Part shown: positions 1-64,000 of the stretch, in pieces
Position numbering within the stretch: the first letter of the stretch is position 1
Layout: every line of letters starts with the position of its first letter
Notes under the pieces: generated by a model
What the model saw: the letters and a program-made list of their open reading frames with translations, nothing else
The model's database searches: none
What the model was told of the DNA's origin: nothing
Origin: Ruminococcus sp. zg-924
Lineage (GTDB): Bacteria > Bacillota > Clostridia > Oscillospirales > Acutalibacteraceae
Length of the DNA stretch: 64,000 bases
Assembly: GCF_024433635.1 (NCBI RefSeq)
Contig: NZ_WNJZ01000001.1
Span: 62,001-126,000, forward strand
Reading direction: 5' to 3'
Program-made: the position numbers and the translations under genes

Positions 1-311
1 TAGGGCTTATTTCCTACGTTGCATAACCCAACAGAGATTTCCCCTCGGTAGTCACTGTCAACAACGCCGACTCCGTTTGAAAGGCAGATGCCGTGCTTAA
101 CGCCAAGACCGCTTCTTGCAAATAAAAATGCTCCAAGCTGTGGGTTGGGCAGTGCTATTGCAATGCCTGTCGGCACTTTTACAAGGTCGCCAGGATTTAT
201 CGTTATCGGCTCGTATATGCAGGCGCAAAGGTCGGCTCCTGCCGAACCTTCGGTTGCTCTTTGCGGTATAACTGCGTTTTCTCTTACCTTTTTTATCTTT
301 ACTGTTTCCAT
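1..311 (-). CDS. dut: dUTP diphosphatase (dUTPase), C-terminus beyond window edge
   Basis: Hydrolyses dUTP to dUMP and pyrophosphate, keeping uracil out of DNA and supplying dUMP for thymidylate synthesis. About 103 codons are present; the gene runs off the left edge. The trimeric dUTPase motifs are visible: the early EGSAGADLCA motif, then ARSGLGVKHGI, then NGVGVVDSDYRGEI, which carries the uracil-pocket residues and the catalytic Asp. The ATG at 311-309 lies 1 nt after the stop of the upstream U32-family gene and has a GAGGAG ribosome-binding site at about 320-325, inside the end of that gene. Translation of the two is therefore probably coupled. Confidence 0.93.
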   Translation of the reverse strand, partial: METVKIKKVRENAVIPQRATEGSAGADLCACIYEPITINPGDLVKVPTGIAIALPNPQLGAFLFARSGLGVKHGICLSNGVGVVDSDYRGEISVGLCNVGNKP

Positions 312-312
312 T

Positions 313-2379
313 TTATATTACTCCTCTTTTATATAGTCCGTTTGTATAATCGCCGCTGAGATGACAGCTATTCCTGACAGCACTGTATAATTTTATTATT
401 TCGTCCTTACCCTCAAGTGAAAAACGCAGGGTTATAAAGTCGAGATAATCTGCATTTTCAAAAATATGCTGTGCATAGGTAGGGACAGGGTTCAAAACCT
501 CTGTACTGAAGCCGTCGCATTTTAGCGGCAGCCTGTTTCTTTTGCGGTCTATTATATATCTTTGCTTGTTGCAGCTTTTGCAGTCCTGGCCGCCGTTTTT
601 GGCAGGACAAGCTCTTGTAACCATAAGGGGCAGTCTGCCGCAACTTACGGCTCCTCTTTTTATGTTGCCGCCGAGTGACTTCATCTGCTCTGCGGTAAGC
701 TCCTGTGAAAGCTCAATATCGGCAATTCCGATTTGTTCAAGCTTATTAAGAGTTTGCGTGTTAAAGGCATTGAGCGCAAACGAGCCGTGTACTGTAAGTC
801 CTGCGTTTTTCGCAGGCTCCACAGCACCGAGGTTTGACGCCAGTGTGTGATTCACGCCGAGCGACTTTATTTCGCTCAGACGCTTGATAACGGCTTTTTC
901 TTTGCCGAATATCATTCGTGGAATTTCAACGCCTATATTAAACCCACGCTCAAGAAGCTGCTTTATATTCTTGTTGGGGGAAAAAAGCGGTACATAAATT
1001 AATTCACATCCCAAAAGCTCATTTGGTATGTCACAGCTTGTAAATCTGGCTCTGATTTTTTGTTTAGTATCCGTCTTGTACGGCTTTGTTTTGTCAAGAC
1101 GGAGTGGCTTAAACGGCTTATCAATGACTTTAGCATATTGCTCTGTAAGGCTGTTAAGGCAATCTCTGCGCATTGCGTTGATCGACGAGAGGGGAAAGGC
1201 AAGCCCGTCCTCAATTTCAAGCTTAATCTCATCAAGCGCAAACGGAGTCCCGCCTGTTTTTTTAAGCTGTGCCGCCGCCTTTTCTTCGCTGAGCGCAACC
1301 TTGAATGCGGCTTCCGGAATATCTCCCTGAGCTGACGCGTTATAGCTTCCGCTGTGCGCCTCAAGGACTGCGTTTTCACCATGCTTAAGAGTAAATTTAA
1401 AGGTTATGGGTAAATGCTGACGCTCGTCTTTGTAGAGTGCTTTAAGCTGTGTAAACAATTTGCTGTCTGCGGCTGTTACATTTTCCTTTGAGCGAACACC
1501 GAACATATTGCTGTCGATTTTGCCGAAGTAATAGCCGTCTGTAAAGCCGCTACGTGAAAAGACAGATTCAAGCCTGTTTTTCTTGCTTTCATCAAGTACG
1601 CCGTTAAGGGCGCTTATGCAGGCGTCAGTTGCCGCTGCAACGTATTCGGGACGTTTCATTCTGCCCTCAATTTTAGCCGAGGTCACGCCAATTTCCTCAA
1701 GCTCCTTTATATGCTCCAACAGCGATAAATCCTTAAGGCTGAGTGCGGAACCGTTACCCTTGCCGTTGTCGAGAGCAAACGGAAGTCTGCACGGCTGAGC
1801 ACAGCGGCCCCTGTTGCCGCTTCTGCCGCCGAGCAGTGCGCTGAATTCGCATTGCCCCGACACGCTCATACAAAGTGCACCGTGAACGAAAACCTCGGTT
1901 TCAATTGGGCAGGAAGCAACTATTTCAGCTATTTCATCTCTTGAAAGCTCACGGGCAAGTACTACCCTTTTAAAGCCGAGAGAATGTAAAAGCTTGGCTC
2001 CTTTGGGTGTGTGTACCGACATTTGAGTTGATGCGTGCAGCGGCATATCGGGAGCAACTTCTCTTATAATTGCGGCAAGCCCCAAATCCTGAACGATAAG
2101 AGCGTCAACTCCTGCAGTGCAGGCAAGGCTAACTGTTTTGAGTGCCGATTGAAGCTCGTCATCTCTTATAAGGGTGTTGATGGCAAGGTAAAGCTTTACG
2201 CTGCGTTCGTGGCAGTAGCGTGCCGCCGATATAATTTCTTCATCGCTGAAATTTGCAGCTGAGGCTCTTGCGCTGAAACGCTGAGCGCCTATATAGACAG
2301 CGCTTGCTCCCGTGCAAACGGCTGCCTTCACGCTTTCAAAGGCACCGGCGGGAGCAAGAATTTCAATGTTATTACCCAT
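313..2379 (-). CDS. peptidase U32 family protein, long RlhA/YdcP-like form
   Basis: A 688-residue U32-family protein. The N-terminal TIM-barrel-like half starts with EILAPAGAFESVKAAV. It carries the family signature around residues 165-195 (VFVHGALCMSVSGQC, then GNRGRCAQPC), whose cysteines fit an iron-sulfur cluster. The C-terminal half contains a further cysteine group (CPAKNGGQDCKSCNK), also typical of long members. The length matches the YdcP/RlhA subgroup (about 650 residues), which in Escherichia coli is needed for 5-hydroxycytidine at 23S rRNA C2501, rather than short collagenase-like forms. The rRNA-hydroxylation role is inference from length and architecture. It sits 2 nt after the ZapA-like gene and just before dut, so the three genes look like one operon. 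Confidence 0.85.
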   Translation of the reverse strand: MGNNIEILAPAGAFESVKAAVCTGASAVYIGAQRFSARASAANFSDEEIISAARYCHERSVKLYLAINTLIRDDELQSALKTVSLACTAGVDALIVQDLGLAAIIREVAPDMPLHASTQMSVHTPKGAKLLHSLGFKRVVLARELSRDEIAEIVASCPIETEVFVHGALCMSVSGQCEFSALLGGRSGNRGRCAQPCRLPFALDNGKGNGSALSLKDLSLLEHIKELEEIGVTSAKIEGRMKRPEYVAAATDACISALNGVLDESKKNRLESVFSRSGFTDGYYFGKIDSNMFGVRSKENVTAADSKLFTQLKALYKDERQHLPITFKFTLKHGENAVLEAHSGSYNASAQGDIPEAAFKVALSEEKAAAQLKKTGGTPFALDEIKLEIEDGLAFPLSSINAMRRDCLNSLTEQYAKVIDKPFKPLRLDKTKPYKTDTKQKIRARFTSCDIPNELLGCELIYVPLFSPNKNIKQLLERGFNIGVEIPRMIFGKEKAVIKRLSEIKSLGVNHTLASNLGAVEPAKNAGLTVHGSFALNAFNTQTLNKLEQIGIADIELSQELTAEQMKSLGGNIKRGAVSCGRLPLMVTRACPAKNGGQDCKSCNKQRYIIDRKRNRLPLKCDGFSTEVLNPVPTYAQHIFENADYLDFITLRFSLEGKDEIIKLYSAVRNSCHLSGDYTNGLYKRGVI

Positions 2380-2381
2380 AA

Positions 2382-3305
2382 TTATCTGCGGTCAAAAAAG
2401 CTGAGCATTTCTTCCTCAGAGGGAATCTCCGCAAAATCGTTTCTGCGGAAGCTGTCGCTTATTTTGTCATTATCTCGGTAGTTTATCTTCGGGTCTATTT
2501 TCCTGTTGCCGGCAAACGCTCCGCCGCCGGATTTTGCGCTTGGTACAGGGCGAAACGGCTTTGGCCTGTTTTGGCTCTTTGCGCCTGCGTTTGGTAAGGC
2601 GTTCTTTTGTGCTAAGAGAGCTTTGCGCTTTTCTTCAAGCATTTGTCTTGCTGTAAGCATCGGCTTTTGCTCCTGCTGTATTGCCGGCTGCTGTGTCTTG
2701 TCAGGCTGTTCCTGCACTTTTTCAGTCTTTGGTTCTTCATACTTTGACTGCTGCTTAGGTTCGGCTTCTTCCGACTTTTCCTGTGTTATCTCAGGTTCTG
2801 CCGGCTTCGGTTGTTCAGCTTCAAGCTGAGGCACAACCTGCTCATCTTTTGCATTTGGCTGTTCATCGTCGGGTCCCGGAAGAGGTATTCTAAGCTGCTG
2901 AGGCGATTCCTCCGGCTGCTGAGGCTGCTGTTCAACATCACCGGTGCCGGACTGAAGCTCCTCAATAATCTTGTGCAGTCCGAGCTTTTCCTCACGAAGC
3001 TGTTTGTTTTCTATTCTGAGATATTCAAGCTCGCCTGTTGTTCTGTACGCCAGTGACTCACTTGTTTCGGTTCTTTTGAGCAGTTCCTCTGTGATGATTT
3101 TTTCCTTTTCAAGCTCATCGCAGTAGTTGAGAGCCGCCAATATTGCCGCCATTGCAACGGTCATTGAGTCGCTTTCACGCAGAATCTCCTTTATCTGCGA
3201 ATCAACCTTATTACTTATTTTTACAATATAGTCCTTGTCCTCGTCAGCTGAAACAACAAATTCACTGCCGACAATTCTAAGCTTTACTCGTGTTTTTTCA
3301 ATCAC
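2382..3305 (-). CDS. zapA: ZapA-like cell division protein with long Gln/Glu/Pro-rich tail
   Basis: Residues 1-95 match ZapA, the small Z-ring-associated protein that cross-links FtsZ filaments: EKTRVKLRIVGSEFVV, then DKDYIVKISNKVDSQIKEIL, then MTVAMAAILAALNYCDELEK, followed by a coiled coil. ZapA is normally 85-130 residues; this protein has about 307. The extra 190 residues are low complexity, rich in Q, P, E and K, and end in a short basic-acidic segment (EIPSEEEMLSFFDRR) that could be a conserved docking peptide. I chose the GTG at 3305 because AAAGGA precedes it by 9 nt. An upstream in-frame GTG at 3323 lacks such a site. First gene of the zapA-U32-dut run. Confidence 0.85.
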   Translation of the reverse strand: MIEKTRVKLRIVGSEFVVSADEDKDYIVKISNKVDSQIKEILRESDSMTVAMAAILAALNYCDELEKEKIITEELLKRTETSESLAYRTTGELEYLRIENKQLREEKLGLHKIIEELQSGTGDVEQQPQQPEESPQQLRIPLPGPDDEQPNAKDEQVVPQLEAEQPKPAEPEITQEKSEEAEPKQQSKYEEPKTEKVQEQPDKTQQPAIQQEQKPMLTARQMLEEKRKALLAQKNALPNAGAKSQNRPKPFRPVPSAKSGGGAFAGNRKIDPKINYRDNDKISDSFRRNDFAEIPSEEEMLSFFDRR

Positions 3306-3343
3306 AAAAATCAGTCCTTTCACATACTGAACCCTATTATAGT

Positions 3344-3373
3344 ATTATAATATAATAGTTAAAAATTTGTAAA
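3344..3373 (-). promoter_or_regulatory. promoter for the zapA-U32-dut operon
   Basis: Reading the minus strand, a -35 box TTTACA (3373-3368) and a -10 box TATAAT (3349-3344) are 18 bp apart. A second TATAAT follows at 3341-3336. The AT-rich stretch ends about 35 nt before the GTG start of the ZapA-like gene. Confidence 0.55.
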
Positions 3374-3592
3374 GAGTTTTTGAGCAAATTTTCTTGAAAT
3401 TCAGACAAAATTTTACTTTTTTTATTATTTTGTGCAGTTTGCAGTGGCTAGCAAAATAGCTTGTTTGTGAATATTAATAAAAATATTGCATATTCTTTGT
3501 GTGTTATGACTTTAATAATTGCCTAATTTAGAAAAAATAGATTTTTAAACGGTAAAATTACAAAAATGTTACGCTAAAACTGCTATTTTTTG
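3374..3592. other. AT-rich divergent intergenic region, no gene seen
   Basis: About 220 bp between the divergent zapA and glgP promoters. It is rich in A and T runs, with no open frame with a ribosome-binding site and no clear hairpin. It may hold upstream promoter elements. Confidence 0.6.
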
Positions 3593-3621
3593 TTGAAATT
3601 GAGGTGGGAATAGTGTATAAT
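3593..3621 (+). promoter_or_regulatory. promoter for glycogen phosphorylase
   Basis: TTGAAA (3593-3598) and TATAAT (3616-3621) are separated by exactly 17 bp, close to the sigma-A consensus. The predicted transcript start is near 3628, giving a leader of about 50 nt before the ATG at 3679. Confidence 0.75.
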
Positions 3622-3678
3622 ATAATAGCAAATTTTATTTCGGGCACTTTTTTTAGGCAGTGTCAAAGGAGGAAAAAT

Positions 3679-6084
3679 ATGGATTACAAATTGACGCCAA
3701 AGCAGGCTGAGGAGCTTATTCTGACAAAGCTCAGCCACAATTTCGGTGTATCGCAGAAGGATGCCACTGACGAGCATTACTACAAGGCTGTTGTTCTTGT
3801 TGTTAGGGATTTGCTTACAGCAGGCTATACTGAATTTTCACGAAAGGCAGTTGAGCAGAAAAAGAAAACCGTGTATTATCTTTGCATGGAATTTCTTATG
3901 GGACGTTCTCTTAAAAACAACCTGAGCAACTTAGGTCTTGAGGGAACTATGAATACAGCTCTTAAGAACCTCGGCGTTAAGCTTGACAATGTTTACGAGC
4001 AGGAGCCTGACGCAGGTCTTGGCAACGGCGGCTTGGGCAGGTTGGCTGCTTGCTTCCTTGATGCGCTTGCGTCACAGGCATACCCATCAATGGGATATTC
4101 ACTTCGTTATGAGTACGGCATTTTCAGCCAGAAGCTTATTGACGGCTGGCAGACAGAGATGCCGGACTTTTGGCTGCCGGGCGGCTCTGTTTGGCTTCAG
4201 GACCACCCCGAAAAGGCTATTACAATTAAATTCAATGGCAGAGTTGTTGAGGAATGGAAGGACGGCTTGCACAAGGTTGATGTAGTTGATTCCTACAATG
4301 TTGTTGCTATTCCGTATGATATGATGGTGGCAGGTAATGACGGCAAGGGCGTCAGCCGCTTAAGACTTTGGGCGGCTAAATCAAACAGCTTTGATATGCA
4401 GTTGTTCAATGACGGCGACTACCTGCGTGCTATCGAGCAGAACGCTATGGCTGAGTCTATTACAAAGGTTCTTTATCCGGGCGACAACCATCCTGAGGGC
4501 AAAAGTCTTAGACTTAATCAGCAGTATTTCCTTGTATCTGCTACAATTCAGGACATTATTAATCGTCATCTGAGAAATTATAATACCCTTGACAATCTTC
4601 CGGAGCTTGTTACAATTCACTTAAATGATACTCACCCTGTTCTGGCTGTGCCTGAGCTTATGAGAATAATCATGGATGACTGCGGCTACGGCTGGGATCA
4701 GGCTTGGGATATTGTAAACCGCACTATTGCCTACACTAACCATACGGTTATGAAGGAGGCTCTTGAGTGCTGGGAGGAGCAGATGTTTAAAACAAAGCTC
4801 CCAAGAATTTATGAGATACTTGCCGAGATTAACAGAAGATTCTACAACGAGATGCGCTCAAGGGGCGTTGACGGCAACAAAATTGACAGAATGGCTATTA
4901 TCAATGACGGCGTTGTTAAGATGGCTAATCTTGCTGTTATTGCAGGCTACAAGGTAAACGGCGTTTCTGCGCTTCACAGTGAAATACTTAAGGACACCGT
5001 ATTCCACGATTTCTACACTGTTTACCCAAATAAGTTCACTAACGTTACAAACGGTGTTGCACACCGCCGCTGGCTGAATCAGTCGAACCCTCAGCTTGCT
5101 GATTTGTTGAATGAGCTTATCGGCACAGACTATATTGACAATGCTTCACAGCTTTCAAAGCTTATGGCATATAAGGATGACAAGAGTGTTTTGGACCGTC
5201 TTGAAAGGATTAAAAGAGCGAATAAGCTTAAGATGGTTGACTACATCAAAAAGCACAACGGCGTAACCGTTGACCCTGATTCCATCTTTGACGTTCAGGT
5301 TAAGCGTTTGCACGAATATAAAAGACAACTTATGAACGCCCTGCACATTCTAACAACCTACCGTTGGCTCAGAGAAAATCCGAATGCAAACTTCACGCCG
5401 AAAACATATATCTTCGGTGCAAAGGCTGCTCCGGGATATTACTTTGCAAAGCAGATTATCCAATTCATTATTGCGCTCAGCAACAAGATTGAAAAGGATG
5501 ACAGAGTGAATAAGAAGCTTAAGGTTGTATATCTTGAGGATTACCGTGTTACTCTGGCTGAGAAGCTTATTCCTGCCAGTGAAATAAGCGAGCAGATTTC
5601 TCTTGCAGGCACAGAGGCTTCAGGTACAAGTAATATGAAGTTTATGCTTAACGGTGCTATCACAATGGGTACTCTTGACGGCGCAAATGTTGAGATTAAT
5701 CAGGCTGTCGGAAACGAGAATATGTTCCTGTTTGGTCTTAAAACGCCTGAGGTTGAGAATATCAAGAGAAGCGGCTACAATCCGATGGTTTATTATCAGA
5801 ACAACCACATTCTCAGGGGTGCGGTTGACGAGATTAATGACACACGCTTTGGCACTATTGCAAACTCGCTGATGAATGTTGACCCGTATATGGTATTGGC
5901 TGATTTTGCAGATTACTCCGCCGCACAGCAGAGAGCGTCAGCTCTTTATGTTGAGAACAAGGAGCAGTGGAACAGAATGTCGCTTATAAATATTGCAAAC
6001 GCAGGCATATTTGCAGCTGACCGTTCAATAAGGGATTATGCCGACGGTATCTGGAACCTCTCTCCGGTTGACCTTGATAAATAA
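3679..6084 (+). CDS. glgP: glycogen/starch/maltodextrin phosphorylase
   Basis: Phosphorolysis of alpha-1,4-glucan to glucose-1-phosphate, a cytoplasmic PLP enzyme of family GT35. The protein is 801 residues, the usual length. Recognisable blocks are the early YYLCMEFLMGRSL, the active-site block EPDAGLGNGGLGRLAACFLD, then HLNDTHPVLAVPELMR, and DVQVKRLHEYKRQLMN. The PLP-lysine motif is EASGTSNMKFMLNGA with Lys at about residue 654. An earlier in-frame start exists, but the ATG at 3679 has a strong AAAGGAGG site at 3665-3672 and gives the canonical N-terminus. The gene is monocistronic, with its own promoter and terminator. It would process stored glycogen or imported maltodextrins; the exact substrate cannot be told from sequence. 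Confidence 0.96.
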   Translation: MDYKLTPKQAEELILTKLSHNFGVSQKDATDEHYYKAVVLVVRDLLTAGYTEFSRKAVEQKKKTVYYLCMEFLMGRSLKNNLSNLGLEGTMNTALKNLGVKLDNVYEQEPDAGLGNGGLGRLAACFLDALASQAYPSMGYSLRYEYGIFSQKLIDGWQTEMPDFWLPGGSVWLQDHPEKAITIKFNGRVVEEWKDGLHKVDVVDSYNVVAIPYDMMVAGNDGKGVSRLRLWAAKSNSFDMQLFNDGDYLRAIEQNAMAESITKVLYPGDNHPEGKSLRLNQQYFLVSATIQDIINRHLRNYNTLDNLPELVTIHLNDTHPVLAVPELMRIIMDDCGYGWDQAWDIVNRTIAYTNHTVMKEALECWEEQMFKTKLPRIYEILAEINRRFYNEMRSRGVDGNKIDRMAIINDGVVKMANLAVIAGYKVNGVSALHSEILKDTVFHDFYTVYPNKFTNVTNGVAHRRWLNQSNPQLADLLNELIGTDYIDNASQLSKLMAYKDDKSVLDRLERIKRANKLKMVDYIKKHNGVTVDPDSIFDVQVKRLHEYKRQLMNALHILTTYRWLRENPNANFTPKTYIFGAKAAPGYYFAKQIIQFIIALSNKIEKDDRVNKKLKVVYLEDYRVTLAEKLIPASEISEQISLAGTEASGTSNMKFMLNGAITMGTLDGANVEINQAVGNENMFLFGLKTPEVENIKRSGYNPMVYYQNNHILRGAVDEINDTRFGTIANSLMNVDPYMVLADFADYSAAQQRASALYVENKEQWNRMSLINIANAGIFAADRSIRDYADGIWNLSPVDLDK

Positions 6085-6099
6085 TTAAATATAAAAATT

Positions 6100-6138
6100 A
6101 CAGCGCTGTTTAAAATTATAAACGGCGCTGTTTTTTGT
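6100..6138 (+). terminator. rho-independent terminator after glgP
   Basis: A near-perfect 13-bp stem (ACAGCGCTGTTTA paired with TAAACGGCGCTGT) has a short AT loop and is followed by TTTTTT at 6131-6136. Confidence 0.85.
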
Positions 6139-6152
6139 TATTAACAATGCAT

Positions 6153-6193
6153 AAGAAAACCCCGACAGCTTGCGATTTGCACTGCTGTCGGGG
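6153..6193 (-). terminator. terminator of the mfd-foldase operon
   Basis: A perfect 10-bp GC-rich stem, CCCCGACAGC (6160-6169) with GCTGTCGGGG (6184-6193), lies just past the stop of the lipoprotein gene. On the minus strand it is followed by TTTTCTT. The plus strand also has an AT-rich tail, so it may work in both directions. Confidence 0.8.
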
Positions 6194-6208
6194 TGAAATT
6201 TTTATTGA

Positions 6209-7375
6209 TTAAGAATTAGAGGAGCTTGAATTATTAATCTCGTTGAGCTTTTTCTCAATCTCTTCCGGTGTGAACTGATTAAGAGCGGCTTCATTCTCGG
6301 TAAGCTCAAGCTTGTTTGCCTGAGTGTCCATATAATCGTTGTATTCGTCCTTCTTCATATTTGTAAGAACAGAATAGCGTGTGTTTTCATCGTCAAGGTT
6401 GCTTGTCTTTGTGCTGATATCGCCCCTGTAAACGAGGTACATAACTGCTGTGTTGCCCTCGCCGACTGTGATAACCTCAGCCTGATTGTTCTTAAGCTCC
6501 TTAACAGCGTTTATTATATCTGTCGGCGCGCTTGAGTTGTCAAGGATTTCCTGAGCTGAAACAGCTGTGCTTTTGTCGAGCGACTGATACTCCATAAACG
6601 CCTTGTCAATTTCGTCAAAGGTTTTTTCGCCCTTGTTGAGTTGATTCTTATAGCCGTCAAAGGTGGTTTGAATCTTTTTGATTTCGTCATCGCTTAAGGC
6701 TTCTGACGCTGTTGAGCTTGAATCTGATGTTGCGTCTGTTGATTCAGAGGTTTTGTAGAGGTTGATTGGAATGTATGAGTAGTCGACATATTCTGCTGTG
6801 TAGTACTTTTTCAGATCATCATCACTAACCTCTTTTTCACCGCCTTCGCCGTACATAGCCTTGAACACAGCCTCGTACTTTGTGCTGAATTCGGCATATG
6901 CTAGCTTGTAGGAGCTTTCGGAAACACCAAGCTTTTCATATGATGCGCCGCTGTATATCCAGCCTTGTGATGCGAGAGAATCAATCTGAGTTTGCTGAGC
7001 ATCTGTAAGCTTAAGACCAAGCTCGTCAAACTTTTCGAGTGTGTAGATTAGAGTTTTGCTGCTCTGCTGTGCGGTGTTGAGCATATAATCTCTGCCGGTT
7101 ACTTCCTTATCGTCATTATCCTTAATCTTAGCTGACATTACGTCGGCTGCTTCTGTCGGCTGAGTTGCGCCGTCAGCGTCTGTTGCTACCTCAACCTGTT
7201 TCTGAGCTTCCTGCTGAGCATAGCTGTATGCGCCTGTCATATAGTAGATATAGGTTCCGATTGGAAGAGTGTATTTATCGTCCTTGTATGACCAGCTTGT
7301 GTCGGCACAGCCGGCTGCTGTGATGATCATTCCTGCCGCAAGAGCTGCTGCGACAGCTTTTTTTACTATTTTCAT
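6209..7375 (-). CDS. SurA/PrsA-like lipoprotein, probable extracytoplasmic foldase
   Basis: The 388-residue protein starts with a lipoprotein signal peptide (MKIVKKAVAAALAAGMI, lipobox ITAAGC, lipidated Cys near residue 23). The mature part is largely helical and resembles the N-terminal chaperone region of SurA/PrsA/trigger-factor-type proteins (GRDYMLNTAQQSSKTLIYTL, then LKLTDAQQTQIDSLASQGW). I see no clear parvulin PPIase signature in the second half; instead there is a Ser/Thr-rich linker and a helical tail ending in Ser/Asn. A foldase gene directly downstream of mfd is a common clostridial arrangement. It would act on the outer face of the membrane. Chaperone function is inferred from fold resemblance and context. 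Confidence 0.75.
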   Translation of the reverse strand: MKIVKKAVAAALAAGMIITAAGCADTSWSYKDDKYTLPIGTYIYYMTGAYSYAQQEAQKQVEVATDADGATQPTEAADVMSAKIKDNDDKEVTGRDYMLNTAQQSSKTLIYTLEKFDELGLKLTDAQQTQIDSLASQGWIYSGASYEKLGVSESSYKLAYAEFSTKYEAVFKAMYGEGGEKEVSDDDLKKYYTAEYVDYSYIPINLYKTSESTDATSDSSSTASEALSDDEIKKIQTTFDGYKNQLNKGEKTFDEIDKAFMEYQSLDKSTAVSAQEILDNSSAPTDIINAVKELKNNQAEVITVGEGNTAVMYLVYRGDISTKTSNLDDENTRYSVLTNMKKDEYNDYMDTQANKLELTENEAALNQFTPEEIEKKLNEINNSSSSNS

Positions 7376-7484
7376 TTTATTGTCCGTCCTTTCTTCGGTA
7401 AAAAACGATAATATTATACTCTTTTTTAATCAATTTGTCTATATAAAATCACAGCTGTTCAAAACTTATTCATAATTTTGTCTG

Positions 7485-10400
7485 TTATTTTACATTTTTC
7501 TGCTGCTGATTGTCGAAAAATACGAGCTTTAGCATCTCGTTAGGCGTAAGACCGCTTTGAAATTTTATTGAAACATACGGCTTGTTGCCGGCATTTAAAA
7601 ATGCACTGCCCTTAAAACGGCTTATCAAATCGCCGACAAACGGGTTTTTGATGTTGTTTATATACAGAAGTAAACTTGTGCCCTGCTGCTTGATTTCGTA
7701 AATTCCCTTTGAAGCCGCCATTGAGCGTGTCAGCGCTACGTTGATAAGACCCAAAACCGATTTTGGCGGATCACCGAAGCGGTCGATAAGCTCATCGGCA
7801 ACATCACGTGCGTCCGTCTGTGTGCGGATATCGGAAATGCGCTTGTAAATGTCAAGCCGCTGTCCGAGGGATTCAATGTAGCTTTCAGGAATATGCGCCT
7901 GTACCTGAACGTCTACAAGACATTCAAGCTCGGTGAAGTCGTCCTTCTTTTCGCCCTTGGCTTCTTTTAGTGCCTCGCCCAAAAGCTTTAGGTACATATC
8001 ATAGCCTACGTCCTCCATATGACCGTGCTGCTGCGCTCCAAGAACATTTCCTGCGCCTCTAAGCTCTAAATCACGCATAGCAATCTTAAAGCCTGAGCCG
8101 AACTCTGTGAATTCCTTTATAGCGTTCAGGCGCTTCTGAGATATTTCTGTCAGTACCTTCTGAGGACGGAAGGTGAAGTAGGCGTATGCTCTTCTTGCGC
8201 TTCTGCCTACACGCCCACGAAGCTGGTGAAGCTGTGAAAGTCCCATATGGTCGGCGTCCTCAATTATCAGCGTGTTGGCATTTGGTAAGTCGATTCCCGT
8301 TTCGATAATCGTGGTGGAAACAAGCAGGTTTATATCCTGTTCAAGCATACGCTGCCAAATGTCCGAAAGCTCGTTTTCCTGCATTTTTCCGTGCGCTATG
8401 GCTATTTTAGCCTCCGGCACAAGCGAAACAAGCTTAGCTGCACAGCGTTCTATCGACTCAACCCTGTTGTGCAGGTAGAAAACCTGTCCTCCTCGGCGAA
8501 GCTCACGGCGGATTGCTTCGGCAATTATTCCGTTATCGTGCTCAAGAACATAGGTCTGGACAGGGTGTCTGTCCTGCGGTGCATCGTCGAGCGTGCTCAT
8601 ATCTCTTATTCCGCTCATAGCCATATTGAGCGTTCTCGGAATAGGCGTTGCCGAGAGGGTGAGAACATCGACATCCTTACAGATTTCCTTGAAGCGTTCC
8701 TTTTGAGCAACACCGAAGCGCTGTTCCTCGTCTATGATAACAAGACCAAGGTCACGGAACTTTATATCCTTTTGCACAACTCTGTGTGTGCCGATTATCA
8801 TATCTATCTCGCCTCTTGCAAGCTGCTTTATAATTTCCGACTGCTGCTTCGGTGTGCGGAAACGGCTTAACAGCTCTATCCTGACAGGAAAGCCCTCAAA
8901 GCGGTTCATTACTGTCTGATAGTGCTGCCATGCAAGTATGGTGGTGGGGCAGAGGAGAACGCATTGCTTTGAATCGGTAACGCACTTGAATGCGGCTCGC
9001 AGTGCAACCTCGGTTTTTCCAAAGCCAACGTCGCCGCACAGAAGTCTGTCCATCGGCGCTGTGCGCTCCATATCGCCCTTTATTTCATCAATACAGCGCA
9101 GCTGGTCGTCTGTTTCCTCGTATTCAAAGCTCGCTTCAAAGTCACGCTGCCACTCTCCGTCAGGCGGAAATGCGTGGCCCGGTGCAGCCATTCGCTCTGC
9201 GTACAGTTTTGTAAGCTCGCTTGCGATGTCCTTTACGTTTCTGCGAACTCTCGCCTTTGTCTTTTGCCAGTCGCCGCTGCCGAGACGGTTGATTTTTACC
9301 GCCGAGTTTTCACGTGGTCCGATATATTTTGAAATAAGGTCAAGCTGTGTTACGGGAACGTACAACGTGTCGCCTTTAGCGTATTCAAGCTTGATGTAGT
9401 CCTTGATAACGCCTTGAATTTCTATTTTGTGTATGCCTCTGAATACGCCGATACCGTGCGTTGAATGAACAACATAGTCACCGCTTGACAACTCTGAAAG
9501 GGAGTAGATTTGCTGAGAGTTTTTGTCACGCTTGCGTTTGCGCTTGGGCGTGCTTCGTGCAATGCCGTGAGTGATAAGCGTGAATTTAGTCTGAGGATAT
9601 TCAAAGCCTGCCGACAATCCTCCTGGGAGGATATATATTTTACCGTCAGAAGGCTTTTCAATATCCTTTGCAAACTCAGCCTTGTAGCCCTTTTCATTTA
9701 ATTCCTCGCATAATGATACTGCCGCTTTTTCTGTTCCTGCGAGTATCACAACACTGCCGCTTTTGCCGTGAAGCTCCTGTAAATCATCAACCAATACTTT
9801 AACAGAGCCGCTCCAGAGCGAGAGCTGTTTCAGGTTGAAGGTGACAATATCGTTTATAGGAAGCTCATAGCCTGAGGTGGCGAAGTTTTCAAGATATACA
9901 AAGCGGTTGTTGTTGAGAATACTGTTTATCTCAATTTTATCAATCGAATATGTTTCAAAGCCACGGCACAGAATACCTGTGGCGAAGCATTCCTTAAGCT
10001 CCTCCTCAAAAAGACGTGTGTATGAATTGAATCTTTCACGTGTTTTTGAGGTTTCGGACATAAAGAAAATTGTGTTGTCGTCGGCGTAGTCAAAAAGAGT
10101 TGCGGTTTGTTCATAGGCAAGACCGACGAATTTGTCCATAGAACCGACAAACACGCCTTTTCTTATATCGTCTGCCTGCTTAAAAAGAAGCTGTCTTGCC
10201 TTTGGCGCATTTTTGCCCTTTAAAAGCTGTGCTTTGTGCTCAATTTTATCTGCGAGAGCATCAGTGCTTTCAACCATAATTTCGGCAGATGGGGTAAGAC
10301 TTATTTCTTCGATAAAATCGGTTCTGCGCTGTGTTTCAATGTCGAAATAGTTGAGCGTGTCAACCTCGTCGCCCCAAAGCTCCACACGAATTGGATTGTC

Positions 10401-10958
10401 GCTGTCGGGCATAAAGAAGTCGATAATTCCGCCTCTTACGGCAAACTGTCCGGGACCTTCAACCTGACTTGCTCTTTCGTAGCCTGCAAGCACAAGTGCG
10501 CCTGTTATCTCCTCAACGCTTGTAACGGAGCCGCAGGAGAGCTTAAGAGTGGCTTTTTTGAGTGCGTATGGCGGTATTGTGTACTGCGCCGCTGCGTCAA
10601 TACAGGCGATTACTGCGGTGTAGTCGCCGCTTGCCATTTTGCAAAGAACATTAATTCTGCTGTGCTCGTATTCCTTTGATATGCTCTGCATATTTCTGAA
10701 ATTGAAATCCCTTACAGGGTACACAAGAGGCTTGCCACCCATTGAAGCCAAATCGTTGGCAAGGGTTTGTGCCTGTGATTCATCCGGCACAATGACAAAA
10801 GCCTTTGAGCCGTAGTCGGCGCAAAGGGTGTGAATAATATTTGCTTTCAGTTGAGTTGTCAGTCCTGCCGCCACAACGGTTGAATGTTTCAGACGCAGGG
10901 CTGACTTAAGGCTCTTGTATTCCTTAAGAGCCGAGGTAGTGGTTTGAATAAATTTCAT
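7485..10958 (-). CDS. mfd: transcription-repair coupling factor Mfd
   Basis: ATP-dependent translocase that displaces RNA polymerase stalled at DNA lesions and recruits UvrA. At 1157 residues it has normal length. Domains in order: the UvrB-like N-terminal region (EGPGQFAVRGGIIDFF at about 165-180), the CarD-like RNA-polymerase interaction domain (GDYVVHSTHGIGVFRGI at about 500), the RecG-like helicase core with Walker A (LLCGDVGFGKTEVALRAA) and the DEEQRFG box, the LSATPIPRTLNMA motif and the GRVGRSARRAYAYF motif, then the TRCF C-terminal domain. It lies 13 nt downstream of pth, so it is co-transcribed. Confidence 0.97.
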   Translation of the reverse strand: MKFIQTTTSALKEYKSLKSALRLKHSTVVAAGLTTQLKANIIHTLCADYGSKAFVIVPDESQAQTLANDLASMGGKPLVYPVRDFNFRNMQSISKEYEHSRINVLCKMASGDYTAVIACIDAAAQYTIPPYALKKATLKLSCGSVTSVEEITGALVLAGYERASQVEGPGQFAVRGGIIDFFMPDSDNPIRVELWGDEVDTLNYFDIETQRRTDFIEEISLTPSAEIMVESTDALADKIEHKAQLLKGKNAPKARQLLFKQADDIRKGVFVGSMDKFVGLAYEQTATLFDYADDNTIFFMSETSKTRERFNSYTRLFEEELKECFATGILCRGFETYSIDKIEINSILNNNRFVYLENFATSGYELPINDIVTFNLKQLSLWSGSVKVLVDDLQELHGKSGSVVILAGTEKAAVSLCEELNEKGYKAEFAKDIEKPSDGKIYILPGGLSAGFEYPQTKFTLITHGIARSTPKRKRKRDKNSQQIYSLSELSSGDYVVHSTHGIGVFRGIHKIEIQGVIKDYIKLEYAKGDTLYVPVTQLDLISKYIGPRENSAVKINRLGSGDWQKTKARVRRNVKDIASELTKLYAERMAAPGHAFPPDGEWQRDFEASFEYEETDDQLRCIDEIKGDMERTAPMDRLLCGDVGFGKTEVALRAAFKCVTDSKQCVLLCPTTILAWQHYQTVMNRFEGFPVRIELLSRFRTPKQQSEIIKQLARGEIDMIIGTHRVVQKDIKFRDLGLVIIDEEQRFGVAQKERFKEICKDVDVLTLSATPIPRTLNMAMSGIRDMSTLDDAPQDRHPVQTYVLEHDNGIIAEAIRRELRRGGQVFYLHNRVESIERCAAKLVSLVPEAKIAIAHGKMQENELSDIWQRMLEQDINLLVSTTIIETGIDLPNANTLIIEDADHMGLSQLHQLRGRVGRSARRAYAYFTFRPQKVLTEISQKRLNAIKEFTEFGSGFKIAMRDLELRGAGNVLGAQQHGHMEDVGYDMYLKLLGEALKEAKGEKKDDFTELECLVDVQVQAHIPESYIESLGQRLDIYKRISDIRTQTDARDVADELIDRFGDPPKSVLGLINVALTRSMAASKGIYEIKQQGTSLLLYINNIKNPFVGDLISRFKGSAFLNAGNKPYVSIKFQSGLTPNEMLKLVFFDNQQQKNVK

Positions 10959-10971
10959 AGTAAAATCCTTG

Positions 10972-11565
10972 TTACGAGTTATAGAGGTTCATTGCCTTGT
11001 CAATATCGCCGCCGATTATGAGCGCAGCGGCGTCGCATGCGGAGCTTGCGGCGTCTGAAAAGCTTTTCATCTCTTCCTTTGTGAATTTTGAGAGCACCCA
11101 ATCGGCAAGGTCAAAAAACTCCGGCTTTGCGCCGACTCCCATTTTTATTCTTGGAAACTCACTGCTTGTGCAGAGGTTGAAGATACTGCGAAGTCCTTTT
11201 TGTCCGCCGTCGCTGCCCTTACGTCTGATTCTGAGCTTGCCGGGCTTAAGCGATATATCATCAGATATTATAACAACCTGCGATGGTGATAATTTGTAAA
11301 AATTCATTGCTTCTCTTACCGCTTCGCCACTGTTGTTCATAAAAGTCTGCGGCTTTAAAAGCATAACCTTTTTGCCGTTTATTGTGCCTGTGCCTGTCAG
11401 CGCATGGTATTTTAGACGGCTTACGTCTATTGAGTGTTTTTCCGCAAGACAATCAAGAGTCATAAAGCCGGCGTTATGGCGTGTGTTCTCATATTCTCTG
11501 CCGGGGTTACCAAGACCGACAACAAGAAAATCTATTCCGCTTGTTTTTTTAAAGGGGTTAATCAT
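10972..11565 (-). CDS. pth: peptidyl-tRNA hydrolase
   Basis: Releases tRNA from prematurely dropped peptidyl-tRNA. The 197-residue protein has the family signatures: LVVGLGNPGREYENTRHNAG with the catalytic His of TRHNAGF, then LLKPQTFMNNSGEAV with the substrate-binding Asn, and SDDISLKPGKLRIRRKGSDG. A GTG three codons upstream (11574) is possible, but TTGGAG sits 8 nt before the ATG at 11565 and overlaps the GTG, so the ATG is preferred. It lies between prs and mfd in the standard Firmicutes order. Confidence 0.96.
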   Translation of the reverse strand: MINPFKKTSGIDFLVVGLGNPGREYENTRHNAGFMTLDCLAEKHSIDVSRLKYHALTGTGTINGKKVMLLKPQTFMNNSGEAVREAMNFYKLSPSQVVIISDDISLKPGKLRIRRKGSDGGQKGLRSIFNLCTSSEFPRIKMGVGAKPEFFDLADWVLSKFTKEEMKSFSDAASSACDAAALIIGGDIDKAMNLYNS

Positions 11566-11591
11566 AAAGGTCACTCCAATATATGCACGAC

Positions 11592-11629
11592 AAAAATGCG
11601 ATAAAACCGTATGAAGGCATTATCGCATT
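11592..11629 (-). terminator. hairpin between prs and pth, likely (partial) terminator
   Basis: A perfect 10-bp stem, AATGCGATAA (11595-11604) with TTATCGCATT (11620-11629), lies downstream of the prs stop. On the minus strand it runs into TTTTTGTC. It may terminate or attenuate read-through from glmU-prs into pth-mfd. Confidence 0.6.
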
Positions 11630-11670
11630 AAATTCGTCGTTTTAGAATTAATTTTTAAATTATGAGCTTA

Positions 11671-12630
11671 TCAGACAAACATCGGGGAAACCGGCTTGTC
11701 AGCGTAAATACGCTCAATAGCCTCTGCAAAGACCGGTGCTGTCGGGAGGATTGTGAACTTGTCAATCATTTTCTCGTCAGCTACCGGAACAGTGTCGAGG
11801 AGGATAACCTCCTTGATAACGCTCTTTTCAATTCTCTCGATAGCAGGACCTGAAAGAACTGCGTGTGTAGCGCAGGCAACAACGCTTGTTGCACCGCCTT
11901 TTTCAACAATGGCGTTTGCAGCGTTGCACAGTGTGCCGGCTGTGTCGATCATATCGTCAACGAGGATAGCCTTCTTGTTTCTTACGTCGCCGATGATGTT
12001 CATAACTTCTGAAACATTAGCTCTCTGACGGCGCTTGTCGATAATAGCAAGGGGGCAGCCGATTTTAGCAGCAAAGTTTCTTGCTCTTGTAACTGAGCCG
12101 AGGTCAGGTGAAACAACAACATATTCGTCTGTGTTTGCGCCTATCTGCTCCTTTAAGTGAGTAGCAAGCAACGGTGCACCGAGAAGGTGGTCAACAGGCA
12201 GATTGAAGAAGCCCTGAATCTGTGCGCAGTGAAGGTCCATTGTAAGGATTCTGTCTGCACCTGCGCAGGTGATGAGGTCTGCACAAAGCTTTGCAGAGAT
12301 TGGATCTCTAGCTTTAGCTTTTCTGTCCTGTCTTGCATATCCGAAATAAGGAATAACCGCAGTTATTCTTGCGGCGGAAGCACGCTTCATAGCGTCCATC
12401 ATAATCAAAAGCTCCATAAGGTTGTCATTAACCGGAGCGCAGGTTGACTGAACGATAAAGCATTCGCTGCCTCTTACAGATTCGTGAAGAGAAACTGAAA
12501 TCTCACCGTCGCTGAAGGTTGAGCAGTCAGATTTGCCAAGCGGCAAGCCAAGACAACCTGCAATACCCTGTGCAACGTCCTTGTTTGAACTGCCGGTGAA
12601 GATTTTAATATCCTTTCCGTGAAAATTCAT
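11671..12630 (-). CDS. prs: ribose-phosphate pyrophosphokinase
   Basis: Makes PRPP from ribose-5-phosphate and ATP for purine, pyrimidine, His, Trp and NAD synthesis. 319 residues, typical. Motifs: FSDGEISVSLHESVRGSECF near the N-terminus, YFGYARQDRKAKARDPISAK (the ATP-binding flexible region), MDLHCAQIQGFF, and the PRPP loop KKAILVDDMIDTAGTL. The ribosome-binding site is an AGGGGGT about 8 nt before the ATG. It follows the GlmU-like gene by 55 nt, matching the glmU-prs pair of Bacillus and clostridia. Confidence 0.97.
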   Translation of the reverse strand: MNFHGKDIKIFTGSSNKDVAQGIAGCLGLPLGKSDCSTFSDGEISVSLHESVRGSECFIVQSTCAPVNDNLMELLIMMDAMKRASAARITAVIPYFGYARQDRKAKARDPISAKLCADLITCAGADRILTMDLHCAQIQGFFNLPVDHLLGAPLLATHLKEQIGANTDEYVVVSPDLGSVTRARNFAAKIGCPLAIIDKRRQRANVSEVMNIIGDVRNKKAILVDDMIDTAGTLCNAANAIVEKGGATSVVACATHAVLSGPAIERIEKSVIKEVILLDTVPVADEKMIDKFTILPTAPVFAEAIERIYADKPVSPMFV

Positions 12631-12685
12631 TTGTGATTACCCCCTGTTTTTTTATAAAATGCAGTGCTCTGCATAATGTGCTTTT

Positions 12686-13435
12686 TTAAATGCCAAGTCG
12701 GCTTTTTGCAATTTGGTTAAGCTCCAAAAGCTGCTGCGGGTCATTAGCACCCAATACTGCGTCAGAGCTTTCAGCTGTGTATGCGCCTGCGTTTTTGCCC
12801 TTTTCAAGAAGAAGCTTTATTGCGTCGGGCAAATAATATTCGCCTGCTTTGTTGTTGGATTTGATTTTATATAAAACGCTTAATAAATCCTCGGAATTAA
12901 ACCAGTATCCGCCTGAGTTTATCTCATTGATTTTGAGTGTTTCCTCATCAGCGTCTTTGTGCTCGACGATAGCCCGGAGTCCACCGTTTTCATCACGCAC
13001 AATTCTGCCGTAGCCTGTCGGGTCGTCGATTTTTGCCGAGATTACGGTTGCGCTCGACTTGCTGTGTTTGTGCTGTTCAAGCGAGTTTTTGATTGTCTTG
13101 CTGTCCATAAACGGAGTGTCGCCGTTTAAGATAATTACATCACCGCCGTTTTTTGTGAGAAAGTCCTTGGCTGTCATAACGGCGTGACCTGTTCCGAGGC
13201 GTTCACTCTGGAAGGTTGTCTCAACCGGATAGGGCAGAGTCTTTAAGTATTCCTCAATATACTCCTTTTTGTAGCCGGTAACAACACAGATATTGTCTAT
13301 GCCGGAATCCTTAACCGCTGTGAGAACCCAATTGAGTATCGGTCTGCCCAAAACCTCGGAAAGAGTTTTAGGTTTGTCTGATTTCATTCTTTTACCCTCA
13401 CCGCCGGCAAGGATAATTGCGCTGAGCCTGTTCAT
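12686..13435 (-). CDS. GlmU-type UDP-GlcNAc pyrophosphorylase domain only (no acetyltransferase half)
   Basis: A nucleotidyltransferase of 249 residues aligning with the N-terminal uridylyltransferase half of GlmU. Features are the glycine-rich LAGGEGKRMKSDKPKTL loop with the catalytic Arg/Lys, the GTGHAVMTAK motif, NGDTPFM, and YGRIVRDENGGLRAIVEHKD. It ends at GANDPQQLLELNQIAKSRLG, exactly where full-length GlmU (about 450 residues) enters the left-handed beta-helix acetyltransferase domain. Only 55 nt separate its stop from prs, so the second domain is not hidden by a frameshift. It would make UDP-GlcNAc from GlcNAc-1-P and UTP. The glucosamine-1-phosphate acetyltransferase must be encoded elsewhere. 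Gene order (glmU-prs-pth-mfd) supports GlmU ancestry. Confidence 0.85.
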   Translation of the reverse strand: MNRLSAIILAGGEGKRMKSDKPKTLSEVLGRPILNWVLTAVKDSGIDNICVVTGYKKEYIEEYLKTLPYPVETTFQSERLGTGHAVMTAKDFLTKNGGDVIILNGDTPFMDSKTIKNSLEQHKHSKSSATVISAKIDDPTGYGRIVRDENGGLRAIVEHKDADEETLKINEINSGGYWFNSEDLLSVLYKIKSNNKAGEYYLPDAIKLLLEKGKNAGAYTAESSDAVLGANDPQQLLELNQIAKSRLGI

Positions 13436-13676
13436 TATAAGCTCTCCTTTTAAGAAAGACGGTCACTTTGACCGCAAAAATTACATTCTACCATTAGAAA
13501 CATAACATTATTATCTCAGTATATGGCGGATTTTTCAAGTGTTAAATTAAAGCTTTCGCCATTTTCATACATTTTAACAGTAATTATTTATTGAGCGGAA
13601 TCTAATTTAGGCTGTTTTTATTGGAAAAATCTGCAAAAATATTAAAAAAGGTATAGCCAAAATAATAAAAATTTGT
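13436..13676. other. divergent intergenic region between glmU-type gene and ppdK
   Basis: Holds no gene that I can support. On the minus strand an extended -10 (TGGTAGAAT, near 13498-13490) could start the glmU-prs transcript. A perfect inverted repeat CGGTCA-3 nt-TGACCG lies at 13460-13474, in the predicted leader of that transcript, and could be an operator or a small hairpin. Confidence 0.45.
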
Positions 13677-13682
13677 TATAAT
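13674..13682 (+). promoter_or_regulatory. extended -10 promoter for ppdK
   Basis: TGTTATAAT (13674-13682) is a TGnTATAAT extended -10. The -35 position is poor (TAGCCA at 13654-13659), which extended -10 promoters tolerate. The leader is about 65 nt. Confidence 0.6.
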
Positions 13683-13754
13683 ACGAATTGGACTGAGAAG
13701 TCAATATTTTTGTATGTGTTTATTGATGCACAAAATTTACAGGAGGTAATTCCA

Positions 13755-16379
13755 ATGGGCAAAAAGTATGTTTATTTGTTCAAAGAGGGTAACGGAAAGA
13801 TGAGAGAGCTTCTCGGCGGTAAGGGTGCAAACCTTGCTGAGATGACGAACCTTGGCTTGCCGGTACCGCAGGGCTTCACAATCACAACAGAGGCCTGCAC
13901 ACAGTACTATGAGGACGGCAAGAAGATCAACGATGAGATTCAGGCTGAAATCATGGAGTACATCACAAAGATGGAAGAAATCACAGGCAAGAAGTTCGGC
14001 GACACAGAGAACCCGCTTCTCGTTTCTGTTCGTTCAGGTGCCAGAGCTTCAATGCCGGGCATGATGGATACAATTCTTAACCTTGGTCTTAACGAAACAG
14101 TTGTTGAGGTTATGGCTGCTAAGTCAGGTAACCCACGCTGGGCTTGGGACTGCTACAGAAGATTTATTCAGATGTATTCCGACGTTGTTATGGAGGTCGG
14201 CAAAAAGTACTTCGAGGAGCTCATCGACAAGATGAAGGCTGAGAAGGGCGTTACACAGGATACAGAGCTTACAGCAGAGGATCTTAAGACTCTTGCTGAG
14301 CAGTTTAAGGCTGAATATAAAGAGAAAATCGGCGAAGAGTTCCCAACTGATCCTAAGGAGCAGCTCATGGGCGCTATCAAGGCTGTTTTCCGTTCATGGG
14401 ACAACCCGAGAGCAAACGTATATCGCCGTGATAACGATATCCCGTATTCATGGGGTACCGCAGTTAACGTACAGATGATGGCTTTCGGTAACTTGGGCGA
14501 AACATCAGGTACCGGCGTTGCATTTACACGTGACCCGGCAACAGGCGAAAAGCACCTTATGGGTGAGTTCCTTATGAACGCTCAGGGTGAGGACGTTGTT
14601 GCAGGCGTTAGAACACCGCAGAAGATTGATCAGCTCAAGGAGGTTATGCCTGAGGTTTACGATCAGTTCGTAGGCATCTGCAACACTCTTGAGAATCATT
14701 ACAGAGATATGCAGGATATGGAGTTCACAATTGAGGACAAGAAGCTCTATATGCTCCAGACACGTAACGGTAAGAGAACAGCACAGGCTGCTCTTAAGAT
14801 TGCTTGTGACCTTGTTGACGAGGGTATGATTACAGAGCAGGAAGCTGTTTTGATGATTGACCCAAGAAACCTCGACACACTTCTCCACCCGCAGTTCGAT
14901 GCTAAGGCTCTTAAGGCAGCTGAGCCGGTTGCTAAGGCTCTTGCAGCTTCTCCGGGTGCAGCTTGCGGTAAGATTGTATTCACAGCTGAGGACGCTAAGG
15001 AGTGGAACGCTAAGGGTGAGAAGGTTGTTCTTGTTCGTCTTGAGACTTCACCTGAGGATATCGAGGGTATGAAGGCTTCTCAGGGTATCCTGACAGTTCG
15101 TGGCGGTATGACATCACACGCAGCCGTTGTTGCTCGTGGTATGGGTACTTGCTGTGTATCAGGCTGCTCAGAAATCGTTATGGACGAGGCTAACAAGAAG
15201 TTCACACTCGCCGGCAAAGAGTACCACGAGGGCGACTTCCTTTCAATAGACGGTTCAACAGGTAAGATTTATGACGGCATCATTCCGACAGTTGACGCTC
15301 AGATTGCCGGCGAATTCGGCAGAATTATGGAGTGGGTTGACAAGTACAGAGTTCTTAAGGTTAGAACAAACGCTGACACACCGGCTGACGCTAAGAAGGC
15401 TCGTGAGCTTGGCGCAGAGGGTATCGGTCTTTGCCGTACAGAGCATATGTTCTTCGAGGGTGACAGAATTGACGCATTCCGTGAGATGATTTGCTCAGAT
15501 ACAGTAGAGGAGAGAGAGGCTGCTCTCAACAAGATTCTCCCAATTCAGCAGGGCGACTTTGAGGCTCTTTATGAGGCTCTTGAGGGCAACCCGGTTACAA
15601 TTCGTTTCCTCGATCCGCCGCTTCACGAGTTCGTTCCGACAGAAGAGGCTGACATTGAGCTTCTTGCAAAGGCACAAGGCAAGACAGTTGAGCAGATTAA
15701 GGCTATCATTGCTTCTCTCCACGAGTTTAACCCGATGATGGGTCACCGTGGCTGCCGTCTTGCAGTAACATATCCTGAAATTGCAAAGATGCAGACAGCT
15801 GCTGTTATCCGTGCAGCTATCAATGTTAAGAAGGCTCATCCGGACTGGAACATTGTTCCTGAGATTATGATTCCGCTTGTTGGTGAGGTTAAGGAGCTTA
15901 AGTACGTTAAGGATGTTGTTGTTGCAACAGCTGACGCTGAAATTGCAGCAGCAGGCGCTGAGCTTAAGTATGAAGTTGGTACAATGATCGAAATTCCGAG
16001 AGCTGCTCTTACAGCTGACGATATCGCTAAGGAAGCTGAGTTCTTCTGCTTCGGTACTAACGACCTTACTCAGATGACATACGGCTTCTCACGTGACGAC
16101 GCAGGCAAGTTCCTCGGTGCTTACTACGATGCTAAGATCTTTGAGAATGATCCGTTCGCAAAGCTCGACCAGACAGGCGTTGGCAAGCTTATGGAAATGG
16201 CAATTAAGCTTGGTAAGTCAGTTCGTCCTGAGATGCACCTTGGCATCTGCGGCGAGCATGGCGGCGACCCGTCTTCTGTTGAGTTCTGCCACAAGATTGG
16301 TCTTGACTATGTATCTTGCTCACCGTTTAGAGTTCCTATTGCTCGTCTTGCAGCAGCACAGGCAGCACTTAAGGGTTAA
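13755..16379 (+). CDS. ppdK: pyruvate, phosphate dikinase
   Basis: Reversible conversion of pyruvate, ATP and Pi to PEP, AMP and PPi. In anaerobes it often replaces pyruvate kinase or serves gluconeogenesis. 874 residues, the normal length. In order: nucleotide-binding domain (LLGGKGANLAEMTNLGLPVP, then SVRSGARASMPGMMDTILNL), the central phosphohistidine domain (GGMTSHAAVVARGMGTCCVSGC, with the catalytic His in TSHAA), and the PEP/pyruvate TIM barrel (GLCRTEHMFF, PMMGHRGCRLAVTYPEI, ending with the CGEHGGDPSS loop carrying the catalytic Cys). A potential start 15 codons upstream has no ribosome-binding site, while AGGAGG sits 8 nt before the ATG at 13755. Codon use is strongly biased, as in highly expressed genes. 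Confidence 0.98.
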   Translation: MGKKYVYLFKEGNGKMRELLGGKGANLAEMTNLGLPVPQGFTITTEACTQYYEDGKKINDEIQAEIMEYITKMEEITGKKFGDTENPLLVSVRSGARASMPGMMDTILNLGLNETVVEVMAAKSGNPRWAWDCYRRFIQMYSDVVMEVGKKYFEELIDKMKAEKGVTQDTELTAEDLKTLAEQFKAEYKEKIGEEFPTDPKEQLMGAIKAVFRSWDNPRANVYRRDNDIPYSWGTAVNVQMMAFGNLGETSGTGVAFTRDPATGEKHLMGEFLMNAQGEDVVAGVRTPQKIDQLKEVMPEVYDQFVGICNTLENHYRDMQDMEFTIEDKKLYMLQTRNGKRTAQAALKIACDLVDEGMITEQEAVLMIDPRNLDTLLHPQFDAKALKAAEPVAKALAASPGAACGKIVFTAEDAKEWNAKGEKVVLVRLETSPEDIEGMKASQGILTVRGGMTSHAAVVARGMGTCCVSGCSEIVMDEANKKFTLAGKEYHEGDFLSIDGSTGKIYDGIIPTVDAQIAGEFGRIMEWVDKYRVLKVRTNADTPADAKKARELGAEGIGLCRTEHMFFEGDRIDAFREMICSDTVEEREAALNKILPIQQGDFEALYEALEGNPVTIRFLDPPLHEFVPTEEADIELLAKAQGKTVEQIKAIIASLHEFNPMMGHRGCRLAVTYPEIAKMQTAAVIRAAINVKKAHPDWNIVPEIMIPLVGEVKELKYVKDVVVATADAEIAAAGAELKYEVGTMIEIPRAALTADDIAKEAEFFCFGTNDLTQMTYGFSRDDAGKFLGAYYDAKIFENDPFAKLDQTGVGKLMEMAIKLGKSVRPEMHLGICGEHGGDPSSVEFCHKIGLDYVSCSPFRVPIARLAAAQAALKG

Positions 16380-16436
16380 TTGAACTAAAGAGAAAAATAA
16401 TAAATGCCCTTGCTGTTATTATCAGAGGGCTGCAAA

Positions 16437-16475
16437 ACACCCCCAACGGACAAGCTCTGTTGGGGGTGTTGTTAT
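16437..16475 (+). terminator. terminator after ppdK
   Basis: A perfect 11-bp stem, ACACCCCCAAC (16437-16447) with GTTGGGGGTGT (16459-16469), is followed by TGTTATTAT. A weaker GCCCT/AGGGC hairpin precedes it. Confidence 0.8.
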
Positions 16476-16621
16476 TATGTTGGAAAAAATATAAGCTGTA
16501 GAATTATAACCGGTTTGTTCAAAAGACTATGGCTGTTTTACCGCAGTGATAAAGAAAATAAGATTAGCGCCGCCGTCGCAGACAGCGCAGCATGGATATT
16601 ATTAAAGATTGAACTGAAATA

Positions 16622-16666
16622 TAAAAAGACCTCCCATGGCAGTTTTATTTATCCTGCTATGGGAGG
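16622..16666 (-). terminator. terminator of the dockerin gene at 16723
   Basis: A 13-bp stem with one wobble, CCTCCCATGGCAG (16630-16642) with CTGCTATGGGAGG (16654-16666), runs on the minus strand into GTCTTTTTAT. The 150 bp between this and the ppdK terminator show no supported gene. Confidence 0.75.
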
Positions 16667-16722
16667 TTATTTCTATTGTGAATTTTTATCTGATATTTTT
16701 TAAAGTATTAAATTGCTTTCTC

Positions 16723-17619
16723 TTAGTTTAATTTTATAAGAAACTTTTGAAGCTTTAATGCGTCAAGTAAATTGGTGCTTGCGTCACGGTTTACATCGGA
16801 ACATCGAAGAGCAAGCTCGTCGAAGGTTACTGCATTGTTTGCGTACTTCTGGATTAAAATGGCGTCTACAAGATCTACATATCCGTTTTTGTTAGCATCG
16901 CCAATCGTAAGGCCTGTGAAAGGCTGTCCTGTTACTCCGCCGCCGCTTGAACTAACTAATGGCGATGAATAGCAATAATCTGTTGTAAAGTATACCGGTT
17001 CGCCAATGTTTGTGCTTACATAAATTTCAACATAGCCGTTCTTGTCGGGCTGCGCTGCGGTAATAGCGCCTCCGCTGTAGAAAATCAGCGATGAGGTGTA
17101 GCCGGTGTTAAATTCCTTTGTGAAATTATATTCGTGCGGAGTATTGTTTGTCATCTTAACATATGTGCCATTTGCGGTAAAGTAATCCGAACCCTTGTTC
17201 AGATTTATTCTTACCTTTTGGTATAAACCGCCGGTATGGGTGAAGTTTAAGTTGGTGTTTATTGAGCCACTGCTGTTATTAAGCTTGGTGTCGGCAGAAT
17301 ATCCCGCCGCACTTGGCAAGTACTGGGTAACGGAGCCGTAGGAAGTGTTGAAGTATTGGCTGAGAACTACCTGTCCGGTAGATAGGTCGGTGAATTCAAC
17401 ACCTGAGGTTGGGTCAATACGATTACCGCTTGTGTAGAACTTAACGTAGTTATCGGGAAGGTTTTCTTCTGCTAAAACTTTGTAGCCATAGAAAAAGTCA
17501 TCAAAGGTAATGCCGGACTCAATATCTTCTTTTGACTGTGCTGCGGAAAACGAAGTTATGCTCGTTGCAGCTAAAGCAGCGCACAGAATTGATGATACTA
17601 CTATCTTTTTCATTTTCAT
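16723..17619 (-). CDS. secreted dockerin protein with unassigned beta-rich module (paralogue 1 of 3)
   Basis: 298 residues. A Sec signal peptide (MKMKKIVVSSILCAALAATS, cut near SFSAA) is followed by a module of about 200 residues shared with the next two genes, but the most divergent copy. It retains the blocks VKFYTSGNRIDP, GGLYQKVRINLNKGSDYF, EYNFTKEFNTGYTSSLIFYS, and GGAITAAQPDKNGYVEIYVS. A Gly/Ser linker leads to a C-terminal type I dockerin with two calcium loops, DANKNGYVDLVD and DVNRDASTNLLD; the second loop has Ala-Ser where Gly is usual. Dockerins bind cohesins on scaffoldins, so the protein is probably displayed on a cell-surface complex. I do not recognise the N-terminal module as a known glycosidase or carbohydrate-binding module. 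Confidence 0.85.
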   Translation of the reverse strand: MKMKKIVVSSILCAALAATSITSFSAAQSKEDIESGITFDDFFYGYKVLAEENLPDNYVKFYTSGNRIDPTSGVEFTDLSTGQVVLSQYFNTSYGSVTQYLPSAAGYSADTKLNNSSGSINTNLNFTHTGGLYQKVRINLNKGSDYFTANGTYVKMTNNTPHEYNFTKEFNTGYTSSLIFYSGGAITAAQPDKNGYVEIYVSTNIGEPVYFTTDYCYSSPLVSSSGGGVTGQPFTGLTIGDANKNGYVDLVDAILIQKYANNAVTFDELALRCSDVNRDASTNLLDALKLQKFLIKLN

Positions 17620-17663
17620 TTTTAAAATCTCCTTGTTTCTTTATTATCCAAACATTGTATTGT

Positions 17664-17692
17664 ATTTTACCATACTAAAGTGGCGAATTCAA
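17664..17692 (-). promoter_or_regulatory. promoter for dockerin paralogue 1
   Basis: On the minus strand, TTGAAT (17692-17687), 17 bp, then an extended -10 TGGTAAAAT (-10 hexamer at 17669-17664). It lies about 45 nt upstream of the ATG at 17619, so this gene can be transcribed separately from the two other dockerin genes. Confidence 0.6.
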
Positions 17693-17774
17693 TTATTAAT
17701 ACGCCGAGATTATGTTGAGTAAAGTGAATAAATATGTATAAATTGTGAATTTTTTGCAATTCTTGGATATATCA

Positions 17775-17821
17775 TAAAAGTAAATGGGCTGCTGTATGAA
17801 AGAGTATCATACCGCAGCTCT
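17775..17821 (-). terminator. terminator after dockerin paralogue 2
   Basis: A 14-bp stem with one mismatch, GGGCTGCTGTATGA (17786-17799) with TCATACCGCAGCTC (17807-17820), lies 30 nt past the stop of the 17850 gene. The minus-strand tail is AT-rich (ATTTACTTTTATG). It separates the two-gene dockerin operon from paralogue 1. Confidence 0.7.
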
Positions 17822-17849
17822 GTTTTGTTGAGGTATATGATTTAATTGT

Positions 17850-18683
17850 TTATTCAATACCCAAATTATATTTTTGAACCTTAATTACATCTATAAGATT
17901 TATGTTTCCGTCAAAGTTAACGTCTGCATTACGTGATGAAAGCTTATCAAGGGTTGTCAAGTTCAGCGTTTTTTTCTGAATCAGAATTGCGTCATTAAGA
18001 TAAATTTCGCCGTTTTTGTCAATATCTCCGATTGTGAAGCCGCAGAAGGGGGCGCCGCTTCTTCCGCCGCCTCCGGAGTGTTTATATCTGAAGTTTGTCA
18101 TATAAGATGTTTTTACACCCAGCTTCTTGCTTACGTGAATCTCAACCATACCGTTTTTATCGGGAGCCGCCGCTGTTATAGCCCCGCCGCTTATGAAAAC
18201 CAACGACGAATAGTAATTGTGGCTTTCCTTTGTGAAGTTGTAGTCATGCACATCACCGAAAAGCTCCTGTGTGTGTGTTCCGTTACTGTTAAAGTAATCT
18301 GAAAAGTCAGAAAGCTTTACCTTGATTTTTTCGTATATGCCGTCTGTATTGGTAAAATTTATGAGAGAGTAGCGCGAGCCGCAACCGTCTGAAAGGTAGT
18401 GATAACCTTTAGCGTTTGGCAAGCGTACGGGAAAAAAGTCAGACGTAAAATTAAAATCCTGCGAATGGATTAATTGATAGGTATTAATGTCGTAGAACGA
18501 AAATTCAAGCGATTCAGGAATGTTTGTGCCGGACTTGAAAAAGTAAGCTTGATTTTTATTCAATTTTATTGAGTTTAAAACAGTGTAGTTTGGTGAAGAT
18601 GAAGTGTCGGCTGCAGAAGCTGTTGCAATGCTTGTTGCCGCCAAAACAGCGCATAGCAGCGCAGATAGAATTCTTTTTTTCAT
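17850..18683 (-). CDS. secreted dockerin protein with unassigned module (paralogue 2 of 3)
   Basis: 277 residues. The signal peptide MKKRILSALLCAVLAATSIA is cut near TASAA. The shared module contains QAYFFKSGTNIPESLEFSF, LPNAKGYHY, YEKIKVKLSDFSDYFNSNGT, HDYNFTKESHNYYSSLVFIS and GGAITAAAPDKNGMVEIHVS. The Gly-rich linker GGGGRSG precedes a C-terminal type I dockerin (DIDKNGEIYLND and DVNFDGNINLID). The start lies 16 nt after the stop of paralogue 3 with AAAGGA before the ATG, so the two form an operon. Function of the module is unknown; a secreted adhesive, binding or structural role within a cohesin-dockerin complex is inference. Confidence 0.87.
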   Translation of the reverse strand: MKKRILSALLCAVLAATSIATASAADTSSSPNYTVLNSIKLNKNQAYFFKSGTNIPESLEFSFYDINTYQLIHSQDFNFTSDFFPVRLPNAKGYHYLSDGCGSRYSLINFTNTDGIYEKIKVKLSDFSDYFNSNGTHTQELFGDVHDYNFTKESHNYYSSLVFISGGAITAAAPDKNGMVEIHVSKKLGVKTSYMTNFRYKHSGGGGRSGAPFCGFTIGDIDKNGEIYLNDAILIQKKTLNLTTLDKLSSRNADVNFDGNINLIDVIKVQKYNLGIE

Positions 18684-18699
18684 ATGTTTAATTCCTTTA

Positions 18700-19566
18700 T
18701 TATTTTATTGCATATTTCTGAACGGCTATTGCGTCGAGAAGATTAACTTTGCCGTTCTGGTTGGCGTCTGCGTTACGTTTTGAAAGGCTGTCAAAGCTGC
18801 TCAAGTCAAGTATGTATTTCTGGATTAATATAGCGTCAGAAAGCCTTACGCTGCCGTTTTTGTCAACGTCACCGATAGTAAGTCCGGTAAAATCAGTGCC
18901 GGCAGTTCCGGTGCGGCTTTCCATATCTGTGGAGGAGGTGTATGAAAAGCTTGTAATAAACGTGGTCTTTTCGCCAAGCTTTGTGCTTACATATATTTCA
19001 GCCATACCGGCGATATCGGGTGCTACGGAAGTCATAGCGCCGCCGCTGATAAATACCAGTGAAGAGGAATATCCGTTGCCCTCGTCAGAAAAATTGAAAT
19101 AGTGCTTGTTTCCGAGAATGGTTGCTTCACGTTTTCCGTTGCTCATAAAATAGTCGGAAAAATCGGAAAGCTTTAGCCTAATTTTTTGATACTTTCCGCC
19201 TGCCTGAGTTAGGTTGATAACACGGCTGAGACTGCCGCCGCCGTTAACACGATAATGATAGCCGTTTGGATCAGGAAGATAGCATGACGTAGATTCGCCG
19301 CTAAAATCAAACTTCTGTTTAAGAACCGTCTCTCCGGTGTTTACATTGCGGAACTCCGCAACGGTATCATTCGGCAGATTTGCCCCGCTCTTAAAGAAAT
19401 ATGAGTAGTTATTTTGGAGTGCTTCTGATTTTAGAATTATGTAATTTGATGATGATGATGAGGCAACGGCTTCATTTTTTTCTATCGGCTGAGCTGCCGA
19501 AGATGACGTAACGCTTAACGCTGCTAAAGCAGCGCATAGGATTGACGTGATAATTTTCTTATTCAT
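18700..19566 (-). CDS. secreted dockerin protein with unassigned module (paralogue 3 of 3)
   Basis: 288 residues. A signal peptide (MNKKIITSILCAALAALSVT) is followed by a Ser-rich stretch, then the shared module: YSYFFKSGANLPNDTVAEF, LPDPNGYHYRVNGGG, YQKIRLKLSDFSDYFMSNGK, HYFNFSDEGNGYSSSLVFIS, GGAMTSVAPDIAGMAEIYVS. A short linker leads to a type I dockerin with two good calcium loops (DVDKNGSVRLSD, DANQNGKVNLLD). It is the first gene of a two-gene operon with its own promoter. Its similarity to paralogue 2 runs along the whole length, so the cluster arose by tandem duplication. No catalytic motif is visible. Confidence 0.87.
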   Translation of the reverse strand: MNKKIITSILCAALAALSVTSSSAAQPIEKNEAVASSSSSNYIILKSEALQNNYSYFFKSGANLPNDTVAEFRNVNTGETVLKQKFDFSGESTSCYLPDPNGYHYRVNGGGSLSRVINLTQAGGKYQKIRLKLSDFSDYFMSNGKREATILGNKHYFNFSDEGNGYSSSLVFISGGAMTSVAPDIAGMAEIYVSTKLGEKTTFITSFSYTSSTDMESRTGTAGTDFTGLTIGDVDKNGSVRLSDAILIQKYILDLSSFDSLSKRNADANQNGKVNLLDAIAVQKYAIK

Positions 19567-19601
19567 ATTATCATCCTTTCGTTTATTTAATTGCCAATGA
19601 G

Positions 19602-19630
19602 ATTATAGCACTGTGAAAAAGTAACTTCAA
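19602..19630 (-). promoter_or_regulatory. promoter for the two-gene dockerin operon
   Basis: On the minus strand, TTGAAG (19630-19625), 17 bp, then an extended -10 TGCTATAAT (hexamer at 19607-19602). The predicted leader is about 30 nt, with GAAAGGATG as ribosome-binding site before the ATG at 19566. Confidence 0.7.
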
Positions 19631-19719
19631 TCAGGTAAAGTGAAAATTTCCCATTGAGATAAATTGACTAAAGTTAACACGTTATATTTGTGCAAGGTTA
19701 CTGCGAAAATTTAGTAAAT

Positions 19720-19753
19720 AGATAAAAAAGACTCCCACTAATTGTAGGAGCCT
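19720..19753 (-). terminator. terminator of the activase operon
   Basis: On the minus strand, CTCCTAC-loop-GTGGGAG is followed by TCTTTTTT, 16 nt after the stop at 19769. Confidence 0.8.
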
Positions 19754-19768
19754 TTGCTGTAAGGTATT

Positions 19769-21055
19769 TTAATTTTTGTTCTTTTCAAGCTCCGCGTGCA
19801 TATTTTCTTTTGCAACAGCAAGCATAAGCTTGATTCTGTTTTCCTGGTTAACTCTCGGTGCGCCGGGGTCATAGTCGATTGCAACAATGTTTGCACGGTC
19901 GTCTATGCTCTTGATTTTTCTTATCATACCCTTGCCACAAATGTGGTTTGGCAGACAGCCAAACGGCTGAGTGCAGACAATGTTCGGGTAGCCTGTTTCT
20001 GTAAGCTCCAGCATCTCGGCTGTTAAGAGCCAGCCTTCGCCCATTTTGCTGCCATAGCCGATAACACCTTTAACAAGTTCTTTTGTGTGGCTGTATTTTC
20101 CGGGAGGAGTAAAGCCGTACTTTGCGGTGCATTTTATCATCATAGATTCCATTTTTTCAAGGTAATCGTAGAGAATCTTAATAACCTTGTACTTTATCAT
20201 ATTGCCGCCGTAAAGCTTGATATCCTCAAGACGGTTGTCAACCTTGAACAGAGCAAAGCCCATAATGCCCGGTACGCAAACCTCGCAGTCCTGCTCGGCG
20301 AGGAACTGCTCAAGGTTGTTGTTGCCAAGCGGCGCATATTTAACGTATATCTCGCCGACAACGCCGACCTTTACCTTTGGCACACGGTTGAGCTTAAGCT
20401 CGCTGAAGTCCTTGGCGATTTTATCAAGAATTGCCTCCTGTTCCTTCGCAGCAAAGCCTCTGCCGTTTTTGAACATCTTTGTCAGTTTGTCGCTCCAACT
20501 TTGAACAAGAGCCATACTCTCGCCCTTGTTTACCTCATACGGTTTTGTCTGGTTGCTCAGGCACATAAGAGTGTCACCGTAAACAAGTGCGCCTACAAGA
20601 CGACGAATCATTGGAAGTGAAAGAGAAAAGCCGCTGTTCTTTTCAAGACCTGAAAGGTTGAGGGAAACAACCGGAACAAATTCAAGCCCCGCTTTTTTCA
20701 GAGCCTTTCTGAGCAGGTGAATGTAGTTTGACGCACGGCAACCGCCGCCTGTTTGAGTTATCATAAGTGCGGTCTTGTGCAGGTCATATTTTCCGCTTTG
20801 CAGTGCGTGGATAAACTGCCCGATAACAAGAAGAGCAGGATAGCAGGTGTCGTTGTGAACATATTTTAAGCCAACCTGAGCAATTTCGGGGCCGCTTGTT
20901 TCAAGAAGCACCGTTTTGTAGCCATACATATCAAATACGTTTCTCATCAGTCGGAACTGAATAGACGCCATCATAGGCAGAAGAATTGTGTATTCCTCCT
21001 TCATCTCTTTTGTGAAGAGGAGCCTGCCTGTTTTATCATATTCTAATTTAGCCAT
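19769..21055 (-). CDS. activase-associated protein (CoA dehydratase/DUF2229-like C-terminal part)
   Basis: 428 residues. It matches the C-terminal portion of the very large clostridial 2-hydroxyacyl-CoA dehydratase activase-type proteins (about 1400 residues). Conserved Cys-containing segments include VHNDTCYPALLVIGQF and ITQTGGGCRASNYIHLL, likely metal or iron-sulfur ligands, plus TQPFGCLPNHICGKGM. Here the protein is encoded separately, 21 nt downstream of the gene for the ASKHA ATPase part, so the two products probably form one complex. The physiological substrate of this widespread family is not established. The ribosome-binding site is a GGAATGA before the ATG at 21055. Confidence 0.75.
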   Translation of the reverse strand: MAKLEYDKTGRLLFTKEMKEEYTILLPMMASIQFRLMRNVFDMYGYKTVLLETSGPEIAQVGLKYVHNDTCYPALLVIGQFIHALQSGKYDLHKTALMITQTGGGCRASNYIHLLRKALKKAGLEFVPVVSLNLSGLEKNSGFSLSLPMIRRLVGALVYGDTLMCLSNQTKPYEVNKGESMALVQSWSDKLTKMFKNGRGFAAKEQEAILDKIAKDFSELKLNRVPKVKVGVVGEIYVKYAPLGNNNLEQFLAEQDCEVCVPGIMGFALFKVDNRLEDIKLYGGNMIKYKVIKILYDYLEKMESMMIKCTAKYGFTPPGKYSHTKELVKGVIGYGSKMGEGWLLTAEMLELTETGYPNIVCTQPFGCLPNHICGKGMIRKIKSIDDRANIVAIDYDPGAPRVNQENRIKLMLAVAKENMHAELEKNKN

Positions 21056-21076
21056 TTATATCATTCCTTTAAGCAG

Positions 21077-23998
21077 TCAGATTTTGTTCTTTGCTTCTCT
21101 TTGCTCTTCAACGGCAGCAAGCAGGCTTCTGAGCCTTATCTTGACTGCGCCTAAGTTTGTGATTTCATCGATTTTAATCTGCGTGTATATCTTGCCCTCT
21201 GATTCGAGGATTGCTCTTACCTCGTCGGTTGTGATTGCGTCAACGCCGCAGCCGAAGGAAACAAGCTGAACAAGGTTCATATCGTCCCTGCCTGCTATAT
21301 ATTTTGCTGCCGCATAAAGGCGGGAGTGATATGTCCACTGATTTAAAACAGTGGTCGGGAACTTGTCAACATTGCAGCTAACGACGTCCTCTGAAACGAT
21401 TGCAACACCGAAGCCTGCAATCAGTTTGTCGATACCCTTGTTAATTTCAGGGTCAACGTGGTATGGCCTGCCGGACAGCACGATAATGTCCTTGCCCTCT
21501 TTTTCTGCCTGAGCGATAATCTGCTCGCCCTTTGTGCGGATTTTTTTCATATGGCTGTCATATTCCTCATATGCAGCCTTTGCCGCCGCCTTAACTTCCT
21601 TAATGGTTATGCCATCGAAGTATTTATTTAGCATCTCACAAGCCTTTTTCGGAAAGTCCTTTTTGCGGTGTATACCAAGGTATTCCTTTATAAATGTAAT
21701 TTTCTTGATGTCTTTCATATTTGCGGCGATAACCTCTGGGTAATATGCAACAACAGGACAGTTGTAGTGGTTGTCGCCTAAGCCCTCGTCAAGGTTGTAG
21801 GAAAGACAGGGGTAGAAGATTGTGTCACAGCCGCTGTCAATAAGCGTTTGGATGTGCCCGTGAACAAGCTTTGCAGGATAGCAGACTGTATCTGACGGGA
21901 TTGTCTGCTGACCCTTTGCGTAGAGCTTTCTGTCGGAAACAGGCGAAGCAGAAACCTCAAAGCCAAGGTTTGTAAAGAAGCTGTGCCAGAACGGGAGAAG
22001 CTCATACATATTGAGCGCCATAGGTATGCCGATTTTGCCACGGTTACCCTTTATAGGCTTGTAGCTTTTAAGAAGCTCAAGCTTGTAATCGTAAATGTTT
22101 AAGGACTTATCAGGAGAACGCTTTGTGATTGGGCGTTCACAGCGGTTGCCGCCGATGAATTTTCTGCCGTCAGCAAATTTATTAACTGTTAAGCGGCAGT
22201 TGTTTGAGCAAAGTCCACAGGACACAACCTGTATTTCGTGCTTAAAGCCTTGAAGTTGTTCAGGAGTTAAAATTGAACTCTTTCCTGCCTTGTCTTTTGA
22301 CATTGCATAAAGCGCAGCGCCGTATGCTCCCATAAGACCTGATATTGTCGGACGAACAACCTGTGTGTTCATTTCTTTTTCAAATGCACGAAGAACAGCG
22401 TCGTTTAAGAACGTGCCGCCCTGAACAACAATTTTTCTGCCAAGCTCATCGGGGGAGGATGCTCTTATTACTTTATAGAGTGCATTTTTAACTACGCTGA
22501 CGGACAAACCTGCTGAAATATCCTCTATTGTAGCTCCGTCCTTCTGAGCTTGCTTTACAGAGCTGTTCATAAATACGGTACAGCGTGAGCCAAGGTCAAC
22601 AGGCTGCTTTGCGAAAAGCCCAAGTTTTGCAAAGTCGTCTATCTTGTAGCCGAGTGCGTTTGCAAAGGTCTGTAAAAACGAGCCGCAGCCTGACGAGCAA
22701 GCCTCGTTTAAGAAGAGGTTGTCGATTGCGCCGTTGTGTATTTTAAAGCATTTAATATCCTGTCCGCCAATGTCAATAACAAACTCAACGTCCGGCATAA
22801 AGCGTTTTGCTGCTGTGAAGTGTGCGATTGTTTCAACAATGCCGTAATCATAGCAGAACGCATTTTTTATGATTTCCTCGCCGTAGCCTGTTACTGCGCT
22901 TGCGGCTATGTCTATATCAGGAGCAGCTGCGTACAGCTCCTCTAAAAATTCTTTGATTAGCGGAACAGGGTTGCCGCTGTTCGGCTGATATTTTGAATAC
23001 AAAAGCTCTCCGTTTTCGCCCATTACAACGGACTTAACGGTTGTAGAGCCTGCATCTGTTCCGACAAATACCTTACCCTTGTAGCTCTTAAGGTCGCCCT
23101 GTTCAACGGTAGCTGAGCTGTGGCGGCGTGAAAACTCGTCATACTCCGCCTGATTTTCAAATAACGGTTTATTAAAGGCAAAGTTGCCGCTGCCGTTGTA
23201 GTGCTTAACGGCGTCAATTATTTTGTCAAAGTCTATTGTGTTTTCTGCACATAATGCCGCACCCGAAGCAACGAAGAAAAGCGAATTTTCAGGGCATATG
23301 CCGTTTGTGTTAAGAACCATATCAAAACGTCTGCGCAGACGGCTCATAAATGTAAGAGGACCGCCAAGGTACACTACCTTGCCTTCAATTTCCCTTCCCT
23401 GAGCAAGTCCTGCAACGGTTTGATTGACAACTGCCGCAAATATGCTTTCAGCAATGTCGCTCTTTCTTGCACCTTGATTCAAAAGCGGCTGTATATCAGT
23501 TTTCGCAAAAACTCCGCAGCGGCTTGCTATTGTGTAGATTTTTTCGCTTTGAGCTGCAAGCTCGTCCATTTTTTCAAGAGGAACATTTAGCAGAGTTGCC
23601 ATCTGGTCTATGAATGCGCCCGTGCCGCCGGCACAGGAACCGTTCATACGAACCTCCATACCGCCTGTAAGGAAGAGTATTTTTGCATCTTCGCCGCCAA
23701 GCTCAATTATTACATCAGTGCCGGGGATAAAGGTGTTTGCGGCAACTCTTGTAGCGTAAACCTCCTGCACAAAGTCGATGCCGCATTTGTCGGCAACACC
23801 CATACCTGCGCTGCCGGAAATTGCAACAAGAGCATTTTCACTGCCACTGATCTCGTTTCTTACACGCTCAAGTATTTCGGCAATCTTGCTTGTTATCTGA
23901 GAGTAGTGCCGCTCGTAGGTGCTGTATTTTATTTCGTTTTTATCGTCCAGAACAACGCATTTTACCGTTGTTGAACCTATATCCAAACCAATTCGCAA
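21077..23998 (-). CDS. BadF/BadG/BcrA/BcrD-type ATPase activase, tandem ATPase domains plus DUF2229-like region
   Basis: About 973 residues. Two ASKHA ATPase domains occur in tandem: the first starts LRIGLDIGSTTVKCVVLDD, with ELGGEDAKILFL and NGSCAGGTGAFID; the second starts at about 320 with GTDAGSTTVKSVVMG, with DIGGQDIKCFKI and EACSSGCGSFLQTFA. The Cys residues in CAGGTGAF and CSSGCGSF match the ligands of the [4Fe-4S] cluster shared by a dimer in HgdC-type activators. A DUF2229-like region follows (CGLCSNNCRLTVNKF, DTVCYPAKLVHGH). I set the start at the TTG at 23998, where an AGGAGG sits 7 nt upstream; it gives the canonical N-terminus. Such activators drive ATP-dependent electron transfer to a dehydratase or reductase; the partner here is unknown. 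Confidence 0.85.
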   Translation of the reverse strand: MRIGLDIGSTTVKCVVLDDKNEIKYSTYERHYSQITSKIAEILERVRNEISGSENALVAISGSAGMGVADKCGIDFVQEVYATRVAANTFIPGTDVIIELGGEDAKILFLTGGMEVRMNGSCAGGTGAFIDQMATLLNVPLEKMDELAAQSEKIYTIASRCGVFAKTDIQPLLNQGARKSDIAESIFAAVVNQTVAGLAQGREIEGKVVYLGGPLTFMSRLRRRFDMVLNTNGICPENSLFFVASGAALCAENTIDFDKIIDAVKHYNGSGNFAFNKPLFENQAEYDEFSRRHSSATVEQGDLKSYKGKVFVGTDAGSTTVKSVVMGENGELLYSKYQPNSGNPVPLIKEFLEELYAAAPDIDIAASAVTGYGEEIIKNAFCYDYGIVETIAHFTAAKRFMPDVEFVIDIGGQDIKCFKIHNGAIDNLFLNEACSSGCGSFLQTFANALGYKIDDFAKLGLFAKQPVDLGSRCTVFMNSSVKQAQKDGATIEDISAGLSVSVVKNALYKVIRASSPDELGRKIVVQGGTFLNDAVLRAFEKEMNTQVVRPTISGLMGAYGAALYAMSKDKAGKSSILTPEQLQGFKHEIQVVSCGLCSNNCRLTVNKFADGRKFIGGNRCERPITKRSPDKSLNIYDYKLELLKSYKPIKGNRGKIGIPMALNMYELLPFWHSFFTNLGFEVSASPVSDRKLYAKGQQTIPSDTVCYPAKLVHGHIQTLIDSGCDTIFYPCLSYNLDEGLGDNHYNCPVVAYYPEVIAANMKDIKKITFIKEYLGIHRKKDFPKKACEMLNKYFDGITIKEVKAAAKAAYEEYDSHMKKIRTKGEQIIAQAEKEGKDIIVLSGRPYHVDPEINKGIDKLIAGFGVAIVSEDVVSCNVDKFPTTVLNQWTYHSRLYAAAKYIAGRDDMNLVQLVSFGCGVDAITTDEVRAILESEGKIYTQIKIDEITNLGAVKIRLRSLLAAVEEQREAKNKI

Positions 23999-24329
23999 GG
24001 GAATCCCTCCTAAAATTGCAAAGTCATAAGTCTTCAATATACTATTATATTATAATCGGTAAGAAGATTAATTCTTTTAAAAAATTAAAACCTTGTATAA
24101 GCCTATTATGCAGAATTTCTGACACTGTGTCAATAAATAAATTGTGAATAAAAGGCTGATTGTCCTAATGTAAATCAGGGAAAAATCCGTGTACTCAATA
24201 ATATCACTTTTGCTCTGCAAAATCTTTGGCTTTTACAAGTGTTCACAGTAATTTTACAACTTTTATTTTTGACAAGTTTATGGTAAAATGAATGTACTAT
24301 GATAAATAATTTTGAGCGGAGAAGGCAAT
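23999..24329. other. divergent intergenic region, activase versus rRNA methyltransferase
   Basis: No gene is supported. Overlapping TATAAT hexamers on the minus strand at about 24044-24054 may serve the activase operon. On the plus strand a TTGACA at 24269-24274 could be a -35 for the methyltransferase gene, but the best -10 candidates are badly spaced. Confidence 0.4.
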
Positions 24330-25502
24330 ATGAATACAGCTAAGAATAAAGCGGAAAAGGTTTGCACTGCCGCTAAAAAGTGCAGTGGTTGTCAGCTCAG
24401 CAATATGAACTATGAACGGCAGCTTAAATGGAAGCAGAATACGGTGTATAAGCTATTGCGGCAGTTTGGAACGGTGAAGAAAATTGTAGGTATGAGCGAC
24501 CCCTGCCATTACCGCAACAAGCAGCAGTTTGTGTTTAAGAGAGCGAAAAACGGGAAAGTTGTATGCGGGTTGTATCAGTCGAAAACTAACGGTGTTGTTG
24601 AGTGCTTTGATTGTTTGATAAACAACGAGCGAGCCTGCGAAATTGCCAAAACGGTTACAGAGCTTTTGCAAAGCAGCAAAATAAAAATTTACTCACCAAA
24701 AAACGGCAGCGGCAATTTGAAGCATATGCTGATTAAAACAGGAAATAAAAGCGGAGAAATTTTGCTTTGCTTTGTGTGCGCAAAAAGAACCTTTAAGCCG
24801 GACGATATTTTCATAAAGCATATTATTGAGCAGTGTCCGGACATAACAACGATAACCGAGATTGTAAATAAAACGCCTGAGGGTGTTTTCCTTGACGGTG
24901 AGGAGAGCATAATTTTTGGCAGAGGATATATTACAGACAGCCTTTGCAAAATGAGATTTAAAATCTCAGCAAAGTCGTTTTATCAGATAAATCCGACTCA
25001 GACCGAAAGACTTTACACCTGTGCAATTGAAAGGGCAAGGCTTGAAAAAGGTGAGCAAGTGCTTGATGCGTACAGCGGAGTAGGCACAATCGGGATAATA
25101 GCCGCCGCACAGACAGGAGCCGAGGTTTTGAGCGTTGAATTAAACCCTGACGCATATTCAAACGCAAGGGAGAATGCAGAGCTTAACGATGTTCAAAACA
25201 TAAGCTTTGTAAATGATGACGCACAGCGGTATATTGAGGAGCTTGCAAAAAACGGAGAGCATCTTGATTGTGTTATAGCCGACCCGCCAAGAGCAGGCTG
25301 TTCAAGAGGCTTTTTGCTATCGCTCATAAAAATAAAGCCGAAAAGGGTTGTATATGTTTCCTGCAATCCGAAAACATTGCAGAGGGATTTGTATTTTCTG
25401 ACCAAGAATGGCTATAAGGCGGATTTTATTAGACCGTTTGATATGTTTCCGTTTACAAATCATGTTGAAACGGTTTGTGTGATGTCTTGTAAAGAGGATT
25501 AA
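24330..25502 (+). CDS. 23S rRNA (uracil-5-)-methyltransferase, RlmC/RlmD/RumA-TrmA family
   Basis: SAM-dependent m5U methyltransferase of 390 residues. The N-terminal cysteine set CTAAKKCSGCQLSNM fits the [4Fe-4S] ligands of RumA-type enzymes. C-terminal motifs are FYQINPTQTERLY, LDAYSGVGTIGIIAA (SAM site), CVIADPPRAGC (motif IV), and VYVSCNPKTLQRDL with the catalytic Cys, then FDMFPFTNHVETV. No N-terminal TRAM domain is present, so it is shorter than E. coli RumA. I took the ATG at 24330 (GGAG 8 nt upstream). The target uridine cannot be told from sequence. Confidence 0.88.
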   Translation: MNTAKNKAEKVCTAAKKCSGCQLSNMNYERQLKWKQNTVYKLLRQFGTVKKIVGMSDPCHYRNKQQFVFKRAKNGKVVCGLYQSKTNGVVECFDCLINNERACEIAKTVTELLQSSKIKIYSPKNGSGNLKHMLIKTGNKSGEILLCFVCAKRTFKPDDIFIKHIIEQCPDITTITEIVNKTPEGVFLDGEESIIFGRGYITDSLCKMRFKISAKSFYQINPTQTERLYTCAIERARLEKGEQVLDAYSGVGTIGIIAAAQTGAEVLSVELNPDAYSNARENAELNDVQNISFVNDDAQRYIEELAKNGEHLDCVIADPPRAGCSRGFLLSLIKIKPKRVVYVSCNPKTLQRDLYFLTKNGYKADFIRPFDMFPFTNHVETVCVMSCKED

Positions 25503-25538
25503 AGTTATTATATTTAGTTTAATAAAAGGAGAATAATG

Positions 25539-26135
25539 ATGAAAATATTAATAGATGAAGATATATTAGAGTTTTTAAAAGTATGTTATTTTGGTTCTGA
25601 CGAAAATCCTTATAAAGCGTCAAGCAATAGGGCGTATCGTGATTTAAACAGAACTATAAGATTCAATGGTATGGAACAGAATGCACGGGATAAGCTTCGT
25701 GATGAAGTACATACACTACTTGAAAAAGAAATTAAAAGCGTTTGCAATTCCAATATTACCACCCAAGAGCAGTTTGATGTGTGGCATAAAAAAACCTGTG
25801 ACAAAATCAGGGAGTTATATAAAAACAAAAATATAACATTTAGCTTTGGCCAGGCACAAAAATGGATTAATATGACATTTAAGTATTTGTATATTCTTCA
25901 AATATGTGATTTTGAGGATATTTTCATGTTTCTTCACGTTCCATTGGATAATTATGTGATGGAAATAGCGGAAAAAGAATTTGCAGTTAAGCGTCTGTCT
26001 ACTCCTTGGAGCAGGTGCGATGATTATAAACAGTACATAGCTTATCAAAATGAATTAAGAGCTAACATTGATAACTGCGAGCCTTTGAGGTGGGAATTTA
26101 GTTCTTGGATAAAAGCATTAAAAGACAGCAATTGA
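25539..26135 (+). CDS. hypothetical protein, about 198 residues
   Basis: An all-helical, soluble-looking protein with no signal peptide or membrane segment. It has a notable conserved-looking patch FSFGQAQKWINMTFKYLYIL, followed by LHVPLDNYVMEIA. I recognise no family or catalytic motif. Two adjacent ATG codons occur (25536 and 25539); GGAG at 25528-25531 is better spaced for the second. Codon use is more A+T-rich than in flanking core genes, and together with the following acetyltransferase gene it looks like accessory material inserted between the methyltransferase and the two-component system. Confidence 0.7.
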   Translation: MKILIDEDILEFLKVCYFGSDENPYKASSNRAYRDLNRTIRFNGMEQNARDKLRDEVHTLLEKEIKSVCNSNITTQEQFDVWHKKTCDKIRELYKNKNITFSFGQAQKWINMTFKYLYILQICDFEDIFMFLHVPLDNYVMEIAEKEFAVKRLSTPWSRCDDYKQYIAYQNELRANIDNCEPLRWEFSSWIKALKDSN

Positions 26136-26217
26136 AAAATATCAGATAAATTTTTGTAATAAGCTTTCTTTCAATTTGCAATTACTGATTATGTGTAAAA
26201 GTTAATGGAGAAATTTT

Positions 26218-26685
26218 ATGGTTAGATATGCAAAATTTGAAGAATTAGGAAAGGTAAACGAGCTTAGAAAACAAGTAAATGAACTGCATTGCAAGGGAAG
26301 ACCGGATATATTCAGAGGCGGATTCTGTAAGGAAATGCAGGATATTATATTTGCAATATGGGAAAATAAAGATACAGATGTAATTGTTGCAGTAAGAAGC
26401 GGTGATATATGTGGCTTTGCTTGTGTTGAGTATATTACAAAACCGTTGTCGCCGTACAATTTAGAGCGAAAATATTATCATATTGTTGAATTTGGTGTAG
26501 ACAAAAAATACAGACGCCGGGGGGTTGCAACAGAAATGTTTGAATTTATTAAGGAGCAGGCAAAGTTGAAAGGGCTTGATAAAATCGAATTGGATATGTG
26601 GGAGTTTAATGAAGATGCGCTTAAATTTTATGAAGCAATTGGATTTAAAACATATCGAAGATATATGGAGTTTGATTTTACCTAA
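26218..26685 (+). CDS. GNAT-family N-acetyltransferase
   Basis: 155 residues with the GNAT fold hallmarks: strand DIVAVRSGDICGFACVE-type beta region, motif A VEFGVDKKYRRRGVATEMF with the R-x-x-G-x-A acetyl-CoA loop, and motif B DMWEFNEDALKFYEAIGFK. It would acetylate an amine-bearing small molecule or protein N-terminus; the substrate is unknown. The ribosome-binding site is a TGGAGAA before the ATG at 26218. It lies in the same A+T-rich stretch as the preceding hypothetical gene. Confidence 0.85.
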   Translation: MVRYAKFEELGKVNELRKQVNELHCKGRPDIFRGGFCKEMQDIIFAIWENKDTDVIVAVRSGDICGFACVEYITKPLSPYNLERKYYHIVEFGVDKKYRRRGVATEMFEFIKEQAKLKGLDKIELDMWEFNEDALKFYEAIGFKTYRRYMEFDFT

Positions 26686-26710
26686 GTTTTACCCAACAGC
26701 TTTATTATTG

Positions 26711-26719
26711 TGCTATAAT
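26711..26719 (+). promoter_or_regulatory. extended -10 promoter for the two-component operon
   Basis: TGCTATAAT at 26711-26719, 35 nt before the ATG of the response regulator. There is no good -35. Confidence 0.55.
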
Positions 26720-26753
26720 TAATTAAGTATATAATTTGAAATGAGGTAGCGTT

Positions 26754-27422
26754 ATGATTTATATTGTTGAAGACGATAACGATATCAGAGAGATGGAAAG
26801 CTATGCAATAAAGAACAGCGGGTTTGAGGTGCAGGCTTTTTCAAACGGCAAGGAGTTTTTTGCAGCGCTTGAAAAACAGCTTCCTAAGCTTGTTATGTTG
26901 GATATTATGCTTCCGGGTGAGGATGGTCTTGCTATTCTGCACAGGATAAGAGAGAAGGAGCTAACCAGAGGAATACCCGTTATTATGGTGACTGCCAAGA
27001 CGAGTGAGATAGACAAGGTTAAAGGTCTTGATATGGGAGCGGATGACTACATAACAAAGCCGTTTGGAGTAATGGAGCTTGTGTCAAGAGTTAAAGCCTT
27101 GCTTAGACGCTGTGAGAATAAGCAGGAGGTTCAGACTATTATATATAAGGACATTACAATTGACGACCACAAGCACAAGGTAACTGTCGGCGGAGAAACC
27201 TGCGTTTTGACATATAAGGAGTATGAACTGCTTAAGTACCTTATTACAAACAAGGATATTGCCCTGTCAAGAGAAAAGCTTCTCGGCAAGGTGTGGGGCT
27301 ATGATTTTGAGGGTGAGAGCCGTACTGTTGATATGCACATCAAGACTCTGCGCCAAAAGCTTGGCGAGGCAGGTAACTATATTGTAACGGTAAGACACGT
27401 GGGGTATAAGATTGGTGAATAA
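26754..27422 (+). CDS. response regulator, OmpR/PhoB family
   Basis: 222 residues. Receiver domain with acidic pocket VEDDND (residues 5-10), phosphoacceptor Asp50 in VMLDIMLPGEDG, conserved Thr in VMVTAKTSE and Lys in YITKPFG. The C-terminal winged-helix DNA-binding domain includes LTYKEYELLKYLITNKD, LGKVWGYDFEGESRTVDMHI and VRHVGYKIGE. It overlaps the kinase gene by a few codons. PhoB/PhoR-like sequence suggests phosphate or envelope sensing, but the signal is not certain; no pst genes are nearby. Confidence 0.93.
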   Translation: MIYIVEDDNDIREMESYAIKNSGFEVQAFSNGKEFFAALEKQLPKLVMLDIMLPGEDGLAILHRIREKELTRGIPVIMVTAKTSEIDKVKGLDMGADDYITKPFGVMELVSRVKALLRRCENKQEVQTIIYKDITIDDHKHKVTVGGETCVLTYKEYELLKYLITNKDIALSREKLLGKVWGYDFEGESRTVDMHIKTLRQKLGEAGNYIVTVRHVGYKIGE

Positions 27423-29121
27423 GGATAAAGTGACGGCAACAAGAAGCGTGAACCTAAGCTCAAGCTTGACAAAAAATCTGACATTAGTAGGTCTTGTTTC
27501 GCTTTTGTTAACCTGCTTTGCAATAAGTATTATTTTTTGGTTTTTGATGTCGGGACAGCTTAAGGACGATATAAAGAACTACGTTCAGGTGCTTATGGTT
27601 GACTGTAACAAAATGTCTTCCTACTCGGAGCTTGACAGCTATAAGGGTGGCGATTACCGCATTACGGTTATTGATAGTTCGGGAAAAGTGCTGTATGAAA
27701 ATACAAAAGGTCTTGAAGAAGAGAAAATGGACAACCACAGTGACCGCCCTGAATGTATTGACGCTGAAAGAAACGGTGTAGGAATAAGCAGCCGTTATTC
27801 CAACGAAACGGGCGACTTGATGTACTACTATGCCGTTAAGCTTGAAAACGGCGATATTTTAAGAGTGTCTAAAAATATGTATAGTGTGCTGTCAATGTTC
27901 AACAGTATACTTCCAGCGGTTGTGATTATCGGAAGCGCAATTATATTGATTTGCTGGTTTCTTGCAAAGAGAATGTCAAGGCACATAACAAAGCCTATTG
28001 TCAATATGGCTAAGAATACGGAGCGTATAGCTTATGATGAGCTGGCACCGCTGTCAACAACTATTGAACAGCAGAGAGAGCAAATTTGGCGCAAGAACGA
28101 GGAGCTTTTGGCTGAAAACGAGAAGATTAAGACTATAACCGCAAATATGAGCGAGGGTCTGATTTTTCTTGACACTGACGGCAGAGTTATTATGCACAAC
28201 GAAAGTGCTCAGCAAATTATGCACACAAAGCGCAATGTTCCGCTTCACCCTGTCGGACTTGCGGCAACTGAGAGGGAGAAGTTTGAGGACTGCATAAGCC
28301 GTGCTAAGAAAGGAAAAAATGCAATTTGTGAGATAGAGCACGGGGAAAAGAACCTGCAAATAATCACAAACTCTGTTTTTGTTAATAATGTTCAGACAGG
28401 CGTTGTCTGCCTTATTGTAGATATAACGCATCACAAGAGTGTCGAGAGGATGAAGCAGGAGTTTACGGCGAATGTTTCACATGAGCTTAAAACGCCTTTA
28501 ACGTCAATTTCCGGCTATGCCGAGATGATAGAAAGCGGTATTGCAAAGGACGAGGATGTTAAAAGCTTCGCATCGAAAATCCACAAGGAGGCAAAGCGTC
28601 TGGTTACGCTTATCGGCGACATTATCAAGCTTTCACGCCTTGAGGAGGAGGCAAGCGAGCAGGACAGGCTGTCAACCATTGATATGGAGGCATTGCTGTC
28701 AGAATGTCGTGATTCGCTTGAGATGAACGCTAAAAAGAACGAGGTAAGCATAGAGGTAAGCTCCAAGCCGTGCAAAATTAAAGGTGACCGAGAGATGGTG
28801 TACGAGCTTGTTTATAATCTTTGTGATAACGCGATAAGATACAACAAGCACGGCGGAAAAGTAATGCTGAGTGTTGAGCCTGTTGGCGGCAAGGTTGTGC
28901 TGGCTGTTGAGGACACGGGAATAGGAATTCCGTCGGAGCATATAGACAGGGTGTTTGAGCGCTTTTACAGAGTTGACAAGAGCCGTTCAAAGCAAACAGG
29001 CGGAACGGGCCTTGGGCTTGCAATAGTTAAGCATATCGCCGAGCAGCACGAGGCGAAGATAGATATTGAAAGCGAGCATCAAAAGGGTACTAAGATAACG
29101 GTAAGCTTTAAAGCTTTGTGA
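27412..29121 (+). CDS. sensor histidine kinase, PhoR-like
   Basis: 569 residues. Membrane segment 1 (about residues 20-45, LVGLVSLLLTCFAISIIFWF), an extracytoplasmic sensor of about 115 residues, membrane segment 2 (about 165-188), a HAMP-like linker, a PAS domain (ITANMSEGLIFLDTDGRVIM), HisKA with phosphoacceptor His357 in FTANVSHELKTPLTS, and an HATPase domain (N box LVYNLCDNAIRYNKHGG, then DTGIGIP, and GGTGLGLAIVKHI). The start is ambiguous: TTG 27412, GTG 27415 or GTG 27430, all at or near the end of the response regulator gene. Translational coupling is likely. Confidence 0.92.
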   Translation: MVNKDKVTATRSVNLSSSLTKNLTLVGLVSLLLTCFAISIIFWFLMSGQLKDDIKNYVQVLMVDCNKMSSYSELDSYKGGDYRITVIDSSGKVLYENTKGLEEEKMDNHSDRPECIDAERNGVGISSRYSNETGDLMYYYAVKLENGDILRVSKNMYSVLSMFNSILPAVVIIGSAIILICWFLAKRMSRHITKPIVNMAKNTERIAYDELAPLSTTIEQQREQIWRKNEELLAENEKIKTITANMSEGLIFLDTDGRVIMHNESAQQIMHTKRNVPLHPVGLAATEREKFEDCISRAKKGKNAICEIEHGEKNLQIITNSVFVNNVQTGVVCLIVDITHHKSVERMKQEFTANVSHELKTPLTSISGYAEMIESGIAKDEDVKSFASKIHKEAKRLVTLIGDIIKLSRLEEEASEQDRLSTIDMEALLSECRDSLEMNAKKNEVSIEVSSKPCKIKGDREMVYELVYNLCDNAIRYNKHGGKVMLSVEPVGGKVVLAVEDTGIGIPSEHIDRVFERFYRVDKSRSKQTGGTGLGLAIVKHIAEQHEAKIDIESEHQKGTKITVSFKAL

Positions 29122-29159
29122 GAGTGTTGCGAATTTATTTAAATACTTAACATAACATA

Positions 29160-29200
29160 AGCGGCTAAGGAAAAGAGAAATTTCTTTGGCCGTTTTTTTG
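29160..29200 (+). terminator. terminator after the histidine kinase gene
   Basis: An imperfect stem (CGGCTAAGGAAA with TTTCTTTGGCCG) is followed by TTTTTTTG. Confidence 0.75.
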
Positions 29201-29247
29201 TTATATATTTAACAAACAAAAATAAATGTAATATAACTCAAAATATA

Positions 29248-29276
29248 TTGACTGTGTATAAATAACTTTGTATAAT
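29248..29276 (+). promoter_or_regulatory. promoter for the LRR-dockerin-CAP gene
   Basis: TTGACT (29248-29253), 17 bp, then TATAAT (29271-29276). The leader is about 35 nt with AAGGAGGA before the ATG at 29318. Confidence 0.75.
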
Positions 29277-29317
29277 AAAAATAAAAAGTAATGTTTATAA
29301 TAAGGAGGACTAAGTAT

Positions 29318-31765
29318 ATGAAAAAACTATTAAAACGCTGTACTGCCGTGGTTATGTCGGCATTAATGGCGGCAAGCGTTATTTGCGCAGGTGCAGTCGG
29401 TACAGCAGCGCTTGACACGGACACAAAAAAGGTTTTACCGTTGGGTGTGTCAAGTGACTGTCTTGCAGCTGTTGCATCCGGCAGGGGAGATATACACGTT
29501 GCTTCATCTGCTCAGGATGACAGTTACTATGAATATTACGTTAAAAGTGACGGCAGCGCCGAAATAGTTAATTTTGTAGGTGATATAGACTACGTTTATG
29601 TTCCCGACGAGCTTAACGGCGTAATTGTTACAAGCATTGGCGATACAGCTTTTTACGACAACACTTCTTTATCGGAAATAACACTACCCAAAAGCGTTGT
29701 CAGTATTGGAAATTATGCGTTTGCGGGATGTACAAATCTTATGCTTGTAAGCATTCCTGAATCAAAGCTGAAAAGTGTCGGCAACTTTGCTTTCGCCGGT
29801 TGCAGTTATTTGGACCATATAGAAGACTGGAGCAGTAATATTGAGTTTGTAGGTGAACGTGCTTTTGATGATACATTATGGTATAAATCTAACAGTGCCG
29901 GACCGGTGTATCTTGGAAAAGTGGTTATAGGCTATATCGGCGATATGAAGGTCAACGCAAAGATTGCGATTAAAGACGGTACTAAAGGCATTGCAAGCGC
30001 AGCTTTTGCCAACTTTACAAATCTTGCAAGCGTATCAATTCCGGAGAGCGTAAAAAATATCGGTGAAGCGGCGTTTGTCGGTTGTACCTCTCTTAAAGAA
30101 ATCTCATTTCCGAGCAGTATTACAAGAATGGGTGCAGGAGCGTTCTTTGATACAGCATGGTATAGTAATCAGCCGGACGGTATGATTTATATTGGCGACA
30201 TTGCATACGGTTACAAGGGTGAGATGCCGGCAAATACAAAAATAACAATTAAAGACGGCACAAGACTTGTTGCCGGACTTGCATTTTACGGTCAGCTTAA
30301 TCTTAAGTCGGTTGTCCTGCCTGAGTCTGTTCAGGTTATAGATGAGCTTGCGTTTTATTATGCGGAGAATCTGAGCAGTATAAATATTCCTAACAGTGTA
30401 ACAACAATCGGAGCTCTGGCGTTTTGCGCCTGTGATTCGCTTAAAACGGTGAAGTTACCTAAAACGGTTAGAACAATCGAGAACATTGCATTTGGCTATG
30501 ACATAAACGAAGAATCGGGTCAGATTGAGCAGGCGTCAGGCTTTACTGTTCAGGGCTATAATAACACAGAAGCGCAGTTTTACTGTGAGACTTTCGGAGT
30601 CAGCTTTAAAAGCCTTGGTACGGTTAAGGCAACGGGCGTTAAGCTAAACAAGACGTCAATGACAATGGGTATTCATGAGGAATACACATTAGCTGCAACC
30701 GTTTCGCCAAGCTATGTTAATCAGAATGTCAGTTGGAGCAGCAGTAACACAAGCGTTGCTCAAGTATCAAAAAGCGGAAGAATTACGGCAAAGTCAACGG
30801 GAACAGCAACTATTACCGCAAAAAAGGACGGCAAAACGGCCACCTGCAAAATAACCGTAAAGAAAGCGCCGACATCAATTACTCTAAATGCGTCAAGAAT
30901 TACGCTTGAAATAGGCGAAACCTTTGACCTGAACAGCTCGCTTCCAAGCGGACAAGCATCTTATGCAATTTATTACACAAGCGACAATTCGAGCGTAGCA
31001 AGCGTTAAAAAGGCAGGCGGCTTGGTAACTGCCGTTTCAGTGGGTGAAGCGACTGTTACTGCGACAACCTATAACGGCTTGACAGCAAGCTGTAAGGTAG
31101 CCGTTAAAATGCCGCTGATATACGGCGATTTGAATAAGGACGGCAAGGTGAACCTCAGGGACGCTATTGAAATACAAAAAATAAGCTTGTCGATGATTGA
31201 GCTTAACGAGGATAAAAGCAAGTGCGGCGACGTTGACAAAAACGGAAGAGTCAACCTGCTTGACAGTATATATGTTCAGAAATATGCCGCAAATATGAAT
31301 CCGGGTATAAGCGGAATAGGCGAAAAGGTTCCTGCTACTGAGCCGGTCGAGCCTTCAACAGACCCTGATATTCCAAGCAGCGACTATAACTTAAAATACG
31401 CAAGCGAGGTAATCAGTCTGGTAAATGCTGAAAGAAGCAAGGTTGAGCTTTCGCCGCTTACACAGAGGAGCGATGTAACAGAGGTTGCTCAGATTAGGGC
31501 TGAGGAAATTTCAAGGGTGTTTTCGCACACAAGGCCGAACGGAAGCGATTGCTTTACATTGATAGAAGAAAATAACATACAATGGAGAACAGTTGGAGAG
31601 AATATTGCGGCGGGACAAAGCACACCGCAGGAGGTAATGAATTCGTGGATGAATTCTCAGGGACATCGGGAGAATATATTAAATCCCGAATTCAACGGTA
31701 TAGGCGTTGCCTGCTTTAAGAAAGACGGTATTTTGTATTGGACGCAAATGTTTATCTGCGCTTAG
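29318..31765 (+). CDS. secreted BspA-type LRR, Big2, internal dockerin and C-terminal CAP-domain protein
   Basis: 815 residues. Signal peptide (MKKLLKRCTAVVMSALMAAS), then BspA/LRR_5 repeats at about 85-430 (for example TLPKSVVSIGNYAFAGCTNL, SIPESVKNIGEAAFVGCTSL). Two Big2 Ig-like domains follow at about 435-597 (VKLNKTSMTMGIHEEYTLAA, then ITLNASRITLEIGETFDLN). A type I dockerin lies at about 598-663 (loops DLNKDGKVNLRD and DVDKNGRVNLLD). After a Pro/Thr/Asp linker comes a CAP/SCP domain at about 690-815 (VNAERSKVELSPL, SHTRPNGSDCFT, VGENIAAG, GHRENILNPEFNGIGVAC). Dockerins usually sit at a terminus; here it is internal. BspA repeats often bind host or cell-surface ligands. The ATG at 29318 is chosen for its ribosome-binding site and signal peptide. 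Confidence 0.9.
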   Translation: MKKLLKRCTAVVMSALMAASVICAGAVGTAALDTDTKKVLPLGVSSDCLAAVASGRGDIHVASSAQDDSYYEYYVKSDGSAEIVNFVGDIDYVYVPDELNGVIVTSIGDTAFYDNTSLSEITLPKSVVSIGNYAFAGCTNLMLVSIPESKLKSVGNFAFAGCSYLDHIEDWSSNIEFVGERAFDDTLWYKSNSAGPVYLGKVVIGYIGDMKVNAKIAIKDGTKGIASAAFANFTNLASVSIPESVKNIGEAAFVGCTSLKEISFPSSITRMGAGAFFDTAWYSNQPDGMIYIGDIAYGYKGEMPANTKITIKDGTRLVAGLAFYGQLNLKSVVLPESVQVIDELAFYYAENLSSINIPNSVTTIGALAFCACDSLKTVKLPKTVRTIENIAFGYDINEESGQIEQASGFTVQGYNNTEAQFYCETFGVSFKSLGTVKATGVKLNKTSMTMGIHEEYTLAATVSPSYVNQNVSWSSSNTSVAQVSKSGRITAKSTGTATITAKKDGKTATCKITVKKAPTSITLNASRITLEIGETFDLNSSLPSGQASYAIYYTSDNSSVASVKKAGGLVTAVSVGEATVTATTYNGLTASCKVAVKMPLIYGDLNKDGKVNLRDAIEIQKISLSMIELNEDKSKCGDVDKNGRVNLLDSIYVQKYAANMNPGISGIGEKVPATEPVEPSTDPDIPSSDYNLKYASEVISLVNAERSKVELSPLTQRSDVTEVAQIRAEEISRVFSHTRPNGSDCFTLIEENNIQWRTVGENIAAGQSTPQEVMNSWMNSQGHRENILNPEFNGIGVACFKKDGILYWTQMFICA
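31111..31325. repeat. 215-bp direct repeat, copy 1 (dockerin-encoding)
   Basis: Matches 34215-34429 with only two differences in 215 bases, in the same reading frame. It encodes the whole dockerin and the segment ending NPGISGIGE. Confidence 0.95.
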
Positions 31766-31833
31766 ACTGCTTGCGGATTTACGGTATTATATAATAAGAG
31801 GAGATAGAGTGAGAGTAAAGGGAGAAATAGCAT

Positions 31834-34446
31834 ATGAGGAAAATGCTTAAAAGCTGTATAGTGAAGGTGTTGTCGCTTTTGATGACAGCAAGCGTATTGT
31901 TGGCTGCACCGATTACAGCAGGCGCTTTTGAGGCTTCAGAAAATACGCGGAATAGTGCGGCGTCACAGAGTACGATAAAAGTATCTGCCGCTGAAATAGA
32001 TTTAAATGGAGCGTATAACGCCATTCAAGGTGCTCTTGACATTGCAAAGAACAATGCAACCGCCGATAATGTATATAAGGTTATTGTGGAAAAGGGAGAG
32101 TACGTTATCGGCAGAAGTCTTAAGATTTACAGCAACACCTATCTATCACTTACCGGAGTAACTCTTGTGCGTGACAGCAGTTGTGCCGCAAATATAATAA
32201 GAACGGGCAGCAACGACAGCGCCGACACAGGCGTTACCGGTTACAGAGCATATACCAACATTACGATAGACGGCGGAACTCTTGACGGTAGCTGTACAAG
32301 AAATACTATTATAAAATTTGCCCACGCTACAAATATAACACTTATCAATCAGACGCTTAAAAATGTTGATAACGGACATATAATGGAGGTTGCAGGTGTT
32401 GATGGCCTGACAATTAAGAATTGTGACTTTTCAAATCAGGTTCTTACACCGTCGTCTTCTCTTGAGGGCTACGAGGCAATTCAGCTTGACGTTCTTGTGC
32501 AGTCGCATTTTCCGGGGTACAGGTCAGAGGATATTCCGATGAAAAATGTTTTAATAGAGGAGTGCAGCTTTAGCGAGTGCCCGAGAGGAATCGGAAGTCA
32601 TACTGCTATACTCAACAATCCATTTGACGGCATTAAGATAAAAAACTGTACCTTTAACAATATGAGCAGTGTTGCAATTCAGGGGCTAAACTGGATTAAT
32701 TGTGAAATTACGGGAAATAAAATTGACAATGCCCCAAGAGGTATAGCCGTGTATTCGGTAATGAATGAGGGAAAAGGAGTTTATAACGCAAGCTACCTTG
32801 CCTCTGAGGGAAAGACGACGGCGCACGTTACTGATAAATATACGGAAAATAAAAATCAGAATATCCTGATAGCTGATAACGAGCTTAGCAGATGCGGCTA
32901 TATTAATGATAAATATGCCGTGTATGAATCCGGCGGAATATTTGCGATAGGTTATGACATTCCAAAGGTTTATGCCCAAAATTCTAAGGACCACAGCGGT
33001 GGAATTGCCAAGGGAAATTACTACATAAGCGGCGTTACAGTCAGGGATAACATAATTGATGTAAAGGGGCACGGTGTTCGCTTTGTGGACACAAGAGCAT
33101 CCTCGGTAAAATCAAACACAATATTATGCTCTGAAAATACCCTTAACAAAGCGAACTATCACGGAATACAGGTGCTTGAAGGCAAAGCGGACCTAATAAG
33201 TGGAAACAGCATTAAAAATTCAAGCGTAAACGGAATTTATGTTTATAAAAACAGCAATGTTACCGAAATAAGCAACAACACTGTGAAAAACTCAAATAAC
33301 TACGGTATCAGTGTTGACAACGCTGTTGCAGGGAAGATATATAACAACATAATTGACTCAACCGCATCAAACGGTATACACGCTTCACACGGCGGCAGTA
33401 TCAGAGAGATAAACGGAAATACTATAAACAATGCAGGTAACCACGGAATAAGCATTACAAGCGGGTCAAGCGCCGCTAATGCGGGAAATATAATTAACAA
33501 TACGGTTTACAAGGCGTTATCAAACGGCATTAATGTTTCAAGCGGCGCAGGCGCAGGCGACATAAAGGGCAATTTCTTATCCTACTCAGGAAATCACGGA
33601 ATAAGCGTAACAGGAGCTTCAAGCGCAGGCACAATTTCCGAAAATGTTATCTTTGGCAGCGGCGGAAAGATGGTGAATGTCAGCGGCGACAGCAAAGCGA
33701 CTGTGGGTGCGAACAGCAGCTCAATAGACGCTTTGTCCATTACCTTGAATAAAACATCCATAACCCTGGGCGAAGGGGAAAATTACACCTTAACTGAAAC
33801 TGTAACTCCGTCAAACACAACATCAACAATTGTTTGGAGCAGCAGCAACGCCGGCGTAGCAACGGTAGATCAAACAGGAAAGGTTACAGCAAGAGCAACG
33901 GGAACTGCGAAAATAACGGTTAAGACTGATAACGGAAAGACAGCAAGCTGTGCTGTAACCGTAAAGAAAGCGCCAACCTCAATTGCTCTAAATGCGACAA
34001 GCCTTACGCTTGGAATAGGCGAAACCTTTGACCTGAACAGCTCGCTTTCAAACGGTGAGGGTGCGTACCATATTACATATTCAAGCGACAATCCGAGTGT
34101 AGCAAGCGTAAAGAGTGCCGGTGGCTTGGTAACTGCCGTTTCAGCTGGCGAAGCGACCATTACGGCAACAACCTATAACGGTGTAACAACCAACTGTAAG
34201 GTGAAGGTTAAAACGCCGCTGATATACGGCGATTTGAATAGGGACGGCAAGGTAAACCTCAGGGACGCTATTGAAATACAAAAAATAAGCTTGTCGATGA
34301 TTGAGCTTAACGAGGATAAAAGCAAGTGCGGCGACGTTGACAAAAACGGAAGAGTCAACCTGCTTGACAGTATATATGTTCAGAAATATGCCGCAAATAT
34401 GAATCCGGGTATAAGCGGAATAGGCGAAATTATCCCTGCTGCATAG
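31834..34446 (+). CDS. secreted right-handed beta-helix protein with Big2 domains and C-terminal dockerin
   Basis: 870 residues. Signal peptide (MRKMLKSCIVKVLSLLMTAS, cut near ITAGAFE), then a parallel beta-helix at about 50-630. The first part looks like a pectate-lyase/polysaccharide-lyase fold (ITIDGGTLDGSCTRNTIIKF, VEKGEYVIGRSLKIYSNTYL). It is followed by many PbH1 rungs of the form NGIxV...I..N.I..S.. (around residues 455-620). Two Big2 domains follow (about 630-790), then a terminal type I dockerin (DLNRDGKVNLRD, DVDKNGRVNLLD). Beta-helix proteins of this kind are lyases, epimerases or binding proteins; I cannot point to catalytic residues. It lies 68 nt after the LRR-dockerin gene, with GGAGAAAT before the ATG, and may be co-transcribed. 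Confidence 0.88.
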   Translation: MRKMLKSCIVKVLSLLMTASVLLAAPITAGAFEASENTRNSAASQSTIKVSAAEIDLNGAYNAIQGALDIAKNNATADNVYKVIVEKGEYVIGRSLKIYSNTYLSLTGVTLVRDSSCAANIIRTGSNDSADTGVTGYRAYTNITIDGGTLDGSCTRNTIIKFAHATNITLINQTLKNVDNGHIMEVAGVDGLTIKNCDFSNQVLTPSSSLEGYEAIQLDVLVQSHFPGYRSEDIPMKNVLIEECSFSECPRGIGSHTAILNNPFDGIKIKNCTFNNMSSVAIQGLNWINCEITGNKIDNAPRGIAVYSVMNEGKGVYNASYLASEGKTTAHVTDKYTENKNQNILIADNELSRCGYINDKYAVYESGGIFAIGYDIPKVYAQNSKDHSGGIAKGNYYISGVTVRDNIIDVKGHGVRFVDTRASSVKSNTILCSENTLNKANYHGIQVLEGKADLISGNSIKNSSVNGIYVYKNSNVTEISNNTVKNSNNYGISVDNAVAGKIYNNIIDSTASNGIHASHGGSIREINGNTINNAGNHGISITSGSSAANAGNIINNTVYKALSNGINVSSGAGAGDIKGNFLSYSGNHGISVTGASSAGTISENVIFGSGGKMVNVSGDSKATVGANSSSIDALSITLNKTSITLGEGENYTLTETVTPSNTTSTIVWSSSNAGVATVDQTGKVTARATGTAKITVKTDNGKTASCAVTVKKAPTSIALNATSLTLGIGETFDLNSSLSNGEGAYHITYSSDNPSVASVKSAGGLVTAVSAGEATITATTYNGVTTNCKVKVKTPLIYGDLNRDGKVNLRDAIEIQKISLSMIELNEDKSKCGDVDKNGRVNLLDSIYVQKYAANMNPGISGIGEIIPAA
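34215..34429. repeat. 215-bp direct repeat, copy 2 (dockerin-encoding)
   Basis: See the copy at 31111-31325. The two base differences give one K-to-R change and one silent change. Confidence 0.95.
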
Positions 34447-34457
34447 TTTGGCAACAC

Positions 34458-34508
34458 TGCGGTAAGCTCGACTGTAACCGCTTTACAGTCAGAGAGGAGC
34501 ACACCGCA
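34458..34508. repeat. nested inverted repeat 1
   Basis: TGCGGT (34458-34463) pairs with ACCGCA (34503-34508), GCTC with GAGC, and ACTGTAA with TTACAGT around a short loop. This gives an interrupted stem of about 17 bp. It lies directly after the beta-helix dockerin gene and has no T-tract, so it is not a classical terminator. Confidence 0.7.
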
Positions 34509-34511
34509 AAA

Positions 34512-34590
34512 ATCACTTGCGCAGAGCATAACAAGGCAGGGCTTTACAGCTCTGCCTTGATTAGCGTTGTACTCTGCCGCAAAAAGTGAT
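34512..34590. repeat. nested inverted repeat 2 overlapping a promoter
   Basis: ATCACTT (34512-34518) pairs with AAGTGAT (34584-34590), GCG with CGC, CAGAG (34522-34526) with CTCTG (34572-34576), enclosing a second hairpin AAGGCAG (34533-34539)/CTGCCTT (34552-34558). The right arm abuts the -10 box of the patatin promoter. Confidence 0.7.
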
Positions 34591-34595
34591 ATAAT
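34567..34595 (+). promoter_or_regulatory. promoter for the patatin-like gene, embedded in an inverted repeat
   Basis: TTGTAC (34567-34572), 17 bp, TATAAT (34590-34595). The spacer and -10 edge are part of the right arm of the preceding inverted repeat. The leader is about 15 nt with CAGGAGATG before the ATG. Confidence 0.6.
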
Positions 34596-34614
34596 TTATT
34601 CAGGAGATGATTAA

Positions 34615-35487
34615 ATGTATTACAACGCAGGGCTTGTGCTTGAGGGCGGAGGTATGAGAGGCGCATATACAACAGGTGTGCTTGACTTTTTGAATGAGAA
34701 CGATATTTATTTTAAGGACTGCTACGGAGTATCAGCCGGCTCGGGCAATGCGTGCTCGTATTTGTCAGGACAAAAGGGCAGAGCTATAAGAGTTATGGTT
34801 GATTATATTGGCGACAAGCGCTATTGCAGTGTTGGCAGTCTGATAAAGACGGGCGATATGTTTGGTGCGGAGTTTGTTTATTACACGATTCCGCAGCAGC
34901 TTGATATATATGACTATGACGCATTTTTACGCTGCAAAACAAACTTTTACGCCGTTGTTACAAATCTTGAAACGGGCAAGGCGGAGTATCTTCCAATAAA
35001 GGATTTGAGGGTGGATATGGACAAGGTGCTTGCATCATCGTCACTGCCCCTTATTTCACGTATTCAAGAGATTGACGGAAAGAAATATCTTGACGGCGGC
35101 ATTGCCGACTCTATTCCGATAAGGCAAAGCATAAAAAGCGGCAACGGCAAAAACCTTGTTGTACTTACCCGTGATATAAGCTACCGCAAAAAGCCTTCTT
35201 CAGTAGTCGGTGCATTAAAGCTGAAGTATAGGAAATATCCGTACTTTGTTGAGGCAAACAAAAACCGCTACAAGGAATATAACTCTGCTCTTGAGCTTAT
35301 CAAAAGAGAGGAAAAAAACGGCAGTATTGTTGCGGTAAGGCCGCAAAAGCCAATTGAAATAAGCCGCTTTGAAAAGGATGCTGATAAGCTTAAACAGCTT
35401 CATGAGGACGGCTACAATGACGCCTGCGCTAAAAAGGACGAGATTTTTGAGCTGCTTAAGTCGGCAGGAGAGTTTGAAATAAAATAA
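34615..35487 (+). CDS. patatin-like phospholipase family protein
   Basis: 290 residues with the full patatin catalytic set: oxyanion loop LEGGGMRGAY (residues 9-18), nucleophile Ser40 in GVSAGSGN, and the catalytic Asp160 in YLDGGIADSIP. The length and the C-terminal region fit the YjjU/RssA-like bacterial group rather than secreted toxins; there is no signal peptide. It would hydrolyse lipid acyl esters on the inner membrane face; the physiological substrate is unknown. It has its own promoter and is followed at 38 nt by the PH-domain membrane protein pair, so a membrane-related operon is possible. Confidence 0.88.
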   Translation: MYYNAGLVLEGGGMRGAYTTGVLDFLNENDIYFKDCYGVSAGSGNACSYLSGQKGRAIRVMVDYIGDKRYCSVGSLIKTGDMFGAEFVYYTIPQQLDIYDYDAFLRCKTNFYAVVTNLETGKAEYLPIKDLRVDMDKVLASSSLPLISRIQEIDGKKYLDGGIADSIPIRQSIKSGNGKNLVVLTRDISYRKKPSSVVGALKLKYRKYPYFVEANKNRYKEYNSALELIKREEKNGSIVAVRPQKPIEISRFEKDADKLKQLHEDGYNDACAKKDEIFELLKSAGEFEIK

Positions 35488-35524
35488 GATCATAATTTTT
35501 GAGCAAACTATTATCGGTGATACG

Positions 35525-35965
35525 ATGATTATTGAGGCTTCAAAAAAATATGCGCTGCTGCTTCAATTAAAAGCGGCGGCGCTTCTTGTTTTACTGGCAT
35601 TTTTATCAGGTGCGATAGCGGCTGTAAGTTTTGTCTTTGCCGCTGTGTTCGGGTTTTCTGCTTTGGCAGTATATATTTTCACAGCACTGTATATAAAACG
35701 CTTTGCAGATTCGCTGTCTGTTCGGACACAGAGCAGTACAATGATTATTAAGCAGGGGGTTATTATAAGAAAAACTGCGGTTGTACCGCTTGCGGCTGTG
35801 CGTTATTGCAAGGCTAAGAGAACGCCGCTGTCAAGACTTTTTGGAATTTGTACTGTGTCGGTGTTTACATCATCGGGCAAAGTCTTGATATACGGGCTTA
35901 GCTTTGCAGATGCTGAAAAAATAATTAGCTGTGCGGAGGAGAACAAATTTGAAAAAGCCGAGTAA
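35525..35965 (+). CDS. YdbS-like membrane protein with bacterial PH (bPH2) domain
   Basis: 146 residues. Two closely spaced membrane segments (about 15-33 and 37-57) are followed by a bPH2 domain (MIIKQGVIIRKTAVVPLAAV, then SRLFGICTVSVFTSSG). This is the YdbS architecture of Bacillus. The ribosome-binding site is weak (CGGTGA before the ATG). The next gene begins inside its end, as in ydbS-ydbT pairs. In Bacillus such proteins have been linked to bacteriocin resistance; the role here is not shown by sequence. Confidence 0.75.
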   Translation: MIIEASKKYALLLQLKAAALLVLLAFLSGAIAAVSFVFAAVFGFSALAVYIFTALYIKRFADSLSVRTQSSTMIIKQGVIIRKTAVVPLAAVRYCKAKRTPLSRLFGICTVSVFTSSGKVLIYGLSFADAEKIISCAEENKFEKAE

Positions 35966-37325
35966 GAAACTTATGTGCGGCAGAAAAATTGAAATACATT
36001 TAATTACCGTAGCGGAATTTCTCTACCGCTATGCATTTTTGCTTATTATACCGATTTTACAGTATCTTATCGTAAGGCCACAGGGGATTTTAGAAATGTT
36101 TACAACAGGCGGAATGAATGTTTTGCTTGCAGCGGCTGTTGTGGTTTATGCTGTGCTGAGGTACAGGTGCAGGAATGTAAGAATATGTAAGGGGAAAATT
36201 ATAGCGGAGAAGGGAGTTTTTTACCGTACAAAAACAGTTATATATGAAAAAAGGCTTGTCGGTGCGGCAATCAGACAGGGGGCAATTACGGCGATTTTCG
36301 GCGCATGCACATTATGCATAAGTACAGGAGAAGGACGACTGAGTGTTGTGGAATATATTAGGAAAAGACATATGGAACTGCCGCTTTTAAGCGTTTACGG
36401 AACAGTTATAAGGGCAGGCTTATTTCATTCGTTTGTTGCAGCGGCTGACGCCACAAGCGCACTTTCGGGACTTCTGTTGATAATACCGTTTTTAAGAAAA
36501 ACAGCGCCTGTTATCGGCGGAGCGTTAAGCGAGGGCTTTTACGGCGGTGTGGATTTGTGGTCGGGCATAGTATCTAAGGTGCTGCCGCCTGCGGCTGCGT
36601 ACATTTCGGGATTAATTGCGGCAGGATACGCCTTTGCTTTTATATATGAGCTGTTAAAGCATTTGAAAATGAGGATAGTAAAAAATGATGAGTCAATAAA
36701 AATAAGCCGAGGATTTGTATGGCGCTTTTCAGCAGTTCAACCGAGGGCAGAAATATCGGCATTGACAATGGAACAGGGAATACTGTGCAGAGTGCTTGGC
36801 ATAAAAAAGGTTTTTGTGCTGTCGTCGCTTTTTAAGTGCCTTGGCGCAGAGAGAGAGCTTATCTCTGTTAAAACGGGCAGGCTGAAAAAGCCAAAAAGCG
36901 ACATTGTAACGCCCAATAAAGGAAGTGTCTTTTCGTTTATAATGCTGCCTGCATTACTGCTTGTTTCGGCTGTTGCTGCTGCGTTTTATTTTCAGAGTGA
37001 GGGCAAAGCGGCAGCGGTTTCTATAATTCTGAGCATAGCTGTGCCTATTTTGATGTTTTGGGTTCTGTTGCGTGCCGCTGCTTTTGAACAGACGTTTCTG
37101 TGGATAGATGACAGTGGTGTTTTTGCAGGAAGCTTCAGCGGATTGCGACTTGTGCAGGTGTGTATTGATAAGGATAGGGTTAATATGATAGAGATAAGGC
37201 AGAGCTTAATACAGCGATTTTTTGGGAGTTGTAATGTTAGAGTATATGCGCATAACAGGAGAAAGCCTTTTTTGGTGCGCAGGATAAAAAGAAAGGGCTG
37301 CGTTAATGCAGCCCTGAGTTTATAA
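35949..37325 (+). CDS. YdbT-like membrane protein with repeated bPH2 domains
   Basis: About 458 residues with around six membrane segments in pairs and PH-like blocks after each pair (IAEKGVFYRTKTVIYEKRLV; IKISRGFVWRFSAVQPRAEI; VCIDKDRVNMIEIRQSLIQ). The start is the TTG at 35949: GGAGGAG at 35935-35941 lies 7 nt before it, and the gene overlaps the ydbS-like gene by 17 nt. An upstream GTG at 35931 lies before that site and is not supported. Convergent with pnp, from which it is separated by only 15 nt. Confidence 0.75.
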   Translation: MKKPSKKLMCGRKIEIHLITVAEFLYRYAFLLIIPILQYLIVRPQGILEMFTTGGMNVLLAAAVVVYAVLRYRCRNVRICKGKIIAEKGVFYRTKTVIYEKRLVGAAIRQGAITAIFGACTLCISTGEGRLSVVEYIRKRHMELPLLSVYGTVIRAGLFHSFVAAADATSALSGLLLIIPFLRKTAPVIGGALSEGFYGGVDLWSGIVSKVLPPAAAYISGLIAAGYAFAFIYELLKHLKMRIVKNDESIKISRGFVWRFSAVQPRAEISALTMEQGILCRVLGIKKVFVLSSLFKCLGAERELISVKTGRLKKPKSDIVTPNKGSVFSFIMLPALLLVSAVAAAFYFQSEGKAAAVSIILSIAVPILMFWVLLRAAAFEQTFLWIDDSGVFAGSFSGLRLVQVCIDKDRVNMIEIRQSLIQRFFGSCNVRVYAHNRRKPFLVRRIKRKGCVNAALSL

Positions 37326-37340
37326 GCTTTATTTAATTTA

Positions 37341-39527
37341 TCAGTTTCTGTTGTTTCTGCTGTTGTAGCGGTGTCCGCCTCTTCTGTCACCCTGAGGACG
37401 TCTTGGCTCAACATCATTTTCAGGAGTTAATCCCTCAACCTCAATAAGAGCCTCTCTTCTTGAAAGGTTGAGTCTGCCCTTATCGTCAATTTCAAGAACC
37501 TTAACCATAATGATGTCGCCTACGTTTACAACGTCTGAAACCTGTTCTGTTCTCTTGACGTCAAGCTGTGAAATGTGGCACAAGCCCTCCTTGCCCGGTG
37601 CGATTTCAACGAATGCGCCAAAGTCCATAAGCCTTGTTACCTTGCCCTTGAAGATAGCACCCGGCTCAGGATCTCTTGCGATTGTTTCGATAATATCAAG
37701 AGCACGCTGGCAGTTTTCACGGTCAAGACCGCTGATAAATACATGACCGTCCTCTTCAATATCAACCTTAACCTCGCACTCAGCCTGAATTTCCTTGATA
37801 ACCTTACCGCTCTTGCCGATAACCTCGCTGATTTTATCAACAGGGATAAGGGTTGAGAGCATTTTCGGAGCGTACTTTGAAAGCTCCTCTCTTGGTTCAG
37901 AGATAGCCTTGAGCATTATTTCATCAAGAATATAAATTCTTGCCTTATGTGTTTTTTCAAGCGCTTCCTTTACCATTTCAGGTGTAAGACCGCTTATCTT
38001 TAAGTCCATCTGGATTGCTGTGATACCTTCGTGAGTACCCGCTACCTTGAAGTCCATATCGCCAAAGAAGTCCTCAAGACCCTGAATGTCAACCATTGTC
38101 ATCCAGCGTTCGCCCTCTGTGATAAGACCGCAGGAAATACCTGCAACAGGAGCCTTAATCGGCACGCCTGCGTCCATAAGAGCAAGTGTAGAGCCGCATA
38201 TTGAACCCTGTGAGGTTGAACCGTTTGAGGAAACGACCTCAGACACAACTCTGATAGCATACGGGAACTCCTCAACTGACGGGATAACCGGAACAAGTGC
38301 TCTTTCAGCAAGTGCACCGTGACCGATTTCACGTCTGCCCGGACCTCTGCTTGGGCGTGTTTCGCCTACAGAGTAGGACGGGAAGTTGTAGTGATGCATA
38401 TAACGCTTTGTTTCTTCTTCGTCAATGCCGTCAAGAAGCTGCTGGTCGCTTATAGGACCGAGTGTTGCAACAGAAAGAACCTGTGTCTGACCTCTTGTGA
38501 AAAGACCTGAGCCGTGGGTTCTCGGAAGAATTGATGTTTCAGCAGCGAGAGGACGAATTTCGTTCATACCTCTGCCGTCAACACGCTTCTGCTCGTCCAA
38601 AAGCCAGCGGCGAACAACGAATTTCTGCGTCTTGTAAAGACATTCGTCAATCTTTGCTTCGCTGTCCGGATAAATCTCGTCAAACTTAGCGTGAACAGCC
38701 TCATATATTGGTGAAAGTCTTGCGTCACGAACCTTTTTATCGTCTGTGTCAAGAGCAACCTTAATATCCTCAATAGCGTATTCCTTGATAGCCTCAAACA
38801 TATCATGGTCAGGCTCGTTGCTTGGGTAGGTGAACTTTGCCTTGCCAATTTCAGCCTGAATGCCCTTTATGAACTCAATGATGTGCTGGTTAGCCTCGTG
38901 ACCTGCCATAATGCCGTTGTACATTACCTCGTCGCTAACACCCTTTGCGCCTGCTTCGATCATAGCAATGCGGCTGTCGGTTGATGCAACGGTAACAGCC
39001 ATTTCTGACTTTGCCTTCTGTGCCGAGGTCGGGTTGATTACGTATTCGCCGTCAACAAGACCAACGCTAACGCCTGAAATAGGACCGTTCCACGGAATAT
39101 CGGAAATGCTTAATGCAATTGATGTGCCTACCATTGCGGTAATCTCAGGTGAGCAGTCTGGGTCAACAGACATAACTGTGCAGACAACCGAGCAGTCATT
39201 TCTCATATCCTTTGGGAAGAGAGGACGGATAGGACGGTCGATTACACGGGAAACAAGTATTGCCTTGTCTGACGGTCTTCCCTCTCTTTTAAGGTAAGAG
39301 CCGGGAATTTTGCCGACAGAATAAAGCTTTTCTTCAAAGTCAACTGAAAGCGGGAAAAAGTCGATACCGTCACGTGGCTTTTCAGATGCTGTTACAGCAA
39401 CGTTTACTACTGTTTCGCCGTAGCGAACAAGACAGCTGCCGTTGGCAAGCTGTGCAATTTTGCCGGTTTCAACTACGAGCGGACGTCCGGCAAAATCTGT
39501 CTTAAAAACCTTATAGTTTTCAAACAT
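37341..39527 (-). CDS. pnp: polyribonucleotide nucleotidyltransferase (PNPase)
   Basis: 3'-5' phosphorolytic exoribonuclease and RNA degradosome component. 728 residues: two RNase PH domains (first starts FAGRPLVVETGKIAQLANG; second has LPRTHGSGLFTRGQTQVLSV and VVSEVVSSNGSTSQGSICG), then KH (VDKISEVIGKSGKVIKEIQ) and S1 domains (GAIFKGKVTRLMDFGAFVEI), ending in an Arg/Asn-rich tail. The ATG at 39527 has AGGAGG 7 nt upstream. An in-frame codon 15 positions earlier is not supported. It lies downstream of rpsO, the conserved bacterial pairing, and has a long structured leader suggesting autoregulation. Confidence 0.97.
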   Translation of the reverse strand: MFENYKVFKTDFAGRPLVVETGKIAQLANGSCLVRYGETVVNVAVTASEKPRDGIDFFPLSVDFEEKLYSVGKIPGSYLKREGRPSDKAILVSRVIDRPIRPLFPKDMRNDCSVVCTVMSVDPDCSPEITAMVGTSIALSISDIPWNGPISGVSVGLVDGEYVINPTSAQKAKSEMAVTVASTDSRIAMIEAGAKGVSDEVMYNGIMAGHEANQHIIEFIKGIQAEIGKAKFTYPSNEPDHDMFEAIKEYAIEDIKVALDTDDKKVRDARLSPIYEAVHAKFDEIYPDSEAKIDECLYKTQKFVVRRWLLDEQKRVDGRGMNEIRPLAAETSILPRTHGSGLFTRGQTQVLSVATLGPISDQQLLDGIDEEETKRYMHHYNFPSYSVGETRPSRGPGRREIGHGALAERALVPVIPSVEEFPYAIRVVSEVVSSNGSTSQGSICGSTLALMDAGVPIKAPVAGISCGLITEGERWMTMVDIQGLEDFFGDMDFKVAGTHEGITAIQMDLKISGLTPEMVKEALEKTHKARIYILDEIMLKAISEPREELSKYAPKMLSTLIPVDKISEVIGKSGKVIKEIQAECEVKVDIEEDGHVFISGLDRENCQRALDIIETIARDPEPGAIFKGKVTRLMDFGAFVEIAPGKEGLCHISQLDVKRTEQVSDVVNVGDIIMVKVLEIDDKGRLNLSRREALIEVEGLTPENDVEPRRPQGDRRGGHRYNSRNNRN

Positions 39528-39559
39528 TAGAATTCCTCCTGTAATGGTTATAATATATT

Positions 39560-39667
39560 TTACAGGGAGCACCGCTTAGCAATAAAACACGGGTTCAGTG
39601 TAATAAGCCTGTGTTTCACTGCTAACCGGGTGCCGCCGAAAAGTGATTTAACGGGCTGTCCCTGTAA
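39560..39667 (-). promoter_or_regulatory. long structured 5' leader of pnp
   Basis: Nested pairing over 108 nt. Outer stem: TTACAGGGA (39560-39568) with TCCCTGTAA (39659-39667). Inside it GCACC (39569-39573)/GGTGC (39629-39633), TTAGCA (39576-39581)/TGCTAA (39620-39625), and AACACGGG/CCTGTGTT. In E. coli a leader stem-loop cut by RNase III lets PNPase repress its own mRNA. The same logic here is inference. Confidence 0.65.
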
Positions 39668-39685
39668 TAATTAAAATTAGACGAA

Positions 39686-39716
39686 CAGGGCAGACGACGA
39701 AGAGCCGACTGCCCTG
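39686..39716 (-). terminator. hairpin after rpsO, probable attenuating terminator
   Basis: A perfect 8-bp stem CAGGGCAG (39686-39693)/CTGCCCTG (39709-39716) lies 10 nt past the rpsO stop. On the minus strand the tail is TTCGTCTAATTTTAATTATT, only a moderate T-tract, so some read-through into pnp is expected. Confidence 0.6.
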
Positions 39717-39726
39717 AAAAAGGCAA

Positions 39727-39990
39727 TTATTTACGAATGCCAAGTCTTGAAATGATTGAACGGTATCTCTCAATGTCAACCTTTGTAAGGTAGTTGAGAA
39801 GGCTTCTTCTCTGACCTACCATCTTAAGAAGGCCTCTTCTTGAGTGATGATCCTTTTTGTGAACCTTGAGGTGCTCTGTGAGGTCGTTGATTCTCTTTGT
39901 GAGAAGAGCAATCTGAACCTCAGGTGAGCCTGTGTCGCCCTCATGAGTTGCGTATTCAGCCATTATAGCCTGCTTTTCTTCTTTAAGCAT
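39727..39990 (-). CDS. rpsO: 30S ribosomal protein bS15
   Basis: 87 residues, standard length. It covers the 16S rRNA-binding motifs: [38 protein letters not shown], and [10 protein letters not shown]. The start is ATG 39990 with AAGGTGG 8 nt upstream; a GTG four codons earlier overlaps that site. It precedes pnp. Confidence 0.97.
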
Positions 39991-40009
39991 TTTGTATTCC
40001 ACCTTTTTT

Positions 40010-40090
40010 AATATTTCGCCGAACAGCTCAGGTTAAGGTCGGTGACTCCCGTTTGGGCATACGCCAAAATCCGAACGGCGGCGTTCAATT
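40010..40090 (-). promoter_or_regulatory. putative S15 autoregulatory leader
   Basis: The rpsO leader folds into a closed multi-branch element. CGCCG (40017-40021) and CGGCG (40076-40080) can pair as the base, enclosing a hairpin TTTGG/CCAAA flanked by CCGTT/AACGG. Bacterial rpsO leaders commonly bind S15, but in unrelated structures; I cannot assign it to a described class. Confidence 0.5.
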
Positions 40091-40094
40091 TGAA

Positions 40095-40123
40095 ATTATA
40101 CCATATAAATACAATTTTGTAAA
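40095..40123 (-). promoter_or_regulatory. promoter of rpsO-pnp
   Basis: On the minus strand, TTTACA (40123-40118), 17 bp, extended -10 TGGTATAAT (hexamer 40100-40095), just upstream of the structured leader. Confidence 0.7.
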
Positions 40124-40130
40124 CCCCGAT

Positions 40131-40166
40131 TTTGCAATAAAGATGGGCTTTGCAATAAAGGTGGGC
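40131..40166. repeat. two tandem copies of an 18-bp unit
   Basis: Units starting TTTGCAATAAAG at 40131 and 40149 differ at one base. The second unit runs into a small GTGGGC/GCCCAC hairpin. Otherwise the rpsO-hflX gap is AT-rich without genes. Confidence 0.75.
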
Positions 40167-40225
40167 TTTGCCCACAACCGTTAAAAAAAGATGCGTATAG
40201 TTTGTGCTTGTTATTAAAAACTTGT

Positions 40226-40254
40226 TTGCTAATAGTGCGATATTGTGTTAAACT
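40226..40254 (+). promoter_or_regulatory. promoter for hflX
   Basis: TTGCTA (40226-40231), 17 bp, extended -10 TGTTAAACT (hexamer 40249-40254). The leader is about 80 nt. Confidence 0.5.
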
Positions 40255-40338
40255 GATTTCAGAAAATAATGTTTTCTATGATGTTACTAAGCCCTAATTT
40301 ATTTTATTGCAAATTCACTCAAAAACAAGGAGTAATAA

Positions 40339-41586
40339 ATGGAATTTTACGAGAACGAAGAAATAAGACAGCAAGCGCTGCTTGTTGCGGTTGACACAGG
40401 CGAATATGATGCCGAGTCGTCAATGGCAGAGCTTTATGAGCTTGCAAAAACGGCCGGTGCAGACGTGCTGTCGCATATAATCCAAAAGAGAGAGGCTGTT
40501 AAAACAGCTACCTGTGTTGGCAGCGGCTGCCTTGAGGAAATTGCGGAGTATTGCAAAAACAATGACATTGACTTGATAATCTTTGACCGTGAGCTTACGC
40601 CGACTCAGATAAGAAATATTGAGGATAAGACAGATGTAAGAGTTATTGACCGTACAATGCTCATACTCGATATTTTTGCTCAAAGAGCAAGGTCTAAAGA
40701 GGGTAAGCTTCAGGTTGAACTGGCTCAGCTTAAATATATGCTGCCCAGACTTACCGGTAAGGGTACGGCTATGTCAAGGCTTGGCGGCGGTATCGGAACA
40801 AGAGGTCCGGGTGAAACTAAGCTTGAAACAGACAAACGCCATATTCGCACAAAGATGGAGAAGATTAAGGAACGCTTGAAAGAGTCGGAAAATCACCGTG
40901 AACAGCTTAAAAAGCGCAGAAAAAAGGACGGCGTTATAACTGTTGCAATTGTCGGCTATACTAACGCCGGAAAATCAACGCTTATGAATTATCTGACTGA
41001 CGCAGGTGTGTTGGCGCAGGACAAACTGTTTGCGACGCTTGACCCGACCTCAAGAGCACTTAAGCTGCCAAGCGGCGTTACGGTAATGCTTATCGACACC
41101 GTTGGTCTTGTAAGACGTCTGCCGCATCACCTTGTTGAGGCGTTTAAGTCAACGCTTGAGGAGGCGGCACAGGCTGATATTATTTTGAATGTCTGTGACG
41201 CATCGTCGGCGGAAGCCTCAATTCACCTTGAGGTAACGCAAAGCCTGCTTGAATCGCTCGGGTGCAGCGGCTCGCCGATAATTCCTGTGCTTAATAAATG
41301 TGACAGGGTGCAGGGACTTGACGAAATTCCGATTATAGGAAAAAGTGTTCGTATCAGCGCAAAAACAGGGCAGGGCGTTGAACGTCTGCTTGAGGTCATT
41401 GACGAAAATCTGCCGATAAGGGTGAAAAAAGGGTGTTGGGTTTTGCCGTTTGACAAGGTTGGATTATCAGCTGAGATACGCCGTGACGGCACGCTGATAT
41501 CGGAAAGCTACACAGAAAACGGTCTTGAAATTGAGGCAATTGTTGACGAGAGTATGTACGAAAGGCTTAAAAGTTTTAAAAAATGA
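40339..41586 (+). CDS. hflX: GTPase HflX
   Basis: Ribosome-associated GTPase that splits or rescues stalled 70S ribosomes. 415 residues. N-terminal HflX domain (DLIIFDRELTPTQIRNIED), a Gly-rich linker with basic coiled coil (MSRLGGGIGTRGPGETKLE), then the G domain: G1 GYTNAGKSTLMN, G3 DTVGLVRRLPHHLVEAF, G4 NKCD, G5-like VRISAKTG. Ribosome-binding site AAGGAG 8 nt before the ATG. Confidence 0.95.
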   Translation: MEFYENEEIRQQALLVAVDTGEYDAESSMAELYELAKTAGADVLSHIIQKREAVKTATCVGSGCLEEIAEYCKNNDIDLIIFDRELTPTQIRNIEDKTDVRVIDRTMLILDIFAQRARSKEGKLQVELAQLKYMLPRLTGKGTAMSRLGGGIGTRGPGETKLETDKRHIRTKMEKIKERLKESENHREQLKKRRKKDGVITVAIVGYTNAGKSTLMNYLTDAGVLAQDKLFATLDPTSRALKLPSGVTVMLIDTVGLVRRLPHHLVEAFKSTLEEAAQADIILNVCDASSAEASIHLEVTQSLLESLGCSGSPIIPVLNKCDRVQGLDEIPIIGKSVRISAKTGQGVERLLEVIDENLPIRVKKGCWVLPFDKVGLSAEIRRDGTLISESYTENGLEIEAIVDESMYERLKSFKK

Positions 41587-41607
41587 CAAAATTATACAAA
41601 AAAACTC

Positions 41608-41636
41608 TTGATTTACAATTTTGTTTGTGATATTAT
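41608..41636 (+). promoter_or_regulatory. promoter for the small lipoprotein gene
   Basis: TTGATT (41608-41613), 17 bp, extended -10 TGATATTAT (hexamer 41631-41636). Confidence 0.65.
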
Positions 41637-41664
41637 ATAGATGAAAAAGATAGGGGTGATTGCA

Positions 41665-42102
41665 ATGTTCAATAAACTAAGCCTCGGCAGAGTTATTGCT
41701 TTTGCTTTAGTTGTTTTAATGGCGTTTTCACTTTGCGCTTGCAGCACCTCAAATTCGTCCTTAGAATCATCGCAGCAAAGCAGTACGGTGGTTGATAATG
41801 CGCCTGCAAAATATGAATACGAAGATATTTCGGTAGATTCAATTACAGCTGTTGTTGGCAGCAAGGTGTATTTAGAGCTTTCATCAGACAAATCGACAAT
41901 TAATAATATAACCACTACTAAATACACGTATAAGTATGAAAATCTTACAGACAGCGATTTAAGCACATACGGCGAATATTTGCTTCAAAACGGTTTCGAG
42001 GAAGTGCAGACAAATGTATTTTCAAAAACCACACAGGTGGGTACTTCTATGAAAATTACTCTCGGTGGCAACGATGTTGTTGTTGAGGGAACCAAGCAGT
42101 AA
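41665..42102 (+). CDS. small lipoprotein of unknown function
   Basis: 145 residues. Lipoprotein signal peptide with a hydrophobic core (VIAFALVVLMAFSL) and a C-A-C motif, lipidated Cys about residue 26. A Ser-rich linker follows, then a compact alpha/beta-looking domain (YEDISVDSITAVVGSKVYLE, then LLQNGFEEVQTNVFSKTTQ). I recognise no family. The ATG at 41665 has GGGGTGA upstream; the ATG at 41641 has no site and would lie inside the promoter's start region. Confidence 0.75.
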   Translation: MFNKLSLGRVIAFALVVLMAFSLCACSTSNSSLESSQQSSTVVDNAPAKYEYEDISVDSITAVVGSKVYLELSSDKSTINNITTTKYTYKYENLTDSDLSTYGEYLLQNGFEEVQTNVFSKTTQVGTSMKITLGGNDVVVEGTKQ

Positions 42103-42157
42103 CTCCACATATTAACTTTGACATTTTCTTAATATTTTTCCCCTTTGACAATCAATA

Positions 42158-42196
42158 CAAAAACTCCGTGCGTTTATTCGTGCGGAGTTTTTGTTA
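42158..42196 (+). terminator. terminator after the lipoprotein gene
   Basis: An 11-bp stem CAAAAACTCCG (42158-42168)/CGGAGTTTTTG (42183-42193). The T-run makes it usable on either strand. Confidence 0.75.
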
Positions 42197-42227
42197 TAAA
42201 AATAAAAGGGATGGAAAGCTCCATCCC
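42193..42227 (-). terminator. terminator of the Lys/Ala-rich protein gene
   Basis: A perfect 8-bp stem GGGATGGA (42208-42215)/TCCATCCC (42220-42227), with TTTTATTTTTAT after it on the minus strand. Confidence 0.75.
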
Positions 42228-42274
42228 TGTGTCGGTTAACAATTTACTTAATTAACATTAATTAGTTTTGTCAA

Positions 42275-42706
42275 TTAGCAAAAATAAACGTCCATCTTGT
42301 TGCCTTCAAGCTCGCCGTTTACTACGAAGTAAGCTGCGCTCTCATCCGGCTTTACATATACTTCAAGGCTCTTGATATCGTCATTGCCGTTGTTTGCCTT
42401 GTAAGTAGCCTTTACGTTCTCAATAATCTCATCAACTGCTACCTTAGCACCGTTGAACTCAATATAAACCTTTGCCGGAACTGCCTTAGCAGCTGTCTTC
42501 TTTGCAGCAGGCTTCTTTGCAGCAGGCTTCTTAGCCGGAGCTGCCTTCTCTTCTGTTTTAGCAGCTGTCTTTGTTGTTGCTTTAGCAGCAGTTGTTTTAG
42601 CTGTTGTTGCTTTAGCAGCAGTTGTCTTAGCAGCAGTTGTCTTAGCAGCAGCTGCCTTTGTTGTTGTCTTCTTCTCTTCTGTATCTGTTGTCTTCTTTGT
42701 TGCCAT
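42275..42706 (-). CDS. DUF6465-like protein with histone H1-like Lys/Ala/Thr tail
   Basis: 143 residues in two parts. Residues 1-78 are a repetitive Ala-Lys-Thr tail (repeats of TTAAKTTAAKA and AAKKPAAKK). Residues 79-143 are a small folded domain (VYIEFNGAKVAVDEIIENVK, then SLEVYVKPDESAAYFVVNGE) resembling the DUF6465 family by memory. The basic tail recalls histone H1-like and nucleoid-associated tails, so nucleic-acid binding is a guess. It has a consensus promoter, so it is likely well expressed. Initiation at ATG 42706 with GAAAGGAAGG upstream. Confidence 0.75.
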   Translation of the reverse strand: MATKKTTDTEEKKTTTKAAAAKTTAAKTTAAKATTAKTTAAKATTKTAAKTEEKAAPAKKPAAKKPAAKKTAAKAVPAKVYIEFNGAKVAVDEIIENVKATYKANNGNDDIKSLEVYVKPDESAAYFVVNGELEGNKMDVYFC

Positions 42707-42770
42707 GGTAGTTTGTGCCTTCCTTTCTATAAATACGGTAAGTGCATTTGTCTAACCGACTATGTGAAGT

Positions 42771-42799
42771 ATTATATTCCCCTTTTTTTAGTCTGTCAA
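42771..42799 (-). promoter_or_regulatory. consensus promoter for the Lys/Ala-rich protein
   Basis: On the minus strand TTGACA (42799-42794), 17 bp, TATAAT (42776-42771): a perfect sigma-A consensus. Confidence 0.85.
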
Positions 42800-43051
42800 A
42801 CTAAAATTAACATAAAATACACGATTTGAGAAAATTTCTGTTTGTCATACAATAAAAGAGTTTTCAGCTTCAATTAATTTATTTATTTTACCAATAAAAG
42901 CTTTGAGTTTTTAGGGGCGTATTGCATAGCTTGAGGATAAATTTTTGGTTAAGCATACAAATTTGAAAACAAGCAATGTTTTTTTGCACAAAGAAAAAGT
43001 GTAGGTTTTGTTGAAAGGGCATAAGCGGATTTAAAGTTTGTCCTATATATA
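42800..43051. other. gene-poor AT-rich stretch
   Basis: About 250 bp with no open frame carrying a ribosome-binding site, and no clear hairpin or repeat. Confidence 0.6.
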
Positions 43052-43082
43052 AATAAGGTGCGGGAGTACCCCACACCTTATT
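43052..43082 (-). terminator. terminator of the 43091 membrane protein gene
   Basis: A stem AATAAGGTG-C-GGG with CCC-C-ACACCTTATT, followed on the minus strand by TATATATAGG; the T-tract is weak. Confidence 0.55.
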
Positions 43083-43090
43083 AGTTAAGT

Positions 43091-43627
43091 TTATCTCTTG
43101 TAAAACAGGTTTACTACAATTTGTCTTGGCAAATGCGGTTTCATTGCCTGCAAAAGCTTTTCGTTTGGGGTGAACAGCAACACACTTCTGCCGTGCTTTT
43201 CAGTGGTAATTACTGCGGCATAGGTTTTGTAATCCGTACTGTCAACACCGCAGGCACTATAAATATGTGAGTAAAGGCGTGTGTCAAAATCTCTGTTATC
43301 ATATTCGATAAGCTCCTCAATCTTTGAGGTTTCAAAGCAAATTATATTCTTGCGCTTGCGCTTTGACATAATTTTTGAAATTGTCATACTGCCGCTGACA
43401 AAGCTGTATTCGTATTCAACTTTGAGATTTGAAAAAATGAACCACGCAACGTAGATTCCGCCGAGAAGCAGAAAGAAGCCTATCATAATAAAGTAAAAAT
43501 TGATAATAGGCGCAAGCATAAAGCAGGTGAAGGGTATGAGTATAAGTGCTGAAATTGTAATTATTTTAATCAGCAAATCTTTTTTGTCCTTTTTCTTTTT
43601 TACAACCTGTTCAACCATTGTGTCCAT
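43091..43627 (-). CDS. two-helix membrane protein, DUF6106-like
   Basis: 178 residues. A lysine-rich start (MDTMVEQVVKKKKDKKDLL) leads into two membrane segments (about 21-42 and 46-68), then a cytoplasmic domain of about 110 residues with a PH-like pattern (YEYSFVSGSMTISKIMSKRK, IEELIEYDNRDFDTRLYSHI, LLFTPNEKLLQAMKPHLPRQ). It resembles the clostridial DUF6106 group by memory; function unknown. Ribosome-binding site AAGGACGG before ATG 43627. Divergent from pheST, with the two promoters about 20 bp apart. Confidence 0.75.
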   Translation of the reverse strand: MDTMVEQVVKKKKDKKDLLIKIITISALILIPFTCFMLAPIINFYFIMIGFFLLLGGIYVAWFIFSNLKVEYEYSFVSGSMTISKIMSKRKRKNIICFETSKIEELIEYDNRDFDTRLYSHIYSACGVDSTDYKTYAAVITTEKHGRSVLLFTPNEKLLQAMKPHLPRQIVVNLFYKR

Positions 43628-43664
43628 AGCGTTACCGTCCTTATTTTATTTTAATAGCTGTATT

Positions 43665-43676
43665 GTGCATATGCAC
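43665..43676. promoter_or_regulatory. 12-bp perfect palindrome, possible operator
   Basis: GTGCATATGCAC lies just downstream of the predicted start site of the 43091 gene transcript, a position typical for a repressor operator. Confidence 0.4.
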
Positions 43677-43686
43677 GATATATTAA

Positions 43687-43715
43687 ATCATATCACAATA
43701 CTTGCCCAAATTCAA
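43687..43715 (-). promoter_or_regulatory. promoter for the DUF6106-like gene
   Basis: On the minus strand TTGAAT (43715-43710), 17 bp, extended -10 TGATATGAT (hexamer 43692-43687). Confidence 0.65.
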
Positions 43716-43734
43716 CAAATATAACACAAAGCTA

Positions 43735-43763
43735 TTGCATTTTTGTTGAATTAATGTTATATT
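43735..43763 (+). promoter_or_regulatory. promoter of the pheST T-box transcript
   Basis: TTGCAT (43735-43740), 17 bp, extended -10 TGTTATATT (hexamer 43758-43763). Confidence 0.65.
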
Positions 43764-43789
43764 TATTTTTGAAATTCAAAACGCATTGA

Positions 43790-44031
43790 TAAAGAAAGTA
43801 GCCGTACTAATACGCCGTGGGCAGAGAGAGAGCAACTAAGGCTGTGATTGCTCTTGCACGCAAGGTCGGTGAAGTTCACTTTTGAGCGGTGCGGCTTAAC
43901 GCTTTGGCAAGTAGGCCGCAACGGTTGGCACCGTTATATGCCGCAGGAGTGTTTGCTCTTTAGCAAAAATCAGGGTGGTACCACGGAATTTCCGTCCCTG
44001 CGTAGTTTTACGCAGGGGTTTATTTTTTTAG
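43790..44031 (+). promoter_or_regulatory. T-box riboswitch, phenylalanine-specific
   Basis: Contains the signature AGGGTGGTACCACGG (43972-43986), which pairs with the uncharged tRNA 3' end, and downstream a terminator stem CCCTGCGTA (43996-44004)/TACGCAGGG (44009-44017) with a long T-tract to 44030. In the stem I region, TTC in GAAGTTCACTTTT (near 43873) is the likely Phe specifier codon. Uncharged tRNA-Phe would stabilise the antiterminator and switch on pheST. Confidence 0.93.
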
Positions 44032-44041
44032 GAGGTATTAT

Positions 44042-45094
44042 ATGGACGACAAAATTATTAGCTTAAAAAGCGAATTGGAAAAGCAGCTTTCAGAAATATC
44101 AGACCTTGCCGAGCTTGACAAGGTAAGGGTAGCTTTTCTCGGCAAGAAGGGCAGCATTACGCAGCTGTTAAAATGTATGAAGGATTTAACTCATGAGGAG
44201 AGAAAGACTCTTGGCGCTCAGGTGAACAAGCTTAAAGCCTTTGCAGGGGATAAGATTGACGAAAAAATCGTTCAGCTAAAGGAAAAGGAGATTGAGCGTG
44301 AAATTGCGTCTTTGCCGAGGTTTGACGTTTCAACGCCGGTCAACGCACAAAGAGGTTCTTATCACCCGATTACTCTTGTGCAAAGACAGTGCGAGGCTAT
44401 ATTTAAGTCAATGGGCTTTACTGTTGAGGACTACCCTGAGGTTGTAACGGACTATGAGTGCTTTGAATCACTCAACATTCCTAAGCATCACCCCGCAAGA
44501 GATATGCAGGATACTTACTACCTTGAAAACGGTCAGCTTTTGAAATCGCAGACATCAGCGGCTCAGAACGCTATTCTTAAAAAATACGGAAAGAACCTTA
44601 TTGAGAACGATATTCCGATTAAGGCCATTTTCCCCGGCCGCTGCTTTAGAAACGAGGCAACAGACGCCTGCCACGAAAACACCTTCTTCCAAATGGAGGG
44701 TGTTATGGTTGACAAGGATATTTCAATTTCCAACCTTATTTTCTTTATGAAAACAATGCTCTCAGAGGTGTTCCGGAAGGATATTAAGGTTCGCCTTCGT
44801 CCGGGCTTTTTCCCGTTCGTTGAGCCGGGCTTTGAGCTTGATATAAGCTGCCTTATCTGCGGCGGTGACGGCTGTCCGTCGTGCAAGCACAGCGGCTGGC
44901 TGGAGCTTTGCCCATGCGGTATGATTCACCCGAACGTATTAAGAGAGGGTGGAATTGACCCTGAGAAGTACACAGGTTTTGCGTTTGGTCTTGGACTTAC
45001 AAGACTTGCAATGATGAAGTACGGTGTTAAGGATATCAGAGATTTGAACAGCGGAAGCTTAAAGTCGCTTTCACAGTTTACCGATGACGAATAA
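44042..45094 (+). CDS. pheS: phenylalanyl-tRNA synthetase, alpha subunit
   Basis: Charges tRNA-Phe as an alpha2beta2 enzyme with PheT. 350 residues. N-terminal coiled coil (AFLGKKGSITQLLK), motif 1-like HPITLVQRQCEAIF, motif 2 FPGRCFRNEATDACHENTFF, and motif 3 GFAFGLGLTRLAMMKYG. The CxxC..CxxC set (CLICGGDGCPSCKHSGWLE) is the normal PheS insertion. AGGAGG 6 nt before the ATG. Controlled by the upstream T-box. Confidence 0.98.
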   Translation: MDDKIISLKSELEKQLSEISDLAELDKVRVAFLGKKGSITQLLKCMKDLTHEERKTLGAQVNKLKAFAGDKIDEKIVQLKEKEIEREIASLPRFDVSTPVNAQRGSYHPITLVQRQCEAIFKSMGFTVEDYPEVVTDYECFESLNIPKHHPARDMQDTYYLENGQLLKSQTSAAQNAILKKYGKNLIENDIPIKAIFPGRCFRNEATDACHENTFFQMEGVMVDKDISISNLIFFMKTMLSEVFRKDIKVRLRPGFFPFVEPGFELDISCLICGGDGCPSCKHSGWLELCPCGMIHPNVLREGGIDPEKYTGFAFGLGLTRLAMMKYGVKDIRDLNSGSLKSLSQFTDDE

Positions 45095-45109
45095 GGGAGG
45101 AGAATAATT

Positions 45110-47473
45110 ATGTTTTTATCTATGAACTGGATTCAGGACTTCGTTGATTTGAGCGGTCTTGACAAGCTTGATCTTATCCACAGATTTTCTCTTTCCACCG
45201 CAGAGGTTGAAAACGAGATTTTTTTCAAAGGCTCAGACTTAAGCGGTGTTGTTGTTGCAGAGATTAAGTCGGTTGAAAATCACCCGGACTCAAAGAAGCT
45301 TCACCTGTTAAAGGTTGACGCAGGCGAGCCGGAGCTGATTGATGTTGTATGCGGCGCACCGAATGTAAGAGTAGGTATGAAAACAGCCTTTGCAAAGGTT
45401 GGCGCAAGGCTTGGTGAAATAACCATTGCACCTCGTCCTCTTGCAGGCTATGTATCAAACGGTATGTGCTGCGGCGAGTCTGAAATCGGCATAAGTGACG
45501 ATAACTCAGGTATTATGGAGATAACGGACGATATTCCGAACGGAACGGACATTAAGGACGTTTATCAGATAGACGATATTGTTTTTGAGGTTGACAACAA
45601 ATCCCTCACAAACCGTCCTGACCTTTGGGGTCATTACGGCATTGCAAGAGAGTTTGCCGCTTTAGCCGGCAGACCGCTTAAGCCTCTTGAAATTGAGGAC
45701 TTGAACGCTTACAATGAGCTTGCAAAAATTGATATGAAGATAGAGGATTCTCTATGCCAAAGGTACAGCTGCTTGCAGGTTGAAAATATCAAAAGAAATG
45801 TTAGCCCTGTAAATATGAGAATAAGGCTTTACTACTGCGGAATGAGAAAGATAAACTTCCTTGCAGATTTGACAAACTATCTAATGCTTGAAATGGGTCA
45901 GCCGATGCACGCATTTGACTCACGCAAGGTTGAGAAGATAAGAATCAAGAGATTCGACAAGCCGTTTGTGTTCAAAACCCTTGACGGTGTTGACAGAAAT
46001 ATTGACGAGAATACGCTTATGATTTGTAACGGCGATACTCCTGTTGCAATAGCAGGTATTATGGGCGGTCTTGATTCTGAGATAGTTGACGATACTACAA
46101 CGCTTACTCTTGAGTCAGCTACATTCAACGCTGTTTCTATTCGTAAATCAACTGTTCGCCTTTCACACAGAACGGACGCATCAATAAGATACGAAAAGTG
46201 CCTTGACCCTGAGATGACAACGGTTGCTATCGGCAGATTTTTATATCTTCTTAAGAAATACGACGGCGGCGTTAAGGTTGTTTCAAGTCTTACTGATGAA
46301 TACGCATTTTCATATAATAAGGTAACTCTTGAATTTGACAAGGCATTTGTTGACCGCTACACGGGAATCGAGATTGACAATGATACTATTGTAAAAACTC
46401 TTACAAGTCTTGGCTTTGGCGTTGAGCTGAATGATAACAGCTTCAAGGTTTCCGTTCCGTCATGGAGAGCGACAAAGGACGTTACATTAAAGGCGGATAT
46501 TATTGAGGAAATAACAAGAATTTACGGCTATGACAACTTCGAGATAAATACAACCCGCTCACCGCTTTATCCTGTCAGAGCAGACGTTGTTAAGAGCGCT
46601 GAGGACAGAATAAAGGATATTCTTGTTAAGAGATACAGCCTGCATGAGGTTCACTCATATGTTTGGGCGTATAATGATGAGCTTAAGGCTTTGGGTATTC
46701 CTGTTGAGGACAATGTTAAGCTTGCAAACGCCACAAACCCGAATATTGAAACAATAAGAAATTCAATAATTCCGACGCAGCTTTGTCAGGTGAAATTGAA
46801 TTCATCTTATGCGCCTGAGTTTGGTATTTTTGAAATAGGCAGAGTTGTAGAGGGACTTGATGAAAACAACCTCTGCATTGAGAAGAAGAAGCTTGCTGTT
46901 ACGCTTTTCAGCAAGACAACGGATTTAAAGAGCCTGTATCTTGAGCTTAGAGATATGCTTGCTGTTGCGGTTGATGATATTAAGCACACAGCTCTTTCAT
47001 TTAAGGCGGTCGAGCCTGCTCACAGCTACGTTCACCCGATTAACTGCAACGAGATTATTATGAACGGTGAAGTTATCGGCACTATGGGTATTGTTCACCC
47101 GTCGGTAGGCAAGAAAATCGACAAGAAGGCAAGCGTTGTGTTTGCTGAGGTTGATATGGAGAAGCTTGCACGTTCAGAGAACCTTAGTATTTCATACGAG
47201 GAGCCGTCAAAGTTCCCACCGATGGATTACGATTTAAGCCTTGAAATTCCGCAGGGTATGTTCTTTGAAAGCTTAAAGCGCTGCTGGGAGAATGCAGGAG
47301 ATATTCTGAAGAACACTAAGATTGTCGATACCTATGACAGCGAAACGGTTCATAGCATTACGGTTCGCTTTGAGTTTTCGTCCAACGAAAGAACGCTTTC
47401 TTCGGCTGAGGTTCAGCAGATTATGGACGGCATTATCGGCAAGCTCGGAGAAATCGGCGTAAAGTTGAGATAA
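45110..47473 (+). CDS. pheT: phenylalanyl-tRNA synthetase, beta subunit
   Basis: 787 residues, standard. N-terminal tRNA-binding OB fold (VVAEIKSVENHPDSKKLHLL), B3/4 editing domain (NKSLTNRPDLWGHYGIAREF and further on YLMLEMGQPMHAFD), B5 domain, catalytic-like core, and a C-terminal ferredoxin-fold anticodon-binding domain (PPMDYDLSLEIPQ, then VRFEFSSNERTLSSAEV). It follows pheS by 15 nt with GGGAGGAG. Confidence 0.98.
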   Translation: MFLSMNWIQDFVDLSGLDKLDLIHRFSLSTAEVENEIFFKGSDLSGVVVAEIKSVENHPDSKKLHLLKVDAGEPELIDVVCGAPNVRVGMKTAFAKVGARLGEITIAPRPLAGYVSNGMCCGESEIGISDDNSGIMEITDDIPNGTDIKDVYQIDDIVFEVDNKSLTNRPDLWGHYGIAREFAALAGRPLKPLEIEDLNAYNELAKIDMKIEDSLCQRYSCLQVENIKRNVSPVNMRIRLYYCGMRKINFLADLTNYLMLEMGQPMHAFDSRKVEKIRIKRFDKPFVFKTLDGVDRNIDENTLMICNGDTPVAIAGIMGGLDSEIVDDTTTLTLESATFNAVSIRKSTVRLSHRTDASIRYEKCLDPEMTTVAIGRFLYLLKKYDGGVKVVSSLTDEYAFSYNKVTLEFDKAFVDRYTGIEIDNDTIVKTLTSLGFGVELNDNSFKVSVPSWRATKDVTLKADIIEEITRIYGYDNFEINTTRSPLYPVRADVVKSAEDRIKDILVKRYSLHEVHSYVWAYNDELKALGIPVEDNVKLANATNPNIETIRNSIIPTQLCQVKLNSSYAPEFGIFEIGRVVEGLDENNLCIEKKKLAVTLFSKTTDLKSLYLELRDMLAVAVDDIKHTALSFKAVEPAHSYVHPINCNEIIMNGEVIGTMGIVHPSVGKKIDKKASVVFAEVDMEKLARSENLSISYEEPSKFPPMDYDLSLEIPQGMFFESLKRCWENAGDILKNTKIVDTYDSETVHSITVRFEFSSNERTLSSAEVQQIMDGIIGKLGEIGVKLR

Positions 47474-47499
47474 AATATATAAATTTCCAAACAAAAAGC

Positions 47500-47528
47500 T
47501 TGTCTTTTATGGAAAAATAGATTATAAT
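47500..47528 (+). promoter_or_regulatory. promoter for ireB
   Basis: TTGTCT (47500-47505), 17 bp, TATAAT (47523-47528), in the gap after pheT. Confidence 0.65.
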
Positions 47529-47566
47529 ACTTGTATATGAGAAAATAGCTTGGAGGTGGAATTAAA

Positions 47567-47812
47567 GTGTACAGTAAGACAATGGTTTTTTCACTTGGCG
47601 GTGAAAAGGATGAGGAAATAAAAAGAGCATTGACAACTGTATATGACGCACTTAAGGAAAAGGGGTATAACCCGATTAATCAGATTGTAGGTTATATTCT
47701 TTCTGAGGATCCAACATATGTCACCACCTACAACAATGCTCGCAACATTATCAGCAAGATTGACAGGGATGACTTGCTTGAAACCCTTGTTAAATCATTT
47801 TTGAACAAATAA
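47567..47812 (+). CDS. ireB: IreB family regulatory phosphoprotein (UPF0297)
   Basis: 81 residues, matching the UPF0297/IreB family over the whole length ([60 protein letters not shown]). In Enterococcus IreB is phosphorylated by the PASTA kinase IreK and controls cephalosporin resistance. The start is a GTG with TTGGAGGTGG upstream. In many Firmicutes ruvX and a DUF1292 gene follow; here a terminator and rnpB follow instead. Confidence 0.93.
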
Positions 47813-47816
47813 CTTT

Positions 47817-47858
47817 ATAACCGCCCAACCACTTTTGGTAGTTGGGCGGTTATTTCTG
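47817..47858 (+). terminator. terminator after ireB
   Basis: A perfect 11-bp stem AACCGCCCAAC/GTTGGGCGGTT, tail ATTTCTG. Confidence 0.75.
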
Positions 47859-47860
47859 CA

Positions 47861-47909
47861 TAAAAGAAAAGGGCTTAAGAACAGTTGTGTTTAAATTGTT
47901 CCTTAAGCC
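47861..47909 (-). terminator. terminator of rnpB
   Basis: On the minus strand GGCTTAAGGAACA (47909-47897) pairs with TGTTCTTAAGCCC (47883-47871), followed by TTTTCTTTTATG. Confidence 0.8.
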
Positions 47910-47921
47910 ATTATTTTTTAG

Positions 47922-48264
47922 TATGCGACCAGACCTGTAAGCCGGGTTCTGTCGAGAACAGCCATCTATCTTGGCAGACCGTTGCCGAATCTGCTCAACG
48001 CCACCTCCTAAGACACGCAAGGCACGTATATGTCTTCCACGGTGTTGCTCCGAATAGGGTTTACATGGCCGCTGCGTCTCCGCAGCGCCGGTGAGCTCTT
48101 ACCTCGCCTTTCCATCCTTACCCTTGCGGGCGGTTTATTTCTGTTGCACTTTCCCTGGGGTCGCCCCCGGCGGCCGTTAGCCGTTATTCTTGCCTTGAGG
48201 AGCCCGGACTTTCCTCGGGCAGTAGCTTTCGCATCTGTCCGCAGCTGTTCAGCCTGCTCGCATA
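47922..48264 (-). ncRNA. rnpB: RNase P RNA, bacterial class A
   Basis: The catalytic RNA of RNase P, which matures tRNA 5' ends. Both universally conserved cores are present on the minus strand: GAGGAAAGTCCGGGCTCC near the 5' end, and ACAGAACCCGGCTTACAGG near the 3' end. The ends are set by the P1 helix TATGCGA (48264-48258)/TCGCATA (47928-47922). About 343 nt. The order of the GGTAAGAGCTCACC and ACAGAAATA segments fits type A rather than the Bacillus type B. Confidence 0.96.
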
Positions 48265-48268
48265 GCTT

Positions 48269-48297
48269 ATTGTAATATATTATTAGGACAAAGTCAA
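48269..48297 (-). promoter_or_regulatory. promoter of rnpB
   Basis: On the minus strand TTGACT (48297-48292), 17 bp, TACAAT (48274-48269), placing the transcript start at the base of P1. Confidence 0.8.
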
Positions 48298-48304
48298 ATT
48301 TGTA

Positions 48305-48333
48305 TTGCCCTTTGGCTGTATTTGGTATATACT
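48305..48333 (+). promoter_or_regulatory. promoter of the malic enzyme gene
   Basis: TTGCCC (48305-48310), 17 bp, TATACT (48328-48333); divergent from the rnpB promoter, with the -35 boxes 7 bp apart. Confidence 0.55.
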
Positions 48334-48371
48334 TTTAAAAGACTATTTTATTTGCGAAAGGATTTGTAATT

Positions 48372-49544
48372 ATGGATATAAGGGAAGAATCACTTCAAAA
48401 ACACTATGAATGGAACGGGAAAATTGAGGTTGTATCAAAGGTGAAAATCAACAGCTCAAAGGATTTGTCGCTTGCGTACACTCCGGGCGTTGCTCAGCCG
48501 TGTCTTGAAATTCAAAAGGACTATGATAAGTCTTTTCAGCTTACAAGAAGAAACAATATTGTTGCCGTTATAACAGACGGCACAGCAGTGCTTGGCCTTG
48601 GCGATATAGGCCCTGAGGCAGGTATGCCTGTTATGGAGGGCAAGTGTGCGCTTTTCAAGGAGTTTGCAGACGTTGACGCATTTCCGATTTGCGTGCGCTC
48701 AAAAAATGTTGAGGACATTGTAAAGACGGTGTATCTTATAAGCGGAAGCTTCGGCGGCATAAACCTTGAGGATATTTCAGCGCCTCGATGCTTTGAAATT
48801 GAAAGACGCCTTAAGGAAATCTGCGACATTCCCGTGTTCCATGATGACCAGCACGGAACAGCGGTTGTTGTTGCGGCAGCTTTAATTAATGCGCTTAAGG
48901 TAGTTGGCAAGAAGATTGACGAGATAAAGGTTGTTATTAACGGCGCAGGCTCGGCAGGCATTGCAATAGGAAAGCATATGCTCAATATGGGCGTTAAAAA
49001 CCTTATTATGGTTGACCGCTTTGGCATTATCTGCGAGGGTATGGACGAGCTTAACAGCGAGCAGGCATATATGGCGACTCTTACTAATAAAGATAAAATC
49101 AAGGGTACTCTTGCTGATGCAATGAAGGGAGCTGATATGTTCCTTGGTGTTTCTGCTCCGAATGTAGTAAGTGAGGAAATGGTGAAATCAATGGCTGAAA
49201 AGCCGATTGTATTCGCTATGGCTAACCCGACGCCTGAGATTATGCCGGACAAGGCGAAAGCGGCAGGTGCGGCGGTTGTCGGCACAGGCAGGTCGGACTT
49301 CCCAAATCAGATAAACAACGTTCTTGCATTTCCCGGTATTTTCAGAGGCGCACTTGACTGCCGTGCAAGGGAGATTAACGAGGAGATGAAGGTTGCGGCT
49401 TCAATGGCGATTGCGGCTTTGGTTGCTGATGATAAGCTTAGCGCAGAGTATATTCTGCCTGAGGCTTTTGACAGCAGAATAGGCAAGGCTGTTGCTGACG
49501 CTGTGGTTGATGCTGCAAGAAAAACAGGCGTTGCGAGAATATAA
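48372..49544 (+). CDS. NAD(P)-dependent malic enzyme (short type)
   Basis: Oxidative decarboxylation of malate to pyruvate and CO2. 390 residues, the short single-domain bacterial type without a phosphotransacetylase fusion. Motifs: SLAYTPGVAQPCLEI with the catalytic Tyr, GLGDIGPEAGMPVMEGKCALFK with the catalytic Lys, the metal-site FHDDQHGTAVVVAAAL, NAD-binding INGAGSAGIAIGKHML, and MANPTPEIMPD. The cofactor cannot be decided confidently. GAAAGGA precedes the ATG. Confidence 0.95.
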   Translation: MDIREESLQKHYEWNGKIEVVSKVKINSSKDLSLAYTPGVAQPCLEIQKDYDKSFQLTRRNNIVAVITDGTAVLGLGDIGPEAGMPVMEGKCALFKEFADVDAFPICVRSKNVEDIVKTVYLISGSFGGINLEDISAPRCFEIERRLKEICDIPVFHDDQHGTAVVVAAALINALKVVGKKIDEIKVVINGAGSAGIAIGKHMLNMGVKNLIMVDRFGIICEGMDELNSEQAYMATLTNKDKIKGTLADAMKGADMFLGVSAPNVVSEEMVKSMAEKPIVFAMANPTPEIMPDKAKAAGAAVVGTGRSDFPNQINNVLAFPGIFRGALDCRAREINEEMKVAASMAIAALVADDKLSAEYILPEAFDSRIGKAVADAVVDAARKTGVARI

Positions 49545-49706
49545 GAACAGCTGTTTTTGAACAAATTTCCCTAACTTAATAAATTGTTATTATTATGTTT
49601 AGTGATAATTAATTTTACTTTCAAAATTATGTAATTAAAACGGGGTATTATTATCTCGTCGAAAGGAAAACGGCAAATAATAACAATGAAAGTGCAGGTG
49701 CTTAAT

Positions 49707-51323
49707 ATGAGCAACGAGTATAACGATAACTATGATAATTTTAATTCCTTCAGCAATGGCAACAGTGAAAGTGAAAAAACAGATAACGTCAGTTACAGTT
49801 CAGCCGCTGATGGCGACAACAATATTTACAGCAGTTCAAGCTATTCCGGTGATAATACTGCAAGCGGTGAGGGCAGTACAGCCTCAAGAGGTTTCTTTGA
49901 TGAAGACGGTAACTACCGAAGAAGATATACCCCAAGTGACCAGCCGTCAGGCGGCTTTTCAAGCACAAAGTATATAAACAATAATCAGAACCCATATTCA
50001 AGTACACAGCAAAGCGCTAATCAACAAGGCGGTTATTACACAACACCGCAGAGCTACTACACGCCAACGCAAAATGCCGATACAGGCAAAAAGAAGAAAA
50101 AAGAGAAGAAGAAACACGGCAAGGGCGCTATGGCAGCAGTTGTTGCGGTGTGCGTCTTAGGCTCCGGCGTGCTTGGTTTCGGCGGCGGAATGCTTGCGAC
50201 AACACTCAGCGGTGACGGTGGTTCGGACAGCGGTATGAAAGTTCAGAAGGTGGTCGAAACCGTTTCAACAGGCTCTACTGACAGCGGTTCAATGTCAACC
50301 GAGGAAATTGTTGCAAAAACAGAAAACAGCGTTGTTGAGATTATTACAGAGTCTGTTGCAACAGGAGACTACCTTAGAAACTATATCACGCAGGGAGCCG
50401 GCAGCGGCGTAATAGTTAGTGAAAACGGATATATTGTTACAAACAATCACGTTATTGACGGCGCAAGTACAATTAAAGTTACTACCAAGGACGGCAAAAG
50501 CTATGACGCTAAGCTTGTAGGCACAGCCGCTCCTACGCTTGACATTGCACTAATCAAGATAGAGGCAACGGGTCTTACACCTGCCACACTGGGCAACAGC
50601 GACGAGATTAAGGTTGGCGAAAAGGCTGTTGCTATCGGCAATCCGCTCGGTCAGCTCGGCGGCACTGTAACAGAGGGTATAATAAGCGCACTCAACCGTG
50701 ACATCTCAATAGACGGAGTAACAATGAACCTTCTGCAAACTAATGCTGAGATTAACCCGGGTAACTCAGGTGGCGGACTTTTTGATGACCACGGCAACCT
50801 TATAGGCATTGTTGTTGCAAAATCCTCTGCTACCGAGGTTGAAGGAATTGGCTTTGCTATTCCTGTAAACGACGTTGCAAAGGTTATCGGTGACCTTACC
50901 GAATACGGCTATGTAAAGGGTGTTGTAGAAACAGGTCTTTCACTTCTTGATATTTCTAATTCCCAGACTGCGATGATGTACGGTGTAAACGAAATTGGCG
51001 TATATATTCAGAGTATTGAAAAAGGAAGTGCGGCTGAATCGGCAGGCTTCAAGAGAGGCGACAGAATCGTTAAGGTTGACGGAAAGGAAATCAGCACATC
51101 TTCTGAGTTCGACGCAGCTATAAAGGATAAGAGCGTTGGAGACGCCGTAACGGTTACTGTTAGCCGCAACGGAGAAACAGCGGATATTCAGCTGGTTTTG
51201 GAAGAATACACTCCTGAATCTGCGGATACATCGAACGGCTTTAATGACGATAATATAAACAACGGCGGAAACAGCCAAAGTGGAGATAGTTTTGAGGATT
51301 TCTTCAACAACTTTTTTAATTAA
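49707..51323 (+). CDS. htrA: HtrA/DegP-like membrane-anchored serine protease with PDZ domain
   Basis: 538 residues. A Ser/Asn/Tyr-rich cytoplasmic region of about 125 residues and a Lys-rich stop (KKKKKEKKKHGK) precede one membrane segment (about 141-168). The S1C protease domain has the triad His248 (TNNHVIDG), Asp279 (LDIALIKI) and Ser354 (NPGNSGGGLF). One PDZ domain is at about 400-500 (IQSIEKGSAAESAGFKRGDR). An acidic Asn/Ser tail ends in EDFFNNFFN. It degrades or refolds damaged extracytoplasmic proteins. The start at ATG 49707 has AGGTG 7 nt upstream; an ATG at 49686 is weaker. Confidence 0.94.
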   Translation: MSNEYNDNYDNFNSFSNGNSESEKTDNVSYSSAADGDNNIYSSSSYSGDNTASGEGSTASRGFFDEDGNYRRRYTPSDQPSGGFSSTKYINNNQNPYSSTQQSANQQGGYYTTPQSYYTPTQNADTGKKKKKEKKKHGKGAMAAVVAVCVLGSGVLGFGGGMLATTLSGDGGSDSGMKVQKVVETVSTGSTDSGSMSTEEIVAKTENSVVEIITESVATGDYLRNYITQGAGSGVIVSENGYIVTNNHVIDGASTIKVTTKDGKSYDAKLVGTAAPTLDIALIKIEATGLTPATLGNSDEIKVGEKAVAIGNPLGQLGGTVTEGIISALNRDISIDGVTMNLLQTNAEINPGNSGGGLFDDHGNLIGIVVAKSSATEVEGIGFAIPVNDVAKVIGDLTEYGYVKGVVETGLSLLDISNSQTAMMYGVNEIGVYIQSIEKGSAAESAGFKRGDRIVKVDGKEISTSSEFDAAIKDKSVGDAVTVTVSRNGETADIQLVLEEYTPESADTSNGFNDDNINNGGNSQSGDSFEDFFNNFFN

Positions 51324-51340
51324 ATAATAAAAATCAAATC

Positions 51341-51382
51341 ACCGTCCGGCTTACCTGAATGTGAGTCGGGCGGTTACTTTTT
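51341..51382 (+). terminator. terminator after htrA
   Basis: Stem ACCGTCCGGCTTAC (51341-51354)/GTGAGTCGGGCGGT (51361-51374) with wobble pairs, then TACTTTTTG. Confidence 0.75.
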
Positions 51383-51473
51383 GTAAAAATTTAAAATCTC
51401 GTCTTTTATCTTTGGTACATTTGTGTTATATTATAATAGAGTTTAAATAAGAAATTTTGAAAGGATAATAAAT

Positions 51474-52754
51474 ATGGAACAATTAATACGCCGTGAGCTT
51501 AGTCACGGTATCTATTTAAACAGCGTCAGAGATGACCGTTTTAAATCCGGCAGAATCTCGGTAAATATGTTTGTTCCGCTTAAGGAGGAAACAGCCGCTG
51601 AAAATGCACTGCTCACTCAGCTTTTGGGCAGAAGCTGCAAGGATTACCCCGATTATATCAGCCTGAACCGTGAGGTTAGCAGGCTTTACGGAGCCGCCTT
51701 GACAGCCGAATGTGTTAAAATGGGCGATTTCCAGGCTATTACGCTGTCGGTTTCGGGACTTGACGACAGATACACGCTTAACGGCGAGGTGCTTTCAAAG
51801 GAGCTTGCCGAATTGCTGTGCAAGATGATTTTTGAGCCGAAGCTTGAGGGGGAGGCTTTTGCAGGATATGATGTTGAACAGGAACGCAGACAGCTTTTGG
51901 AGCTTATTGAGGCTGAGGCTAACGAAAAGAGGGGCTATGCTATAAAGCAGTGCATAAGGCTGATGTGTGAGAATGACAGATTTGGTATAAGCCGCTTTGG
52001 AACTTATGAGCAGGTGCAGTGCGTTACGCCTGAGCAGCTTTACAAGGCGTGGAGGCGAGTGCTTGAAACTGCGATTGTAAATATTGTAGTAGTAGGTGAG
52101 CTTGACAGCGAGGGAATAGGCGAGGCGCTAAATGCCGAGTTTAAAAGGATTGAAAGAAAGCCTGTAAACGGTGTGATAAAGCCGTATATATTTGACGGCG
52201 AGGTAAAACAGGAAACCGAAATTCAGGAGGTAATGCAGTCAAAGCTTGTTTTGGGCTTTAGCTGTAATATTACGGCAGGGGACGAAAGAGCCGACCACGC
52301 AAAGCTTATGACGCTTGTTTTGGGCGGAACGCCAAGCTCAAAGCTTTTTACAAACGTGCGTGAAAAAGAGAGCCTGTGCTATTACTGTGCGGCAAGCTAC
52401 AACCGCCAGAAGGGTATAATTCTTGTTGACAGCGGAGTTGAAAAGCAGAATATTGAAAAGGCAAAGAAGGAAATTTTAAATCAGCTTGAGCAGATTAAGC
52501 TTGGCAATATTACTGAATTTGAGATAAGCGCTGCAAAGCTTGCGGTTGGCGACAGTGCAGGAATGGTGACAGACAGTGTTTCGGGCATTGATAAATTTTA
52601 TTCCTCACAGCTTTTTGAAAAGGAAATTTTGTCGCCTGCTCAGGCGGCTCAGAGGATAAGTGCCGTTACAAAGGAGCAGATTGTTGAAGCGGCTAAATGC
52701 GTAGAGCTTGCGGCTGTTTATGTTCTGACTGACGGCAAGGAGGGTATAGAATGA
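51474..52754 (+). CDS. M16-family peptidase-like protein, YmfF type (no zinc motif)
   Basis: 426 residues. It shows the M16 fold pattern (NMFVPLKEETAAENALLTQL, YGAALTAECVKMGDFQAITL, VLGGTPSSKLFTNVREKESL) but the HxxEH zinc motif is missing; the equivalent region reads QLLGRSCKDYPD. It is therefore the inactive partner of the following active M16 protein, as in the YmfF-YmfH pair of Bacillus and the two-subunit M16B peptidases. It overlaps the next gene by 4 nt (ATGA). Confidence 0.85.
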   Translation: MEQLIRRELSHGIYLNSVRDDRFKSGRISVNMFVPLKEETAAENALLTQLLGRSCKDYPDYISLNREVSRLYGAALTAECVKMGDFQAITLSVSGLDDRYTLNGEVLSKELAELLCKMIFEPKLEGEAFAGYDVEQERRQLLELIEAEANEKRGYAIKQCIRLMCENDRFGISRFGTYEQVQCVTPEQLYKAWRRVLETAIVNIVVVGELDSEGIGEALNAEFKRIERKPVNGVIKPYIFDGEVKQETEIQEVMQSKLVLGFSCNITAGDERADHAKLMTLVLGGTPSSKLFTNVREKESLCYYCAASYNRQKGIILVDSGVEKQNIEKAKKEILNQLEQIKLGNITEFEISAAKLAVGDSAGMVTDSVSGIDKFYSSQLFEKEILSPAQAAQRISAVTKEQIVEAAKCVELAAVYVLTDGKEGIE

Positions 52755-54034
52755 GCGCAAAGATAACCGAGATTAAAAATGACAGACTTAATGAAAAATA
52801 CTATAAGATAGACCATGAATCGGGGCTTACCGTCTATGTGTTTCCAAAGGAGGGTTATAAGTCCACCTATGCTGTGTACGGCACGAACTTCGGCTCGGTG
52901 AACACTCACTTTGTTGCAGACGGCAAAGAGATAATCTCGCCCGACGGTATTGCACATTATCTTGAGCATAAGCTTTTTGAAAGCGAGGACGGCGACGCCT
53001 TTACAAAATATGCAAAGACCGGAGCAAATGCAAATGCCTATACTTCGTTTGAAAAAACCTGCTACCTTTTTTCCTGCTCAACTAAGCTTGAGGAGAACCT
53101 GAGAATACTCTTAAGCTTTGTTCAAAGCCCTTATTTTACAGATGAAACAGTTGCTAAGGAGCAGGGCATTATCGGGCAGGAAATAAGAATGTATGACGAT
53201 GCGCCTGATTGGCGAGTTATGTTCAACCTGCTTGGCGGAATGTACCACAACCACCCTGTAAAGGTTGATATAGCGGGAACCGTTGAGTCAATTGCTGCAA
53301 TCACACCGGCGAAGCTATATGAGTGCTACAACAGCTTTTACACTCCGGAGAATATGGCGCTGTGCGTTGTCGGCAATGCTGATGTTGATATGGTTGTAAG
53401 CCTTGTTGACGAGCTTGTGAAGAAGACAGAGAGCAAGCAGGTGGAGCGCATTTTTCCTGACGAGCCGTTGAGTGTTGCGACTGATTATGTGGAGCAGGTT
53501 CTGCCGGTTACGGTACCGCTTTTTCAGCTCGGTTTTAAGGCTGACGGCAGTGTGAAGCTAAGCGAGAAGCAGACAGCCGCCTGTGAGGTAATGCTGATGA
53601 CGCTTGCCTCAAACTATTCTCCTATGTATAAAGAGCTTATGGACAACGGGCTTATTAACGAAAGCTTTGGCTACGAACAGCTTGAGGGACCGTATTACAA
53701 CGGACTTTTGTTCAGCGGTGAATCAAAGAATCCGAAGGCGGCGGCTGAGATAATTAAAAAGCACGTTTCAAATGCACTTGAAAACGGACTTGACAAGGAC
53801 GATTTTGAGATAGCAAAAAAGGCTATTTACGCCGACTATGCTTCATATCTGAACAGTGTAAGCTCTATCGGCGGTGCGCTGATAAGCTGTGCGTTTACAG
53901 GCAGAGAGCTGTTCAAGACAATAGAGGCTGTGGCTCAGCTTGAAATTGAAGAGGCTGAAGAGATGCTCAAATTCCTGCTCAATCCCGAAAATACAACGCT
54001 TTCTGTTATAAGGGGAGGACAGGAAAATGTATAA
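52751..54034 (+). CDS. M16-family zinc metallopeptidase, YmfH type
   Basis: 427 residues with the inverted zinc motif HYLEHKLFES (HxxEH) near residue 66 and the downstream Glu in the EQGIIGQEIRMYDDAPDW segment. A cytoplasmic oligopeptidase that likely works with the YmfF-type subunit; substrates are unknown. It overlaps both neighbours, so ymfF-ymfH-lgt-folD is one operon. Confidence 0.9.
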   Translation: MSAKITEIKNDRLNEKYYKIDHESGLTVYVFPKEGYKSTYAVYGTNFGSVNTHFVADGKEIISPDGIAHYLEHKLFESEDGDAFTKYAKTGANANAYTSFEKTCYLFSCSTKLEENLRILLSFVQSPYFTDETVAKEQGIIGQEIRMYDDAPDWRVMFNLLGGMYHNHPVKVDIAGTVESIAAITPAKLYECYNSFYTPENMALCVVGNADVDMVVSLVDELVKKTESKQVERIFPDEPLSVATDYVEQVLPVTVPLFQLGFKADGSVKLSEKQTAACEVMLMTLASNYSPMYKELMDNGLINESFGYEQLEGPYYNGLLFSGESKNPKAAAEIIKKHVSNALENGLDKDDFEIAKKAIYADYASYLNSVSSIGGALISCAFTGRELFKTIEAVAQLEIEEAEEMLKFLLNPENTTLSVIRGGQENV

Positions 54035-54866
54035 TGTGTCGTTTCCTGACCTTGGAATAAACAATTTGCCGATTAATAAGGTCGCATTTACGATAGGTGA
54101 CCGTGAGATATACTGGTATGGCGTGATAATAGCCGCAGGACTTGTGCTTGCGGTGATTTACGCAATGACGGTGTGCAAAAAGCGTTTTGGTATTGACCCG
54201 GACAAGCTTTTGAACTGCACGATTGTCGGACTTATTACGGCAATTATAGGCGCAAGATTATATTATGTAGCGTTTGAATGGGAAACTTACAGCAAGGACC
54301 CGATGAAGATTTTCAGTATAAATGAAGGCGGACTTGCAATTTACGGCGGATTAATCGGCGCTTTGATAGGCGGGCTTATCGTTGCGAAAATATGCCGCCT
54401 GAACATACCGGCTGTTTTAGATGTTGCTGTGCTCGGATTCTTAATAGGGCAGGGAATAGGTCGCTGGGGAAACTTTATGAATCAGGAGGCGTTCGGAACA
54501 CCTACTGATTTGCCTTGGGGTATGGTAAGTGAAAACACAGGCGGCGTAGCCGTTCATCCGTGCTTTTTGTATGAAAGCTTATGGTGTTTGCTCGGATTTG
54601 TTTTGCTGCACTTCTTCAGCAAATATTTCAGAAAATATGACGGACAGATTTTTCTTATGTATCTTGTATGGTACGGAGTAGAGAGAATGGTTGTTGAGGG
54701 ACTGAGAACAGACAGCCTTATGACTCCGATATTCAATTTAAGGGTTTCTCAGGTATTGTCGGCGGCTTTGGTGATTGTCGGACTTGTGTTCCTGATAATC
54801 AATTTTGTTCACAAGAAGGACACCATAGCCGTACCGGTAAACAGACTGGAAAGGAAGAAAGCGTAA
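54027..54866 (+). CDS. lgt: prolipoprotein diacylglyceryl transferase
   Basis: Integral membrane enzyme that adds diacylglycerol to the lipobox Cys of lipoproteins, such as those at 7375, 41665 and 57458. 279 residues with about seven membrane segments, the Lgt signature GRWGNFMNQEAFG, the catalytic-region GARLYYVAFEW, and GLRTDSLM. It overlaps the upstream gene by 8 nt, with GGAGGACAGG before the ATG. Confidence 0.96.
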   Translation: MYNVSFPDLGINNLPINKVAFTIGDREIYWYGVIIAAGLVLAVIYAMTVCKKRFGIDPDKLLNCTIVGLITAIIGARLYYVAFEWETYSKDPMKIFSINEGGLAIYGGLIGALIGGLIVAKICRLNIPAVLDVAVLGFLIGQGIGRWGNFMNQEAFGTPTDLPWGMVSENTGGVAVHPCFLYESLWCLLGFVLLHFFSKYFRKYDGQIFLMYLVWYGVERMVVEGLRTDSLMTPIFNLRVSQVLSAALVIVGLVFLIINFVHKKDTIAVPVNRLERKKA

Positions 54867-55720
54867 TGGCAAGAATAATTGACGGTAAGGCGGTTTCAGC
54901 CGCTGTAAAAGAACAGGTTAAAGAGGAAACGGCAAGACTTAAGGAGAAGGGAATAGTTCCGGGTTTGGCTGTTGTAATTGTCGGTGACGACCCTGCTTCA
55001 AGAGTATATGTTAACAACAAGAAAAAGGCGTGTGAGCTTGTCGGCTTTCACTCTGAGGAGTATGCTTTAAGCGGAGAAACAACGCAGGAAGAGCTTTTGA
55101 CACTGGTTAAAAAACTTAATAATGATGACAAGATAAACGGAATTCTCGTTCAGCTTCCGCTTCCGAAGCACCTTGATGACAAGGCGGTTATTGCGGCTAT
55201 TGATCCGAAAAAGGACGTTGACGCATTCCACGCCGAGAATGTCGGTAAAATTATGATAGGCGACTACAAGTTTTTGCCATGCACACCTGCCGGAGTAATG
55301 GAGCTTTTGGCGAGTGAGAATATTGAAATAGAGGGCAAGAGTTGTGTAGTAATAGGCCGAAGCAACATTGTAGGAAAGCCAATGGCTATGCTTTTACTGC
55401 ACAGCAACGGTACTGTTACGATTACTCACAGTCGAACAAAAAATCTTAAGGAAATTTGCCTTGCGGCTGACATTATCGTAGCGGCGGTCGGCATACCTAA
55501 GTTTTTAAAGGCGGATATGGTCAAGGATGGTGCAGTTGTAATTGACGTTGGTATGGACAGGGATGAAAACGGCAAGCTGTGTGGCGACGTTGACTTTGCT
55601 GAGGTTGAGAAGAAGGCGGGGTATATTACTCCCGTTCCGGGCGGAGTAGGACCCATGACTATTGCAATGCTGATGAAAAACACTCTGATGTCTGCAAAGA
55701 TAGCAAACGGTTTAGTGTGA
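54866..55720 (+). CDS. folD: bifunctional methylenetetrahydrofolate dehydrogenase/cyclohydrolase
   Basis: Interconverts 5,10-methylene-, methenyl- and 10-formyl-THF. 284 residues. Motifs: VGDDPASRVYVNNKKKAC (catalytic Lys region), GILVQLPLPKHLD, FLPCTPAGVMELL, VVIGRSNIVGKPMAMLLL (NADP loop), and the closing PVPGGVGPMTIAMLMKNT. Its ATG shares a base with the lgt stop (TAATG). Confidence 0.97.
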   Translation: MARIIDGKAVSAAVKEQVKEETARLKEKGIVPGLAVVIVGDDPASRVYVNNKKKACELVGFHSEEYALSGETTQEELLTLVKKLNNDDKINGILVQLPLPKHLDDKAVIAAIDPKKDVDAFHAENVGKIMIGDYKFLPCTPAGVMELLASENIEIEGKSCVVIGRSNIVGKPMAMLLLHSNGTVTITHSRTKNLKEICLAADIIVAAVGIPKFLKADMVKDGAVVIDVGMDRDENGKLCGDVDFAEVEKKAGYITPVPGGVGPMTIAMLMKNTLMSAKIANGLV

Positions 55721-55774
55721 CGAAAATAAACAAAGGAAAAATGAATCTGTCGCATTAAGCCACAGCAAAAAAGA

Positions 55775-55804
55775 AACCGGGCAGCCCGAAAGGGTAGCCC
55801 GGTT
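55775..55804 (+). terminator. hairpin after folD, probable terminator
   Basis: AACCGGGC (55775-55782)/GCCCGGTT (55797-55804), with an inner GCCC/GGGT; the T-tract is weak. Confidence 0.55.
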
Positions 55805-55853
55805 AATGCTTTCTTGGTATAATTTAATTGCCACAAAAACACTTAGAAATTAG

Positions 55854-55882
55854 TTGACACAAAACCATTGCTGTGCTAATAT
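55854..55882 (+). promoter_or_regulatory. promoter of the candidate antitoxin RNA
   Basis: TTGACA (55854-55859), 17 bp, extended -10 TGCTAATAT (hexamer 55877-55882). It drives a region with no plus-strand gene. Confidence 0.75.
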
Positions 55883-55888
55883 AATAGT

Positions 55889-55984
55889 GTAAAGGAACGG
55901 TTTTAGCTGTTCCGCTATCACATTTAAATTATTTTAACAATAACCGTTCTGTGGTGCGAACACAGGGCGGTTATTTCTTTTTTA
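55889..55984 (+). ncRNA. candidate antisense antitoxin RNA of a type I toxin-antitoxin module
   Basis: The interval from the predicted start to a strong terminator: AACCGTTCTGTG (55942-55953) pairs with CACAGGGCGGTT (55961-55972) using two G-U pairs only on this strand, then TATTTCTTTTTT. It covers the last codons and the predicted 3' region of the oppositely transcribed 27-codon gene. The layout mirrors TxpA/RatA-type type I modules of Bacillus. Inference; not homologous at sequence level as far as I can tell. Confidence 0.65.
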
Positions 55985-56054
55985 TATCATCAATGACTAC
56001 CTTTACAGTAATCAGAACAATTACATATGTAAGTAATAAAATCACTTCTGACAT
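55971..56054 (-). CDS. 27-residue hydrophobic peptide, candidate type I (holin-like) toxin
   Basis: Reads MSEVILLLTYVIVLITVKVV plus IDDIKKK: one membrane-spanning helix with a charged Lys tail, as in small type I toxins and holin-like toxins of Firmicutes. An unusually strong AAAGGGGGTG lies 7 nt before the ATG at 56054 but can be locked in a hairpin with CTCCCTT just upstream. It has its own promoter (56142-56114) and faces an antisense RNA across its 3' end. Pore formation or membrane depolarisation is the expected activity, by analogy only. Confidence 0.65.
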   Translation of the reverse strand: MSEVILLLTYVIVLITVKVVIDDIKKK

Positions 56055-56061
56055 AATATAC

Positions 56062-56081
56062 ACCCCCTTTCGCAAGGGAGC
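56062..56081 (-). promoter_or_regulatory. hairpin sequestering the toxin ribosome-binding site
   Basis: On the minus strand CTCCCTT, a 4-nt loop, then AGGGGG: seven pairs covering the AAGGGGG of the ribosome-binding site. Type I toxin mRNAs often need such a structure to be opened before translation. Confidence 0.55.
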
Positions 56082-56113
56082 TGAAACAGCCGCCGCCATT
56101 CCTTTACTATGCT

Positions 56114-56142
56114 ATTGTATCATAAATTGTTGCACTTTTCAA
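56114..56142 (-). promoter_or_regulatory. promoter of the candidate toxin gene
   Basis: On the minus strand TTGAAA (56142-56137), 17 bp, extended -10 TGATACAAT (hexamer 56119-56114). The leader is about 53 nt. Confidence 0.75.
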
Positions 56143-56164
56143 CGATATATCGCTTGCGCAACAT

Positions 56165-56332
56165 AATAGTGAAGTTTGCTGTGGCCAAGTGAAGCAGCGG
56201 CAATGCCGCTGTGAAGTATCGTGCTTATGCACGAAGTGAAGTTAAGTGTGCCACCCACGCCCGCAGGCACTTCACTAGCGAAGCGAGCTTCACGCACCGA
56301 AGGTGTGCTTAACGTGCCGCAAGGCACACTTA
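56165..56332. repeat. array of short hairpins separated by GTGAAG/CTTCAC
   Basis: GTGAAG occurs at 56169, 56189, 56211 and 56236, and CTTCAC at 56260 and 56288. Between them are small palindromes: AGCGGCA-A-TGCCGCT (56196-56210), TCGTGC-TTAT-GCACGA (56219-56234), GAAGC-GA-GCTTC, GCACC-GAA-GGTGTGC, GTGCC-GCAA-GGCAC. No coding potential. Confidence 0.8.
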
Positions 56333-56337
56333 GTTAA

Positions 56338-56379
56338 AAAGAAACCTCTTTTGTCTTAGTAGACAAAAGAGGTTTCTTT
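56338..56379 (-). terminator. terminator of the tRNA-Gln/tRNA-Pro transcript
   Basis: A perfect 18-bp stem beginning AAAGAAACCTCTTTTGTC (56338-56355) with its complement at 56362-56379. The AT content gives T-runs on both sides, and it lies 3 nt past the CCA end of tRNA-Pro. Confidence 0.8.
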
Positions 56380-56382
56380 ACA

Positions 56383-56459
56383 TGGTCGAGGTGACAGGAC
56401 TTGAACCTGCGGCTTCTTCGTCCCGAACGAAGCACTCTACCAAACTGAGCTACACCTCG
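56383..56459 (-). tRNA. tRNA-Pro (anticodon CGG)
   Basis: 77 nt with encoded CCA. Acceptor stem CGAGGTG/CACCTCG, discriminator A, anticodon stem CTTCG/CGAAG with loop TTCGGGA (anticodon CGG, reads CCG), T arm GCAGG-TTCAAGT-CCTGT. Confidence 0.96.
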
Positions 56460-56466
56460 AAATATA

Positions 56467-56488
56467 AAGCCCCGAATGTTCGGGGCTT
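56467..56488 (-). terminator. hairpin between the two tRNA genes
   Basis: Perfect 10-bp stem AAGCCCCGAA (56467-56476)/TTCGGGGCTT (56479-56488), tail TATATTT on the minus strand; a processing site or partial terminator. Confidence 0.6.
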
Positions 56489-56490
56489 GT

Positions 56491-56564
56491 TGGCTGCGGA
56501 ACTAGGATTCGAACCCAGACAAACAGAGTCAGAGTCTGTCGTGCTACCCTTACACAATTCCGCA
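56491..56564 (-). tRNA. tRNA-Gln (anticodon CTG)
   Basis: 74 nt with encoded CCA. Acceptor stem TGCGGAA/TTCCGCA with U1-A72 and discriminator G, as usual for tRNA-Gln. Anticodon stem ACAGA/TCTGT, loop CTCTGAC (anticodon CTG). Confidence 0.96.
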
Positions 56565-56583
56565 TCACTGAACAGCAATATAT

Positions 56584-56611
56584 ATTATATCCGTTTTTTT
56601 GGAAATGTCAA
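56584..56611 (-). promoter_or_regulatory. promoter of the tRNA genes
   Basis: On the minus strand TTGACA (56611-56606), 16 bp, TATAAT (56589-56584), 20 nt before tRNA-Gln. Confidence 0.8.
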
Positions 56612-56734
56612 GACTTTTTTGTGATTTTTTCAATTAATTTAACCGTTATTCTTCAAGCAGACTAAAGCGGCTGTACAAAGTGTTTTCGGTACAGCCGTTT
56701 GTTGACAAGCTTGCGGTTTTGTTTTTGGTTATTA

Positions 56735-57163
56735 TTAGTTTTCATCCTGCGCTAATGAAAACATGATGCATTGTGCAATGCCGGACTTTGGAGCGTCGCT
56801 GTATGGCTTTGCTTCACAGCCGATAACAACGGTTTGCGTTTGTGTTGTGCCGTCAGTGAATTTAACCGTTACGTCAATTAAGGTGTTTTTTAGCAGTTTG
56901 TTGAAGATTTTGACCTCTGTTTCAACATCTTCTGAAATATCCTCTATATCGCCAAACAGTTGATTATATTCCTCTTTGGATAAATCTGTTACTCCGACAA
57001 TATCAATGCAAAAATCATCAGCTTCCTGGTTTTCGTAGTCCAAGGTAAAGCTTGAATATTGTTCGAGATATGCTATCTGACCGTCTTGAGCTTTTGGAGA
57101 ACGAGAGCCTACGTTGAGTGTGTTTTCAAGTTCGGTGCCGGAGATAACGGGGTTGTAGATGTT
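56735..57163 (-). pseudogene. N-terminally truncated or start-less hypothetical gene
   Basis: An open frame of about 142 codons reads NIYNPVISGTELENTLNVGS through DCEAKPYSDAPKSG-like sequence to the stop at 56735, with protein-like composition (acidic, with TVKFTDGTTQTQTVVIG). There is no ATG, GTG or TTG with a ribosome-binding site at its beginning; the only internal start is a bare TTG at 57043. In-frame TAA lies at 57193-57191. Upstream is a direct repeat of ATGTTTAATAT, consistent with a deletion scar. I recognise no family. Confidence 0.5.
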
Positions 57164-57273
57164 TAATATTGTATAAATGTTTAATATGGATTATTGTAGG
57201 TTTTATATGCTTTGAAAAAGTGCACAAAAAAATCAGAAATTTTAATGCGAAAGGATAAAAAATAATATATGTA

Positions 57274-57302
57274 TTGCTTTTTAATTTTTTGTGTGATATT
57301 AT
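57274..57302 (+). promoter_or_regulatory. promoter of the sugar ABC importer operon
   Basis: TTGCTT (57274-57279), 17 bp, extended -10 TGATATTAT (hexamer 57297-57302). A second TTGACA (57304-57309)/TATAAT (57325-57330) pair has only 15-bp spacing and may be a weaker second promoter. The leader exceeds 120 nt, leaving room for control. Confidence 0.65.
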
Positions 57303-57457
57303 ATTGACAGAAAGGGCGAGTTGCTATAATATTTTCGTCAATATTGCACAAATCGACCTTTTCTGTTCATCCGTACTATTTTCCGCATTTTTGCATATTT
57401 GCGGTTGATAGATTATTTAAAATGGTAAATACAAAAAGAGAAAGAAGGACTAAGATT

Positions 57458-58813
57458 ATGCGCAGATTATCAAAAATCTTAGCATTCGGTATGGCTGCTT
57501 GCATGGCTGCAACAGCATTTGTCGGATGCGGCTCAACAACAAATTCAAGCTCAGACGCTCCGGCGGCTTCGGGCGACGCTTCAAAGGGAAAGGTTTATTA
57601 CCTTAACTTTAAGCCGGAACAGGATAAGCAGTGGCAGGAACTTGCTAAGGCTTACACAGAAGAAACAGGTACAGAGGTTAAGGTGTTTACAGCGGCTGAA
57701 GGTCAGTATGAGCAGACGCTTACAGCAGAGATGGATAAGGCTGATGCTCCTACACTGTTCCAGGTTAACGGCCCTGTTGGCTATGCTAACTGGAAGGATT
57801 TCTGTTATGACCTTGCAGGCTCAGACTTCAGCAAGGAGCTTAAGTCCGATGAATTTGCACTTAAAGACGGCGACAAGATTCCGGGTATTGCTTATGTTAT
57901 TGAAACATACGGCATTATCTACAACAAGACATTACTTGACAAATACTTTGGTTCAGACTTTGCAACCATCAAGAAGATTGAAGACCTCAATAGCTTCACA
58001 GCTCTTAAGACAGTTGCAGAGGAAATTCAGAAGAATAAAGATGCTCTCGGCGTAGACGGTGCGTTCACATCAGCAGGTATGGACGGCTCATCTGACTGGA
58101 GATTTAAGACTCACCTTGCAAATATGCCTATCTACTATGAATACAAGGATAAGGGTATTTCTCAGACAGACGCTATCGAGGGAACATATCTTGAAAACTA
58201 CAAGAACATTTGGGATCTCTACATAAACAACTCAACCTGCGATAAGACTGAGCTTGCCAGCAAGACCGGTGCAGACGCAGAAACAGAGTTCAAGACAGGT
58301 AAGGCTGTATTCTATCAGAACGGCACATGGGCTTACGGCAATGTAAAGGACGACGGCAAAGCAGGACTTAAGGACGACGAGTTTGGTATGCTCCCGATTT
58401 ACATTGGCGCTAAGGGCGAAGAGAAGCAGGGACTTTGCACAGGTTCTGAGAACTATTGGTGTGTAAACAGCAAGGCTTCAGCAGACGACATTGCAGCTAC
58501 ACTTAAGTTTATGCATTGGTGCGTAACAAGTGATAAGGCTACAACAGCTCTTGCTGAGGATATGGGCTTTGTAATTCCGTTTAAGTCAGCTAAGGCTGCT
58601 ACAAACCCGCTTGTTACTATCGCTGACCAGTACGTTTCTGATGGCACAGTATCAGTATCTTGGAACTTCTCATCAATTCCGTCAGAGGATTGGAAAAACG
58701 GCGTTGGCGCTGCTCTTACACAGTATGCAGCAGGCACAAGTGAGTGGGACGCTGTTAAGGCTGCTTTCGTAGACGGCTGGAAAATAGAGTATGCAAAGGC
58801 TCACCAGGGCTAA
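57458..58813 (+). CDS. ABC transporter sugar-binding lipoprotein (family 1 extracellular solute-binding protein)
   Basis: 451 residues. Lipoprotein signal peptide (MRRLSKILAFGMAACMAATA, lipobox FVGC). The solute-binding fold shows YYLNFKPEQDKQWQELAKAY, TLFQVNGPVGYANW, IETYGIIYNKTLLDKYFG, GKAVFYQNGTWAYGN and a C-terminal EDWKNGVGAALTQYAAG. It resembles maltodextrin or oligosaccharide binders, but specificity is not readable. ATG 57458 is chosen for AAGGAC and the signal peptide; earlier in-frame starts would spoil it. First gene of a binding protein-permease-permease operon. Confidence 0.9.
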   Translation: MRRLSKILAFGMAACMAATAFVGCGSTTNSSSDAPAASGDASKGKVYYLNFKPEQDKQWQELAKAYTEETGTEVKVFTAAEGQYEQTLTAEMDKADAPTLFQVNGPVGYANWKDFCYDLAGSDFSKELKSDEFALKDGDKIPGIAYVIETYGIIYNKTLLDKYFGSDFATIKKIEDLNSFTALKTVAEEIQKNKDALGVDGAFTSAGMDGSSDWRFKTHLANMPIYYEYKDKGISQTDAIEGTYLENYKNIWDLYINNSTCDKTELASKTGADAETEFKTGKAVFYQNGTWAYGNVKDDGKAGLKDDEFGMLPIYIGAKGEEKQGLCTGSENYWCVNSKASADDIAATLKFMHWCVTSDKATTALAEDMGFVIPFKSAKAATNPLVTIADQYVSDGTVSVSWNFSSIPSEDWKNGVGAALTQYAAGTSEWDAVKAAFVDGWKIEYAKAHQG

Positions 58814-58890
58814 TCGTTAATTTATACGCTTAATCGAAGGGGAGCGGTAACGCTCCCTTTCTTGATGAATCAACAAAGGAGGGGATTCCT

Positions 58891-59757
58891 TTGACAAAAA
58901 TGAAGAAATGGTACTTTCTTATTTTTGTTTTGCCTACCTTGGCGGCGTTTGCAATAGGTTTTATATATCCGTTTTTCCAGGGTATATATCTTTCGTTTTG
59001 TAAATTTATTACCACCAGCAATGCAACCTTTGTCGGCTTTAATAACTATGTAACTGCCTTACAGGACGATTCATTTAAATACGCATTTTGGTTTACAGTA
59101 ATGTTCGTTGTTGTTTCTGTTATTCTTATAAATGTATTGGCATTTGCTATTGCTTATGTTCTTACTTTGGGTATCAAGGGCAGTAACGTGTTCAGAACAG
59201 TGTTCTTTATGCCAAACCTTATCGGCGGTATTGTTCTTGGATTTATATGGCAGCAGATTTTTGACGGTATTCTTAAATACTACGGCACTTCAATTGTCCT
59301 TAATGAAACCTTCGGCTTCTGGGGGCTTGTTATTCTTATGTGCTGGCAGCAGGCGGGATATATGATGATTATTTATATTGCCGGCTTCCAGTCTATACCG
59401 AATCATCTTTATGAGGCGGCTAAGATTGACGGCGCTACAAAGTCAAAGATTCTTACCAAGATTACAATTCCTATGATGGCTCCGTCCATCACAATTTGTA
59501 CTTTCCTTACGCTTACAAACTCGTTCAAGCTCTTTGACCAGAACCTTGCGCTTACAAACGGTGCCCCGATTGATTTTTCAACGGGAGTTGCCATCAAGAA
59601 AACGCAAATGCTCGCGCTTGATATTTACAATACCTTCTATGCAAACAATAATTACAGAGGCGTAGGACAGGCAAAGGCGGTAATATTCTTTATTGTTGTT
59701 GCCGGAATTGCCCTTATTCAGCTTTACTTTACACGAAAGAGGGAGGTTCAGCAGTAA
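58891..59757 (+). CDS. ABC sugar transporter permease, MalF/UgpA-like
   Basis: 288 residues with six membrane segments and the EAA loop (YEAAKIDGATKSKILTKITI) that contacts the ATPase. The start is the TTG at 58891, 8 nt after AAAGGAGG; an ATG three codons later is too far from it. It follows the binding protein and overlaps the next permease gene by 1 nt. Confidence 0.92.
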   Translation: MTKMKKWYFLIFVLPTLAAFAIGFIYPFFQGIYLSFCKFITTSNATFVGFNNYVTALQDDSFKYAFWFTVMFVVVSVILINVLAFAIAYVLTLGIKGSNVFRTVFFMPNLIGGIVLGFIWQQIFDGILKYYGTSIVLNETFGFWGLVILMCWQQAGYMMIIYIAGFQSIPNHLYEAAKIDGATKSKILTKITIPMMAPSITICTFLTLTNSFKLFDQNLALTNGAPIDFSTGVAIKKTQMLALDIYNTFYANNNYRGVGQAKAVIFFIVVAGIALIQLYFTRKREVQQ

Positions 59758-60635
59758 TGGATAACGCTAAAAAATTTGACGCAACTGAGTTCAAGCAGCC
59801 GCGAAAAGTCGGAAAAATTGTTTTAACTGTTATTCTTTCAATAGTGTCGGTAATTTATGTTTCACCGATTTTTATTGTACTGTTTAACTCCTTTAAGGTT
59901 AAAACGGCTATCAGTGAAGAGCTGTTTATGCTTCCGACAAGTGAAACCTTTGTAGGGTTTGAAAACTACATAAGAGGTATGGTTTCCGGAAACTATCCGT
60001 TTTACAAGGCTGTTTTAATAAGCTTGTTCATAACCGTTGTAACTGTTTTTGTAATTCTTATTTGTACGGCTATGTGTGCATGGTACATTACAAGGGTTAA
60101 CAGCATTCTTTGCAAGATTATTTATTATTTCTGCATTTTCTCAATGATTGTTCCGTTCCAAATGGTTATGTTTACGCTTTCAAAAACAGCTAACGATCTT
60201 TCGCTTAACACTCCTTGGGGAATTGTAATTATTTACCTTGGCTTCGGCGCAGGACTTGCGATATTTATGTTTACCGGATTTGTCAAGTCGATTCCGCTTG
60301 AGATTGAGGAGTCGGCAAGCATTGACGGCGCAGGTCCGCTGAGAGTATTTTTCGGCATTGTTCTGCCGATAATGAAGCCGACCTTTATTTCCGTTGGTAT
60401 TCTTGAAACAATGTGGATTTGGAACGACTATCTGCTTCCGTATCTCGTACTTGACAAGAACGAATATAGAACAATACCGATTCAGATTCAATATCTTAAC
60501 GGCAGCTACGGTCAGTCTGACACCGGCGCTATTATGGCGCTTGTTGTTGTCAGCATTATTCCGATTATTATTTTCTACTTTTCCTGCCAAAAGCACATTA
60601 TCAAGGGTATTGTTTCAGGCGCTGTTAAGGGATAA
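59757..60635 (+). CDS. ABC sugar transporter permease, MalG/UgpE-like
   Basis: 292 residues, six membrane segments, EAA loop as EIEESASIDGAGPLRVFFGI. It pairs with the preceding permease. No ATPase gene follows (a terminator does), so a shared MsmX/MsiK-type ATPase encoded elsewhere is expected. The long N-terminal cytoplasmic stretch before the first membrane segment is normal for this family. Confidence 0.92.
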   Translation: MDNAKKFDATEFKQPRKVGKIVLTVILSIVSVIYVSPIFIVLFNSFKVKTAISEELFMLPTSETFVGFENYIRGMVSGNYPFYKAVLISLFITVVTVFVILICTAMCAWYITRVNSILCKIIYYFCIFSMIVPFQMVMFTLSKTANDLSLNTPWGIVIIYLGFGAGLAIFMFTGFVKSIPLEIEESASIDGAGPLRVFFGIVLPIMKPTFISVGILETMWIWNDYLLPYLVLDKNEYRTIPIQIQYLNGSYGQSDTGAIMALVVVSIIPIIIFYFSCQKHIIKGIVSGAVKG

Positions 60636-60656
60636 AATTTTAGTTTACAAAAAATT

Positions 60657-60690
60657 ACTCCGACTCAACCGAGCCGGAGTATTTTTTATA
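60657..60690. terminator. bidirectional terminator, ABC operon and 60686 gene
   Basis: ACTCCGACTC (60657-60666)/GAGCCGGAGT (60671-60680) with one mismatch, then ATTTTTTAT on the plus strand and AATTTTTTG on the minus strand. Confidence 0.75.
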
Positions 60691-61000
60691 GCTTTGTTTT
60701 GTACTCCATAAATTCGTACTGATCGCAAATTTTCATACATATTTTCTTTGTTTCTTCATCAGTACCGCAGTCAAGGCATACTACCCTCTCAATAGCTCCG
60801 CAATATACCCACATTGCCTTTGCCGCTGCGGAACGAAGCAGCAGTTCTGCGTCCTTTGCTCCGCTTTTTATCGGTACGAGAATGACTATGCTTTTGTCGC
60901 CTTTTGTCTTAAAAAGTCGGCAGATAATCAGGCGTATTAGCTCAACAAGACCTATAACTGACAGAAAAATAATGATAATGTCACACAGCGCCGACAGCAT
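60686..61000 (-). CDS. small membrane-anchored protein of unknown function
   Basis: 104 residues. One N-terminal membrane segment (MLSALCDIIIIFLSVIGLVE) and a cytoplasmic part with VILVPIKSGAKDAELLLRSA and a cysteine group (VVCLDCGTDEETKKICMKIC). Its second half resembles small clostridial proteins that I cannot name. ATG 61000 has GGAG 9 nt upstream; a GTG five codons earlier is part of that site. Confidence 0.6.
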   Translation of the reverse strand: MLSALCDIIIIFLSVIGLVELIRLIICRLFKTKGDKSIVILVPIKSGAKDAELLLRSAAAKAMWVYCGAIERVVCLDCGTDEETKKICMKICDQYEFMEYKTKL

Positions 61001-61096
61001 AATAATCAACTCCACCGCTTTTATTATATTTATATAATATGAAAAATTTAAATAGCTGTGCGAATAAACGGCGTACTGAGGAAAAAAATATAATCA

Positions 61097-61146
61097 GATA
61101 AAGCAATTAAGGCGTTAACATAATTGCCTTGACAATTTGCTTTATC
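61097..61146. repeat. inverted repeat upstream of the DUF1540 gene
   Basis: GATAAAGCAA (61097-61106) pairs perfectly with TTGCTTTATC (61137-61146), enclosing AAGGC/GCCTT. It ends about 23 nt before the ATG and lacks a T-tract; a possible structured leader. Confidence 0.6.
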
Positions 61147-61169
61147 AAATTATTATGAGGTGAAGTAAA

Positions 61170-61349
61170 ATGGATAATACCTTTGCAAACAAGAGTATTC
61201 ACTGTACTGTTTCACAGTGTAAGCACAACAACACATCAGAAAATTATTGCTCACTCGACAGCATTAAGGTAGGCACACACGAACCTAACCCGACAGTGCC
61301 GAAGTGTACAGACTGTGAGTCATTCGTAGTGAAATCAAGCTGCTGCTAA
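61170..61349 (+). CDS. DUF1540 domain protein
   Basis: 59 residues with the DUF1540 cysteine pattern: IHCTVSQCKHN, ENYCSLDSIKVG and CTDCESFV, ending CC. Such small Cys-rich domains are thought to bind metal and are frequent in spore-forming Clostridia and Bacilli; no function is established. GAGGTGA lies 6 nt before the ATG. It is monocistronic with a terminator. Confidence 0.85.
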   Translation: MDNTFANKSIHCTVSQCKHNNTSENYCSLDSIKVGTHEPNPTVPKCTDCESFVVKSSCC

Positions 61350-61374
61350 ATTTAATATTGCACAAAATAGCACA

Positions 61375-61414
61375 AAAACGCCTGCTCACTCAAACAGTGG
61401 ACAGGCGTTTTGGC
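61375..61414. terminator. terminator between DUF1540 gene and folT
   Basis: AAAACGCCTG (61375-61384)/CAGGCGTTTT (61402-61411), with inner CACT/GTGG pairing. Probably shared by the convergent genes. Confidence 0.75.
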
Positions 61415-61428
61415 GTCTTAATTAGGTT

Positions 61429-61980
61429 TTATCTTACAACATTGAGGTGCGGAAGACGTATTCTTTGTATGAGCTGCTGGCAGGCGAACAGCAGAATAAT
61501 GTTTACGGGTACGGTTGCTGCGTTAGTTGCAACTCTGCCAAGAAACATTATCCACGGGTTTGATATGTTATACATAATAAGAATACTTACAGTGGTAATT
61601 CCGAGGCTGCAAATAACTGCGACAGTCAGGCAGGATAAAATTGTTCTTACAATATGCGCCTTGTGCTTGTAAAGGAAAAGACCTGAGATAAAGCCTGCGA
61701 GCATTTCGCTTAGAGTTATGCCGATGTTGAACGGACCTGTCGGCTTTACGATAAGCGTTACAATGTCGCCGAGTCCGCCGACGATAGCTCCCGGAATAGG
61801 CCCGAAGATATACGAGCAGATGAACACCGGCAGGTGAGAGAAGGTTATGCGGTAGGTGTCGCCGCCAACACTTACAAAGCCGAGAACTACTCTTAATGCA
61901 AGCAGTACTGAGCATAGCGTGAGGGCATAAATGCTTTTAAGCTCTAGCGCTGATTTTTTGATGTTTCTGAGTGTGGTCAT
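61429..61980 (-). CDS. folT: folate ECF transporter S component
   Basis: The substrate-binding membrane subunit that delivers folate to the energy-coupling EcfAAT module. 183 residues, about six membrane segments. Typical ECF-S stretches are LRVVLGFVSVGGDTYRITFS, FGPIPGAIVGGLGDIVTL and KPTGPFNIGITLSEMLAGF; the last matches FolT-type proteins. Folate specificity is supported by the THF riboswitch upstream. The start is the ATG at 61980 with AGGAGGAG; the longer frame upstream runs through the terminator of the riboswitch. Confidence 0.88.
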   Translation of the reverse strand: MTTLRNIKKSALELKSIYALTLCSVLLALRVVLGFVSVGGDTYRITFSHLPVFICSYIFGPIPGAIVGGLGDIVTLIVKPTGPFNIGITLSEMLAGFISGLFLYKHKAHIVRTILSCLTVAVICSLGITTVSILIMYNISNPWIMFLGRVATNAATVPVNIILLFACQQLIQRIRLPHLNVVR

Positions 61981-61983
61981 AAA

Positions 61984-62013
61984 AACTCCTCCTAATATTA
62001 AGCTGTAAAAAAG
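61984..62013 (-). promoter_or_regulatory. possible ribosome-binding-site sequestering stem of folT
   Basis: CCTCCT upstream on the minus strand (about 62016-62011) is fully complementary to the AGGAGG (about 61992-61986) before the folT start. This could add translational control behind the transcriptional terminator. Confidence 0.4.
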
Positions 62014-62025
62014 GAGGCATAAAAG

Positions 62026-62063
62026 AGAATAAAAACGGAGAGGAAACAGACGTTTCATCTCCG
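62026..62063 (-). terminator. expression-platform terminator of the THF riboswitch
   Basis: On the minus strand CGGAGATGAAAC pairs with GTTTCCTCTCCG (one mismatch), followed by TTTTTATTCTCTTTT, between the riboswitch and folT. Confidence 0.75.
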
Positions 62064-62090
62064 CATAAATAAGTTATGTATCCTTAATTA

Positions 62091-62202
62091 ACAGCGGGAT
62101 GCGAAATTTGTACCGCAGGGCTTCCCTTTTCGTCTGCCTGACAACTCCCCGTTCAAGCAGCACTGCACGCCAATGGCGCCACGCACAAATTTCTACTCTG
62201 TG
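62091..62202 (-). promoter_or_regulatory. tetrahydrofolate (THF) riboswitch
   Basis: On the minus strand ACAGAGTAGAAATTTGTGCGT at the 5' side and GGTACAAATTTCGCATCC-CGCTGT at the 3' side (quoted in pieces) match the conserved GAGTAG...GCGT and GGT...GCATCC strands of the class I THF aptamer. P2 is AAATTTGT/ACAAATTT. Lies between its promoter and folT. Confidence 0.85.
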
Positions 62203-62222
62203 TGTCATTAATCGACACCAAT

Positions 62223-62251
62223 ATAATATCAAAGTATAAGGGGAATGTCAA
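62223..62251 (-). promoter_or_regulatory. promoter of the THF riboswitch-folT transcript
   Basis: On the minus strand TTGACA (62251-62246), 17 bp, extended -10 TGATATTAT (hexamer 62228-62223). Confidence 0.8.
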
Positions 62252-62255
62252 TGAC

Positions 62256-62299
62256 GAAAAACGCCAAATTTGGTTAAGAAAAACGCCAAATTTGGTTAA
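62256..62299. repeat. two perfect tandem copies of a 22-bp unit with an internal palindrome
   Basis: GAAAAACGCCAAATTTGGTT plus AA at 62256-62277 and again at 62278-62299. Each contains the palindrome CCAAATTTGG. They lie 5 bp from the folT -35 and about 60 bp upstream of the pulA -10. Confidence 0.9.
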
Positions 62300-62359
62300 G
62301 ATGATAAAAAACAGCACCTAAATATTGTGCAGAAATTATTACCAAAATTTTTTTTGTTG

Positions 62360-62368
62360 TGATATAAT
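62360..62368 (+). promoter_or_regulatory. extended -10 promoter for pullulanase
   Basis: TGATATAAT at 62360-62368; no recognisable -35, which may mean an activator is needed. The leader is about 55 nt with GAAAGGAGAG before the ATG. Confidence 0.65.
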
Positions 62369-62430
62369 TAATGTATCGGATTTTCAAAAACACACAACAA
62401 TATCCGTATAGCGAAAGGAGAGCGAGAATT

Positions 62431-64000
62431 ATGAAATTCAAGCAGCTGTTATCTGTACTGCTTGCTGCAACTCTGGCAGGCTCTGCTGTTGTATCTGCAG
62501 GTGCGGTAACTACCCAGGACATTGTTTCAGGTTATTCAAACCAGAGCAGCAGCTACGCTACTTACTCAGGCGGAGATTTAGGAGCGACGTACACTAAGAC
62601 TGCTACAACATTTAAGGTTTGGGCGCCAAGCGCAAGCAGCGTTAATCTTAAAATGTATAAGACAGGCTCCGACGCAGAGAGTGGAGCAGGCGAATTAGGA
62701 ACAAAAAATATGACAAAGGACAGCTCTACGGGAGTTTGGTCTGTAACTGTAAGCGGTGACTTAAACGGTGTGTATTATACATATCTTGTTACCGTTAACG
62801 GCACAACAAAGGAAACACAGGACGTTTACTCGAATGCAGCCGGCGTTAACGGTATGCGTTCAATGGTAATTGACCTTGATTCTACCGACCCTGACGGCTG
62901 GAGCAGTGACAAGCACGTTTTATACAGCGAGCAGACTGATGCAAACATTTGGGAAGTTCAGGTTCGTGACTTCTCAATATCAGATACTTCCGGCGTGAGC
63001 GACGCTTATCAGGGTAAATATCTTGCCTTTACTCAGGGTGGAACAAAGGTAAACGGCAGCGGAGATATTTCAACCTGTGTTGACTACCTTGTTAAGCAGG
63101 GCGTCAAGTATGTTCATTTAAACCCTGTTTATGATTACGGCTCTGTTGACGAAACAAAGCTTGATAAGCCGCAGTATAACTGGGGCTATGACCCTGTAAA
63201 CTACAATGTTCCCGAAGGCTCTTATTCCACCGACCCATACAACGGCGCAGTGAGAATAAAGGAATTCAAGCAGATGGTGCAGGCTTTGCACGACAGAGGA
63301 ATAGGCGTTATTATGGACGTTGTTTATAACCACACCTACTCAACTGATTCCTGCTTTGAAAAGACAGTGCCGGGATACTATTACCGAATGAGCGGCTCAA
63401 CCTTCTTGAATGGCTCAGGCTGCGGAAATGTAACGGCGTCTGACAAGACAATGTTCAGAAAATATATGATAGACTCGGTAATGTATTGGGCGAAAGAGTA
63501 TCATATTGACGGCTTCCGATTTGACCTTATGGGCTGTCATGACATAACAACCATGAATCAGATTCGTGCAAATCTTGACACGGTTGACAAGAGAATATTA
63601 ATGTACGGCGAGCCGTGGATGGCTGATTGGAGTTCAAACGGAATTTCACAATCAAGCGCCTGCATTATGGATAATGCGGGTTCAGTAAGTGAGAGAGTCG
63701 CTATGTTCAGTGATAAGATAAGAAATGCGCTTAAGGGCGGCACAGACGACGCTACAAAAGGCTATATTCAAGGCTCAACAACCGTTACCGGCGACATTAA
63801 GGCAGGTATGATGGGCGGATCGAGCACAACCTTTGGAAAATGGGCAAAGCAGCCGTCGCAGTGCGTAACCTACAATTCGGCTCACGATAACCTGACATTG
63901 TGGGATAAAATAATGAAGTCAAACGGCTCGACAGATTATGACGGAACAAACGCAACTTTGCTTGCACAGAATAAGCTGTCGGCGGCAATTATTATGACAT
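62431..64000 (+). CDS. pulA: secreted type I pullulanase, GH13 (C-terminus beyond window edge)
   Basis: Debranching enzyme cutting alpha-1,6 links in pullulan and starch. At least 523 codons. Signal peptide (MKFKQLLSVLLAATLAGSAV, cut near SAGA), an N-terminal CBM48 module (about 45-145, FKVWAPSASSVNLKMYKTGS), then the GH13 barrel: the type I pullulanase motif YNWGYDP at about residue 248, MDVVYNHTY, nucleophile Asp365 in DGFRFDLMG, acid/base Glu394 in YGEPW, and Asp486 in YNSAHDNLTLWD. The C-terminus is not visible, so whether it carries a dockerin, like starch enzymes of related ruminococci, is open. The tandem palindrome upstream may control it. Confidence 0.95.
   Translation, partial: MKFKQLLSVLLAATLAGSAVVSAGAVTTQDIVSGYSNQSSSYATYSGGDLGATYTKTATTFKVWAPSASSVNLKMYKTGSDAESGAGELGTKNMTKDSSTGVWSVTVSGDLNGVYYTYLVTVNGTTKETQDVYSNAAGVNGMRSMVIDLDSTDPDGWSSDKHVLYSEQTDANIWEVQVRDFSISDTSGVSDAYQGKYLAFTQGGTKVNGSGDISTCVDYLVKQGVKYVHLNPVYDYGSVDETKLDKPQYNWGYDPVNYNVPEGSYSTDPYNGAVRIKEFKQMVQALHDRGIGVIMDVVYNHTYSTDSCFEKTVPGYYYRMSGSTFLNGSGCGNVTASDKTMFRKYMIDSVMYWAKEYHIDGFRFDLMGCHDITTMNQIRANLDTVDKRILMYGEPWMADWSSNGISQSSACIMDNAGSVSERVAMFSDKIRNALKGGTDDATKGYIQGSTTVTGDIKAGMMGGSSTTFGKWAKQPSQCVTYNSAHDNLTLWDKIMKSNGSTDYDGTNATLLAQNKLSAAIIMT

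Follow-up and report, generated by a model that had tools for sequence, protein, structure and literature searches.

Three adjacent secreted dockerin proteins of Ruminococcus sp. zg-924 and the family of their shared module, a candidate for display outside the cell

Many dockerin proteins of gut bacteria that bear cellulosomes or amylosomes have no known function; Ruminococcus flavefaciens FD-1 has 118 such proteins (PMC2930009). The genes of FD-1 include a four-gene tandem, ORF02170-ORF02173, each product of which consists of a signal peptide, an unknown module and a group 4a dockerin (PMC2930009). In R. flavefaciens, group 4 dockerins, that of ScaH among them, bind the cohesin of the wall-anchored ScaE (PMC5301203).

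Genes of this kind are found in Ruminococcus sp. zg-924, a gut bacterium that degrades starch, in a stretch of 64,000 nucleotides (the window) of contig NZ_WNJZ01000001.1. Three neighbouring minus-strand genes, transcribed from position 19566 down to 16723, encode proteins of 288, 277 and 298 amino acids according to the list of open reading frames. The original prediction, made from the letters of the window, had described, for each of three adjacent genes, a signal peptide followed by a module and, at the C-terminus, a type I dockerin; the reading frames and a Pfam Dockerin_1 match in every product agree with this. The features are as follows.

18700..19566, minus strand: gene 1, signal peptide, module and type I dockerin, 288 amino acids (reading frame, Dockerin_1 with E 6.9e-11, alignment)
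18928..19455, minus strand: module of gene 1, 176 amino acids (alignments)
18703..18882, minus strand: type I dockerin of gene 1 (Pfam and dockerin alignments)
17850..18683, minus strand: gene 2, signal peptide, module and type I dockerin, 277 amino acids (reading frame, Pfam)
18069..18602, minus strand: module of gene 2 (alignments)
17862..18038, minus strand: type I dockerin of gene 2 (Pfam and dockerin alignment)
16723..17619, minus strand: gene 3, signal peptide, module and type I dockerin, 298 amino acids (reading frame, Pfam)
16957..17502, minus strand: module of gene 3 (alignments)
16732..16911, minus strand: type I dockerin of gene 3 (Pfam and dockerin alignment)
19602..19630, minus strand: promoter-like TTGAAG-17-TATAAT with TG preceding the second hexamer, upstream of gene 1 (pattern match only)
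19727..19755, minus strand: terminator-like hairpin of 12 pairs with a T run, after the upstream activase-related gene (pattern match only)

The trio, its dockerins and the host amylosome

On one side of the trio (13710-16379, plus strand) is a gene for pyruvate phosphate dikinase, and on the other an activase/dehydratase-type pair at 19769-24037; these names were given by eye. The hairpin at 19755-19727 together with the promoter-like site at 19630-19602 suggests separate transcription, and the three genes probably form a unit of their own. A gap of 16 bases separates genes 1 and 2, which are probably co-transcribed; the gap between genes 2 and 3 measures 230 bases and contains a promoter-like sequence. 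On reading the sequence, all three signal peptides are lysine-rich, hydrophobic and of the SxA type.

Pfam Dockerin_1 (PF00404) matches each C-terminus above the curated cut-off, with E-values of 6.9e-11, 2.1e-6 and 1.8e-8 for genes 1, 2 and 3. The assignment to type I holds, both calcium loops being essentially intact in all three copies and the repeats aligning with their Asp/Asn ligands; in the gene 3 dockerin the second loop reads DVNRDASTNLLD, where the Gly at loop position 6 is replaced by Ala. The trio dockerins are nearest one another (identity 0.51-0.59), while their identity to other dockerins of the same genome reaches 0.55 and that to the dockerin of an Amy16-like amylase is 0.50.

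The host assembly of 2.2 Mb contains 34 dockerin matches and 8 cohesin matches over the cut-off (PF00963). Cohesins are thus encoded in the genome, as a role in a cohesin-dockerin complex presupposes, and the trio dockerins have candidate sockets. The dockerin proteins of the genome include GH13-CBM26, CBM48-GH13-MucBP-CBM26 and CBM26-CBM26 types as well as LRR, CHAP, CotH, GH25 and transglutaminase-like ones. The presence of dockerin-bearing GH13 and CBM26 proteins marks the system as a Ruminococcus bromii-like amylosome. One dockerin protein is related to R. bromii Amy16 (PDB 9qf9, E 1.4e-105) and far from identical to it; the amylosome-type system is therefore that of a relative and not demonstrably that of R. 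bromii itself.

Dockerin genes lie side by side at other places too. At 29291-34446 of the window (plus strand), two adjacent genes carry near-identical dockerins and Ig-like repeats; one product is of the LRR type and has a CAP-like tail behind its dockerin, and the other resembles a right-handed beta-helix, the non-dockerin domains having been named by eye. At a further locus (L025, 3996-9216), neighbouring LRR/Big_2 and CHAP/ricin-lectin proteins end in the same cohesin and dockerin pair, apparently a duplicated adaptor-scaffoldin tail.

Conservation, family searches and predicted shape of the module

When aligned to the gene 1 protein, the products of genes 2 and 3 are 50% and 46% identical over the full length, and their modules alone show 48% and 41% identity with the gene 1 module, which indicates homology rather than chance. 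The module occurs in all three proteins as predicted; its length is about 177 residues instead of the expected 200 or so. The conserved blocks, which the original prediction listed as being in the same order, are less uniform than quoted. YFFKSG is found in two of the three copies, the third having KFYTSG, and LKLSDFSDYF.SNG likewise in two, with INLNKGSDYFTANG in the remaining one. The block given as H.FNF is H[YDE][YF]NF in the trio, and SSL[VI]F.SGGA[IM]T...PD..G..EI.VS is kept in every copy. Among six close members of the family, mean identity is 26% in the N-terminal half versus 50% in the C-terminal half.

Searches of Pfam, NCBIfam and the PDB sequences with a single module and with profiles of 5 and 26 rows gave no credible match. 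None of the 26 modules of the wider family matched a Pfam or NCBIfam entry above the cut-off, and thus no family of carbohydrate-binding modules (CBM) or enzymes. The expectation that the module belongs to no known family has stood up in these three resources, relative to which the family is, by sequence comparison, new. No module relative was found by tblastn among plasmids or in scans of viral contigs. A weak match in the host genome itself (L012, E 0.29) is unrelated to the module. Matches in four other genomes (G253, G499, G1445 and G131, E about 5e-4 to 8e-3) were rejected after inspection; by eye they are D-Ala-D-Ala carboxypeptidase-like, elongation factor G, ThiF-like and a choline-binding-repeat protein.

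Two AlphaFold2 models, each built from four sequences, present the module as all-beta with the same order of strands. Both models are poor, with a mean pLDDT of 68 for the module alone and 58 for the module with its dockerin, so structure prediction provided an all-beta outline but no confident fold match. Foldseek returned nothing below E 0.001 for either model, which does not mean a new fold, since the quality of the models is too low. Among the weak Foldseek/VIA matches, prealbumin-like pilin domains are frequent (BcpA, RrgB, FctB, SpaA, SpaC, CnaB2). The best match of this type to the module-alone model has Z 3.8 and an rmsd of 3.9 over 78 aligned residues and is tied with unrelated chains; for the second model the best pilin match has Z 3.3, again with unrelated chains tied. 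The resemblance of these models to pilin folds is weak; it agrees with the genomic context described below and proves nothing.

Close and remote relatives and the exchange of anchors

All six close members, namely the trio and one copy each from a congeneric species (G200), a rabbit-gut metagenome-assembled genome (MAG) and a human-faecal contig, have a C-terminal dockerin, and the predicted recurrent pairing with dockerins is borne out to this extent. Within the genus, a single copy was found in one of five other species, in a genome that is 74% complete. This copy occupies the same position as the trio, after an activase-type gene, and lies where a contig stops, so that the assembly could lack additional copies; a recombinase fragment directly adjoins it there (L093, 2-595). 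In two congeneric species whose contig continues past the activase-type gene, other genes are found at that position, which makes the trio accessory. In the wider taxonomic family, the module was found in 2 of 388 sampled genomes, two more weak matches having been rejected.

The copy of the rabbit-gut MAG (CANQDR010000011.1, L013, 71-8514) adjoins two SpaA pilin genes, a sortase gene and a gene for a DUF3852 protein, and the genome encodes cohesins. DUF3852 proteins of this kind are found in conjugative elements, and the locus may be an integrative element. The sixth full-length close member is on the human-faecal contig MT837882.1 (L094, 29-937). Its candidacy as a phage copy was rejected, as the record is marked UNVERIFIED and contains, besides a dihydroorotase gene, an integrase-core transposase; judged by these genes the contig looks bacterial. 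Each of the three close loci that lie outside the window has recombinase, transposase or conjugative-element-like genes as neighbours, a hint that the module loci are mobile. A secreted dockerin protein (L095, 538-1626; PF00404, E 7e-12) is also encoded by the record of Ruminococcus phage NatCom_28274 (PV036439.1), labelled as a complete phage genome, near cyclase and PycTM (Pycsar-like) genes and serine recombinases. This gene is at the start of the record and may thus be host DNA from a prophage edge.

The three copies are about 1.1-1.5 changes per site apart, as far from one another as from the copies of the congener and the rabbit-gut MAG, and in the module tree they do not group together. 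A recent triplication specific to this lineage was therefore rejected on branch lengths. Multiplication by tandem duplication, as originally proposed, holds in outline but not as a recent event: either the copying happened long ago or the whole set was acquired together.

More distant relatives came to light through the five-row profile, which had one remote match (E 2.9e-4) among 394 genomes; following it led to 14 of 397 sampled genomes from another family of the same order. The remote profile was iterated, so that later matches rest partly on earlier ones. In a separate profile-profile test (hhalign), five close modules were compared with 21 remote ones, giving a probability of 99.1 and E 9.8e-19 over 162 columns, against E 0.19-0.8 for the controls run with the close modules (a reversed profile, five column-shuffled profiles and flanks). 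The remote relatives are at 14-22% identity.

The remote proteins, of about 480-900 amino acids, begin with a signal peptide and an N-terminal region; the module comes next, in many cases with a SpaA prealbumin-like stretch behind it, and an anchor closes the chain. As anchor, 11 reading frames have a dockerin and 7 a sortase-type signal (for example NPKTG, SPATG, NPQTG or NPETG, after which come a hydrophobic stretch and a basic tail); one frame near a contig end has neither. Tandem arrays recur in these genomes, with two genes in G706, three in G1288 and three with five modules in G1216, where the dockerins are closest to the ScaH dockerin among PDB sequences (E 6.8e-14). In one remote genome, a gene that is GH11-like by eye adjoins the module gene.

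Taken over the 24 intact family members, 17 have a dockerin and 7 a sortase-type signal. The best module tree requires three anchor changes and its bootstraps three to four, a single change occurring in 0 of 200 trees, although the starred branches of the tree alone force only one. One genome with the sortase form (G595) has no cohesin match, and another (G727) has 14. The proposal of a new family of cohesin-dockerin components is therefore sustained in part: every close member is paired with a dockerin, but the family is not specific to the complex. What the members share would be display outside the cell and not membership of an enzyme complex, an idea drawn from the remote members; the same module is held by either a dockerin or a sortase anchor, which points to extracellular display as the selected property. 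It is tentatively suggested that this is a new adhesin family which moved about three times within the order between cohesin-dockerin docking and sortase anchoring, amylosomes and cellulosomes serving as a general adhesin platform; we regard this broader scenario as less likely than not.

Possible roles of the trio and comparison with known systems

The module is most likely a beta-sandwich that is extracellular and not catalytic. It probably binds or builds at the cell surface and does not act as an enzyme, because the remote relatives display it through a dockerin or a cell-wall anchor. For the trio itself, an even chance is given to the reading that these are non-catalytic, surface-displayed secreted proteins, docked on amylosome cohesins, in which the module serves adhesion or the structuring of the surface. 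Computation establishes the architecture, the homology, the two types of anchor and the cohesins of the genome; docking in the cell, surface exposure and adhesion are inferred. Each protein would be exported by Sec with removal of the signal peptide, and the calcium-dependent C-terminal dockerin would plug into cohesins of the amylosome scaffoldins or into wall-bound ones. The docking step is supported by the precedent of ScaH and ScaE and by the ScaH-like dockerins of the remote three-gene tandem in G1216. Outside the cell, the compact all-beta module would be presented, and it might make contact with particles of food, with glycans or proteins of the host, or with adjacent cells. The conserved C-terminal half of the module (Y.K..KLSD.SDYF..NG ... 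SGGA.T..APD..G..EIYVS) would be its core, and the side on which copies differ would be formed by the variable N-terminal half. It is among relatives of low identity that both anchors are seen, and the function of these may differ from that of the trio.

One alternative, rather unlikely but substantial, is that the module represents a new carbohydrate-binding type which directs the complex to starch or some other glycan, in a role like that of Sas20. Standalone carbohydrate-binding dockerin proteins of amylosomes such as Sas20 would match the trio in gene anatomy, the genome bears an amylosome, and domain 1 of Sas20 was also a sequence orphan before it was found to bind starch (PMC9112005). Further, each module has 20-30 aromatic residues, and one of the weak fold matches is to a CBM41 chain (2j72, Z 3.0). 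Against this, there is no Trp in any of the three window proteins, no Pfam CBM matched, and fusion to a catalytic domain is absent among the members scanned; the occurrence in a starch-type genome as well as in genomes of another family, one with the GH11-like neighbour, argues against a single plant polysaccharide as the target.

In another alternative the module is a spacer or stalk with a purely structural role, similar to the prealbumin-like domains of Gram-positive pilins; it would hold complexes off the wall and bind nothing. The SpaA prealbumin-like flanks of remote members (PF17802, above the cut-off in two and below it in one more) and the abundance of pilin domains among the weak matches of both models speak for it, yet the module of the trio stands alone at the dockerin tip with nothing to carry, the Z-scores remain below 4 and inspection by eye revealed no CnaB isopeptide signature; this role is improbable. 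An enzyme or inhibitor of an unrecognised kind, for instance one acting on host or competitor proteases, is very improbable, for although serpin-dockerin proteins are known from R. flavefaciens (PMC2930009) and eight polar residues are invariant in the six close members (K128, S137, N143, E162, S174, D184, E190 and S194 in gene 1 numbering), only Tyr88, Gly137, Pro145 and Gly149 (first-module numbering) are conserved in at least 90% of the 26 modules, which leaves no shared catalytic set, and no catalytic Pfam domain occurs in the 20 family members scanned. The original prediction had likewise noted no known glycosidase, esterase or protease motif.

If the broader scenario of an adhesin family that moved between the two display systems holds, amylosomes and cellulosomes would display adhesins and not only fibre-degrading enzymes. 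The recurrence of the module with either anchor points to its role, as it would be selected for a location outside the cell. The family has a conserved core and boundaries that can be expressed, and so offers a defined object for asking what non-catalytic dockerin proteins do.

Of the described systems, the SpaA/CnaB pilin and LPXTG adhesin domains (PF17802) stand beside the module in remote, sortase-anchored relatives. Most weak fold matches belong to this class, and the rabbit-gut copy adjoins pilin and sortase genes. The module itself differs from them, as PF17802 matched none of the 26 modules up to E 0.5 and the similarity in fold reaches Z 3.8 or less. Sas20 and other non-catalytic dockerin proteins of R. 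bromii are likewise secreted and belong to an amylosome-type system in a related genome (PMC9112005). No sequence relation between them and the module was found, profile searches of the PDB with the module having given nothing credible, and in Sas20 the binding of starch has been demonstrated (PMC9112005). The trio proteins are also shorter than the remote members of their own family and are without flanking domains. Compared by gene anatomy alone, they resemble the FD-1 proteins made up of a signal peptide, one or more unknown modules and a C-terminal dockerin and encoded by tandem genes; a second likeness to FD-1 runs through G1216, a remote genome in which a tandem of three reading frames bears ScaH-like dockerins.
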